Positions 1-44,888 of a stretch of DNA of 44,888 nucleotides are shown in pieces (within the stretch, counting starts at the first letter, position 1; every line of letters starts with the position of its first letter). The notes beneath the pieces were generated by a model, which saw nothing but the letters and a program-made list of their open reading frames with translations, searched no databases and had not been told where the DNA came from. A program made the translations under genes and the position numbers. The stretch covers positions 1 through 44,888 of the forward strand of contig CALUVI010000011.1 of NCBI GenBank assembly GCA_944324185.1, given 5' to 3'. The DNA comes from Candidatus Gastranaerophilales bacterium. Lineage in GTDB: Bacteria; Cyanobacteriota; Vampirovibrionia; Gastranaerophilales; Gastranaerophilaceae.

Positions 1-86
1 AACAAATCTCTCGGGCTGTTTTTTGCAAAATACTTTTCTAATTTTTTGATGCTTTCAATATTTCTAATTGGTTCTACTGTAGTCAT
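1..86 (-). CDS. Tyrosine recombinase paralogue, N-terminal fragment cut by window edge
   Basis: Only the first 28 codons are inside the window, read leftward from an ATG at 86. The peptide begins MTTVEPIRNIESIKKLEKYF. That is nearly the same as the start of the complete recombinase at 1309-1851 (MTTVEPIRNKSDIKKVEKVL), and both are preceded by a purine-rich ribosome binding site. I infer a second tyrosine-type site-specific recombinase belonging to the same mobile element. The catalytic residues lie outside the window, so activity cannot be judged. It could equally be a truncated duplicate. Confidence 0.6.
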   Translation of the reverse strand, partial: MTTVEPIRNIESIKKLEKYFAKNSPRDL

Positions 87-300
87 ACAATCTCCTTTCC
101 TAATTCCATAAGAACAACATTTTTGAACGGCAAAACCGACTCAAAAACTTCAATCAAATAATTATTATGGAAAAACGACAACATAAAATTAGGGGTATAG
201 TATATGTGGCAAGGCTAAGGGCAGTAAAAAATATTGAGCCCTCGCAAATAATGAAATCGGGGTAAATTTAAAGACCAGAAAAAGCAGTATTAATATGTAA

Positions 301-335
301 TAGGGAGTAATCTTTTGCTCAAGCATTACCCCCTA
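301..335 (-). terminator. Hairpin after the NUMOD1-like gene, possible terminator
   Basis: Arms TAGGGAGTAAT and ATTACCCCCTA pair over 11 positions with one mismatch around a 13-nt loop. The hairpin lies 22 bp past the stop of the gene at 357-800. There is no good U-tract, so a role in termination is uncertain. The rest of 87-300 holds no gene I can support. Confidence 0.35.
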
Positions 336-356
336 AGATTTTGTATCAATTAAATT

Positions 357-800
357 CTAAACGAATTCCCAACGATAGCCATAAGCTGTTTTTTGGCAAC
401 CACGACAGCAACGTCTTATTAAATCTAAATTACAATAATAGTTTTCTCTTACAAAAGCAACCCAATTACTTGCGGCTCTTACATTCTCAAATATTTGTCC
501 GGTTTCAAGACATCTGACCTTTTTTGATTGTTCTTGCAATGATTTGAATGGTTTTATTTTTTCCATAAGTAGATTAAATTTTTCAGAAGAGATTTTATAA
601 CTTCCCATTTTAATATCTTCCTGCTTGAGGATTGCTGTGTAAATCTTTTTAGATTTTATTGCTTTTTTATACAATGTTCTGTAAGGCTCTAAGTCTTTTT
701 GTATTTCATAAAAAATATCTTGCGGCGGTCTAAAGGTACCGATATGTGTTTCATTCTGCTTAAGTGTAACTGTACATCTGTTTTTCGCTTTCGTAGTCAT
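357..800 (-). CDS. NUMOD1-type DNA-binding protein of the mobile element
   Basis: A 147-aa protein. Its C-terminal third (about residues 95-147) has the pattern RCLETGQIFENVRAASNWV followed by IRRCCRGCQKTAYGYRWEFV. This matches the NUMOD1-type repeat found next to HNH and GIY-YIG homing endonucleases, in which a Cys/Glu-Thr-Gly strand leads into a helix-turn-helix and ends in a Gly-Tyr-x-Trp strand. No nuclease motif is present, so it is probably a DNA-binding accessory protein and not an endonuclease. The N-terminal 90 residues are Lys-rich and unrecognised. The start has a clear ribosome binding site (GAGAGGAAA) and overlaps the upstream LuxR-type gene by 41 bp, suggesting coupled translation. 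Confidence 0.6.
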   Translation of the reverse strand: MTTKAKNRCTVTLKQNETHIGTFRPPQDIFYEIQKDLEPYRTLYKKAIKSKKIYTAILKQEDIKMGSYKISSEKFNLLMEKIKPFKSLQEQSKKVRCLETGQIFENVRAASNWVAFVRENYYCNLDLIRRCCRGCQKTAYGYRWEFV

Positions 801-1047
801 AGATTTCCTCTCTTATTGCTTCGCATAAATCATTTTTATGCAATAATCCCATCTGTAATCCCATATAAACTGCATCTATTGCGGTATGAATTTCTCCGAG
901 AAAACAATATAAACGCCATTTTTGAAGTCTTGTGTTTGAGAGTGATAAACCCATTTTTCTTGCAATTTGTTTATTCTTATAACCTTTTGCTATCAGAATC
1001 AAAATTTGGTGTCTTCTATCAGTCATAGTTGCTCGATGCTTGTACAT
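760..1047 (-). CDS. Solo LuxR/GerE-type helix-turn-helix regulator
   Basis: A 95-aa protein, essentially one HTH domain. Residues about 10-75 follow the GerE/LuxR plan: DRRHQILILIAKGYKNKQIA, then MGLSLSNTRLQKW, then a dimerisation-like helix ending in YMGLQMGLL. There is no receiver or ligand-binding domain. Its position just upstream of other element genes, with a repeat-bearing non-coding stretch in front of it, suggests a transcription regulator of the element. The start at 1047 has the upstream site AAAGGAAAAAT; an internal ATG at 1026 is possible but has a poorer site. Family assignment is by motif; the target is inferred. Confidence 0.65.
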   Translation of the reverse strand: MYKHRATMTDRRHQILILIAKGYKNKQIARKMGLSLSNTRLQKWRLYCFLGEIHTAIDAVYMGLQMGLLHKNDLCEAIREEIYDYESEKQMYSYT

Positions 1048-1073
1048 ATTTTTCCTTTCAATGCATTTAATGG

Positions 1074-1279
1074 ATTACATTTTAACCATTTTGTAAGGCA
1101 ATTTTTTTATGCCGAAAAAACTAGACATGCGGGGAATTGTTTTACAACTTTTTGACTGGTACATTACAAAAAGAAAATACATTGAAAATTTTGGAAACAT
1201 TGATTGTATAATAGTTTCAGAGACTTTTTAATTTAATGTCTTACAAAATGGTTAAATTGTAAGGCAAATAAAATGTAAT
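1074..1279. promoter_or_regulatory. Inverted and direct repeats in front of the LuxR-type gene, likely operator/promoter
   Basis: TTAACCATTTTGTAAG at 1082-1097 is exactly reverse-complemented at 1240-1255. ATTACATTTTA at 1074-1084 is reverse-complemented at 1269-1279. TTGTAAGGCAA occurs in direct orientation at 1091-1101 and 1257-1267. The cluster spans the gap between the recombinase and the LuxR-type gene. Such symmetry fits paired operator sites for an element-encoded regulator, or remnants of recombination sites. No protein-coding gene is visible in 1048-1308. Confidence 0.45.
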
Positions 1280-1308
1280 GCAATGACTCTGATAGAGAGG
1301 GTTTTGCA

Positions 1309-1851
1309 CTATAAAATAAAGTTGGAGTAACTGTAGTCAATCTGGTCTTGTTCGATACCTATGTATCTTAAAGTTATCTGCGGACTTGAGTGATTGAATA
1401 TTTTTTGCAGGATAACAACATCTTTGAATTGTTGGTAATGGTGGTAGCCGAAAGTTTTTCGCATCGAGTGCGTTCCGATTCTTTCTTGCAGTCCGGCTTT
1501 TTCGCACGCATCACGTATTAAATAATAAGCCGTTACCCTATCAAGCCGGTGTTTCCAGTGAGATAAAAACAAAGGTTCTGCGTTTCGTCTGCCTTTGACA
1601 AAATTTTCAATCATCGGCTTTAAACGGTCATTAATCGGGAATTTTTTAAATTTTCCTGTTTTCTTTTCAATAATCTGAATATGGCTTTTGTTTCTAACAT
1701 CGCCGACATTCAAAGATAGCAAGTCGGAAATTCTTAAACCGCAGTTTGTGCCGAGTACAAAGAGCATTAAATTTCTTTGGCTCTGACTTGCTAAAACTTT
1801 TTCTACTTTTTTGATATCAGATTTGTTTCTGATGGGTTCTACTGTAGTCAT
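1309..1851 (-). CDS. Short tyrosine recombinase (phage integrase family)
   Basis: A 180-aa protein that is almost only a tyrosine-recombinase catalytic domain. Visible active-site residues are Arg40 in CGLRISDLL, a Lys in KKTGKFKKF (64-71), His128 and Arg131 in THSMRKTFGYH, His154 in IFNHSSPQIT, and Tyr163 in LRYIGI. The usual N-terminal SAM-like domain is missing, so it is much shorter than XerC/D (about 300 aa). It cuts and rejoins DNA through a covalent phosphotyrosine; its site is unknown. It starts at ATG 1851 after a strong AAAAGGAGAGG site. Having a tyrosine recombinase, with a paralogue at 1-86, in an element that also carries a DDE transposase suggests a second role such as resolution or DNA inversion. 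Confidence 0.85.
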   Translation of the reverse strand: MTTVEPIRNKSDIKKVEKVLASQSQRNLMLFVLGTNCGLRISDLLSLNVGDVRNKSHIQIIEKKTGKFKKFPINDRLKPMIENFVKGRRNAEPLFLSHWKHRLDRVTAYYLIRDACEKAGLQERIGTHSMRKTFGYHHYQQFKDVVILQKIFNHSSPQITLRYIGIEQDQIDYSYSNFIL

Positions 1852-1966
1852 TTTAACCTCTCCTTTTTTAACCTAAAAACTACTCGGGGGCTTATCCCCC
1901 TAAAAAATTTTCGGTCACACTAAGGATTTCTTCAAAACAAACAATAGATATGTTTGTAATAAACTA

Positions 1967-2668
1967 TCAGAGACCCAGCAAATTAACTTTTAAATCTGCA
2001 TAAAGTTCTTCAAATTCTTTATTTCTCCTCCAAATTCCCTCGGCTAGTTTTTGGGGCAGGTCAACTTTGTTTGAATTGTGAGAGGTAAATCTCGTCAGAT
2101 AACTGTAAACCTTTTTGAATTCTTGAATTTCAGGTTTTGTAAATGCTTTTTCTTCAGGGCTTTGAAATAGATTTTCATTTACAAAGACCTGATTGTTGTA
2201 AACATAAAAAGAAAATTCCTCATCATAAAAAATTCTGTTTCTGCCTTGCTGCGGAGATTTATCATATAGTGATTTTAATTTATTTGTCTGCCGAGCGTAA
2301 ATTAACTCCCTAAAAATATAATATAATTGCATCGTAGAGCTTTCTGCAATACCAATTACATCTTTGGCTTTATATGCCGGAATTGAAAGGCAAAAACACC
2401 GTATTACAATATCCAAAATCTTTGCCGAATAATAAGATAATATGGCATATTTTTTATTAAAACTCTGTTTATTGTAAAAATACAGGTCATTTCTTAAAGT
2501 TAATTTTCCCTCTTGCACCAGAGTCAAGAGAAGTAACTCTAAAACACCCTCATCAACATCTTCCGCAATAGTGGAAATCTCATCAAGTGTAAATTTATCC
2601 AACCTTTTGCAAAGCCTTAATATTCTGTTTTCTTGGATTATTGACGGTTCAAAATCTTTGCACTCCAT
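1967..2668 (-). CDS. Uncharacterised element protein with winged-helix-like N-terminus
   Basis: A 233-aa protein I do not recognise. The start ATG overlaps the stop of the MuB-like gene (TAATG), so the two are translationally coupled. Residues about 20-70 (KFTLDEISTIAEDVDEGVLE, followed by a leucine-rich helix and a short basic strand) look like a winged helix-turn-helix. The middle (about 78-130) is helical and hydrophobic with a possible second HTH. The C-terminal part is charged. No catalytic motif or membrane segment stands out. Its place in the transposase-ATPase operon suggests an early DNA-binding or replication accessory protein; that is inference only. Confidence 0.6.
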   Translation of the reverse strand: MECKDFEPSIIQENRILRLCKRLDKFTLDEISTIAEDVDEGVLELLLLTLVQEGKLTLRNDLYFYNKQSFNKKYAILSYYSAKILDIVIRCFCLSIPAYKAKDVIGIAESSTMQLYYIFRELIYARQTNKLKSLYDKSPQQGRNRIFYDEEFSFYVYNNQVFVNENLFQSPEEKAFTKPEIQEFKKVYSYLTRFTSHNSNKVDLPQKLAEGIWRRNKEFEELYADLKVNLLGL

Positions 2669-3444
2669 TACGATTTACCTCCGGCAAATCTGCATTCCGT
2701 CAGATTTTTCACAGGGACGAGCTCGCTCACTCCGTTCGACTCCGCTCTTGTCAAAATCCGCCTTTCATTAAGCAGTTCTTTCAAAGTGTATTCATCTATT
2801 TCTTTAATTTTGTTAGTTTCAGACAATTTTTCTATTTTATTAATCAACTTAACCAACTGCCTGAACTGGTTTGTCCTTGTTGCAAGGTAATTAATGGCAT
2901 CAGGAGTAAACTCCAAATCCGTTATTTGTTGAAGAATGTCTGTAATATCGTCTTGATTAAATTGCTCAAACCTAAGTGTTTTATAGAGTCTGTCCACCAG
3001 ATGCGGATATCTTGCAAGTTTTTTATCTGCCGCACCCATCCCAACTAAAACTATCGGACAGGCTGTCCTGTCGTGCAAATCCCTTAATGTTTCAACGGTG
3101 TGTTTTTCAATCCAATAATCAATCTCATCAACAATGATTACTTTAGGATTTAAACGCAGGCTTTTTTCAATAACTTCAAAATTATCCTGTGCGTGCCAGT
3201 AAGGTTCTTCGCCAAGTTCTTCCGCTATTTCAGACAATAACCATTTAACGGTCATTCCCTGAGTTGCCCTTACATACACAGAATCGTTTTTATCCGCCCA
3301 CCACTGGATTGTCTGAGATTTTCCAAGCCCATGGTCGCCGTAAACTAATGCGAGTTTCGGAATATTCGGCGGAAGTTTCTGCAACTCATCCATCAAAGAT
3401 ACAAACCGCTTGACGTTTTTTGTTTTAATAAATGTTTTCTTCAT
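2668..3444 (-). CDS. MuB-like AAA ATPase, transposition target-selection protein
   Basis: About 258 aa. A Walker A motif (GDHGLGKS, residues 36-43) and Walker B motif (KVIIVDEID, 101-109) mark an AAA ATPase of the MuB/TniB class, and MuB-like proteins normally sit directly after the transposase as here. In Mu, MuB binds DNA with ATP, chooses targets and activates MuA. I chose the ATG at 3444 because GGAG lies 9 nt upstream; it overlaps the transposase end by 20 bp. An in-frame start at 3480 is possible but lacks a site. The last 30 residues are encoded by a more GC-rich stretch (about 2690-2765) unlike the rest of the gene. Confidence 0.82.
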   Translation of the reverse strand: MKKTFIKTKNVKRFVSLMDELQKLPPNIPKLALVYGDHGLGKSQTIQWWADKNDSVYVRATQGMTVKWLLSEIAEELGEEPYWHAQDNFEVIEKSLRLNPKVIIVDEIDYWIEKHTVETLRDLHDRTACPIVLVGMGAADKKLARYPHLVDRLYKTLRFEQFNQDDITDILQQITDLEFTPDAINYLATRTNQFRQLVKLINKIEKLSETNKIKEIDEYTLKELLNERRILTRAESNGVSELVPVKNLTECRFAGGKS

Positions 3445-5530
3445 AGTTTTCATCTCCGTATAAATTAATATATTCATCACTTCTTATGTAATCGGCGAGC
3501 CATTTTCTGTCTTCAGTATTTGTTGTTCCGTTTGTCATCAACCACTCATATTTTTCATAATTTGAATTGAACATCGGCACATTCATCTGCCGTTCACGAG
3601 GTGTTTGCTTCTTGGGGGCTCGCATTAAACGGCGTTGCGAGTCTTGCTCAACGCAAGCCTCTCCAGCCTCTGCTCGCCTCCGCTTCCGTTCACGTTTCGG
3701 CTTTGGTTGTTCTTCTATTTCTACAACCGGCTCCGGCTCAATTTCCAAAACCTCAGCTTTTTCACCCGGATAATATTTCAGAAATTCTTTTTTAGCCTTC
3801 TTAAACTGTCGCTGCTGTCTTTGGTACTGCTGTTTGTATTCCTCCATATCTTTTACGGTGCCGAGAACATTTGCCATCGGGTGAACTTTTTGAACCCTAT
3901 GTGCCACGCATAAAAATTCACCTTTCATTGAATAAACATGAACCTTTGAAAGGTCAAACAAACTGTATCGGACATAAACCTTATCCCGAAGTCCAAGAAT
4001 AACATCACTTCTGTAATGCATTCCGAGGAACGTTATTCCATGTTTGTTTATTGTCCTTGCCTCGGTTTTCATCATTAAATCATTGAGAATATTTTTATCT
4101 ATATCCTGTTTTTGAACGGTATTTAAACACTCTTTAATTGTCATACTTCTATCATTCGGGCAGGGCTTTGAATTGTGAAACTCAAGCCAGCAATCAATAA
4201 ATTTAATAGCCTCCTGAACTGTCGGAATGTAGTTTTTAGTTAGTTTTTTGTGCATCTCTCTGTGTAATTTCTCACCACGCTTTAACCACGCAGGTTTGTC
4301 TTCAATACTTGTTCCGATGTAACTTGTCATCATTTTTTCAAACTCCTCCTGAAATTCAAGGAAGAATCTTTCTATAACTTTTGCACGTGCATTGTATGGT
4401 TTAGCAAAAACGGAGCGGATACCTAAATTCGCATACACTCCGTTAAAGCCATCCTCGTCAAAGTCCACATTCTGAAAGTATTTAGATTTAAAAGCCTTTC
4501 CGTTATCCTGATACACTACTTTCGGGATTATTCCGAGATTTAAAATAGCATTCCTTAAAGCACTTGCTATGCACTGTGTATTTTCGCTCATCATAATTTC
4601 ATATCCTACGAGTGCTGTTGATTTCCAGTCTAAAAAACCGACTAAAGTTGCTCTGGTCGGCTTTCCTGTAAACGGATTTATTACTTGGAAGTTGAGAACA
4701 TGTCCGTCTGCGATTAACACATCTCCAACATTAAGAACTGAAATATCCCTCTCAATATACGCTTCCACTTTATCGTGGTATGCTTTTTCACCCTCTCTGA
4801 ATAATATCCATTGTGCATAATTATTCTTTTTGTAGTGTTCCGAAAATCGTCTGAAGGTCTGAATGCTTGGAATAGGTTCAATTCCTTGTTTTTCCAAAAT
4901 ATGTCGTGTAAGTTTTATCGCTTTTCCGACACTGAATTTATTGGGGTGCATGAGGAATTTAATAAATATATTTTTCATCTCCTGCGTGAGGATTGTGTTG
5001 TATTCATTTTGTTTTGAATATTTATACCCCGGCAAAAGCACTCTGTAATCTTCGCAATCTTCATAAGCCCAAAGCCAACGGTGAAGTGTACCGACAGAAA
5101 TACTCCCTATAAATTGATAAACTTTAGGTAAAAGCATTCCCGAATTATACAAATCTAAAAATATTGAATCCGCCTCTTTTTTGGTTTTGTATTTACCCCT
5201 GATGTTTTGTAAAGCCTTAACAACATCTACTCTTGCCAGTGCCGTTAATTTTGCACTCTCTGCAATAAATGTCGGATATTTTGGTTTTGTATCAAGCGGA
5301 ACTAATGCGGTACAACTTGATTGAGTAGCTTCTTTGATTAGTTCGTCTTGGAGTTTTTCCTGTACTTCAGGCTCTAAACTTGAATAAAGAATTTCATACG
5401 AAGTGCCACCAAAGACTTTTACCTCACGAGCAATATATTTATCCTTTTGAATAGCAAGCCTTAATGAGCGGTTGCTCGTTAATCCCTTTATCTCAGCTAT
5501 TTTATTTATGTTTATATATTCTTCAGCCAT
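3425..5530 (-). CDS. MuA-like DDE transposase
   Basis: About 701 aa, close to Mu MuA (663 aa). The N-terminus (INKIAEIKGLTSNRSLRLAI) is a MuA-type DNA-binding HTH. The RNase H-like core carries the DDE triad: Asp275 in LIADGH, Asp342 in YQDNGKAFK and Glu387 in KVIERFF; the spacing resembles MuA 269/336/392. A beta-barrel domain follows (around HYRSDVILGLRDKVYVRYS). The C-terminus (about 590-650) is a basic, low-complexity linker followed by a short tail, where MuA contacts MuB and ClpX. It binds element ends, cuts and strand-transfers. ATG 5530 is preferred over an in-frame GTG at 5539; neither has a good ribosome site. Confidence 0.92.
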   Translation of the reverse strand: MAEEYININKIAEIKGLTSNRSLRLAIQKDKYIAREVKVFGGTSYEILYSSLEPEVQEKLQDELIKEATQSSCTALVPLDTKPKYPTFIAESAKLTALARVDVVKALQNIRGKYKTKKEADSIFLDLYNSGMLLPKVYQFIGSISVGTLHRWLWAYEDCEDYRVLLPGYKYSKQNEYNTILTQEMKNIFIKFLMHPNKFSVGKAIKLTRHILEKQGIEPIPSIQTFRRFSEHYKKNNYAQWILFREGEKAYHDKVEAYIERDISVLNVGDVLIADGHVLNFQVINPFTGKPTRATLVGFLDWKSTALVGYEIMMSENTQCIASALRNAILNLGIIPKVVYQDNGKAFKSKYFQNVDFDEDGFNGVYANLGIRSVFAKPYNARAKVIERFFLEFQEEFEKMMTSYIGTSIEDKPAWLKRGEKLHREMHKKLTKNYIPTVQEAIKFIDCWLEFHNSKPCPNDRSMTIKECLNTVQKQDIDKNILNDLMMKTEARTINKHGITFLGMHYRSDVILGLRDKVYVRYSLFDLSKVHVYSMKGEFLCVAHRVQKVHPMANVLGTVKDMEEYKQQYQRQQRQFKKAKKEFLKYYPGEKAEVLEIEPEPVVEIEEQPKPKRERKRRRAEAGEACVEQDSQRRLMRAPKKQTPRERQMNVPMFNSNYEKYEWLMTNGTTNTEDRKWLADYIRSDEYINLYGDENYEENIY

Positions 5531-5603
5531 CGTACACACACGATAACTCTGAAGACAAAAGAATGGAACACCATTTCCGAGCTTTGTGTCGGTTTCGTAT
5601 CAA

Positions 5604-6047
5604 TTAATTTAAAAATCCGCTTAGGACAAGTTTTTCTTGTATATGAGCTAAGTCATCGGGTGATAAATTTTGATAAAAATAACATTTAATTATAGGTTGC
5701 TCTAAATCAGCACGCATTACATATGGAAGTTCATTAAATGTTTTACCAGTTAATTCCGGCAAGGATTCGACTCTGAATAATTTATATTTATTATTAACGT
5801 AATCAATTAATGCTTTAAAATTATTATATCCATAGAATGGTCTATATTTACCATCAGCACTTAACACAAAGAATACAGATATATCCGGTCGCATTTTTGT
5901 TAAGAGCAATTCTATTAGCATTGATTTTTGTAATTTCCCAAGAAAACTTTTATGTTCCGGTCTAAATTTATAATCTATATTTTCATCATTCAAAATATCT
6001 TTAACCGATTTATATTCAGGTTGACATTGGTAATTTATAAGTTTCAT
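5604..6047 (-). CDS. Degenerate DUF262 (GmrS/ParB-like) protein at the element end
   Basis: A 147-aa protein in the place where Mu carries its repressor and ner genes. Residues about 28-110 follow the N-terminal DUF262 plan known from type IV restriction GmrSD-type proteins: a helix (LQKSMLIELLLTKMRPDISV), a strand turn (ADGKYRPFYGYNNFKALIDY), then KYKLFRVESLPELTGKTF and NELP. The family hallmark Asp-Gly-Gln-Gln-Arg is here YGYNN (residues 72-76), so nucleotide hydrolysis is unlikely. The start at 6047 is set by GGAG five bases upstream. It could be a regulator, a decoy or inhibitor of host DUF262 systems, or an early accessory protein. Family assignment is by pattern memory; function is inference. 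Confidence 0.6.
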   Translation of the reverse strand: MKLINYQCQPEYKSVKDILNDENIDYKFRPEHKSFLGKLQKSMLIELLLTKMRPDISVFFVLSADGKYRPFYGYNNFKALIDYVNNKYKLFRVESLPELTGKTFNELPYVMRADLEQPIIKCYFYQNLSPDDLAHIQEKLVLSGFLN

Positions 6048-6124
6048 GATGGCTCCGTATTTTAAATTCAACTAGACCATAAACACAGAAAATTTTAAAG
6101 TTTTTACTTCCGTCCTAAAGAAAA

Positions 6125-6393
6125 TTTTTCCGACCTCGTTTTAAATTTTTCTAAAAATTTGCGGAACTGGACTATTCCGAAATAATCAAATTATCCGTAC
6201 AACTCAAAAACGGTGCGTATCTCACTGAAATTCTGCAAATCTCAATCTATCCGTACAGTCCAGAAAAAGTCCAGTTTCCCAGTTTGATTTTTTTGGTAAA
6301 CTTAATTTTTCCGACCCGGAAACTCCCACACAAAGCCAACTTTACCAAAATAATCTATCTATCCGTACAAATCAATCTGGACAAAAAAGTACA
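6125..6393 (-). repeat. Mu-like element end with repeated transposase-binding candidates
   Basis: The 9-mer ATCCGTACA occurs at 6193-6201, 6249-6257 and 6361-6369; start-to-start distances are 56 and 112 bp, that is one and two times 56. TTTTTCCGACC occurs at 6125-6135 and 6306-6316, and GTCCAG-type words recur. The minus strand from 6393 starts TGTAC. Multiple spaced copies of one motif just inside a terminus are what MuA-type transposases bind. No gene lies between 6048 and the tRNA. Confidence 0.6.
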
Positions 6394-6460
6394 CCTCCGC
6401 CCTTAGCTCCCTCACGCAACCCGCGAATTAGGCGGTTTCTCATCATTACCTTTTAAATAA

Positions 6461-6490
6461 AAAAGGCTTAGCCAAAAGCTAAGCCTTTTT
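6461..6490 (-). terminator. Intrinsic terminator after tRNA-Ser
   Basis: AAAAAGGCTTAGC and GCTAAGCCTTTTT flank a short loop and give a hairpin with a T-run on either strand. On the minus strand it lies a few bases after the tRNA 3' end and would end the cysS-spoIID-murJ-tRNA transcript. It may also stop readthrough to or from the mobile element. Confidence 0.8.
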
Positions 6491-6494
6491 TATT

Positions 6495-6581
6495 CGGAGA
6501 AGGCGGGATTCGAACCCGCGGGGGGCTTTCGCCCCCACAAATTTTCGAGATTTGCACCTTAAACCGCTCGGACACTTCTCC
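6495..6581 (-). tRNA. tRNA-Ser (anticodon CGA)
   Basis: The 87-nt minus-strand sequence folds as a class II tRNA. The acceptor stem GGAGAAG pairs with CTTCTCC, with discriminator G. The D-arm region is followed by an anticodon stem CAAAT/ATTTG with loop CTCGAAA (anticodon CGA, reading UCG). A long variable arm with GGGGGC/GCCCCC and a T-arm with GGTTCGAATCC follow. CCA is not encoded. It starts two bases after the murJ stop codon, so it probably shares that transcript unless an internal promoter exists. Confidence 0.95.
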
Positions 6582-6583
6582 AG

Positions 6584-8155
6584 TTATCGTTTTATTCTAT
6601 CAGCCAGCTCTTTTGCGTATTCCATCTTAAATACCAGATTTAAAACAGTATAAATTCCGAGAGCTGATATCATTACTATAATTATTTTTACTATTTCAAA
6701 AACGTATTTTGGTAATTCCATACTATCACAACCCTTGCCGATAAACCAGCAGGCTGCAAATGTAATTATTCCCGCGATAACCATTTTTGCAAGGTTTATA
6801 AATAATGATTTATAATCCAGTTTTATTTTTTTATGTATAAATAGTCCAAGAAAAGTCGCATTAAATAAAGTTACAAATGACGTAGAAAGGGTAATTCCTG
6901 CAATTCCCATATCAAGTTTCAAGATTAAAAGCCAGTTCAGGATTGCTTTAAGCCCGATTGACGACATTGCAATTACAAAAGGTGTTTTAGAATCATTAAA
7001 CGCATAGTAAACTCTTGTTATAGAATCTCTGAAAACATACGGCAATATGGAGATTGAGAGGAAACACAAAGCTTCAGATACCATTACAACAGCATTAGCA
7101 TTGAACGCGCCGCGCTCAAATATAAGTGATATCCCGTCTTTTGCAAGAAGAAGTATCAGAATAAACATTGGAATGCCGACAAAAAACAACACACCGACAC
7201 CTTTATTAAAATATTTTTTTATTGCGTCTAAATCTCCTTCACCCGCAAGCCTTGAAAATATCGGGAAAAGAGGAACAAGAAACGCTGTAACCAGGATGCC
7301 TACCGGGAATTGGAAAATTCTGTTTGCAAAAACAACAGAAGTCCACGCGCCTTCCTTGAGAGTGGAGGCAAAAAACATATCTATATAAATACTTATCTGA
7401 CCGATTGTAGAACTCAATATTGCAGGGAAAAGAAGCTCGCAGATATTTTTGAACTGCGGATTGTTCCTGATATCAAGATTAGGCTTAATTCTATAACCTA
7501 TCTGCCTGATTTTCGGGAATTGTACAACAAGCTGGCATATTGCGCCGAGAGTTGTAGCTCCCGCAAGTACCACACCGGTTTTGTCATTACGAACAAGTGA
7601 TATTACTATAATCACAACCGTGCTCAGAATCATTGGCGAGAGGTTCGGCAAAATATACTGCTTATGGCAAATCAAAAGCCCGTAGTAAATTCCGATAATT
7701 CCGCCGATAAGAATAATCGGAGACATTATTCTAAAGTGTTCCGAGGCAAGCGCTACAAGCTCCGGCGCGCCTGCTGAGATTATAATCCCCATTATTTTAT
7801 CTGCAAAAAAGAAACCTAAGATTGCGCAAGCAGCAAAAAATATAAAAGATACCGTCAAAAATGTATTATAAAGCCTGTTTACAACCTCATCCGGTTTAGA
7901 GTCAAAATCCGGTATCAGCTTTGAAAATACGGCAACCGCTGCACTATGAAAAGGACCTCCGACTCCGCCTAAGATAATGATTGCAAGCGACGGTATTTGA
8001 AGCGCGTAGAAATAAGCATCAGATACGAGAGTTGCGCCGTAAAAATTTGCAACGACCATATCTCTTACAAACCCCATAAACTTGCTTGCAACGGTTACAA
8101 GTGCAATGAGCCATGCGGCTTTTAAAACGCTAACTTCCTTATTCGTCTCTGTCAT
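6584..8155 (-). CDS. murJ: Lipid II flippase MurJ (MviN family)
   Basis: A 523-aa polytopic membrane protein with about 14 hydrophobic segments, the expected size for MurJ (about 510-530). The N-terminus (AAWLIALVTVASKFMGFVRD then VANFYGATLVSDAYFYALQIP) is the conserved MviN start, with the Arg and Asp of the first helix. MurJ moves lipid-linked peptidoglycan precursors across the inner membrane. It overlaps the upstream SpoIID-type gene by 17 bp, and tRNA-Ser follows two bases after its stop, so it lies in a cysS-spoIID-murJ-tRNA transcription unit. The ribosome site (GTAGAAAAGT) is weak, consistent with translational coupling. Confidence 0.93.
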   Translation of the reverse strand: MTETNKEVSVLKAAWLIALVTVASKFMGFVRDMVVANFYGATLVSDAYFYALQIPSLAIIILGGVGGPFHSAAVAVFSKLIPDFDSKPDEVVNRLYNTFLTVSFIFFAACAILGFFFADKIMGIIISAGAPELVALASEHFRIMSPIILIGGIIGIYYGLLICHKQYILPNLSPMILSTVVIIVISLVRNDKTGVVLAGATTLGAICQLVVQFPKIRQIGYRIKPNLDIRNNPQFKNICELLFPAILSSTIGQISIYIDMFFASTLKEGAWTSVVFANRIFQFPVGILVTAFLVPLFPIFSRLAGEGDLDAIKKYFNKGVGVLFFVGIPMFILILLLAKDGISLIFERGAFNANAVVMVSEALCFLSISILPYVFRDSITRVYYAFNDSKTPFVIAMSSIGLKAILNWLLILKLDMGIAGITLSTSFVTLFNATFLGLFIHKKIKLDYKSLFINLAKMVIAGIITFAACWFIGKGCDSMELPKYVFEIVKIIIVMISALGIYTVLNLVFKMEYAKELADRIKR

Positions 8156-9788
8156 ACTTTTCTACCAGTTCCACATACAAAGTTACAGACCTGCCTAATG
8201 TCGGAGGATAATAAACAACGGTATTTTCGCCGTCTTCTATGTATCTTGAAATATCTATTTTATAATCTTTCTGAAAAATCGTTTTTGAAACAGGAAATTC
8301 GTGAACTTTTCCGTTTATCATTACAGCGATTTTGGCAGCAGTAGAATTTGTAATAATAATTCTTGCTCTCCCTACAGGCGCCCAGAATGTCTGTTTAACC
8401 TCTTCACCGCAAACAGTTACAGGCATTGTACCAAGATTTATGCCGGAATAATAATGTCTCAAAATGTTATAATACGGCTGATCTAATTTATTTGCCATAT
8501 ATCCGGCGCCGTACTGGCTCATCCCGACTCCGTGTCCGAAACCGCCGCCGTTTATAGTTATATCCGTAACATTACCGTAATTATCAAGCTGCTTTTCAAT
8601 GATTATATTGGCGCTCGGAAGTGAAATTCCGTCTTTCTGGAACACTCTTCTTATAACAAGCTCTTTTGCAATCCGGTAACACCCTCTGTCAGTCATAAGT
8701 TCGACTTCAATGGCTTTTCCGGAAGCGCCGCGTTTCATAACTTTTATGTCTTTAATATGCCCCAGCTCATCCCCCTGATTGAAAGCCGGATGTATAAAAC
8801 CTGTCTTAGACTGGGCTACAAGCGTAGATTTAAGAATATTTTCCAATTCTCCGACCGCCCAGGTTTTCTGCCATCTGTAATACGGTGATTCTATATCATA
8901 AGAAGGGATTTTTGATTCATAAAACTCTTTTGCCTTCTCTTCTTCATCAAGCGGTTTAAATTCTTCTTTATCAGGAACTGCAACCAGATAAGGCTTTGAT
9001 ATAGACGGAAACATTTTTGTATTAGGGTCGGAAAAAGCATTTGAATAACTCTCCGTATACCCTCCGGCAGTAGAGCTATATAGAGCAAGAATCGGTTCGT
9101 TGTCATACAGTGCAACTATTCCGTCTGTCTCCATTACAGCGCGGGTTGAAAGGTCATCTTCCGTATTTACGCCGTAGTAAACCTGACTTGCAACACTGTC
9201 AACCACGTTAAACTCTTCGTAAGCCTGAGTTCTCGTAGACAGTACATAATTTCTTGCAGCTACCGCCTGAGCCTTCAAAGCTTCAAGACCGAACCTTACC
9301 GGCATTTCATTAGGTACAACGCCTTTCAAATATTCCTGAACTTCTACCAGATTAACCAGATAAAACCCTTTTCTGTCAGGGTGTTGAACTATTTCAAACG
9401 CGCCGTGATACAAAGCAGGCTTTCCTTTTCGTCTTAACTCTTTTACCCCGAGCACGCCCTGCGGGCAGACTATAACAAAATCTCTCAAAGTTCCGACTTT
9501 GCCGTTTATTATTAAATCAAGCCCCATAACTCCGTTATTAATTGTCATCTCGGTATCAGCAGGAACAGAAACTATAGGCTTTCTTGTCTCTTTGTCACAA
9601 ATCTCACAATCGGCAGTTCCGTATACCGTAACCTGCTGCTTTAAAACATTCTGGAATTTATTATCTGTAAGCCCGACTCTTATGACATTATCAGCAAAAA
9701 CAGGATTAAACGCAGCAAAACCAAACATTAGCAGAAAAAATACTAACAAAATGCCTGATACTCTCATCTGCTTAAATTTCCTTCTCAC
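8139..9788 (-). CDS. SpoIID/LytB-domain protein, peptidoglycan-acting, exported
   Basis: A 549-aa protein with an N-terminal signal segment (GILLVFFLLMFGFAAF, then an Ala-Asp cleavage-like site near residue 33). The SpoIID/LytB domain shows the hallmarks YLKGVVPNEMP (catalytic-type Glu), LKAQAVAARNYV, a YYG turn and GGGFGHGVGMSQYGA near the end. SpoIID enzymes are lytic transglycosylases that cut denuded glycan; LytB-type relatives enhance amidases. No sporulation genes are visible, so a wall-remodelling role next to murJ is more likely. The start is GTG 9788 with GGAGAG about 11 nt upstream; ATG 9767 is an alternative. The C-terminal 100 residues look like a beta-rich extra domain. Confidence 0.85.
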   Translation of the reverse strand: MRRKFKQMRVSGILLVFFLLMFGFAAFNPVFADNVIRVGLTDNKFQNVLKQQVTVYGTADCEICDKETRKPIVSVPADTEMTINNGVMGLDLIINGKVGTLRDFVIVCPQGVLGVKELRRKGKPALYHGAFEIVQHPDRKGFYLVNLVEVQEYLKGVVPNEMPVRFGLEALKAQAVAARNYVLSTRTQAYEEFNVVDSVASQVYYGVNTEDDLSTRAVMETDGIVALYDNEPILALYSSTAGGYTESYSNAFSDPNTKMFPSISKPYLVAVPDKEEFKPLDEEEKAKEFYESKIPSYDIESPYYRWQKTWAVGELENILKSTLVAQSKTGFIHPAFNQGDELGHIKDIKVMKRGASGKAIEVELMTDRGCYRIAKELVIRRVFQKDGISLPSANIIIEKQLDNYGNVTDITINGGGFGHGVGMSQYGAGYMANKLDQPYYNILRHYYSGINLGTMPVTVCGEEVKQTFWAPVGRARIIITNSTAAKIAVMINGKVHEFPVSKTIFQKDYKIDISRYIEDGENTVVYYPPTLGRSVTLYVELVEKYDRDE

Positions 9789-9809
9789 AATTAAAACAAC
9801 TCTCCTATT

Positions 9810-11186
9810 TTACCCCTTTAGTTCCCAAACGGTACCGTCTTTAGAATCTTTTAGTATAATTCCGGCTTTGTCTAAGGCTATTCTGATTTTGTCTGCAACA
9901 TCCCAGTTTTTCTCAGAACGCGCAATTCTTCTCTTCTCAATAATTTCATCCATTGATGAATATTTTTCGCCGAGTTCTGTACTAATTTCTTCCAGCTTTT
10001 TGCTTAATTCTTCTTCTGACAATTTAGCTTTTTCAAAAGTAAAACCTAAAGTTGAAGCAAGCTTAAACAAAAGAGTATAAGCGTAAGGAACATCTTTATT
10101 TGCTTTGTTTGCAAGATCAAACAGAACTGCAAGCGCCTTTGATGTATTCAAATCCTCATCCATTGCAGAGACAAAGTCTTTATACTCATCTAATTGAGTA
10201 ATATCAAGATTTTCATCAACAGGAGTCTGTTTTGCGTTAAGCATTCTTTTAACTCCGTTTGCTGCTGCCTGCAAAGCTTCATCGGAAAATTCAACCGGCA
10301 TTCTGTAATGATTGGTCAAAATAAAGAATCTTATTGTATTAGCGTCATAATTCTTGAGTAAATCATCTATTGTAAGGAAATTACCCAGAGATTTTGACAT
10401 TTTTTCTTTGTTAATTGTTACAAACCCGTTATGCAGCCAGTAATTAACGAACTTGCATCCGTTTGCGCACTCTGATTGCGCAATCTCGTTTTCGTGATGC
10501 GGAAATATCAAATCAGCGCCGCCAGCGTGAATATCAATTGTCCTTCCCAAATACTTTCTGCTCATTGCGGAACACTCAATATGCCAGCCCGGACGTCCGA
10601 CACCCCAGGGAGAATTGTATCCGAACTTTTCATCCCTTTTCCATAATGCAAAATCAAGCGGATCCTCTTTATGTTCTCCGACTTCAATTCTTGCCCCGCT
10701 TTCAAGCTGGTCTATCGGCTGCTTTGAAAGATAGCCGTATCTCGGGAATTTCTTAACCCTGAAATACACATCACCGTCAGCTTCGTAAGCATACCCTTTA
10801 TTTATTAACTCTTTTACAATCGCAATCATCTCGCCGAGAGTCTTTGTTGCAAAAGGTTCAATATCAGGCTTCAAATTATTCAAAGCCTTCATGCTTTCAG
10901 AAAACTTTTTATACCAGTATGTAGAAACCTCTTCCAGAGTTTTACCCTCTGTTTCCGCTTTTTTAAGGATTTTATCATCTACATCCGTGACATTTCTGCA
11001 ATAAGTTACGTCATACCCTCTGAATTTCAGGTATCTGTATAAAACATCCCAGGTTATATAGCATCTTGCATGTCCTAAATGTGCATTATCATACACTGTA
11101 GGTCCGCAAACATACATTTTAACTTTGTTTTCTTCAATAGGCTTAAATTCTTCTATCTGATTTGTGTAAGAGTTGTGTAATTTCAT
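9810..11186 (-). CDS. cysS: Cysteinyl-tRNA synthetase
   Basis: A 458-aa class I aminoacyl-tRNA synthetase, the usual CysRS length. Visible are the zinc and HIGH-region pattern CGPTVYDNAHLGHARCYI, the WHIECSAMS motif, the HHENEIAQSE zinc-binding motif, and KMSKSLGNF for the KMSKS loop, followed by a helical anticodon-binding tail. It charges tRNA-Cys with cysteine in the cytoplasm. The ATG at 11186 has a GGGGAG site. It is first in the leftward unit; the SpoIID-type gene follows after 21 bp. No T-box-like leader is apparent in the 95-bp gap upstream. Confidence 0.97.
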   Translation of the reverse strand: MKLHNSYTNQIEEFKPIEENKVKMYVCGPTVYDNAHLGHARCYITWDVLYRYLKFRGYDVTYCRNVTDVDDKILKKAETEGKTLEEVSTYWYKKFSESMKALNNLKPDIEPFATKTLGEMIAIVKELINKGYAYEADGDVYFRVKKFPRYGYLSKQPIDQLESGARIEVGEHKEDPLDFALWKRDEKFGYNSPWGVGRPGWHIECSAMSRKYLGRTIDIHAGGADLIFPHHENEIAQSECANGCKFVNYWLHNGFVTINKEKMSKSLGNFLTIDDLLKNYDANTIRFFILTNHYRMPVEFSDEALQAAANGVKRMLNAKQTPVDENLDITQLDEYKDFVSAMDEDLNTSKALAVLFDLANKANKDVPYAYTLLFKLASTLGFTFEKAKLSEEELSKKLEEISTELGEKYSSMDEIIEKRRIARSEKNWDVADKIRIALDKAGIILKDSKDGTVWELKG

Positions 11187-11281
11187 TCTTGCTCCCCAAT
11201 ATTTACAGGCAGAAATTTCTTCTGCACAACAATACTACAACAAACAGAAACGCATGTCTATTAAAGGATTAGGAAAAACTC

Positions 11282-13231
11282 TTATTTATCTTCCGAAAGT
11301 CCCATTTTCTTGGCATTTGCTCTTCTTGTGTTACTGTAAGTGAGCATAGGAATCAAAATACCTAAGATTACCGGAGAAATAAATACGGTTGAAATAAATC
11401 CTGGAAGCGAGTTTAGACCTCTTGCCATTTTAGCAATTCTGTTATGCTTAATCTCGCCGGAACCTTTCATTAATTTTGAAATAACTTCATTTTTAGCATT
11501 CTTATCAGTTACTTCAAATTTTTCAAACAAATCAAGTATTTTCTTATTCTTTTCTTCTTTTGTTAAGCCTTTGATTGAATCAAGCGTAAATGTTTTTTCA
11601 TTAAACATCTGTGATTTATTTTCCGATTTAGAAAGAATTTTTTCCAGATCGCCGCCTTTGTTGTCAACAAAATTAGCAAAATTCATAAGCTTGGCTTTAG
11701 AATCAATATTTCCGTATATTGCATCCAAATCTGCAACAGACAAAACTTCCAAATCACTGTACGGATTTATAACATCCAAAAATTTATTAATTGCATTTTT
11801 ACCGTCGGAAGCTCTGTTTGTAAGAACAAAACCAACGTTATCTTCATAACTTTTTACGAGCATCTTGGTTAACATCGGTACTGCAAATACAACAGAGAGT
11901 GATGAAACAGTATCTCTCAGAAGAATCTCGTAAATTTCTGTCATATCTTTTTTGCCGTTCTCATCAACAGATGCTCTTTCCCAGGCGTGCTTTCCTCTCG
12001 GCCATAACAAACCTAAAGTCGCAAGAAGAGCAAATGTGGTTTTTGAGAAATTATATCCTGTATATTCAAGAAGAGCCTGACATTTTTCAGGAATTTTCTT
12101 TGTCGAGAAATTTCCGAGCTTTGAGAAAAATCCGTCTGAATTTATACCTCTGCCCTGAAAACTAGGATTTGAAGCCGTTTCATTTTTTTGAGCCTCATTT
12201 TTCTTTGCAGCTTCTTCCTTCTGCTTCTTCTCCTTCAAATGCTTCATTGTATTAGCACCCGGAGAAACTTTAGAAGGAGCGTACAATTTAGGCAGGATTG
12301 ATAAGCCCCCGAGAGTTATCACAACATTTGCAATATTCGTTAAAAGACGTTTGCCGGCAAAATTGTTTTTTATATTTTCTATTGCACGGGCATCAATCGA
12401 AGAATAATCAGCATTGTTAATGATTGCATCGTCGCTGAAATCTTTCAAAGCCCTCATTGTTTCGGCAGAGCCAAAACCTGCTTTTGCAGCACCTTCGCCT
12501 ACGATAACCTTGTTTACATTAAACAACTCGTCAGAGTTTTCAACCATTTTGTTGTTAAATTTTTCAACAATATTTCCCAGAGCTTCTTTTTTAACTTTTT
12601 TGTCTCCGGAATCGTATCTTTCAAACTCTTTTACTATATAATTAATAGATTCCTTAGCATTTTTATCGTTCGGAACAGTATCTCTGTATATTTTGCTCAA
12701 ATTAAATTTACAGAATTCCTCTCTGAGCTTTTTGGAATCATTCATTACTGATCTGTCAAACTCAGGGCTGGAAATCATTGACTTGAAATTTTCACCGAGA
12801 CGCTTGATAAGTCTTGTATTTGTATTTGTTGACTTACAGAACTTTCCGGTTACGGCAAGAACAGCCGGAGCAACCGCTATAATGTAAGGTCCTGTTATCC
12901 CTTCTCTTCCGAGAACTTCAAAACCCTCCTGAATATTGTATTCACCCGTAACTTCTCTATCGCGGTGGAAGCCTGTCCAAACACGCGGCGCTGTCATACC
13001 CAAACCGTCCTGAATAAGGAAGGAGACTAAATATCCCTTGCTTTCAATCCACTGCATTATAAAGCTTGATGCTCCGAGCATAGACATACCGAGAGATTTA
13101 AAAGAAGGATTTGCTGCTTTTAAATTCCTGTTAATAGCGCTATTGTGTGAGCCTGAAACCTTCTCATCGTTTTTTTGCTTATACTGATTATTAAACAAAT
13201 TCGATTGAGAGTTAATAGAAGATATTTTCAA
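11282..13231 (-). CDS. Uncharacterised lineage-type membrane protein with NPSF motifs
   Basis: A 649-aa protein I do not recognise. It begins MKISSINSQSNLFNNQ without a classical signal peptide, then carries KAANPSFKSLG (about residue 40). A related motif, ASNPSFQGRG, recurs about residue 358 after a Lys/Glu-rich segment. Hydrophobic stretches appear near residues 48-62, 108-122, 298-315, about 395-412, about 440-460 and 615-635, so it is probably an integral membrane protein with helical linkers. The start is TTG 13231, preceded by GGGGCGGAATA. It reads alone, 95 bp upstream of cysS. Such Phe-x-Gly-like repeats also occur in the giant protein at 42340-44888. Confidence 0.75.
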   Translation of the reverse strand: MKISSINSQSNLFNNQYKQKNDEKVSGSHNSAINRNLKAANPSFKSLGMSMLGASSFIMQWIESKGYLVSFLIQDGLGMTAPRVWTGFHRDREVTGEYNIQEGFEVLGREGITGPYIIAVAPAVLAVTGKFCKSTNTNTRLIKRLGENFKSMISSPEFDRSVMNDSKKLREEFCKFNLSKIYRDTVPNDKNAKESINYIVKEFERYDSGDKKVKKEALGNIVEKFNNKMVENSDELFNVNKVIVGEGAAKAGFGSAETMRALKDFSDDAIINNADYSSIDARAIENIKNNFAGKRLLTNIANVVITLGGLSILPKLYAPSKVSPGANTMKHLKEKKQKEEAAKKNEAQKNETASNPSFQGRGINSDGFFSKLGNFSTKKIPEKCQALLEYTGYNFSKTTFALLATLGLLWPRGKHAWERASVDENGKKDMTEIYEILLRDTVSSLSVVFAVPMLTKMLVKSYEDNVGFVLTNRASDGKNAINKFLDVINPYSDLEVLSVADLDAIYGNIDSKAKLMNFANFVDNKGGDLEKILSKSENKSQMFNEKTFTLDSIKGLTKEEKNKKILDLFEKFEVTDKNAKNEVISKLMKGSGEIKHNRIAKMARGLNSLPGFISTVFISPVILGILIPMLTYSNTRRANAKKMGLSEDK

Positions 13232-13569
13232 TATTCCGCCCCTATATTCCGACTAAGTGTACCTGTTACACTATTATATGTTTTTGTCCAGTATTCGACA
13301 AGACAGAGTATATACGATTGTAAGAAAAATTTACAAATACATATAGTTACATGTATACCCGACTAACTTTATCCCTTCAAACCCTATATCTTTTAGTCTT
13401 CCGCGTAACATTTTATACAAAATGTTATACGGAAGACTAAAAGGCGGATGCGGAATTTAAAAATAACATTTGTAGATTTCACTAAAGCAGCCGCCCCAAA
13501 ATCTACGTGCATAGCACCAAAATATTATGCAGCGGCTATACATCAGTGATACAACCCAAAAGGAGTCTT
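13232..13569. other. Divergent intergenic region with two RNA-like structures
   Basis: No gene is visible. It separates the leftward 649-aa gene from the rightward amber-interrupted ORF. A long palindrome (13390-13443) and a second foldable segment (13484-13533, AGCCGC...GCGGCT with inner TGCATA/TATGCA) precede the rightward ORF. The second lies close enough to its ribosome site to act as a structured leader, but I recognise no known riboswitch. Confidence 0.4.
13390..13443. repeat. 54-bp near-perfect palindrome
   Basis: Two 25-bp arms (13390-13414 and 13419-13443) pair with only two adjacent mismatches around the 4-base loop ATAC. As RNA it would form a very stable hairpin. There is no T-run right after it on the plus strand, and it lies between divergent genes where a terminator is not expected. 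It may be a small mobile palindromic element, a regulatory hairpin or a protein-binding site. Confidence 0.7.
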
Positions 13570-13851
13570 ATGGAAATTAATTCTTACAACACTTATTCAA
13601 TTTTGTCCTCATCATAGGAAAAAAACAACAAAGAGATTGAAGACATTCTCAAAAAAGCTGAAAAAATGTGTGATTTAACCTCTGTTAATTCTGCCAAATC
13701 TTTTATTAAAGATAACTGGAATATTGAAGGCTGTGTAAAGTCATACTTTCTTGCCCCTGACTGTTTTTTAAATATCAGAGAATCGAATAAAAACTATGTC
13801 GTAAATTTTGTCTGCAAAACCGAAAATATTAGTTATTACTTTAATAAATAA
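13570..13851 (+). pseudogene. Small ORF interrupted by an in-frame amber codon
   Basis: A strong site (AAAAGGAGTCTT) precedes ATG 13570. The reading frame gives MEINSYNTYSILSSS, then TAG at 13615-13617, then continues open for 77 more codons to a TAA ending at 13851. The downstream frame contains internal ATG 13666 (MCDLTSVNSAKSF). Without the TAG the product would be about 93 aa. The next gene starts 14 bp later. TAG is a normal stop elsewhere in the window (kdsA, aroA, NfeD and others), so recoding is unlikely. The likeliest readings are a recent nonsense mutation, or a short leader peptide followed by a separately started 61-aa protein. The function is unknown. Confidence 0.55.
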
Positions 13852-13865
13852 GAAAGGAGATTTGA

Positions 13866-15254
13866 ATGTTTAAAAGTTTTGATGAAAACAAGATGCTGAT
13901 AAAACGGGAAATCAATATTGCCATGCCCTATAGAGCTGCAGTTGAGAGTGATATTAAAGTTAAAAAAGTCTCTGATACCGCTGAGTTTGACATTGATTCT
14001 ATAAATGAGCGTTTGGGAGCGGGAGACAAAGATGCATTAAAAGAGCTGGAAGCTCAGAAAATTTCTTACTCATTAATTGAAAATGCAAACGGATACACTG
14101 TTAAGTACAGTTATGAAGGCAATAATTATACAATTGTTTACTTTGCGCCGGAAACGCCTGTAACAGATGATGGCGGAGCTGAAAATACAGGTGATACCGG
14201 AAATGTCGGCGGAACAGAAGAGACAGACGCACCTTCTGATGTTGATGAACCGGACGCGCCGGTCACGCCGGAAGAGCCTGAAGAAACAGAAGAACCTGAT
14301 TTTGTATTTGATTACTCATCAGCAGGTGTTGATGAAGATGTTAAAGCAGAGGATCTTTATAACGAAGATAAAGTTGAAAACAGAGAACTCAAATTTCTGG
14401 ACAGCATAAGTAATGTAGATTCAGATGCTGATGCCGGAGGGTGGGACGACTTGTTTGCAGAGCTTGAAAAAATGAAGCCGCAATTGAAAGAGTATATGAA
14501 GCAGCAGCTTGAAAAGTACGGATTTGTATATGACGAAGAAACTGCTGATAAACTCTTGAACCAATTTATAACAGAGGCGGTTGAAGCACTAATTTCTGAT
14601 ACATCACTCAGAAATTTTCTTGATAAACACCCTAAATACAAAGCTCAACACGAACCGTTGGAAACAGTAGAGGATCTGATAAACTACATTAAAGACAAGC
14701 TGGATTTAACAAAGGAAGAAACCGGCTCTCAATATAATATGAGTTCGCTTGTTGACAAAAATGAAACACCGTACGCAAATAAATGGTATCTGGACCTGTT
14801 TGAAAATACTGATGAGAATAAAGAACAGGATAACATGGTTGCTATTAATGTGGCACATAACTCTGATTACAGTGTTTATCTGGATGAAGGCGAATATCTT
14901 CTTGAAACGGCAGATTACTTCCTGACAGAAGATGAAAAAGAATTGAAAAAGATTTTGGAAATGGTCAGAGGATATAAGTCCGGACCTGGAGTAACAAACA
15001 AAGATGAAGCCATTGAATATATTGATAAATATGCAGAATACCTGAGAAAAGTGCTTGGTCACAGATATGGTTTAATGCCGACAGAAGAATTCAATCAAGT
15101 ATTTAACAATATTGTTTCTTCATTCAAATCCGGTGATGCACTTGAGCCTAATGACGCTGGTATAATTATCATAAGCGAGATGCTTCAAAAATTTGATAAA
15201 CAGGTAGAAGAAGAAATACAAAAAGCTTATCTTGAATATCTGGAAAATTCTTAA
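13866..15254 (+). CDS. Acidic uncharacterised 462-aa protein
   Basis: I do not recognise this protein. It has no signal peptide or membrane segment. Residues 1-97 form a small mixed domain ending in strands (YTVKYSYEGNNYTIVYF). Residues about 98-145 are a Glu/Asp/Pro/Thr/Gly-rich linker (repeated PEE, EET and DAP units). The remaining 310 residues are helical and acidic, with many Glu-Lys pairs and a long C-terminal amphipathic region. The ATG at 13866 follows AGAAAGGAGATTTGA. It lies 14 bp after the amber-broken ORF and ends just before a strong terminator, so the two probably form one transcript. The strong acidity and linker suggest a scaffold or secreted effector-like protein, but nothing proves it. 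Confidence 0.75.
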   Translation: MFKSFDENKMLIKREINIAMPYRAAVESDIKVKKVSDTAEFDIDSINERLGAGDKDALKELEAQKISYSLIENANGYTVKYSYEGNNYTIVYFAPETPVTDDGGAENTGDTGNVGGTEETDAPSDVDEPDAPVTPEEPEETEEPDFVFDYSSAGVDEDVKAEDLYNEDKVENRELKFLDSISNVDSDADAGGWDDLFAELEKMKPQLKEYMKQQLEKYGFVYDEETADKLLNQFITEAVEALISDTSLRNFLDKHPKYKAQHEPLETVEDLINYIKDKLDLTKEETGSQYNMSSLVDKNETPYANKWYLDLFENTDENKEQDNMVAINVAHNSDYSVYLDEGEYLLETADYFLTEDEKELKKILEMVRGYKSGPGVTNKDEAIEYIDKYAEYLRKVLGHRYGLMPTEEFNQVFNNIVSSFKSGDALEPNDAGIIIISEMLQKFDKQVEEEIQKAYLEYLENS

Positions 15255-15267
15255 TAATAGAATACTA

Positions 15268-15311
15268 AAAAAAGTCTGGTCAGATATTAATTATCTGACC
15301 AGACTTCTTTA
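15268..15311 (+). terminator. Intrinsic terminator between the acidic protein and kdsC
   Basis: A perfect 14-bp stem (AAGTCTGGTCAGAT at 15272-15285 with its complement at 15293-15306) around a 7-nt loop, followed by CTTTATATTT on the plus strand and preceded by an A-run, so it can act on both strands. It separates two convergent genes. Confidence 0.85.
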
Positions 15312-15338
15312 TATTTACCCATTTACCCCTTTACCCAT

Positions 15339-15881
15339 TTACCCCTTTGCTCCGGAGCCTTCTGCAATAATATATTCTTTTTCTATTCCCTGAGCTTCAA
15401 GAATAAAATCGCAGAGTTCTCTTACTGCGCCTTTTCCGCCGCCAAAAGAAGATTTAAAATTACAAATCTCCTGCACTTCTTTGACAGCATCCGCCGGACA
15501 ACAGGCAAGACCGACTTTTTCCAATATACAAATATCAGGAAGATCGTCACCCATATAGGAAACGTTTTCGTATTTCAGGTCGTATTTTTCCATAAGTTCT
15601 TCCAGAGCCGGCAATTTGTATTTTCTCCCCTGATAAAGTTCCGTAAAATTAAGGTTTTTGGCTCTATGCTGAACAGTTCCGTTGTTTCTTGCGGTAATTA
15701 TTGCGGTTATAAAACCTGAATTGCGCATTCTTATTACGCCATGCCCATCCTTTGCATTAAAAGTCTTATACTCCACACCGTTTTCGTCATAAGTAATGCT
15801 TCCGTCAGTCATAACCCCGTCTACATCAAACACCAGCATTTTAATCTTTTTTGCTGCATCAAGCGCATTTTCTTTTGTCAT
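15339..15881 (-). CDS. kdsC: 3-deoxy-D-manno-octulosonate 8-phosphate phosphatase KdsC
   Basis: About 180 aa, the normal length for this HAD-family phosphatase without a cap domain. Motif I is MLVFDVDGVMTDG (catalytic Asp pair at residues 19 and 21), motif II the Thr in TAIITARNN, motif III a Lys in GRKYKLPALEEL, and motif IV YMGDDLPD. The GGGKGAVRE segment near the C-terminus is typical of KdsC. It removes phosphate from Kdo8P to give Kdo for lipopolysaccharide; kdsA is at 23273. I set the start at 15881 because AAAAGGAGAG precedes it; an upstream in-frame ATG at 15923 has no site. The last codons and stop lie within a GGGGTAAATG-type repeat. Confidence 0.93.
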   Translation of the reverse strand: MTKENALDAAKKIKMLVFDVDGVMTDGSITYDENGVEYKTFNAKDGHGVIRMRNSGFITAIITARNNGTVQHRAKNLNFTELYQGRKYKLPALEELMEKYDLKYENVSYMGDDLPDICILEKVGLACCPADAVKEVQEICNFKSSFGGGKGAVRELCDFILEAQGIEKEYIIAEGSGAKG

Positions 15882-16002
15882 ACCAAACTCTCCTTTTGAA
15901 TTAATTATATAATAAAATTTCATCCGTTTGCAGGATTTAATAAAAAAACGATTTAATTTTCTCTAAATTCTGCCGTTAGAAATATTGTTAAGGAAAATAT
16001 AC

Positions 16003-16287
16003 ATGATTCAACTATTACCCCAGAGTGATACGCTTACCCCGAATACGTCAAATCCGCAGGAAACTGTTGATTTTATTTCATCTTATATTGATAAATACCA
16101 TTGCAAAGAGATGGATATTGATATTTCTTACATGAATATTCTGGATGCCTGCTATGTTACAACTTTGTGTGCCGCAAAGCATTTTATTAAATATCCGGAA
16201 GGTAAAATCAACTGGATAGTATCTTCTGAGCTGGTAAGAGAATTTAACAGGGATTTGGAGCTGGGTAACAGCAGCTATAGCTTATAG
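16003..16287 (+). CDS. Uncharacterised 94-aa protein, STAS-like
   Basis: A small soluble protein. The pattern MDIDISYMNILDACYVTTLC followed by an amphipathic helix and INWIVSSELVREFNRDLELG resembles the strand-helix order of STAS or anti-sigma-antagonist domains. It lacks a clear phosphorylatable Ser/Thr in the usual place, since the helix after the strand reads Asn-Ile-Leu-Asp-Ala. The start at ATG 16003 is set by AAGGA upstream; an in-frame TTG at 15985 has no site. It is divergent from kdsC with a roughly 120-bp gap that should hold both promoters. Without homology search this stays a hypothetical protein. Confidence 0.6.
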   Translation: MIQLLPQSDTLTPNTSNPQETVDFISSYIDKYHCKEMDIDISYMNILDACYVTTLCAAKHFIKYPEGKINWIVSSELVREFNRDLELGNSSYSL

Positions 16288-17216
16288 AGTTGTTAATGTC
16301 GGGTTTCACCCGAACTGTATTCTAACCGGTGTTTTTGTCAAATAAAGCCTGACTTGCAATTAGGTATTTATTGTTGATAAACAAGTCTTGCATCTGCCCC
16401 CCTTGCGGGGAAAGCGGATTTGCGGACGGACGGCACGAACGTTAGTGAGGTAGTCCGGATAGCGAGCATAACGAACGGACAGGAGTTCTGCTCCGAAAGT
16501 GAGGTTTTGCGAGCGTGGAGCAAATCCAAGACAGTCCCCGAAGGGGGTAGGGTTTGGAGTGATAGTTTTTCAGCCCCTCACCCGAATTTCTAAGCTCGCA
16601 CAGCTCGCTAACAAATTCTGCCCTCTCCCACAAGGGGCGAGGGAAATACGTTAATTGGGCGTCAGCGCGCGTTCCTTCCCTATATGAGGGAAGGCTAGGA
16701 TGGGTGATTGTTCGGTTAATATTCAGCCCCTCACCCGAATCTGCAAATCCGCTCTCCCCAATGGGGCGAGCGGTAACGCCAGGTTGAGCGTCATTGCGAG
16801 GGATCAGCCCAAACAGCCCGAAGCAATCCAGAACAAATTTTACAATCAAATAAGAATGGATTGCCGCGAAAATCAAAGATTTTCTCGCAAAGACAGATGT
16901 AGGATGTGGTAAATCTTTGATTTACCACATCTAAAACTGAATGGATTGCCGCGGCGTTCACACGCCTCGCAATGACAGCACACCGGTAAGTAAACCTACA
17001 AGCTTGTTATCATTCTGAACCAGATAGCAATTCAGGGCTGAAGAATCTCTATAACTTATAAAAAATTTCTATTCACTATTCACTCCTCACTATTCACCGG
17101 TTTAAGCAGTAGTGTGGAGCTTGCTCCACAAGAATGGTTGCCGGGCTAAAACCGGGGCTATATACAATATTAACAAAATAAATAGAATTGCAGCTCAGTC
17201 TTTAGCGGACAATAAC
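16288..17216. repeat. Intergenic repeat block 1 (929 bp, no gene)
   Basis: A mosaic of dispersed repeats. A GC-rich unit at about 16395-16560 recurs inverted at about 30455-30605. Units of the CCCTCACCCGAAT...GGGGCGAGGG type lie at 16568-16660 and 16725-16770. CGTCATTGCGAGG...CAATCC palindromic units lie at about 16790-16830 and 16940-16978. A hairpin GATGTGGTAAATC/GATTTACCACATC lies at 16903-16931, and a unit AAACCTACAAGCTTG...GAAGAATCTCTATAA at 16983-17057. A GTGGAGCTTGCTCCAC hairpin lies at 17112-17132. ORFs across this block follow repeats and have no gene-like features. Confidence 0.8.
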
Positions 17217-18386
17217 TTATAGAGCTTCAATAATCTGTTTTAACTCGTCGTTTTTAATATTTTTCAACGCTAACTCTTTATGTGCCTCAGTAAGTTCATC
17301 CTTGTCTTTAAGTCTTGATAAAACTTTTAGGATTAAAGTAGGGTTAGAACTATCCAGAAGGGTTTCCAGCTCTTCCGGTTCATCAACATAATCAACGGCA
17401 AAGAACACAAAATCACTTCCGTCATAGAGCTCGTCGTATAAAAGATTTTTTAGCTTAAAACTGTCGATTCCGACAAGAAGCTGATTAATAGCAAAGATTT
17501 CATCTTTTGTGTTTTTATCACACTCATACAGGTATTCATCATTTCCGGCAAGTTCTGCAAACTTATCTTGTGCAAGTCGCAATAGAACGGCAGAAGCACT
17601 TGTTAAATTATTCAAATACAATTCTTCAAAAATTCCAAATAAATCATAATCCAGAACCGCAGATGATGAAATAATTTCCGGAATTGCATTAACAATGTTA
17701 CACAAAACCAGAATCCCGTCGTCTGTTTTTATAAGGTCTTCCACAGACGCAAGATAAGGTATTTCAGATGCAATATTTTCTGAGAGCGAAGACTTTTTCA
17801 TAACTTCAATAATCTCAGGTAATACTTCAACTGCTTTGTACGAAACAAGATATTTAACACCGTTATATTGCTCAAACTCGTCGTCAGAATTAAGCAACTT
17901 TAATGCGTTGTTCTTAAACTCATCATCTTTCATATTTGAAAGAATATCAATAGAATTTGCACTCAAAGGTTCAAACTCGGATTCAGCGGTTTTTCTTATT
18001 GCAGGCAAAAGCTCATTCAGATATTCTTTTGGTACATAAGAAAAATATTTTGCCGCATAAGCTTTTTTTCCGTTTTCACCGTTGATAAAAATTTCTTTCA
18101 TTGCAGGCAAAAGTTCAATTCCGCCAAAATTATACAAAGTTTCAGCAATTACTGTATCGTATGACGGAGAATAAAAATCAAGGAATTTCATTAAATTCAG
18201 ATAATTGTCTTTGTTGCAGACTTTTTTTATTCTATTTGCGACATTGTTTTTCACAAAATCAAATAAAAAATCGTCCTGCTTAACCAGTTTTGCAAAAAGC
18301 TCTGTATCTGAATTATCTACAAGAGATTTAGCCGCGTTTTCATACTCATCGGGATTTTTGCCAGTGAGTTTTTTTAATAAATCCAT
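17217..18386 (-). CDS. HEAT-repeat-like helical protein
   Basis: A 389-aa all-helical protein with no signal peptide. Paired helices of about 30-40 residues recur (for example LLPAIRKTAESEFEPLSANS, then DEFEQYNGVKYLVSYKAVEV, then LPEIIEVMKKS), and each unit has Leu/Ile at regular spacing. This is typical of HEAT or ARM-like scaffold proteins that bind other proteins. No catalytic motif is visible. The start at ATG 18386 has TGAGGACATTG upstream. It lies 35 bp downstream of the SLOG/DprA-like gene on the same strand, so the two probably share a transcript; any joint function is unknown. Confidence 0.7.
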   Translation of the reverse strand: MDLLKKLTGKNPDEYENAAKSLVDNSDTELFAKLVKQDDFLFDFVKNNVANRIKKVCNKDNYLNLMKFLDFYSPSYDTVIAETLYNFGGIELLPAMKEIFINGENGKKAYAAKYFSYVPKEYLNELLPAIRKTAESEFEPLSANSIDILSNMKDDEFKNNALKLLNSDDEFEQYNGVKYLVSYKAVEVLPEIIEVMKKSSLSENIASEIPYLASVEDLIKTDDGILVLCNIVNAIPEIISSSAVLDYDLFGIFEELYLNNLTSASAVLLRLAQDKFAELAGNDEYLYECDKNTKDEIFAINQLLVGIDSFKLKNLLYDELYDGSDFVFFAVDYVDEPEELETLLDSSNPTLILKVLSRLKDKDELTEAHKELALKNIKNDELKQIIEAL

Positions 18387-18421
18387 AATTCAATGTCCTC
18401 AGGAGAAATAATATTTTGCTC

Positions 18422-18994
18422 CTAGTCTAAATAAAATACTGTAACTACTTTGTGATTTTCTTCCGCATAATCTACTGCAGTATGCAGAGTTTTACTTGTA
18501 TGAGAAAGGAAGCAGATTAACTGGTTGCAATCATCTATAATTTCTCTGTTGCAAACTCTTGAAGCATCTGCTAAAGTCATCATTGCTCTGTCTGCATGTT
18601 CAACAATATTAGGAACACCTATCAGTTGGTCCTGAACATCGGACGGCTGTTGACCTATTGTCTGGGGTAAAATAACTTTCAATTTATCAGGATTAGATTT
18701 CATAGCGCCGCGAATAGCAGCTGCGTTAGTACCGCAAGAACCTCCGGATGTTATAATGGTGTTACCCTGCCTTACAAGAGCGGTTGTAAGAGTTTCAATC
18801 ATCTGCTGATGAGTAATGGCAAGGTTTCTGGAACCGATTATCGCTATTCTCTTCGCCGGCTGCTTTATTGTCGCTAATTCCATTGCAAGCTCATCAACCG
18901 TATCGGGCGATTGTTCAGCTGTATCCATATCACCAATCGGAACCATAATGGAAGGCTGTTTTTCGTCGTCCAGAGAATTTAAAATATCGTTCAT
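18422..18994 (-). CDS. SLOG-fold protein, DprA-like
   Basis: A 190-aa protein. After about 50 variable acidic residues comes a Rossmann-like SLOG core: KRIAIIGSRNLAITHQQMIE, then a helix, GNTIITSGGSCGTNAAAIRGAM, and KLKVILPQTIGQQPSDVQDQL. The GSR and SGG(S)xGT motifs match the nucleotide- or DNA-binding loops of DprA/Smf, which protects incoming single-stranded DNA and loads RecA. It lacks the N-terminal SAM and C-terminal winged-helix domains of full DprA (about 360 aa), so a generic SLOG role (nucleotide-derived ligand sensing) is equally possible. The start at 18994 is fixed by AAAGGTGG; a longer frame to 19060 has no site. It is divergent from the helicase gene. Confidence 0.7.
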   Translation of the reverse strand: MNDILNSLDDEKQPSIMVPIGDMDTAEQSPDTVDELAMELATIKQPAKRIAIIGSRNLAITHQQMIETLTTALVRQGNTIITSGGSCGTNAAAIRGAMKSNPDKLKVILPQTIGQQPSDVQDQLIGVPNIVEHADRAMMTLADASRVCNREIIDDCNQLICFLSHTSKTLHTAVDYAEENHKVVTVFYLD

Positions 18995-19086
18995 CAGTAC
19001 CACCTTTAAAATCTTATTGTCATTTACATATATTTTGTGTATGCTGATATATAATATCACAAAATTGACAGTTTGGGAATAGGGGA

Positions 19087-21654
19087 ATGGAAAATATTTT
19101 AGAAAACCTTAACAGAGAGCAGCTTGAGGCTGCCAAAACTACAGAAGGGGCTTTGCTTATACTGGCAGGAGCAGGGAGCGGAAAGACAAGGGTTCTGACT
19201 TCAAGAATAGCTTATATGATTCAAAATGGCGCTATTGCAGGAAAAATCCTTGCCGTAACTTTTACAAACAAGGCGGCTAAAGAGATGAAGGAAAGACTAT
19301 CAGCAATTCTCGGCGAAAAAGTCGTAAGATATATGTGGGTAGGCACTTTCCATAGTATTTGCGGTCGTATTTTAAGACAGGATATTGAAAATTATTCATT
19401 CCAATCAGGCAAAAAACTTGACAAAAACTTTACTATATATGATGAAACGGATTCGCTTGCAATAATTAAACAGGCAGTTAAAAAGCTAAATATGGATGAT
19501 AAAATTTATCAGCCAAAGCTTGTTAAGGCAATTATATCCAATGCTAAGAACAAAATGCAGGACGCCTATACGTTTGCGACATTCGCCAGAGATTTTAAAT
19601 CCCAGAACATTGCAAAGATTTTTGAATATTATGAAAATGCCCTAAACACTAATAACGCAATAGATTTTGATGATATGCTTATGCTTTGTGTAAAGCTTCT
19701 GGAGCAGAATGCGGAAGTCAGAAAGAAATATTATGACAAATTTCAGCATATTCTGGTGGACGAGTATCAAGACACAAACCAGGCGCAATACCAGCTTGTT
19801 AAAGCTCTTTATACCAATTTGCAGGCGGATATCCCGCAAACCCGTTCCCTTTGCGTTGTGGGTGATGTTGACCAATCTATTTATAGCTGGCGGGGTGCGG
19901 ATTTCAGAATCATTATGAACTTCCAGAACGATTTTCCGAACGCAAAACTCGTTAAACTGGAGCAAAATTACCGCTCTACAGCTAATATTCTTAACGCTGC
20001 AAACGCTATTATTGAAAACAATGAAGAGCGTGTGGATAAAGTTCTTTATTCACAAAAAGGCGACGGAGAGAAAATCTCTCTATATGAAGCTCAGGACGAG
20101 ACTGATGAAGCGAATTATATAGTAAAATCAATCAGAGATACTTCTGATAACTATAACCAGTTTGCGGTTCTTTACCGTACAAATGCCCAGTCAAGAGCAT
20201 TGGAAGAAGCTTTGATTGCAGCAGGGATTCCTTATAGAATTTACGGCGGCTTGAAGTTCTATGACCGAAAAGAAATCAAAGACGCAATTGCCTATCTGAA
20301 ATTAATCTACAATCAGGACGATTCCCAGTCTTTAAGAAGAATAATTAATGTTCCAAAACGTGCAATCGGGGAAACTACTCTCAAACATTTGCAAGACTAT
20401 GCGGACGCTCAGGACATAAGCCTGTTTTCAGCAATTCTTGATGTGGATAATATTTCTACTATTAAATCAGGAACGGCAACAAAGCTGAAAGATTTTGCAA
20501 CTCTTATTATGAAGCTCAAGGAAGCAGAATCCAGATATTCGCTTCCGGAATTTTTAAGTCTTATTTTAGAAAAAAGCGGATATTTGAGAGAATTGCAGGC
20601 GTCAGGTGCAGATGAAGACCAGACAAGAATCGAAAACCTGCAGGAGCTTGTAAACGTAGCAAACGAATTTGAGCCCGAGGAGCTTGATAACACTCTGGGC
20701 GAATTCTTAGCTCAGGTCTCTTTAGTCTCTGATATTGACGGAATGGACGAGATTGCCAATAATGTAACACTTATGACACTCCACGCTTCAAAAGGTCTGG
20801 AATTTCCTATAGTATTTCTGGCAGGCTGCGACGAAGGAATTTTTCCGTCCGCAAGATGTTCTAACAGTCTTTCAGAATTAGAGGAAGAACGCCGACTTAT
20901 GTACGTAGGAGTCACGCGGGCTGAAAATAAACTGTATTTAACAACCGCAAAACGCCGACAAATGTGGGGCGAATATAAATACTATTCTCCAAGCAGATTC
21001 TTAGAAGAAATTCCTTCAAAACTCATTGACGAAGAAGAATCAGCATTCTCTGAATACTCCTCCGGCAGAGAAAGTACATTTACAAGTGCCGTTAAAAAGG
21101 TTAAAGGAGAGTACGCTTCCGGCGGGAAAACCCCTTCATCATTTACTCCTGACGGATACGTAAAACCTGTATCCGGTTTTGGTGCTAATTTTGTTGCACC
21201 TGGGGGAAAATATAACGGAAGGTCGTCATCATCACAAACCGGAAGTACAGGGTTTGGCAAAGATTTTGTAGCACCGGCGGCTAAAAAGACTACAAACGTT
21301 GTTCAGCGCACTCCAAGCAGGGTTATTATAAAGAAAAGCCCTTTAAACAAAGAAAAAGAGGAAGAAAAGATAAAAGCTTTCTTTGAAGATAACATTATGA
21401 AGCGCAAGCTTGAAGAGAAGAAGCGCAAAGATGCCGAGCTTGAAAAACAGCAGCAGGCGGAAGAAGAGTTAAAAAATTCCACAACACAGTATTATTTCAA
21501 TATTGGCGAAAGAGTTTTTCATGAAAAACTCGGTGTCGGGCATATAACAGATGTTATCCAGATTGGCGACAGCACAATGTACACAATAGATTTTGGCAAA
21601 CTCGGCAAAAAAGCCATGGATGCAGCTTACGCACGATTGAAAAAGCTGGGGTAA
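19087..21654 (+). CDS. UvrD/PcrA-type superfamily 1A DNA helicase
   Basis: An 855-aa 3'-5' helicase, slightly longer than PcrA/UvrD (about 720). Motifs in order: Q motif LNREQLEAA; Walker A AGAGSGKT; motif Ia TFTNKAAKEM; motif II VDEYQDTN; motif III GDVDQSIYSWRGAD; motif IV LEQNYRS; motif V TLHASKGLEFPIVFLAG; motif VI LMYVGVTRAE. It unwinds DNA in excision and mismatch repair and removes proteins from DNA. A 110-residue Gly/Ser- and Lys/Glu-rich linker (about 690-800) leads to a C-terminal Tudor-like domain (FNIGERVFHEKLGVG...YTIDFGKLG), as in PcrA for RNA polymerase contact. The ATG at 19087 follows AATAGGGGA. Confidence 0.95.
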   Translation: MENILENLNREQLEAAKTTEGALLILAGAGSGKTRVLTSRIAYMIQNGAIAGKILAVTFTNKAAKEMKERLSAILGEKVVRYMWVGTFHSICGRILRQDIENYSFQSGKKLDKNFTIYDETDSLAIIKQAVKKLNMDDKIYQPKLVKAIISNAKNKMQDAYTFATFARDFKSQNIAKIFEYYENALNTNNAIDFDDMLMLCVKLLEQNAEVRKKYYDKFQHILVDEYQDTNQAQYQLVKALYTNLQADIPQTRSLCVVGDVDQSIYSWRGADFRIIMNFQNDFPNAKLVKLEQNYRSTANILNAANAIIENNEERVDKVLYSQKGDGEKISLYEAQDETDEANYIVKSIRDTSDNYNQFAVLYRTNAQSRALEEALIAAGIPYRIYGGLKFYDRKEIKDAIAYLKLIYNQDDSQSLRRIINVPKRAIGETTLKHLQDYADAQDISLFSAILDVDNISTIKSGTATKLKDFATLIMKLKEAESRYSLPEFLSLILEKSGYLRELQASGADEDQTRIENLQELVNVANEFEPEELDNTLGEFLAQVSLVSDIDGMDEIANNVTLMTLHASKGLEFPIVFLAGCDEGIFPSARCSNSLSELEEERRLMYVGVTRAENKLYLTTAKRRQMWGEYKYYSPSRFLEEIPSKLIDEEESAFSEYSSGRESTFTSAVKKVKGEYASGGKTPSSFTPDGYVKPVSGFGANFVAPGGKYNGRSSSSQTGSTGFGKDFVAPAAKKTTNVVQRTPSRVIIKKSPLNKEKEEEKIKAFFEDNIMKRKLEEKKRKDAELEKQQQAEEELKNSTTQYYFNIGERVFHEKLGVGHITDVIQIGDSTMYTIDFGKLGKKAMDAAYARLKKLG

Positions 21655-22140
21655 ACCTACATATTTAGTGTCTATTAAGGGGTAAATGTATTTAATTGGT
21701 GACTGAGGAAATAAATCTACAATCCCCACATCATTGCGTGGGTAAATGATTTTAGTCATGAAGTAAACCTACGAGTTTTGCGTCATTGCGAGGGAGCAGC
21801 CAAAGTAGCCCGAAGCAATCCAAAACAAATTCTACAATCAAAAAATGTAGGATGGGTGAAACCCAACAATAACTTACTGGATTGCCACGTCGCTCTCGCT
21901 CCTCGCAATGACGGAAATCCGGTAAGTAAACCTACAAGCTTGCCGTCATTCTGAACCCGATCACAATTCGGGGGTGAAGAATCTCTATAACTTTATTGAT
22001 TATCTCCCCCCTGTTCTCGCTTAGGGAGGCTGTGCTAAGTCTGGCACATTCCATCGAAGTTTAAAATTTGATTTATCAATCCATTTTAAATATTTGTGTT
22101 ATAATAATTACATTAAATTCAGAGGGAAGAAGGTAAAAAG
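21655..22140. repeat. Intergenic repeat block 2 (486 bp, no gene)
   Basis: Contains GGGGTAAATG units (21679-21688, 21740-21748) and a segment of about 120 bp (21655-21775) that recurs inverted at about 25800-25965. A CGTCATTGCGAGG...CCTCGCAATGACG palindromic element occupies about 21780-21913 and encloses a GGGTGAAACCC unit. The AAACCTACAAGCTTG...GAAGAATCTCTATAA unit lies at 21919-21993. The last 120 bp should hold the promoter of the activator gene (TGTTATAATAATTAC near 22097) and its AGAGGGAAGAAGG ribosome site. Confidence 0.8.
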
Positions 22141-23145
22141 ATGAGTTTAGATGTATATTTAGGTATTGATGTCGGATCTGTTACGACAAAATTGGCATTG
22201 GTCGATGAAAAAGGCAAGTATGTTGACTCTTACATGCTGAAAACTGCCGGTAAGCCTGTTGATGCAGTTCAGGACGGTTTAAGACATATACTTTCGCAGG
22301 CATTATGCGACTATTCAGTTAAAGGTGTGGGTACAACCGGTTCGGGAAGAAATCTTGCCGGTGCTCTTGTTGGAGCAGATGTTGTAAAAAATGAAATTAC
22401 GGCACACGCAGTTGCCGCAAGTACAAATATTCCCGGTGTTCAGACAATACTGGAAATCGGCGGTCAGGACAGTAAAATAATCATCCTCCGTGACGGTATT
22501 GTAACCGATTTTGCAATGAATACGGTCTGTGCAGCCGGTACGGGAAGCTTTTTAGACCATCAAGCGCAGAGATTAAATGTTCCGATAGAAAAATTCGGCG
22601 AAACTGCTTTAAAATCCGAGAATCCTGCCAGAATTGCAGGGCGTTGCGGAGTGTTCGCTGAATCAGATTTAATCCACAAGCAGCAGTTGGGATATCCGGT
22701 TGAAGATTTACTGTATGGTCTCTGTCAGGCGCTTGTAAGAAATTATCTTTCAAATCTTGCACTGGGCAAAGAACTTCTGCCTACAATATCTTTTCAGGGC
22801 GGTGTTGCAACAAATTCCGGCATGGTAAAAGCGTTTGAAGAAGCTCTTAATACAAAAATTGTCGTACCTGAAAACCACCAGACAATGGGGGCAATCGGGG
22901 CAGCGCTTCTTGCAATGGAAAATCACCAGTACACGGAAGCTGAAACAAAATTCAAAGGCTGGGAAGTCGGAAATATGAACTTCCAATCCGTAACCTGCCA
23001 GTGCACGGGATGCTCTAACAACTGCGAAGTTATTACAATCCTTGAAGGCGCCCAACACATAGGTCACGTTGAAAAAATCGGCGATATTAAAGGAAACATT
23101 ATTGCTCGCTGGGGCGGAACCTGCGGAAGATGGGATATTAATTAA
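22141..23145 (+). CDS. 2-hydroxyacyl-CoA dehydratase activase (BadF/BcrA/HgdC family ATPase)
   Basis: A 334-aa actin-fold (ASKHA) ATPase. Phosphate and adenosine motifs are YLGIDVGSVTTKLAL, GTTGSGR, ILEIGGQDSK, and the late GGVATNSGM with HQTMGAIGAALL. Two cysteines expected to hold the shared [4Fe-4S] cluster of the homodimer are in NTVCAAGTGSF and GRCGVFAESD. Such activases use ATP to push one electron into 2-hydroxyacyl-CoA dehydratases or benzoyl-CoA reductases, in strict anaerobes. The C-terminal 50 residues add a Cys-rich tail (TCQCTGCSNNCEV and GGTCGRWD) not seen in the shortest HgdC. No dehydratase subunits lie beside it in this window. It starts at ATG 22141 after GAGGGAAGAAGG. Confidence 0.88.
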   Translation: MSLDVYLGIDVGSVTTKLALVDEKGKYVDSYMLKTAGKPVDAVQDGLRHILSQALCDYSVKGVGTTGSGRNLAGALVGADVVKNEITAHAVAASTNIPGVQTILEIGGQDSKIIILRDGIVTDFAMNTVCAAGTGSFLDHQAQRLNVPIEKFGETALKSENPARIAGRCGVFAESDLIHKQQLGYPVEDLLYGLCQALVRNYLSNLALGKELLPTISFQGGVATNSGMVKAFEEALNTKIVVPENHQTMGAIGAALLAMENHQYTEAETKFKGWEVGNMNFQSVTCQCTGCSNNCEVITILEGAQHIGHVEKIGDIKGNIIARWGGTCGRWDIN

Positions 23146-23272
23146 TACAGGCGTTTGGTTTTATATAGTTTTTCATTTCTCAAACACGCTCCCGCCTCCG
23201 GCTCCCGCTATCGTTTCGAAATAAAAAACTATATAAATTTAAAAACTCTATTCATAAAAAAAGAGAGAAAAT

Positions 23273-24079
23273 ATGAAATTAAATGACTTTGAAATAGGAA
23301 AAGACAAGCTAACAATTCTTGCAGGTCCTTGTGCGGCTGAATCTATGGACATTTTGCGCAAAACTGCAGAAGGCTTGAAATCTGTCTGCAATGAACTTGG
23401 TATAAACTATGTATTCAAATCCTCTTTTGACAAGGCAAACCGTTCTTCTATCAATTCCTACAGAGGTCCGGGGCTTGAAAAAGGGCTTGAAATGCTTGCT
23501 CAAATAAAAAAAGAGTTTGAACTTCCGATAGTTACGGATATACATCTTCCGGAGCAGGCGGCAGTTGTTGCGGAAGTCGCGGATATTCTTCAAATTCCTG
23601 CATTCTTATGCCGTCAGACAGACTTGCTTGTAGCTGCTGCTAAAACCGGAAAAATTGTTAACATTAAAAAAGGACAGTTTTTAGCGCCCCAGCAGATGAA
23701 ATCTCTGGTTAAAAAGGTTGAAGATAGCGGAAATAAACAAATTCTGCTGACAGATAGAGGAGTCTCCTTTGGATACAACAATCTTGTAGTGGATTTCAGA
23801 GCAATCCCTATTATGAAAGAGTTCGGGTATCCCGTCGTATTTGATGCAACGCATAGTGTTCAAATGCCGGGCTCTAACGGAGATTCCACCGGCGGAGACA
23901 GAAGGTTTGTACCGACTCTTGCAAACGCCGCAATGGCAGCGGGGGCTGATGTACTATTCTTTGAAGTTCATCCGGATCCGGACTGTGCACTTTGTGACGG
24001 ACCTAATATGCTGGCTTTGAGTGATGCGAAAAAAGTTTTCAAAAAGTGCAGAGAGATTTTTGAAGTAGTAAGAAGTTAG
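23273..24079 (+). CDS. kdsA: Kdo-8-phosphate synthase KdsA
   Basis: A 268-aa TIM-barrel enzyme, normal length. Motifs are [29 protein letters not shown], the PIVTDIHLP segment, [49 protein letters not shown] and [19 protein letters not shown]. It condenses phosphoenolpyruvate with arabinose 5-phosphate to Kdo8P, which KdsC (15339-15881) dephosphorylates for lipopolysaccharide. The sequence NIKKGQ with Asn before Ile and a Cys in PCAAES should help decide metal dependence; I do not assign it. It starts at ATG 23273 after AAAAAGAGAGAAAAT. It is followed by an intergenic GTTGGGTTTTACCCAAC hairpin at about 24109. Confidence 0.96.
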
Positions 24080-24225
24080 TTGTAAAAAGTTTTTGTCTTT
24101 AAGTTTTTGTTGGGTTTTACCCAACCTACGTCGAGAAAACTGGCTTCGTTAATTGAATAATAAAATCTTTTCACCCAATAAGAGTCTCCCTCACCCGCAA
24201 GGGGCGAGGGAAAGGATTGAATTAT

Positions 24226-25575
24226 ATGCTAAAAACAGTAAAAAAATTAAATAAAGGTCTAAAAGGAGAGATCACAATTCCTGCTGATAAATCAATTTCT
24301 CATCGGGCAGTAATGTTTTCTTCTATAGCAAAAGGCGAATGCTTTGTAAGAAACTTTTCAAGCGGCGCTGATTGTCATTCAACTCTGAATTTGTTTAAAC
24401 AATTAGGTGTCGATATTCAATTTCTTGACAAAAAGACTTTAAAAATAAAATCTGAGGGGAAATTATTACCGGTAATCACCCCCCTCCCTAACCCTCCCCT
24501 GCGGGGAGGGAACGAGTGCGACTGCGGGAATTCCGGAACTACTATGAGATTGGTTTCGGGGATTTTGGCAGGACAAAATTTCGACTCGGTTCTTGTCGGA
24601 GATGAGAGTTTATCCAAACGTCCGATGAAACGTATAATTGAGCCATTGACTCTTATGGGCGCTGATATAACCTCTGTAGACGGACACGCCCCGCTTACGA
24701 TAAGAGGGCGAAAGCTTCACGGGATTGATTACATTTCAAAACTTGCAAGCGCTCAGGTTAAATCCTGTATACTGCTTGCAGGGTTAAATGCAGAAGGGAA
24801 AACGACTTTTGAGGAGCCTTACATCTCAAGAGATCATACCGAAAGATTGTTTAAGTACCTTGAAGCTGATATCAAAACAGAAGGTACAAAAGTTACAATA
24901 ACACCATCGCAAATGATTGCTAAAGATATTGATGTTGTGGGTGACATTTCTTCTGCGGCATTTTTTATTGTTGCGGGGCTTATTGTAAAAGATTCAAATT
25001 TTGTTATAAAAAATGTCGGCATAAATCCGACCCGTTCCGGAATTCTTGACGTTGTTGAACGTATGGGAGGCGGGGTAAATATCTTAAATAAGCGTCTTGT
25101 TTCCGGCGAACCGTGTGCAGATATCAGGGTTCAGTATAATGATTCTTTAAAAGGGTGTGTAATTGAAGGTGAAGATATTCCAAGATTAATTGACGAGCTT
25201 CCGGTAATTGCGGTTCTGGCTTCTCAAGCAGAGGGCGATACTATAGTTAAAAATGCAGAGGATTTGAGGAACAAAGAATCAGATAGGATTAAGTGTCTTG
25301 TTGCGGAACTTACAAAAATAGGAGTTAATATAGAAGAAACCCAAGACGGATTTATTGTTCACGGGGGCAGGGGTAAATGTGCAGGTAAATGTATAGATAA
25401 ATCTCCGGCAAATAATACAACTGCCCAACCACTTGAAAGCTACCATGACCATAGGCTTGCGATGAGTTTTTATATTGCAGGACTTGTATGCGGGAATGAA
25501 ATTGCAATAAACGGGTTTGAGTGGACAAAGATTTCTTTTCCGGAATTTGAAAGTCTGATAAATCAATTGTTATAG
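24226..25575 (+). CDS. aroA: EPSP synthase AroA with two repeat-like insertions
   Basis: About 449 aa. Motifs: IPADKSISHRAVM near the N-terminus, DCGNSGTTMRL, GDESLSKRPMKR, SAQVKSCILLAGL, EPYISRDHTERLF, GDISSAAFFIVAG, NKESDRIK and HDHRLAMSF. It joins shikimate 3-phosphate and phosphoenolpyruvate in aromatic amino-acid synthesis. The ATG at 24226 has AGGA 9 nt upstream, and that site lies in a repeat unit ending at 24210. Two odd inserts sit in loops: about residues 84-98 (PVITPLPNPPLRGG), encoded by the GC-rich repeat at 24475-24515, and about 383-402 (GRGKCAGKCIDKS), encoded by GGTAAATGT repeats at 25368-25400. All core motifs remain, so the enzyme is probably active. Confidence 0.95.
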   Translation: MLKTVKKLNKGLKGEITIPADKSISHRAVMFSSIAKGECFVRNFSSGADCHSTLNLFKQLGVDIQFLDKKTLKIKSEGKLLPVITPLPNPPLRGGNECDCGNSGTTMRLVSGILAGQNFDSVLVGDESLSKRPMKRIIEPLTLMGADITSVDGHAPLTIRGRKLHGIDYISKLASAQVKSCILLAGLNAEGKTTFEEPYISRDHTERLFKYLEADIKTEGTKVTITPSQMIAKDIDVVGDISSAAFFIVAGLIVKDSNFVIKNVGINPTRSGILDVVERMGGGVNILNKRLVSGEPCADIRVQYNDSLKGCVIEGEDIPRLIDELPVIAVLASQAEGDTIVKNAEDLRNKESDRIKCLVAELTKIGVNIEETQDGFIVHGGRGKCAGKCIDKSPANNTTAQPLESYHDHRLAMSFYIAGLVCGNEIAINGFEWTKISFPEFESLINQLL

Positions 25576-26042
25576 AGAAGGAACATGCCCGATCCGGAGC
25601 TCACCACCTAAAAGCTGCAGTGGAACTAATTTATAAAGCGCTAACATCTAAAAGCACCCATCCTAACCTTCCCTCAAAGGGAAGGAACACGCCCAACTTG
25701 GCGCCCCGCCTCACTGAGAGACGGAGGGTGAATCAATAAAATTTAAGAGATTCTTTACCCCTGAATTACTGTCGGGTTCAGAATGACGGCAAGCTTGTAG
25801 GTTTACTTCATACTAAAATCATTTACCCCCGCAATGACGTGGGTTGATGATTCATTTACCCCGCAATGATGTGGGGATTGTAGATTTATTTCCTCAGTCA
25901 CTTAATCACTCAGTCACCAATTAAATACATTTACCCCTTGAAAGACACTAAATCTGTAGGCTTACTAACCAATCCAAAACATTTACCCATTGAAAAACGC
26001 CAACCTTGTAGGTTTACTAACCAACCCGATACATTTACCCCA
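25576..26042. repeat. Intergenic repeat block 3 (467 bp, no gene)
   Basis: The first 160 bp carries CCTTCCCTCAAAGGGAAGG-type palindromic units. An inverted copy of the GAAGAATCTCT...AAGCTTGTAGG unit lies at 25744-25811. From about 25800 to 25965 it is an inverted, partly expanded copy of the segment at 21655-21775. Then come further CATTTACCC(C) units at about 25840-26040, with loosely repeated GTAGG-TTTACTAACCAA modules. The block runs to within a few bases of the fliF stop. Confidence 0.8.
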
Positions 26043-27710
26043 CTAGCCTTGTTCAATCCAGCTGCGGATTTTTTCTCCGGCTTCAGCATCATCTACGCCG
26101 TCAAATTCACGTTTTAATTCTCTCAAAGCTTCTCTGATTTCTGCTCCTGAAGTCGGAATAGAAACCGGTCTGTTTTGTTGTTCAAGCAAACCTTGCTGCA
26201 ATTGAGACTGCTTCTGTATTAAATCGGCAGCATTTACGCTCAAATCCTTGATTTGTTTTTCCTGAGCTTCATTCATAGCTCTTAATCTATCCAGTTCTTC
26301 CTGTTGTGCGGCTTTCGCTGCATTAATTTTCTGGGTAAGGGCTTTATGTCCGAAGAACAGACCAAATGCAAGGAGTGCAATAGCAAGCCACCAAGGGTTT
26401 CCGTGCTCAGCCTTAATAGGGGCTTTAACATTTTTATCGCCTGCCATAAACGGATCAAGAGAGTCTGCAAACGCAATTGTTACATTTTCAGGATCAGCTT
26501 TCGGGCTTGCTGCATGCGCAACAAGTTCTTTCAACTCTTCAAGAGTTAATTCAACAGGAAGCGCGTCTTTTTCAAGTGTTACCGCAATAGAAATTTCTTC
26601 CAGAGTTCCCGGTGACATGTATTCATTTGTCTGAACTTTAGTCACGCCGTACTGGGTTTCGCGTGCAGTTCTTGAATAGCTTCTGTTCTGGGAAGAATCA
26701 GAGCTTCCTGCCGGCAAGCCGTTTGGAAGATAAACGCTTACGGCGTTTGTGTTTTTATTGGTATCCACTGTCTGATCGCCCAAACCTTCCGAGAAAGTTT
26801 GCTCTGTAACTGACGCTTTTCTGTTCGGATCATATTCTATAGTAAATTTTTCTACAGGAGCCTGTTTAAGGAATGTACTTACAGTTGCAACATATTTGCC
26901 CTGACCGATAAGTCTGTTTAACTGTGCCTGAACTTTTTCCTGCATATACTTATCATTTTCCTGCAAACGCGCAAGCATTTCTGATTGAGCATCTATAAGA
27001 CTGTTATAGACGTGACCGTTTGTGTCTGTAATAGAAATATTTTCGGATTTCAATCCAGAAACACTTCCCAGAAGCAAGTTTGAAACTGCTTTAATAGTGC
27101 TCATACTAAGTGTATCGCCGACTGCAACCTGCAATTGAACAGTTGCAGTTACAGGTTTTTGCATAGAAGAAAACATTGTCTGCTCAGGAATTGATATAAA
27201 TACAGATGCGTTTTCTATACCGTCAATTCTTCTGATTAAACGGGCAAGTTCGCCGTTCATGGCACGTACAAGTCTTATTCTCTTATCTTCTTTTGTTGAA
27301 GTAAAATCACCTTTATCAAAGATTTCTAACCCGACATTCTGGTCGTACAAACCGCTTTCTACTATTACCATAATAGCTCTGTCTCTCTGTTCGGTTGTAC
27401 ATTTTTTCATACCCGGAGTACAGTCGCCTTTTTTAAGACGTAGAACTGATTTTGTACCATCTACAGCACGGGAAGCTACAATATTATTTCTTGCTAACAA
27501 AGCTTGAATTTCAAGAGCTTTTCCTAAATTATCGGTTGTTAATAAATCTACATCTTCTTTTAAAGGTTCTTTGCTGACGTCAATCGGCTCACCGGATTTT
27601 TTAGAAGCAGAAATCGAACCAACTATTATAAACACGACAAGAAGCAGCACAACGCCGCCGATAATTGATGCTAAAAGAATTTTATTCTCCAGTAACTTTT
27701 TAAAATCCAT
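26043..27710 (-). CDS. fliF: Flagellar MS-ring protein FliF
   Basis: A 555-aa protein, the expected FliF size. One membrane helix lies near the N-terminus (about 12-33) and a second near 443-460 (WWLAIALLAFGLFFG), with the periplasmic ring-building region between. Typical features are LEIQALLARNNI, GLEIFDKGDFTSTKEDKRIRLVRAMNGELARLI with IENASVFISIPE, and TIEYDPNRKASVTEQTFSE. The C-terminal tail (EAGEKIRSWIEQG) matches the FliG-binding end. FliF forms the base of the flagellar rotor and export gate housing. FliE lies 50 bp upstream on the same strand. No fliG, fliH or fliI follows; the gene ends against repeat block 3. The AGGA site is unusually close to the ATG. Confidence 0.9.
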   Translation of the reverse strand: MDFKKLLENKILLASIIGGVVLLLVVFIIVGSISASKKSGEPIDVSKEPLKEDVDLLTTDNLGKALEIQALLARNNIVASRAVDGTKSVLRLKKGDCTPGMKKCTTEQRDRAIMVIVESGLYDQNVGLEIFDKGDFTSTKEDKRIRLVRAMNGELARLIRRIDGIENASVFISIPEQTMFSSMQKPVTATVQLQVAVGDTLSMSTIKAVSNLLLGSVSGLKSENISITDTNGHVYNSLIDAQSEMLARLQENDKYMQEKVQAQLNRLIGQGKYVATVSTFLKQAPVEKFTIEYDPNRKASVTEQTFSEGLGDQTVDTNKNTNAVSVYLPNGLPAGSSDSSQNRSYSRTARETQYGVTKVQTNEYMSPGTLEEISIAVTLEKDALPVELTLEELKELVAHAASPKADPENVTIAFADSLDPFMAGDKNVKAPIKAEHGNPWWLAIALLAFGLFFGHKALTQKINAAKAAQQEELDRLRAMNEAQEKQIKDLSVNAADLIQKQSQLQQGLLEQQNRPVSIPTSGAEIREALRELKREFDGVDDAEAGEKIRSWIEQG

Positions 27711-27761
27711 ATTCCTGCCCTATCAATAATATTATACACATATCAATACAATATGAGAAGC

Positions 27762-28100
27762 CTAAATTTGAATTTGCATTATTTTATCATACGCCTGTAT
27801 GACTTTTCCGGTTGCAGTAGTTGCTACGTTAACTGCAATTTCTGCCTTTGACATTGCGACCATAACATCGTGAATATCAACATTTTCAGACCCCATCATA
27901 GCGTCTTTAAGCAAATTATCCGGCGCTTCCATTGTTGTATTAAGGTTTTCCACAAGACCTGACATCACACTCTGAAAATCTGCAACTGCAGGTTCTTCAA
28001 CCCTGTTCATTCTCGCTGACGGAATACTTCCCCAGCTGTCCAGCTTTGTATGCTGAATCCTTGCTTCTAAGTCATATCTCGGATAAAAACCATTAAACAT
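27762..28100 (-). CDS. fliE: Flagellar hook-basal body protein FliE
   Basis: A 112-aa protein, normal for FliE. The C-terminal half has the family pattern: DFQSVMSGLVENLN, then ENVDIHDVMVAMSKAEIAVN and VIQAYDKIMQIQI, the helices that join the MS ring to the rod. The N-terminal 40 residues are variable. I choose ATG 28100 because AGAGGTG lies six bases upstream; the in-frame GTG at 28109 is part of that site. It heads a two-gene fliE-fliF unit and is divergent from the diguanylate cyclase gene, with about 100-200 bp between for promoters. Confidence 0.85.
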   Translation of the reverse strand: MFNGFYPRYDLEARIQHTKLDSWGSIPSARMNRVEEPAVADFQSVMSGLVENLNTTMEAPDNLLKDAMMGSENVDIHDVMVAMSKAEIAVNVATTATGKVIQAYDKIMQIQI

Positions 28101-28314
28101 ATAAGTCACCTCTTTTATTAAATTTATCGGCAGTTTTTATTATTTTTTTAGTTTTTAATAAAAAAATACACCATCTGCAGTATCGTTTTAATAATTATTA
28201 AAGAAATGTCAAGATCTTCCGATAAATATTATATAAATTACCCCGAGTTTAAGTGCGTTTTGCTGACGCTTTCCGAAGAGGGGAATGAAGCTGCAAACAA
28301 AAAAGGAAAAACTT

Positions 28315-28476
28315 ATGAATTTACACGAAGAATGCTTACTGAAATATTTACTCCACCCGCTTGATTTAATGCAGTCGACAGAAGCGCTGAAAATCAATAA
28401 TAATTTGATAGAGAAGAATCTGTTCGCTGAAAAGATTCTTGCGAAGAAAGCCAAAATTAACTATACTAGAATATAA
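28315..28476 (+). CDS. Possible small protein upstream of the cyclase gene
   Basis: A 53-aa ORF starting MNLHEECLLKYLLHPLDLMQ and ending in a Lys-rich helix (ILAKKAKINYTRI), with a good AAAAAAGGAAAAACTT site. It ends 19 bp before the cyclase start and could be co-expressed with it. A different-frame 52-aa ORF (28206-28364, MSRSSDKYYINYPEFKC) overlaps its start and looks equally protein-like but has only AAAGAA in front. I cannot say which is real, or whether the two represent one frameshifted gene. Neither has a recognised domain. Confidence 0.4.
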   Translation: MNLHEECLLKYLLHPLDLMQSTEALKINNNLIEKNLFAEKILAKKAKINYTRI

Positions 28477-28495
28477 TTTTTCGGGAGAGAGAGAA

Positions 28496-30322
28496 ATGAA
28501 GAATTTGATTAAAACCAAGTGGTTTATTTACGGAACATATCTGCTTCTTGTTTTAGCAGCTTTACTAATAGGTTTTGTACTTTTACAAAACAACAAAACT
28601 TTAAAAAATGTTATAGTATCATTTTTTGAAGTTGCAGAGAATAGAACTTTTGACTACAGGCAGTCCTTGCAGGTTATACACAAGCGTCCTTTGCCAAACA
28701 AAGATATTGTTGTACTTGCAATTGACGATGCCAGCCTTGAAACATTATGGGAAAAATACGGAGAGTGGCCGATTCCGAGAAATGTTTACGGAGATTTAAT
28801 TAATTATCTTGAGCAAAAGAAACCTCAGGCAATTCTTTTTGACCTGATGTTTATAAAATCAATCAGAGCAACAGGAGGGGCGGATAAATATCTTGTTGAC
28901 ACAATGAATAAATACCAGAATGTATATGCCTCAATGAATTTTGACAATCAGCCTACTGATGTAAGAATTCCGATAGATTTGCCGGCAAGACTCGCTCTTA
29001 ACGTAGATAACCAATCTAAAGTTGATATTAAATCTAAATACAATTTTATAAACTGCCGTCCGATTCTTGACGGACTTATTAACGGTAAAGTTAAAATAGG
29101 AATGACAAATGTTATGAGAAGCAGCGACGGTATTATCAGAAATGTTGCACCTGTTATGGTGTATAAGGATAAATACTATCCTTATCTGACATTCAAAGCC
29201 GGAGCAGATTATCTTGCACAAAAAAATGAAACGAGTTTTGTGATAAATTCAAACTCTAATCTTGAAACTTTCGGAACAAATATCCCGCTTACAAAAGAAG
29301 GCGACGCTATATTAAACTGGTACGGACCGAGCGGAACACATACAATTATTCCTGTGTACAAAGTTATCAAAGATATGGAAAACGGCGGAAAACAAAATAT
29401 TACAAATTTTGATTTTAAAGACAAAATTATAATAATCGGTACAACCGCAACAAGCCTTCACGATACAAAATCCGTTCCGGTTCAGGAAGGTGTATATCCG
29501 GGTGTTGAAGTCCACGCAACTTTCTTCAACAATATGCTGGATAATAACTTTATACAAAAGACAAGCAGCATTGTAGACATTTTGATTCTTGCGGGAGTTG
29601 TTGTAATAGTAGGTGCAATTGTAATGCTCTCAACCTCTACGGTCTTTGCATTTCTTTCCACAACCCTCTTTGCAATTGCATACTTATTTATATCTTATTA
29701 TGCCATGGAACTTTACAACCTCTGGATTCCGATAGTGCTTCCTGTTATTGCAATAATGGCAGCGTTTGCACTCTCATTCCTCGCAAAATACCTTATGAAA
29801 GCACGCGATTTTGAATACCAGTACAAACTTGCAACAATAGACGGATTAACAGAACTTTATAACCACAGATATTTTCAGGATACTTTGAGAAAACAAATAG
29901 ATATTGCAAGAAGATACAACCAGCCGTTTTCATTAATTATAATTGATATTGATTTCTTCAAGAAATTCAACGATACATACGGGCATCAAGCAGGTGACGC
30001 TGTACTAAGGCAGGTTGCAAAGATTCTTAAAAACAATTCGCGTGCAACAGATTATGTTTGCAGATACGGCGGCGAAGAGATGACTATTATTCTTCCTAAT
30101 ACCTCAGCCGAAGATGCTTTATTCAATGCAAACAGAATATGTAAAGCGGTTGCGGATACTCCGTTCCACCTTACACCTGTTGACAAAGTAAATGTTACGA
30201 TAAGTCTCGGTGTTTCAACTTTCCCTGATAACGCGCAGACTCCGCAGGATTTAATTGAATGGGCGGATAAGGGCTTATACTACGCAAAAGAACACGGAAG
30301 AAATCAGGTCGGAAGATATTAA
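28496..30322 (+). CDS. CHASE2-GGDEF diguanylate cyclase
   Basis: About 608 aa. One N-terminal membrane helix (about 8-27) is followed by a periplasmic CHASE2 sensor domain (about 45-330; DIVVLAIDDASLETLWEKYG, PQAILFDLMF, DKIIIIGTTATSLHD). Three membrane helices (about 345-430) and a cytoplasmic GGDEF domain come next. The active site reads RYGGEEM (Gly525-Met529), so catalytic residues are intact, and the inhibitory RxxD site is present as RATD just before it. It should make cyclic di-GMP from two GTP in response to an extracytoplasmic signal. The start at 28496 has GGGAGAGAGAGAA; an in-frame TTG at 28439 lacks a site. It is divergent from fliE-fliF, which suggests motility or surface control. 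Confidence 0.92.
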   Translation: MKNLIKTKWFIYGTYLLLVLAALLIGFVLLQNNKTLKNVIVSFFEVAENRTFDYRQSLQVIHKRPLPNKDIVVLAIDDASLETLWEKYGEWPIPRNVYGDLINYLEQKKPQAILFDLMFIKSIRATGGADKYLVDTMNKYQNVYASMNFDNQPTDVRIPIDLPARLALNVDNQSKVDIKSKYNFINCRPILDGLINGKVKIGMTNVMRSSDGIIRNVAPVMVYKDKYYPYLTFKAGADYLAQKNETSFVINSNSNLETFGTNIPLTKEGDAILNWYGPSGTHTIIPVYKVIKDMENGGKQNITNFDFKDKIIIIGTTATSLHDTKSVPVQEGVYPGVEVHATFFNNMLDNNFIQKTSSIVDILILAGVVVIVGAIVMLSTSTVFAFLSTTLFAIAYLFISYYAMELYNLWIPIVLPVIAIMAAFALSFLAKYLMKARDFEYQYKLATIDGLTELYNHRYFQDTLRKQIDIARRYNQPFSLIIIDIDFFKKFNDTYGHQAGDAVLRQVAKILKNNSRATDYVCRYGGEEMTIILPNTSAEDALFNANRICKAVADTPFHLTPVDKVNVTISLGVSTFPDNAQTPQDLIEWADKGLYYAKEHGRNQVGRY

Positions 30323-30735
30323 AAAGGTTGGGAGAAAAACCATTTGTAGCTTTTAGGATGTGGTAAATCAAAGATTTACCACATCCTAAAAGACTGCACT
30401 CTTAACGCTTTCCTTTAACCCCTCACCCGAATTTCTAAGTTTCGCCCCGGCTCAACTTGAAATTCTACCCTGTCTTGGATTTGCTCCACGCTCACGGAGT
30501 TTCGCCATCGGAGCAAAGCTCCTGCAGGCTCAATCCGTTCGCTATCCGGACTAACTCTCTGACGTTCGTGTCGTCCGTCCGCAAATCCGCTCTCCCGCAA
30601 GGGGCGAGGGGAAGGTGAAGTCATTGCGGGGGTAAATATTCATATAAAAATGTTTAAAATTTTACACAATGCTTGTGGAGCAAGCTCCACACTGCTATTG
30701 CAGAAGTCTGACTCTCAAGCCTGCAAAAATTAATT
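30323..30735. repeat. Intergenic repeat block 4 (413 bp, no gene)
   Basis: Starts with a perfect 19-bp-arm hairpin (30351-30369 with 30373-30391, loop AAA), the inverted relative of the one at 16903-16931. Then come a CCCTCACCCGAAT unit at about 30420, the inverted copy of the GC-rich unit of block 1 at about 30455-30605, a GGGGGTAAAT unit at about 30628, and the GTGGAGCAAGCTCCAC hairpin at 30672-30692. The first hairpin may serve as the cyclase gene terminator although it lacks a T-run. Confidence 0.75.
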
Positions 30736-30885
30736 TTACAGCAGTAAATAGTTATTTTTAGTATTAGTTATATAAGTTTTTTTGTAGCTTTTGGGAATAT
30801 CAACATAAATATATTCAGTCTTTTTCTTTAATCCGCAAAGACCGATTACTGAATCATGCTTAAAAAAATTCTTGATAAATTCCAT
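30736..30885 (-). CDS. Small 49-aa uncharacterised protein
   Basis: A short leftward ORF beginning MEFIKNFFKHDSVIGLCGLK and continuing through a Lys/Tyr-rich tail (EYIYVDIPKSYKKTYI) to Leu-Leu-Leu and TAA at 30736. It has a good ribosome site (GAAAGGATTTAAAT) at proper spacing and is divergent from the DUF1858 gene. There is no signal peptide or known domain. It is intact and flanked by repeats on its 3' side. Gene status rests on the ribosome site and codon pattern only. Confidence 0.5.
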   Translation of the reverse strand: MEFIKNFFKHDSVIGLCGLKKKTEYIYVDIPKSYKKTYITNTKNNYLLL

Positions 30886-31057
30886 ATTTAAATCCTTTCA
30901 TAGTTATGGTATAATGACACTACTTGTTTAATTAGTTTTCTGAATATGTCAAGATAAGGAGTTAATTAAATGATTTAGTATTTTGTCAGGCAGTAATAAA
31001 ATCAGGCTATAACGGCAAAATGCGAAGAGGCAGTATTTAAAAAGAAAGGTTGAAAAT
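30886..31057 (+). promoter_or_regulatory. Upstream region of the DUF1858-NfeD-SPFH genes
   Basis: TATAAT within GGTATAATGAC at about 30908-30916 is a good -10 match for rightward transcription; the -35 region is poor (TTTAAA-like). A second AAGGAG-type site at about 30958 precedes only ATG-ATT-TAG, too short to call a gene. The DUF1858 gene has its own AGAAAGGTTGAAA site. Confidence 0.4.
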
Positions 31058-31258
31058 ATGGCAAAAGTTACAAAAGAAATGGGGATTATGGATATAGTAC
31101 AACAGCATCCGGAGGCTATTGCAGTGTTTCAGAAGTACGGCATGGGATGTATAGGATGCGCTGCTGCACATTTTGAAAACTTAGAAGCCGGCGCTAAGGT
31201 TCATGGCTTTGACGCTGATGAAATGGTTGCGGAAATTAACTCTATTATTGGTGAATAG
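31058..31258 (+). CDS. DUF1858 protein (CxGC-type, hybrid-cluster-protein-associated)
   Basis: A 66-aa protein matching DUF1858: VTKEMGIMDIVQQHPEAIAV, FQKYGMGCIGCAAAHFENLE, then AKVHGFDADEMVAEIN. The Cys-x-x-Cys in GMGCIGCAAA is the family hallmark and may bind metal or act in redox chemistry. In anaerobes this domain occurs alone or fused to hybrid-cluster proteins and other redox enzymes; its exact role is unsettled. It starts at ATG 31058 after GAAAGGTTG. The NfeD gene follows after 21 bp, so the two may be co-transcribed, although no functional link is known. Confidence 0.85.
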   Translation: MAKVTKEMGIMDIVQQHPEAIAVFQKYGMGCIGCAAAHFENLEAGAKVHGFDADEMVAEINSIIGE

Positions 31259-31279
31259 AAATTTAAGGAGGAATGCATA

Positions 31280-31702
31280 GTGCTAATCTGGCAATTTTTA
31301 TGCGTTGTAGGCGTTGCGTTTGTAATACTTGAAATTTTTACTCCGAGCATGTTTTTTTTGAATTTTGCTCTGGCGTCTTTTATTACAGCAGCAGCCTCGT
31401 TCTTTGTTGCGGATAAATTTTATCTGGTATTAATCTTTTTTGTTCTGTCTTTTTTGTCATTTGTATTTTTACGTCCGATATTGCTAAGGAAAAATTCAAA
31501 AGAAACAGAGACAGGAGTTGAGGGTAAATACATCGGTCAGATAGCTAAAGCTGCAGAAGAGATTACATCCTCAAAAGGTGTTATAAATATTTACGGCGAA
31601 CGCTGGGAAGCCCGATGCGACGAAGGCTTAACAATTCCTGCCGGAGCGGAAGTAAGGATAGTTAAGAACAACGGTTTAATAATGTTTGTAGAGAATATTT
31701 AG
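31280..31702 (+). CDS. NfeD-like membrane protein
   Basis: A 140-aa short-form NfeD. Residues 1-75 hold two to three membrane helices (LIWQFLCVVGVAFVILEIF, FFLNFALASFITAAAS, LVLIFFVLSFLSFVFL). The C-terminal part (about 80-138) is the small OB-fold NfeD domain: GKYIGQIAKAAEEI, GVINIYGERWEARCDEGLTI and GAEVRIVKNNGLIMFVE, with the typical Gly and Trp-Ala pattern. NfeD proteins pair with SPFH proteins in membrane microdomains; here the SPFH gene follows 9 bp later. The start is GTG 31280 with AAGGAGG at proper spacing, a strong site. Confidence 0.9.
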   Translation: MLIWQFLCVVGVAFVILEIFTPSMFFLNFALASFITAAASFFVADKFYLVLIFFVLSFLSFVFLRPILLRKNSKETETGVEGKYIGQIAKAAEEITSSKGVINIYGERWEARCDEGLTIPAGAEVRIVKNNGLIMFVENI

Positions 31703-31711
31703 GAGAGTTTT

Positions 31712-32686
31712 ATGTTTTTATTGTCAGTAATTTTAATTGTATTAGCACTTGTATTTGTTGCAAAAGGGGTTATTATTGTTCAGCAGGCTGAGGTTGTTAT
31801 TGTAGAGCGCCTCGGTAAATTTGACAGAGTGTTACAATCAGGTTTTAACTTTATTATTCCTATTCTGGAGGCGCCGAGAGCTATTGATTGGAAAGTTACC
31901 CAGAGAGGTTTTGACGGTAACACTTATTCAATTATTCAAAAGAGAACAAAGATTGACTTAAGAGAAGCTGTTTACGATTTCCCGAGACAAAATGTTATTA
32001 CAAAAGATAACGTGTCAATCAGTATTAACGCTCTTTTGTATTTCCAGATTATCGATCCGAAATCTGCAGTGTATGAAATTCAGAACCTTCCGGATGCTAT
32101 AGAAAAATTAACTCAGACTAACTTAAGAAACCTCGTCGGTCAGCTTGATCTTGATGAGAGCCTTGTTTCGCGCGATAAAATTAACCACGAACTAAGAGCC
32201 ATTTTAGACGATGCAACTAACAAATGGGGTGTAAAAGTTAACAGGGTTGAATTACAGGATATTATTCCTCCTGCTGATATTCAATCAGCTATGGAAAAAC
32301 AGATGAAGGCTGAAAGAGACAGACGTGCCGCTATTCTTGAAGCAGAAGGTTTGAAAAAATCTGCTGTATTAAAAGCAGAAGGTGAAAAAGAAGCTGCAAT
32401 CAACAGAGCCGAGGGTGAAAAACAGGCAAATATCTTGAGAGCTGAAGGTGTTGCTCAGGCAAGAATATTAGAAGCAGACGGGGAAAAAGAAGCAATTCAG
32501 AGAATTATAAATGCACTTGCAGATAAAGGACAGCCTGATAAGTATTTAATTGCAATGAAATATCTTGAAACAATGAAAACAATTACAAGCGGAAAAGACA
32601 ATAAGATTGTTTATATGCCTTATGAAGCAACAGGTATTTTGAGTTCTGTAGACGGTATCAAACAAATGTTCGGAGATAAGAAATAA
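31712..32686 (+). CDS. SPFH/stomatin-like membrane protein (paraslipin/QmcA type)
   Basis: A 324-aa protein. One N-terminal membrane helix (about 3-20) is followed by the SPFH/PHB domain (VIIVQQAEVVIVERLGKFDR, then VITKDNVSISINALLYFQI, then IQNLPDAIEKLTQTNLRNLV) and a helical Ala/Glu-rich region with repeated AEGEK-type units (about 210-265). The end is GKDNKIVYMPYEATGILSSV. Length and order match paraslipins. It forms large ring or cage oligomers that organise membrane patches and protease or transport partners. It is in a unit with NfeD. The start at 31712 has AGGAGAG. Confidence 0.93.
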   Translation: MFLLSVILIVLALVFVAKGVIIVQQAEVVIVERLGKFDRVLQSGFNFIIPILEAPRAIDWKVTQRGFDGNTYSIIQKRTKIDLREAVYDFPRQNVITKDNVSISINALLYFQIIDPKSAVYEIQNLPDAIEKLTQTNLRNLVGQLDLDESLVSRDKINHELRAILDDATNKWGVKVNRVELQDIIPPADIQSAMEKQMKAERDRRAAILEAEGLKKSAVLKAEGEKEAAINRAEGEKQANILRAEGVAQARILEADGEKEAIQRIINALADKGQPDKYLIAMKYLETMKTITSGKDNKIVYMPYEATGILSSVDGIKQMFGDKK

Positions 32687-32735
32687 TATTTCTGAATTTA
32701 TGGTAAGATATAAATAACAAGAAAGGATATAGAAT

Positions 32736-33086
32736 ATGAAAAAAGGTTTATTGTTGTTATTAGCAGCGGCTTTTGTACTTCCGGCATTTGCTTATAATTA
32801 TGATACAAAAGTTCCTGTTCCGGGAAAAACTCTTGCAGACGGAAAACTGCAATCTGAAATGCTTTTCCCTGTTTATGCTTACGGGTTAAGGGTTGCAGCA
32901 CCGGATTGTAAAGATTTTGCAATTACAAATACAGAAATTTCTAAGCCTCGTGATGGCGGCGCATGGGAAGAAATATGGACTGTTAAAGCCTGCACAAGAA
33001 CCGCAAGAATCCCTATTAAGTTTACAACAACCGAGCAGGGAACTGATTTTGCAATTGACCCGATGGGCGTAAAGGTTGCAAAGTAG
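32736..33086 (+). CDS. Small exported protein, unrecognised
   Basis: A 116-aa protein with a clear signal peptide (MKKGLLLLLAAAFVLPAFA, cleavage likely before Tyr20). The mature part is about 97 aa with two cysteines (PDCKD and VKACTR) that could form a disulfide. A repeated aromatic and strand pattern (KDFAITNTEISKP, GGAWEEIWTVKACT, IPIKFTTTEQGTDFAI) suggests a beta-sandwich, perhaps periplasmic. The ATG at 32736 has AGAAAGGATATAGA. It lies 50 bp after the SPFH gene and 6 bp before the next ORF, so it may belong to the same transcript. I cannot name a function. Confidence 0.75.
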   Translation: MKKGLLLLLAAAFVLPAFAYNYDTKVPVPGKTLADGKLQSEMLFPVYAYGLRVAAPDCKDFAITNTEISKPRDGGAWEEIWTVKACTRTARIPIKFTTTEQGTDFAIDPMGVKVAK

Positions 33087-33092
33087 GGCGCT

Positions 33093-33425
33093 ATGGTAAG
33101 TGTTAATTCTATCAATCCAGCGGCGGAAAAATTGACTCAATTGCGCAACAGAATTGTGTATTCTGTTGTTGAAGGCAGTTTTAAAAAATATAAAACCGCG
33201 GCAAAGGAATGTGCAAAGTATACTCTGGAGAATTATGAACTTGCAAAAAAGACTAAGTCTCCGGAGTTAAAAGTGCCTGTATTTTCGAAAGTCGGGTTGA
33301 ATATGATGAAAATATGGTTTTTAAATCTTTTCAGAAAAAAGTCGCCGGAGGAGAAGGCTTTGAGAAAAATGCAAAAAGAAGAAAAAGCCAGAGCTTATGC
33401 AGATAAATTTATGAAACAGGTATAG
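33093..33425 (+). CDS. Small Lys-rich uncharacterised protein
   Basis: A 110-aa basic, helical protein. It begins MVSVNSINPAAEKLTQLRNR, resembling the N-termini of the 649-aa and giant proteins in this window (short hydrophobic/Ser/Asn start). One moderately hydrophobic segment (VGLNMMKIWFLNLF, about 77-90) precedes a highly charged tail (KKSPEEKALRKMQKEEKARA). There is no signal peptide. It starts seven bases after the previous stop. Possibly membrane-associated; function unknown. A perfect hairpin follows at 33432-33453. Confidence 0.65.
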   Translation: MVSVNSINPAAEKLTQLRNRIVYSVVEGSFKKYKTAAKECAKYTLENYELAKKTKSPELKVPVFSKVGLNMMKIWFLNLFRKKSPEEKALRKMQKEEKARAYADKFMKQV

Positions 33426-33431
33426 AAAATG

Positions 33432-33453
33432 AAAGGTGCAAATTTGCACCTTT
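33432..33453 (+). terminator. Perfect 22-bp palindrome before the hexomutase gene
   Basis: AAAGGTGCAAATTTGCACCTTT is fully self-complementary and starts six bases after the previous stop codon. The following sequence (CCGGTATAAAAGG) has no T-run, so it could be a weak terminator, a hairpin that shapes translation of the TTG-started gene downstream, or a protein-binding site. Confidence 0.45.
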
Positions 33454-33474
33454 CCGGTATAAAAGGGGAATATT

Positions 33475-34848
33475 TTGGATATTACATTTGGTACAGACGG
33501 GTGGAGAGCAATACTGGACAAGGATTTTTCAGAAGCCAATGTTGAGAGAGTTACATTTGCTATCGGTAAGTATGTTGCAGAGAAATTCGGATTTGAAAAG
33601 CCTGTACTTATCGGGTATGATCCGAGAAATATGGCGGATGAATTATCTTTAAAGTGTGCAGAACTCCTTAAAGATAAAGGGTTTAATGTTTTTTATTCTT
33701 CAAGAGTTGTTCCTACTCCTGTACTTGCATATAATGCACTTATCAGAAACGCCTGTGCCGTTATGTTTACGGCATCTCATAATCCGCCTGAGTATCTGGG
33801 GATGAAATTTATTCCTGATTATGCTGGACCTGCCACGGCTGAAATTACGGATGAGATTGTGGCTGATATTGATAAACCTTTTGAGGGCTCCGGAAGCTGC
33901 GGAAGTATTCATAAAATTGATTTTGCGCCTAAGTATTATGAACACATAAATAAGCTTATTGACTTTGAAAAAGTCAGAAAAGTTAAAGAAAATATTATAT
34001 TTGACGGGCTTTATTCTGCTTCAATCGGATATTTTGACAGAATTTTAGAAGATAATAATATCCCGTATTCAACGCTTCATATGTTTCATGATAAAGATTT
34101 TGGAGGCGGAATGCCGGATCCGAAGCCGAGATTTTTGAAGGATTTAATTTTAAAGGTTAAATCTGACGAAAATGCTGTAGGGCTTGCAAATGACGGTGAT
34201 GCAGACAGGTTCGGGGTAATAAACGAGCGGGGTGAGTATGTTTCACCTAATGAAATTATTGCAATATTACTCAAATATTTGCTCAAAAAAGGATATAAAG
34301 GCTCTGTTGTAAAAACCGTAGGTTCAAGCCTTTTGATTGATAATGTTGCAAAAAAACTCGGAGTAGAAGTCATAGAAACTGCAGTCGGGTTTAAGCATGT
34401 CGGGGAAGCAATGCGTAAATACGAGGTTATAATAGGCGGAGAAGAATCCGGCGGGCTTAGTATAGCGGGACATATTCCGGAAAAAGATGGACTGCTTGCG
34501 AATTTGCTTATTCTTGAGGCAATGGGTGCAGAAGATAAGACGCTTACAGAGCTTCAAGAAGAAATTTATGAACTTGCAGGCTCAAGGTTTTATACTGACA
34601 GGATTGATTTGAAACTCGACAGTAAAGAGGAGATAAAACAAATTCTCAACAGAGTTAAAGAATTAAAAAAAGCAGGCTCATATGATGTTACATCAGTTGA
34701 TACAAAAGACGGCGTAAAGCTTATGCTGGGAGATAAAACAAAAATTCTTGTCCGTCCGAGCGGGACTGAGCCTTTGCTAAGAATTTATTTTGAGACAGAC
34801 AGCGCAGAAAAGCTTGAAGAATTGAAGAGTATAAATCTGGTGGGCTAA
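33475..34848 (+). CDS. Phosphoglucomutase/phosphomannomutase family enzyme
   Basis: A 457-aa alpha-D-phosphohexomutase. Motifs in order: FGTDGWRAI at the N-terminus; the phosphoserine loop MFTASHNPPEYLGMKF; the metal loop LANDGDADRFGV; the sugar-binding loop GGEESGGLS; and the phosphate-binding loop RPSGTEPLLRIYFE. It moves phosphate between C1 and C6 of glucose or mannose for cell-envelope sugars or glycogen. Specificity among PGM, PMM and glucosamine mutase is not settled; GEESGG favours PGM/PMM over GlmM. The start is TTG 33475 after AAAAGGGGAATAT, which I accept because FGTDGWR must begin within a few residues. Confidence 0.93.
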   Translation: MDITFGTDGWRAILDKDFSEANVERVTFAIGKYVAEKFGFEKPVLIGYDPRNMADELSLKCAELLKDKGFNVFYSSRVVPTPVLAYNALIRNACAVMFTASHNPPEYLGMKFIPDYAGPATAEITDEIVADIDKPFEGSGSCGSIHKIDFAPKYYEHINKLIDFEKVRKVKENIIFDGLYSASIGYFDRILEDNNIPYSTLHMFHDKDFGGGMPDPKPRFLKDLILKVKSDENAVGLANDGDADRFGVINERGEYVSPNEIIAILLKYLLKKGYKGSVVKTVGSSLLIDNVAKKLGVEVIETAVGFKHVGEAMRKYEVIIGGEESGGLSIAGHIPEKDGLLANLLILEAMGAEDKTLTELQEEIYELAGSRFYTDRIDLKLDSKEEIKQILNRVKELKKAGSYDVTSVDTKDGVKLMLGDKTKILVRPSGTEPLLRIYFETDSAEKLEELKSINLVG

Positions 34849-35421
34849 AACTTCTCAAAGTGCCGTCATTGCGGGGGTAAATGTATCGGGCTTGCAGTAG
34901 GAACTCCAAAAGTGTCGTTATTCTGGGGGTAAGTAAATCATCAACCCGCGTCATTGCGGGGGTAAATGATTTCAGTCATGAAGTGAACCTACAAGCCAGA
35001 CGTCATTGCGAGGGAATAACCATTCAGCCCGAAGCAATCCTAAACAAATTTGACAATTAAAATAAATAGTTATTGTTGGGTTTCACCCAACCTACTACTT
35101 ATCCCTCGACCCATATGGAAGAGGGGTGTGTGCAGACTGCTCCAGTGTCTGAGTGTGCAATTCATAAAAAAACTTTATATAAGTGCGATTTTGTTACCTG
35201 CTAGTCTCGCAGGTGGGTGAGTGCCTAAATCAATCCGTTTCCCGCTGGCGATTTTGTATCGGCGGGTATACTTCACTAATTATAGAGCTTACTCTCCCTA
35301 TTTATAAAAATGTAGGAACAAAATAAACACCTATATAAAGTAATATTATTATGTCATATTTTTTTTAAGATTTCAACCTCGCGGCGTGTTAATAAGTATT
35401 ATGTTGTGTTAAACTTTTTAT
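34849..35421. repeat. Intergenic repeat block 5 (573 bp, no gene)
   Basis: Repeats of the window families: GGGGGTAAATG at about 34873 and 34958, AAGTGAACCTACAAGC at about 34980, a CGTCATTGCGAGG...GCAATCC unit at about 35001-35040, and GTTGGGTTTCACCCAAC at about 35076. From about 35185 to 35270 a non-repeat, foldable segment follows. The last 150 bp is AT-rich and should carry the folP promoter. Confidence 0.75.
35185..35270 (+). other. Foldable segment upstream of folP, possible RNA element
   Basis: Two stems are evident: ACCTGC/GCAGGT with a 7-nt loop (about 35196-35214), and CCCGCTG/CGGCGGG with a 12-nt loop (about 35240-35266). The word GCGATTTTGT occurs twice, before the first stem and in the loop of the second. 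I recognise no known riboswitch or housekeeping RNA. Strand is assumed to be that of folP. Confidence 0.25.
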
Positions 35422-36573
35422 ATGCAGAATTTTTTGTTACGTGAAATAAACAGTAATATGATAGAGACGGAACTCGTGCAAATCGGGTTTGATTCTTCTT
35501 ATCTTAAAAAAGCGGCGGATAAATTCCGGTATAAGAATATAAAAGTTTATAACCTCTCTACTGCTCAGGCAAATATTTTGAAGCAGACTGCTTTAATCTT
35601 CGGAGCTGATTGTGCAGTAAACAGAAATGTTATAACCGCTCAGATTGAAAAATCCGATGCAATTCTTTGCGGAAGCTTTTCCCAGCTTAATAAAATAGCG
35701 GATAAACTTAAATCCCAGCCATTTAAACTTGGAATTTTAGCGGAAGAAATTAAGGAGTTTTTAAAGCAGGAACGCCGGAAAACAAAGATTGCGGGAATTT
35801 TGAATATAACTCCGGACTCGTTTTCTGATGGCGGTGAATATTTAAAGCCCAATGATGCCATAAAAGGATTTGAAGAACTCGTTCTGGACGGCGCTGATAT
35901 GATTGATATAGGGGCAGAAAGTACCCGTCCGGGCGCTGAACCTGTAGGGTCTAAGGAACAAATTGAGAGGCTTAAGCCGGTCTTTGATGTTATAAGAAAA
36001 GAAAAGCCGGAAATAAAAATAAGCGTTGATACAAGATGCGCGGAAGTTGCGGATTATGTTTTAAATAACGGCGCTGACTTGATTAATGATGTTTCCGGAC
36101 TTGAATATGATTCTAAGTTGGCAGATGTAGTATCTAATTATAATGCAGGTGTTATTATTCAGCATTCAAAGTGCACGCCTTCAGATTTTCCGGTATACAA
36201 AAATGTTGTGGAAGAAGTTTTTTTGTCTCTGAAAAATAAAATAGAGGCAGCAAAAAATGCAGGAATTAAGGATATTATAATTGATCCCGGAATCGGGTTT
36301 GGAAAATCAAGAGAAGATAATTTCCTGCTTCTTGAAAATATCATGGCTTTTTATGCTCTTGAGTGTCCTGTTATGGTCGGGATTTCAAGAAAAAGACTCT
36401 TAGGAATTGAAGAAGAGAATAATGATTTAAAAGATATATTTACCCTAACGCATTCTTATCCTCTGATTAAGACCGGAGTAGACTTTTTGCGCGTGCATAA
36501 TGTAAAATTGCACAAAACTTTTTTAAATTCTTTACCCACTCAGGCAATTTATATTCAAAATAAAATAATGTAA
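35422..36573 (+). CDS. folP: Dihydropteroate synthase with N-terminal extension
   Basis: A 383-aa protein, about 110 residues longer than typical FolP. The TIM-barrel DHPS starts near residue 117 with IAGILNITPDSFSDGG, then DGADMIDIGAESTRPGAEPV, ISVDTR, GADLINDVSG, IIDPGIGFGK and GISRKRLLG; all catalytic loops are present. It joins dihydropterin pyrophosphate with p-aminobenzoate in folate synthesis. The N-terminal 115 residues (ETELVQIGFDSSYLKKAADK and the following alternating strands and helices) resemble the extra domain known in some anaerobe and cyanobacterial-type DHPS; its role is unclear. ATG 35422 lacks a good ribosome site. ATG 35458 is an alternative. Confidence 0.92.
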   Translation: MQNFLLREINSNMIETELVQIGFDSSYLKKAADKFRYKNIKVYNLSTAQANILKQTALIFGADCAVNRNVITAQIEKSDAILCGSFSQLNKIADKLKSQPFKLGILAEEIKEFLKQERRKTKIAGILNITPDSFSDGGEYLKPNDAIKGFEELVLDGADMIDIGAESTRPGAEPVGSKEQIERLKPVFDVIRKEKPEIKISVDTRCAEVADYVLNNGADLINDVSGLEYDSKLADVVSNYNAGVIIQHSKCTPSDFPVYKNVVEEVFLSLKNKIEAAKNAGIKDIIIDPGIGFGKSREDNFLLLENIMAFYALECPVMVGISRKRLLGIEEENNDLKDIFTLTHSYPLIKTGVDFLRVHNVKLHKTFLNSLPTQAIYIQNKIM

Positions 36574-36607
36574 TATCTTATATACAGACTAGATGAGAAT
36601 ATAAATT

Positions 36608-37510
36608 ATGAGTATTATGAAAGATTTAATAAACATAACTCTTATGATTATGTTGCTATTAATGCTGTATAAAACAGACAATCACTATACAGGAATTATA
36701 TGCGGCATTGCGTTTATGTTTCTGTATTCGATTAAGTACATAAGATTAAACAAAATAATACAGAGGGCTGTTGATACGGAAGCCGAAAAGCAAAAGCAGT
36801 TTTTTATGGAAATACTGACTCATGACCTGAAAACTCCGACTCTCGCGCAATTAAGAGGTCTGGAACTTATCCAGCAGGGCGCCGGAGAAAATATAACTCC
36901 CGAGCAGAAAGAACTCGTCGGTTATGTAAAAGATTCCTGTAAATACGTTCTTGATATGATTTCTCAGGTTCTTAGAATTTATAATCTTGAAAACGGAATA
37001 CATACGGCAGTTTACGAAAAAGTTAACATGGAAAAACTTTTGCTCGAAAGTTTTTCGGAAGTTGATTATGCGGCAAAGGAAAAAAATGTTGAATTTGTTT
37101 ATCTGGCCTCCGGCGTGGATACTATGCTTGAGGCAGAAAAGAACGACATAAAAATTGCAATAATAAATTTGTTATTAAACGCGGTTGTATATTCAAACTA
37201 CGGTGAGAAAATTTTTATAAAGTTTGAAAGATTCTCTCAATATCTTAAATTTGAAATTATAACAAAAGGTATAATTCTTACGGAAGACGAATGCAGAAAT
37301 ATGTTTAACGCAGCATTATCAAAATTACCCAGGTATTCTGTAATCGGGCATGGTATAAATTTGTATTTGTGCAAAATTATAGCCGATTGTTATAAAGGCA
37401 AAATATACGCGCAAACAGACGGAGAAATATACAACAAATTTACTCTTGAGCTTCCGCTTTCTCAATTTTCAGAGGCTTTTCCAACCTCTTCTCTTTTAAC
37501 TTCTTATTAA
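36608..37510 (+). CDS. Membrane sensor histidine kinase-like protein, degenerate ATP site
   Basis: A 300-aa protein. Two membrane helices (about 8-20 and 27-44) are joined by a very short loop, so there is no real extracellular sensor. The HisKA dimer helix has the H-box EILTHDLKTP (His72). The HATPase part shows an N-box-like INLLLNAVVYSN and a late GHGINLYLCKII (G2-like), but the G1 box (Asp-x-Gly-x-Gly) is not visible; its place reads EIITKGIILTEDE. ATP binding may therefore be weak or absent. No response regulator is adjacent; the GGDEF-HD-GYP gene follows about 155 bp later. It may sense membrane or internal state, or act as a phosphatase or scaffold. Confidence 0.8.
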   Translation: MSIMKDLINITLMIMLLLMLYKTDNHYTGIICGIAFMFLYSIKYIRLNKIIQRAVDTEAEKQKQFFMEILTHDLKTPTLAQLRGLELIQQGAGENITPEQKELVGYVKDSCKYVLDMISQVLRIYNLENGIHTAVYEKVNMEKLLLESFSEVDYAAKEKNVEFVYLASGVDTMLEAEKNDIKIAIINLLLNAVVYSNYGEKIFIKFERFSQYLKFEIITKGIILTEDECRNMFNAALSKLPRYSVIGHGINLYLCKIIADCYKGKIYAQTDGEIYNKFTLELPLSQFSEAFPTSSLLTSY

Positions 37511-37666
37511 CAATTGTAAATATAATCCGGTTTTAGACTGGAAAAACTTAGAAAAAATGTTAAGATATGAATTGAAGGGATATTTGTTCTTGTAAAGAAA
37601 TTTTAACAAACAGGCAAATTTTTTTATTTAGAGTTTTTAGTAGATTTACAGTTGTCAGGTGGAAGC

Positions 37667-39508
37667 GTGAATAAAGAAAAAAATACAGCAGATAAAATCA
37701 CAAATCTTTCAGAAAAAGCCCCGATTACATCTCCGTTTTCTCAAGAGAATCTGGTTTCAAAAGTCAATGCTCTTACGTTTAAGACCTGCGCTAATTCCTT
37801 GAGTAATCCGCAGAATAAGAATTTTAACAACGAAAAAGGGCTTACTTTGAGCTATAAATTTGTTGTAGAAGAGCTTGTTCAAATTAACGGTGTAAAAACT
37901 CTCTATGAACTGTATACAAAAATTTCATCACTCATATTCCAGAGTATAGATTCCGCGTTTATGTCAGTAGGGTTATTCAAAGATAAATCTAACTGTATAA
38001 ATCTTAAATTAAAAGATAAACACGGAAATTTCTATTCGACAAAGGTTTTTCTTAAAGATACTGATAATCCTATTATTCAGGTTTTCAATAATCATGAAAT
38101 TATTTTTAAAGATGATGTAAGTTTTTTGAATCTTGCATATTTCAAAAATAATGCGGTTGCTATTCTGCCGTTAATTTCCACAAATGATAGATGTATCGGG
38201 GTAATTATATTTGAGGACAAGTGCGCAAGACAGAATATTACTCTCTACAGACTTATTGCAAAAATGGCGGCTCTATATACCGATAATATTGATTTGCAGG
38301 AAAAGAGCGAAGGTTTTGTTAATACCGACAACCTGACACTTCTTTATAACCATAGAGGTTTTCAGGAAATTCTTTCAAATGAAATTTCAAGAGCGGAAAC
38401 TAATAAGCAGAAACTTTCGCTTGTGATGATGGATGTCGCAAATATTACAAAGATTAACAGAGAACTCGGGCATGCTAAAGGTGATGAAGTTATTAAACTT
38501 GTCGCCGAAAAAGTGCGCCAGAATATGCGTGAAGGCGATATTGCAGGTCGTTACGGCGGGGATGAAATTGCAATTATACTTCCTAATACCTCGACTGCAC
38601 AGGCTAAATACGTTGCAGAATATCTTACTTACTCGCTTTCCTGCTGCTTTATTGATGATGTGGGACCGGTAAAAGTTTCGGTAGGTATTGCAACTTATCC
38701 GGATTGCTCTGAGGATAAAGAAAAACTCTTAATCCTTGCAGAACAGGCAATGTATATTTCTCAGGCAAAAGGGTACAAAGACGGTATGTCTGCAATCATC
38801 AGTTCTGCTGACTTCAACTTCTGGGATGATGTCGCTTTAAAATCCTATGCTGAAGTTATCGGAAAACGCCACTCGCAGCTTGGAATTAACTTTGAAGACG
38901 AATTGATTTCCAAGTTTAATACCGACCATGCTCTCTCCGGCGCAAGAATTTCTGAGATTGCAACTTCTCTTGCAGGTGCAATTGATGCGAAAGACCCGTA
39001 TACAAAAGGTCATTCAACCTCTGTTTCAAAATTCTCCGAGGCTCTGGCTCGTGCTATTAATCTTCCGGAAGAAGAAGTCGAGCGTATAAAACTGGGCGCG
39101 CTTCTTCATGATGTCGGAAAAATCGGAATTCCTGAGAATGTTCTGAAAAAAGAAGGTCCGTTATCTGATGAAGAATGGGCTATAATGAAGCAGCATCCGA
39201 CAATAGGTACGGAAAAAGTTCTTATGCCAAACCCGTCTTTAAGAGATTTGATTCCGATTGTAAAATACCATCACGAAAGAATTGACGGAAAAGGCTATCC
39301 GGAAGGACTTTCAAACGGTGATATTCCGCTTGCTGCAAAAATTGTTGCAATTGCTGATACTTATCATGCGCTGATTAGCGACAGACCGTACAGGCGCGGT
39401 ATGAATATAGAAAAAGCCATTTCTATTCTTGAAGAAGGCGCCGGAACGCAGTGGGACGGTGATTTAGTCAGAACTTTTATTCAGATAGCTCCGTCACTCG
39501 GGGTGTAG
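37667..39508 (+). CDS. GAF-GGDEF-HD-GYP cyclic di-GMP enzyme
   Basis: About 613 aa, soluble. A variable N-terminus precedes a GAF-like domain (about 70-205), then a GGDEF domain with intact RYGGDEI (297-301) and an REGD inhibitory site. An HD-GYP domain follows: LGALLHDVGKIGIPE, the HPTIGTE segment, YHHERIDGKGYPEGL (His535 onward) and VAIADTYHAL. HD-GYP degrades cyclic di-GMP to GMP; the GGDEF could make it, so the protein may switch direction or use GTP or c-di-GMP to control the phosphodiesterase. I choose GTG 37667 because AGGTGG lies just upstream; TTG 37652 is possible. It may act with the CHASE2 cyclase at 28496. Confidence 0.93.
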   Translation: MNKEKNTADKITNLSEKAPITSPFSQENLVSKVNALTFKTCANSLSNPQNKNFNNEKGLTLSYKFVVEELVQINGVKTLYELYTKISSLIFQSIDSAFMSVGLFKDKSNCINLKLKDKHGNFYSTKVFLKDTDNPIIQVFNNHEIIFKDDVSFLNLAYFKNNAVAILPLISTNDRCIGVIIFEDKCARQNITLYRLIAKMAALYTDNIDLQEKSEGFVNTDNLTLLYNHRGFQEILSNEISRAETNKQKLSLVMMDVANITKINRELGHAKGDEVIKLVAEKVRQNMREGDIAGRYGGDEIAIILPNTSTAQAKYVAEYLTYSLSCCFIDDVGPVKVSVGIATYPDCSEDKEKLLILAEQAMYISQAKGYKDGMSAIISSADFNFWDDVALKSYAEVIGKRHSQLGINFEDELISKFNTDHALSGARISEIATSLAGAIDAKDPYTKGHSTSVSKFSEALARAINLPEEEVERIKLGALLHDVGKIGIPENVLKKEGPLSDEEWAIMKQHPTIGTEKVLMPNPSLRDLIPIVKYHHERIDGKGYPEGLSNGDIPLAAKIVAIADTYHALISDRPYRRGMNIEKAISILEEGAGTQWDGDLVRTFIQIAPSLGV

Positions 39509-39594
39509 ACTGTATTCTTTTAAATAATTGACTTAATATATGAATTTTGTCAGAATTGAGTCTGTAAGACTTGTATAGAACAGGAGAGTTGAAT

Positions 39595-40326
39595 ATGAAA
39601 AAAAATGGTATTATAGTCTTTTTATTAGCAGGCGTTGTAATGCTAAGCGGCTGTACTAAAACATACAAAACCGTAGATGAGTATGAATCTGCTATGAAGT
39701 CGGTGTTTGCTAAAATTCCGGCTTATACAATAGAAGTAAAACAAAACGTTAACGACAGGGATTTATACTATAGAACATATCTGAAAGGTGATAAATGGAA
39801 AACGGAAGCTTCTATAGACGGCGGTAATTCTTATACGGCAACAATTCTTTATGATGGCGCGGATTTAGTGGCATATCCGCAGGGTTCTCCTTATGCAGTG
39901 AAAAATCCAATGATTGAAATGATAAAAAATAAGGATAAAGAAACCGTTAAGGCTGTTATTGATACCCAAAATCATACAAGTCCTTTATTTTACTGGCGGG
40001 AAGGCTGGGCAGCAGCTTCTTTACAGGCTCCCGGCGATAATAACAGCAATGCCGAATTCGAAAATCAAAAAGCTAACATAAATGGTTTTGATTGCCGTAT
40101 GATAAAATTTGAAAATTCAAGAGAAGCATGTGTCAGTGATAAATATGGCATTGCAGTTTATCATAAATTATCTGTACCAATGCCGCAAAAACCGGGAGAA
40201 AATCTTAATGTTATATTAAATCTTGTAAAAATTGATACAGCAGATGTTCCGGAATCAACATTTGAGCTGCCATCCGGAATGAAAAAAATTGACATCAATA
40301 CATTGTCGCAAATGCTTAAGAATTGA
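39595..40326 (+). CDS. Lipoprotein, LolA-like fold suspected
   Basis: A 243-aa lipoprotein. The signal peptide (MKKNGIIVFLLAGVVMLSGC) has a classical lipobox Leu-Ser-Gly-Cys with Cys20 at +1. The mature part starts TKTYKTVDEYESAMKSVFAK and alternates strands (YTIEVKQNVNDRDLYYRTYL, DKWKTEASIDGGNSYTATIL, YDGADLVAYPQG), like the half-barrel of LolA/LppX-type proteins that measure or carry lipids. This fold call is by pattern only. The end (NLVKIDTADVPESTFELPSG) also fits LolA-like carriers. The start at 39595 is set by CAGGAGAG; an in-frame TTG at 39571 is part of the leader. A bidirectional terminator follows. Confidence 0.8.
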   Translation: MKKNGIIVFLLAGVVMLSGCTKTYKTVDEYESAMKSVFAKIPAYTIEVKQNVNDRDLYYRTYLKGDKWKTEASIDGGNSYTATILYDGADLVAYPQGSPYAVKNPMIEMIKNKDKETVKAVIDTQNHTSPLFYWREGWAAASLQAPGDNNSNAEFENQKANINGFDCRMIKFENSREACVSDKYGIAVYHKLSVPMPQKPGENLNVILNLVKIDTADVPESTFELPSGMKKIDINTLSQMLKN

Positions 40327-40338
40327 AATCTTTTAAAT

Positions 40339-40363
40339 AAAAAAGCCGCAATGCGGCTTTTTT
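40339..40363. terminator. Bidirectional intrinsic terminator
   Basis: AAAAAAGCCGCA and TGCGGCTTTTTT form a GC-rich stem with A- and T-runs on both sides, between the convergent lipoprotein gene and the NTF2-like gene. It overlaps the stop codon of the latter. Confidence 0.9.
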
Positions 40364-40835
40364 ATTTTTTAGCGTATTTTAAAAATATCTGTTCCTTTGT
40401 CTGCATTAATTCTTCTACAATAAGCCACTTACCTGATGGCTGCTTTTCAAGAATCATATATGTTTTTAATTTGTAAGTTTCACCGGAAGGCTGCCTTAAA
40501 GACGATACTTTATATTTATTATCGGAAATCTTTGAAGCATCTATATTTGTATAACTATTTGTATAGTGTCTTAATTTAGCACCTGCCTGCCCGATTTTCA
40601 TCTGGGTTATATAAGTGGAAGTGTTTGTTTCTACATCTACGGTTGTTCCGTCCGGTTTTACTACCTGTCTTATTATTCTTGCTTTTGGAGAATACATCTC
40701 TGCAATAGTCGGGCTGTAGGTATTTGCTGCTTTTACATAATTATTGAAAAACTGTACGGCTTCTTCCTTATTATCTGCAAAAACAGACAGAGAAACTCCC
40801 GCAAATACTATTAACAGTGCTAATATTTTCTTCAT
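40362..40835 (-). CDS. Exported NTF2-like protein
   Basis: A 157-aa protein with a signal peptide (MKKILALLIVFAGVSLSVFA, cleavage before Asp21). The mature part fits an NTF2-like/SnoaL cone: the helix EEAVQFFNNYVKAANTYSPT, the AEMYSPKARIIRQVVKPDG strand, then YKVSSLRQPSGETYKLKTYM and KQPSGKWLIVEELMQTKEQ. NTF2-like folds are used by many unrelated proteins as ligand pockets or assembly units, so no activity is assigned. The ATG at 40835 follows AGAAGAGGTAAAT. It starts 46 bp after lysC on the same strand and may be transcribed with it. Confidence 0.7.
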   Translation of the reverse strand: MKKILALLIVFAGVSLSVFADNKEEAVQFFNNYVKAANTYSPTIAEMYSPKARIIRQVVKPDGTTVDVETNTSTYITQMKIGQAGAKLRHYTNSYTNIDASKISDNKYKVSSLRQPSGETYKLKTYMILEKQPSGKWLIVEELMQTKEQIFLKYAKK

Positions 40836-40881
40836 ATTTACCTCTTCTGGTGTAACGAATTCTATTTATGATTTGTTCAAA

Positions 40882-42150
40882 TTAATCTAAATCAGGAAGA
40901 TCTCCTTTGACTTCGGCAACTTCATCCGAGTCAAGATGGAAAACTTTATGAAGTCCTTCTACGGCTTTTTTAGCCTGATCTTCTGCAACGATACAGCTGA
41001 TTTTAATTTCACTTGTGGAAATCATCTTTATATTTATACCCATATCCGCTAAAGTTTTAAACATCTTTGCGGCTATACCGGGGCGGTCAATCATGCCGGC
41101 ACCGACAATTGAAATCTTGGCAATCTTATCATCAACAAATACATTGCTGAATTCAAGTTCTTCTTTAACTTTTTCCATAATTTCAAGGGTTTTTTCTTTG
41201 TCGCCTTTATCAATGGTAAAAGCAATATCATTAGTATTCAGAGCCTTTCTTGCATAAGACTGGATAATCATATCAACAGAGATATTCTCTTTAGCCAGTC
41301 CGTTAAACAAAACCGCAGCCGTTCCCGGATTATCTTTTACGTCGCAGACAACAACTCTCAATTGTGATAAGTCCGATGCAACACCGGTTACAGGTTTGTG
41401 TAATTCCATTTCATCAACTCCTACTATTAAAGTTCCTAAATTATCCAGTTTAAATGTGCTTCTGACTCTTATCGGCACATTGTATTGTTTTGCAGTTTCA
41501 ACAGCTCTCGGGTGAAGTACGTTTGCTCCGACTCTTGCAAGTTCCAGCATTTCTTCATAAGAAATTACATCGAGTCTTGAAGCATGCGGAACGATTCTCG
41601 GATCAGTTGTATAAACGCCTTCAACGTCTGTATATATATCACATCTTTCAGCGTCTAATGCTCCGGCGAGCGCTACGGCAGAAGTGTCAGAACCGCCTCT
41701 TCCGAGAGTTGTAATTTCCAGATCATCAGTTACTCCCTGAAATCCTGCAACAACAACCACTTCACCTTTTTCAAGATGACTTTTGATTTTATCAGTTTTT
41801 ATATTAATAATTCTTGCTTTAGAATGCACTTTTTCAGTCATAATTCCGACCTGAACAGCATTCATGCTTACAGCAGGACAGCCCTGCGCCTGAAGCGCCA
41901 TAGCAAGGAGTGCAATAGAAACGCCTTCTCCAGTAGAAAGCAGCATATCCATCTCTCTTGACGACGGATTATCCGAGATTTCCTTTGCCATTTTTACAAG
42001 ATAATCTGTTGTATGCCCCATAGCTGAAACTACAACTACAACATCATGCCCGAGGTCTCGCTCTCTTATAACGGCTTTTGCTACATTTTTGATTTTATCA
42101 GTGTCAGCTACGGAAGTACCGCCGAATTTCTGAACTATAATTTTTCTCAT
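40882..42150 (-). CDS. lysC: Aspartate kinase with two ACT domains
   Basis: A 422-aa monofunctional aspartokinase, usual length. The N-terminal kinase domain shows VQKFGGTSVAD, VVVVVSAMGHTTDYLV, a LLSTGEGVSIALLAMAL segment, VAGFQGVTDDLEITTLGRGGSDTSAVALA, DIYTDVEGVYTTDPRIV and a MLELARVGANVLHPRAVE motif. Two ACT domains follow (about 255-335 and 340-410; the second has IVGAGMIDRPGIAAKMFKTL and IKMISTSEIKIS). They bind lysine or threonine for feedback control. It makes aspartyl phosphate for lysine, diaminopimelate, methionine and threonine. Upstream lies a good promoter (42180-42208). Confidence 0.97.
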   Translation of the reverse strand: MRKIIVQKFGGTSVADTDKIKNVAKAVIRERDLGHDVVVVVSAMGHTTDYLVKMAKEISDNPSSREMDMLLSTGEGVSIALLAMALQAQGCPAVSMNAVQVGIMTEKVHSKARIINIKTDKIKSHLEKGEVVVVAGFQGVTDDLEITTLGRGGSDTSAVALAGALDAERCDIYTDVEGVYTTDPRIVPHASRLDVISYEEMLELARVGANVLHPRAVETAKQYNVPIRVRSTFKLDNLGTLIVGVDEMELHKPVTGVASDLSQLRVVVCDVKDNPGTAAVLFNGLAKENISVDMIIQSYARKALNTNDIAFTIDKGDKEKTLEIMEKVKEELEFSNVFVDDKIAKISIVGAGMIDRPGIAAKMFKTLADMGINIKMISTSEIKISCIVAEDQAKKAVEGLHKVFHLDSDEVAEVKGDLPDLD

Positions 42151-42179
42151 TGTTTTTTCTACCTGCTACACTCTTAATC

Positions 42180-42208
42180 ATTATATAAACAAATAAAATG
42201 TTTGACAA
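42180..42208 (-). promoter_or_regulatory. Sigma-70-type promoter of lysC
   Basis: On the minus strand TTGTCA (-35, 42203-42208) and TATAAT (-10, 42180-42185) are separated by exactly 17 bases, close to the vegetative consensus. The -10 lies about 30 bp before the lysC start codon, leaving a short leader with an AGGTAG ribosome site. Confidence 0.75.
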
Positions 42209-42339
42209 CAACAAGAAAAATTAAATTTTTATTAAGTTTTGTAAAAATTAGATATTATACTAGCAAAAATAGTTTTTAGGTGTTTTTGAGCTAGTACATA
42301 ACTATGAACAATTAGTGTGAAAAAAGGAGCATAAAATTT

Positions 42340-44888
42340 ATGAACATCAATTCAAATGAACTTTTGTTACTTAACAAAAAAATCAAATTTGCAGGTGAAG
42401 CAGGAAAGCCTGCCGCAGACGTAACAGTTCCTGCACCGGATACTAATACCCCGCAAACAGGCATGAATGCTCTTATGTTTCAGGGTTTAAACAATGTTGT
42501 CAGCGATCCGCAGCTTGCAGGCGAGTTAAAAATTATGAAAGAAACTGACACAGTAAAGACTGAAGATAAGGCAGCTCAAAATGAATATGTTGCTCCTTAT
42601 AAATCAAATTTAGCTTTTCAGGGCAAGGCTTCAAAATTTAAGAGCCTGGCACTTGCTGCATTAATGGGTCTTGCAACACTCGGGGCTACTTCAGCATTGA
42701 CTTCTTGCAGTGATGATGAGCCATATAAATCAGAAACAAATGTTACGATTAATATAGATTTAAGTGCCATTCAGGAAATGTTTGCCCAGATGCAGGCAAT
42801 GTGGCAGCAAATGCTTGAACAACAGCAAATTACAAATGAGCAGCTCCAGCAAAATAATCAATTTATGCAGCAGCTTATTGAAATGGTTCAACAGGGTTTT
42901 ATAAGTGCTGATGAATTCTATGAACAAATGTATGATTTTATTATGTCATCAACTGCAAACCAGGAAGTTATTATAGCTTTACTTGAACAAAACGGTATGA
43001 GTCAGGAAGAGGCAAATGCTATTCTTAATGAAATCCTGAATGAAGTAAGAAACGGAAACCTTTCTGCAACAGAAGCAATGGAAAAGATTCTTGACTTACT
43101 CGGAGATATCAAAAACTTGCTTGCTCAGGCAATTTCTGACTTTAACAAGTTCTATGAAGAAATGCTTGCTAAACAGGATGAGTTAATTGAAACAAACAAA
43201 CAGGGCTTTGAACAGCTTATTGAACAGGGCAATATTACAAATAATACTCTCAACGATATGAAAGAACAAAACGACAGTTTAATTGTTTTGAGCAATAAGC
43301 AGCTTGAAGCTCTTGCTGACATTAAGAATTCTATTGTAAATGCAAATATTGACAGCAATGCAAACTTTGATAAGGTTATTGAAACATTAAATGTTAACAA
43401 GAATGAATTAATAGCTGTATTGGAAAAAATGGGTTACGGCTATGAAGAAATTATCAAAATGACAGCATCACAAATTATTGAGGCAATTGATAACAATACA
43501 GCAACAGTTGTTAAGAGTAACGAACTTCTCTATAAGATAACAGAATATGTTTCAATTCTTCCGGAAATTAAAGAAAACGGAGATATTACAAATAATCAGT
43601 TAGAAGAACTTTATAATCTGTATCTGGAAATCGTAAATTCAGAAGATAAATATTCTGAAGAAGTAATCAACAAGATGGAAGAACTGGTTGGTAAGTTAGA
43701 GAATATAGAAGGCATTTTAAACGATATCAGCGCTACTTTGAAAGAATTGTTGAGCGGTTTCTTGTCATTCTATAATGACTATAAGAATGATAAAGACATG
43801 GAATTCAAATTGCTCGGTCAATTGTATAAAAACGGAAAAATCCAGACTTCAATTTTGGCTTCTATGAACGAAACAACAAAGAGCATGTCGGAAAATATAA
43901 CCGGTATTAAAGAAAATACTGATTTATTGCTTGAAATCGTTCAGGATGATACAAGATATCAGGAATTGATTGAAGCAATCAAGAATATTCAAGCCGGCGG
44001 AGAGGTTGAAATTGATTATCAGAGACTTGAAGATATGCTCAAGATGATGGGACTTACAATCACTGATGCTATTAATATGTCTTCTTCCCAGTTAGAACAG
44101 GCTATCAAAAACTTCCAGAATACATATGTAAACGTAGAACAAAAACAAACGGAAGAATTACAGACAATTCAAGCTAAGATAGATGATTTACAAATCTTCT
44201 TATCAAATAACGATAATAATCAGGAAATTATTGATGCTATCAATAATATAACTGTTGCAATCGGAAACGGTAATGAAGATGTAACAAATGAATTGAAGAA
44301 TCTGACAGAACAGTTGAACAAATTACAGCAGGCAATAGATGCAATCTATAAAGCAATCGGTGAACAGGCTGCTATTACAAATACATACCTTGAAAAATAC
44401 GATACAAAATTTGACGGTATTTTAGGAATGTTAGGCAGCATTGATTCTAAGTTGAATACAATTATTGCAAATCAGAAAACTGCAGAAATTTATTTAGATA
44501 ATCTTCTTAAGGCTGTTGCTGAATTGAAAGAAGAAATTCAGAAATTGCAGAATGAAGCAGGAGATGGCGGTTCTTCAATAACTCTTGATCAGTTAGAAGA
44601 ATTGTGGAAACAGCATGACGAAGCTAACTTTAACAAATACAAAGAGTTAATTGAAAACTTAGATATTAATGTTGATGTTAACACTACCACAATAGAAGAA
44701 CTGTTAAAATCAATTGACGCTAAGATGGAATATATCAATGACAATTCAGAAATCTTGAATCAGATTTTAGATATGTTAAAAGGTATAGACTGGTCAAATC
44801 CTGACTACAGTTCTAAGTTAGACAGAATTATAGAAATCCTGGAAAACTTCAAGTGTAACTGCGAATGCGGCGGCAATAATGAAGGTAT
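42340..44888 (+). CDS. Giant coiled-coil protein with internal lipobox (3' end outside the window)
   Basis: An open frame of 849 codons that leaves the window; ATG 42340 follows AAAAAGGAGC. The first 110 residues have three Phe-x-Gly motifs (IKFAG, LMFQG, LAFQG). A hydrophobic segment (SLALAALMGLATLGATSALT) then ends in Ser-Cys123-Ser-Asp-Asp, a lipobox-like site placed far inside the chain. From about 140 on it is almost wholly helical, rich in Glu, Gln, Asn and Ile. Four spaced Ile-Thr-Asn units (Ile164, Ile299, Ile416, Ile679), each followed by an amphipathic helix, suggest long repeats. A Cys-Asn-Cys-Glu-Cys cluster ends the visible part. It is probably surface- or membrane-tethered and filamentous. 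Family unknown to me. Confidence 0.85.
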   Translation, partial: MNINSNELLLLNKKIKFAGEAGKPAADVTVPAPDTNTPQTGMNALMFQGLNNVVSDPQLAGELKIMKETDTVKTEDKAAQNEYVAPYKSNLAFQGKASKFKSLALAALMGLATLGATSALTSCSDDEPYKSETNVTINIDLSAIQEMFAQMQAMWQQMLEQQQITNEQLQQNNQFMQQLIEMVQQGFISADEFYEQMYDFIMSSTANQEVIIALLEQNGMSQEEANAILNEILNEVRNGNLSATEAMEKILDLLGDIKNLLAQAISDFNKFYEEMLAKQDELIETNKQGFEQLIEQGNITNNTLNDMKEQNDSLIVLSNKQLEALADIKNSIVNANIDSNANFDKVIETLNVNKNELIAVLEKMGYGYEEIIKMTASQIIEAIDNNTATVVKSNELLYKITEYVSILPEIKENGDITNNQLEELYNLYLEIVNSEDKYSEEVINKMEELVGKLENIEGILNDISATLKELLSGFLSFYNDYKNDKDMEFKLLGQLYKNGKIQTSILASMNETTKSMSENITGIKENTDLLLEIVQDDTRYQELIEAIKNIQAGGEVEIDYQRLEDMLKMMGLTITDAINMSSSQLEQAIKNFQNTYVNVEQKQTEELQTIQAKIDDLQIFLSNNDNNQEIIDAINNITVAIGNGNEDVTNELKNLTEQLNKLQQAIDAIYKAIGEQAAITNTYLEKYDTKFDGILGMLGSIDSKLNTIIANQKTAEIYLDNLLKAVAELKEEIQKLQNEAGDGGSSITLDQLEELWKQHDEANFNKYKELIENLDINVDVNTTTIEELLKSIDAKMEYINDNSEILNQILDMLKGIDWSNPDYSSKLDRIIEILENFKCNCECGGNNEG

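Follow-up and report, generated by a model that had tools for sequence, protein, structure and literature searches.

A diverged DUF262 domain without its signature motifs between the left end and the transposase gene of a Mu/Tn7-like transposon from Gastranaerophilales

DUF262 domains occur in many defence systems, among them GmrSD, BrxU, SspE, Menshen, Dazbog and PD-T4-2, and BrxU forms dimers that are controlled by NTP (PMC10952713). The GmrS proteins carry three motifs, QR, (I/V)DGQQR and FxxxN, and DGQQR is found in nearly 100% of them (Machnicka et al., PMC4619093). The protein described here is encoded on the reverse strand (5604–6047) of a 44,888-nucleotide stretch, termed the window, from a Candidatus Gastranaerophilales genome of 1.97 Mb. 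It consists of 147 residues and represents a degenerate, single-domain DUF262 protein of the GmrSD_N or NsnA type, as assigned from HMM and PADLOC matches, a compatible structural model, an orthologue and dN/dS.

The closest curated family is NsnA of the Menshen system (PADLOC PDLC03877; E 8e-8), and not GmrSD, which the initial annotation had named as the target. The N-terminal DUF262 domain is common to both proteins, residues 37–132 aligning with 79–174 of NsnA. However, NsnA has about 385 residues, the second half of which is absent here together with DGQQR, and no nsnB or nsnC adjoins; where a Menshen locus combines nsnA, nsnB and nsnC, the neighbours are MuA, MuB and a third reading frame, ORF3. 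GmrS/GmrSD, BrxU and SspE (PF03235, GmrSD_N) share the predicted fold, BrxU and SspE being among the best structural matches of the model (Z 7.0–7.5). In contrast to these, the 147-residue protein lies below Pfam detection and lacks QR, DGQQR, FxxxN and the DUF1524/HNH half; Pfam returned no DUF1524 match in the gene or in its element neighbours either.

Membership of the DUF262 family was examined with sequence profiles and structure prediction. A Pfam search gave no DUF262 match even at E 1; its NYN match (E 0.13) was taken as chance given the DUF262 evidence. In addition to PADLOC NsnA, which also matches the orthologue described below (E 2e-5), phrog_2598, a PHROG family without assigned function, matches the protein with E 9e-5. 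A custom HMM, built from nine intact DUF262 proteins of the same order with the query left out, gave 46.5 bits over residues 12–137 and 42.2 bits for the orthologue. By comparison, the top-scoring one among 20,000 shuffled copies reached 16.3 bits and the next ORF of those listed 14.0 bits. Below the orthologue, the weak tblastn matches are full-length DUF262 proteins with intact DGQQR or DGFQR (L003, L004, L007, L011, L014). These results bear out the family likeness proposed initially and widen its span from about 80 to about 125 residues.

When AlphaFold was given just the two orthologous sequences, the resulting model was too poor for use (pLDDT 35.5). Addition of 39 DUF262 relatives raised pLDDT to 88.8 (pTM 0.82), but because the alignment then already held DUF262 proteins, this model is compatible with the fold and no independent proof of it. 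The comparison of predicted structure and DUF262 fold that had been called for thus came out positive under that proviso: the best structural matches among those listed, BrxU, PadC, SspE, ParB, KorB and sulfiredoxin, all belong to the ParB/Srx fold, with Z up to 7.5. Since these Z scores stay below 8, fold membership leans first on the sequence profiles. We conclude that the product genuinely belongs to the DUF262/GmrSD_N domains (ParB/Srx fold), though as a strongly diverged member, and that its ancestry is NsnA/GmrS.

All three signature motifs are missing. The equivalent of VIDGQQRLTAI reads RPFYGYNNFKALI here (residues 69–81, approximate; 5807–5845, reverse strand, located by alignment). 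The replacement of DGQQR by YGYNN was noticed at the outset and is correct, and the NTP-binding motif is lost with it; the orthologue is likewise changed, to YGYNQ. At the PxFQR position the two proteins have RPEHK and RPEDE, respectively. FxxxN is absent as the chain stops at the point where FxRxNTG would start. With QR, DGQQR and FxxxN lost, an active NTPase is not expected. Neither Pfam nor PHROG revealed an HTH in the protein, and its predicted fold comprises the ParB/Srx N-domain only.

Relatives of the gene were searched for by tblastn in 286 genomes of the order. A single orthologue was found, in another Candidatus Gastranaerophilales MAG (G046), with the same 147 residues, about 68–69% identity and the same position in its element; the sole relative returned by a genome-contig search was this same locus, and scans of viral contigs with the protein and with its alignment gave no relatives. 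Of the 118 base differences between the orthologues 64 fall on third positions, whereas the maximum in 10,000 random placements was 56. The pair has a dN/dS of about 0.16, a rough ratio in view of dS 1.36. Conservation is highest in residues 85–126 (37 of 42). Hence, the gene is maintained by purifying selection. Matches to a Moraxella phage and to Klebsiella plasmids were weak and were set aside, the Klebsiella ones being annotated as DUF262 proteins. Separately, 23-residue matches of 70–74% were seen in five genomes (L006, L008–L010, G046:C10), as a short segment in a 52-residue frame for which Rfam gave no match at that place; in L006 (1501–1569, and also in L008, L009 and L010) the translation resembles residues 31–53 at 74%, which is too short for interpretation.

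The same observations bear on the suspicion that an nsnA-like gene was once captured and is now merely decaying, without any function. Truncation, lost motifs, low GC content and only two known copies would fit such a remnant. On the other hand, the frame is intact, opening with an ATG at 6047 and a GGAG ribosome site a little upstream, and the orthologue is equally long. Given in addition the identical placement of the orthologue, a third-position bias that none of the 10,000 simulations reached and the low dN/dS, the gene is no decaying pseudogene, and we consider absence of function very improbable.

The gene lies in a transposon whose left end occupies 6134–6393 on the reverse strand, as recognised by homologous ends in relatives. 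Its terminus at 6393 (TGTAC; TGTACTTTTTTGTCC) is accompanied by TGTACGGATA-type repeats at 6369, 6257 and 6201, which are likely transposase-binding sites. The element reads on, always on the reverse strand, through the 147-residue gene, a MuA/TnsB-like DDE transposase (3425–5539; Mu-transpos_C E 2e-15, phrog_310 E 4e-120), a MuB/TniB-like AAA ATPase (2668–3480; AAA_22, TniB, phrog_296 E 7e-47), ORF3 (1967–2668), which encodes 233 residues without a Pfam match and follows MuB in relatives too, and a tyrosine recombinase of 180 residues (1309–1851; Phage_integrase E 1e-23). The gene is therefore, as annotated initially, the first inside the element end; it is co-directional with the MuA-like gene, which starts about 65 bp downstream. 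A promoter scan of 5400–6600 gave a result no better than shuffles. A 95-residue GerE/HTH protein of the window (760–1047) matches phrog_28434 almost perfectly (E 8e-64). Small tyrosine recombinase genes, several of them in series, were noted on the far side of the element (L071, 6474–9335; window, 1309–1851).

Relatives of the transposase are present in 191 of the 286 genomes, often in multiple copies per genome. In the window, a tRNA-Ser(CGA) gene (6494–6582, reverse strand) points its 3' end toward the left end from 100 bp away. The same arrangement, with a same-strand tRNA gene upstream of the transposase, was found in 24 of 31 and 30 of 60 copies in two read sets (54 of 91; the window, L036–L065 and L086–L145). 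These adjacent tRNAs, which point at the left end, are of many kinds, among them Ser, Arg, Met, Asn, Gln, Gly, Phe, Asp, Ala, Ile, Leu and Val isotypes. In the cyanobacterial CAST V-K and I-D elements, too, the left end is preceded by a tRNA gene aimed at the element (PMC9938897, PMC10293859). The present elements differ from them in gene order and in ORF3, and no CRISPR array or cas gene was noticed in passing in the elements that were read.

Two complete relatives are flanked by 5-bp duplications and measure 15.4 kb (L083; TCACT) and 15.8 kb (L076; CTCAA). The cargo of the former, read by eye from the sequence, includes HsdR/M/S-like proteins (type I RM) and a DarT/DarG-like pair, and its gene list contains no obvious head, tail or other phage structural genes. 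We therefore treat the carrier family as Mu/Tn7-like transposons that insert downstream of tRNA genes and are able to bear defence cargo. The window copy is incomplete and runs off the contig; the copy in the orthologue's genome is followed by a Mu-like phage. "Mu-like" holds for the transposase of the element, but the carrier family consists of transposons and is not shown to be a phage. The description of the gene as phage-borne is therefore not supported and is better replaced by transposon-borne, although carriage by a phage stays conceivable for the window copy. In three loci (L076, L079, L082; at about 6.7–9.1 kb of the oriented loci), ORF3 is followed by a second MuA-like protein of 651–664 residues and this in turn by an HTH-like protein of 136–143 residues, inside the transposon.

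In related elements, the slot that separates the left end from MuA is either empty or filled with one of several protein types. In one related subfamily it holds divergent XRE-type HTH genes (Pfam HTH_3; L133, L135, L139, L142, L143, L145). HU-family proteins (PF00216, E 3e-32) occupy it in three further copies (L109, 2093–2368; L110; L111); Mu transposition uses HU. A Vsr endonuclease (L107) and acetyltransferases (L096, L097) were also found. Since exact left ends are unfixed for some copies, a few of these contents, those of L097 and L107 in particular, lie only probably inside the element. Further proteins of 93, 110, 150, 172 and 203 residues have no assigned Pfam names.

In two genomes (G043 and G165) the slot contains a second small DUF262 protein, of 151 residues, with DGYNR (L043; L086:290–745). 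The two copies are 99% identical and NsnA-like by PADLOC. They resemble the 147-residue protein in slot, truncation point and size, with 24% identity over 127 residues, but are encoded on the opposite strand, score above the Pfam cut-off and keep D-G-x-x-R.

The survey of related elements proposed initially thus found one orthologue in the same place, whereas the nearest transposases, at 92–93% identity, lack the gene, their slot being empty or taken up by something else. In the MuA tree the two carriers of the gene fall into different clades whose nearest members are without it. GC content is 27% for the gene, 25.5% for its orthologue and 25.4% for the DGYNR protein, while MuA and MuB of the window have 37–39%. 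Because of the variable slot, the nearest transposases without the gene and a GC content about 10 points below that of the core genes, the gene is an exchangeable accessory gene, rather than the fixed regulator of the element.

This bears directly on a role in regulation, according to which a DUF262 remnant has been repurposed as a transposase regulator or accessory factor that would bind MuA, MuB or the element end, in the slot of Mu c and ner. The repressor-like position claimed at first is right as to placement, and the HTH genes in the slot of one subfamily parallel c of Mu. The short co-directional spacing to MuA and the HU proteins of other copies point the same way, as do the ParB-fold proteins PadC and KorB among the fold matches and the regulators, such as CvkR, that CAST transposons bear (PMC9938897). 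Yet the gene is dispensable, as transposases of 92–93% identity do without it and the slot turns over while the transposase stays. The idea of a DNA-binding regulator in particular is weakened by the lack of an HTH and by unconserved charge (pI 8.4 against 4.6 between the two orthologues), and the GC content is far from that of the core genes. A regulatory function is therefore possible but rather doubtful. Another candidate role is that of an orphan defence subunit, in which a pseudoenzyme DUF262 module would sense modified or foreign DNA in partnership with other cargo or a host protein. Such a subunit would suit a transposon family that bears type I RM, a DarTG-like pair and Vsr and whose slot elsewhere holds the NsnA-like DGYNR protein; moreover, one type IV enzyme requires two GmrS homologues (PMC12373910). 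MuA directly follows the gene, however, so that no partner gene is adjacent, and the NTP motif is lost although nearly invariant in GmrS proteins (PMC4619093). We regard this role as rather unlikely, though as no less probable than regulation.

The reading we prefer, the most likely of those considered and tentative nonetheless, is that the protein is a non-catalytic module interfering with host DUF262 defence of the NsnA type. As it has neither catalytic residues nor a DNA-binding HTH, it would act through binding of another protein. The most likely partner would be a DUF262 NTPase of host defence, that is, NsnA of Menshen-type systems; pairing with the 147-residue protein would poison this partner and protect a newly arrived element. 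Interference is favoured on the grounds that the closest curated family belongs to a defence system as one of its subunits, that the order contains a complete Menshen nsnABC (G009) as well as full-length proteins of the NsnA type (several genomes), and that DUF262 proteins form pairs or dimers. By analogy with the BrxU dimers and the two GmrS homologues of the type IV enzyme, pairing between two DUF262 proteins seems plausible, and the second small DUF262 protein of equal size in the same slot was also counted in favour.

Against interference, a search for NsnA in the window genome returned no match besides the gene itself and in the orthologue's genome distant matches only, and just two copies of the gene are known. 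Furthermore, the GmrSD inhibitors Ip1–3 are, in the accessible part of their description, not presented as DUF262 homologues, and are there stated to have no homology to one another beyond the leader (PMC12373910). The window genome does encode one divergent DUF262 protein of 364 residues, with DGVNR, whose best PADLOC match is the Orf5 model (E 3e-19). More specifically, a pseudoenzyme derived from a defence sensor domain may form dead pairs and so constitute a homologous, dominant-negative kind of anti-defence, two types of which would have been recruited recurrently to the end-proximal slot; this we put forward with low confidence.

The carrier family is itself noteworthy as a transposon that apparently homes to tRNA genes. 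A conserved DUF262 domain that has lost its motifs and is borne by a mobile element offers a ready candidate, either for a homologous inhibitor or for a pseudoenzyme regulator.
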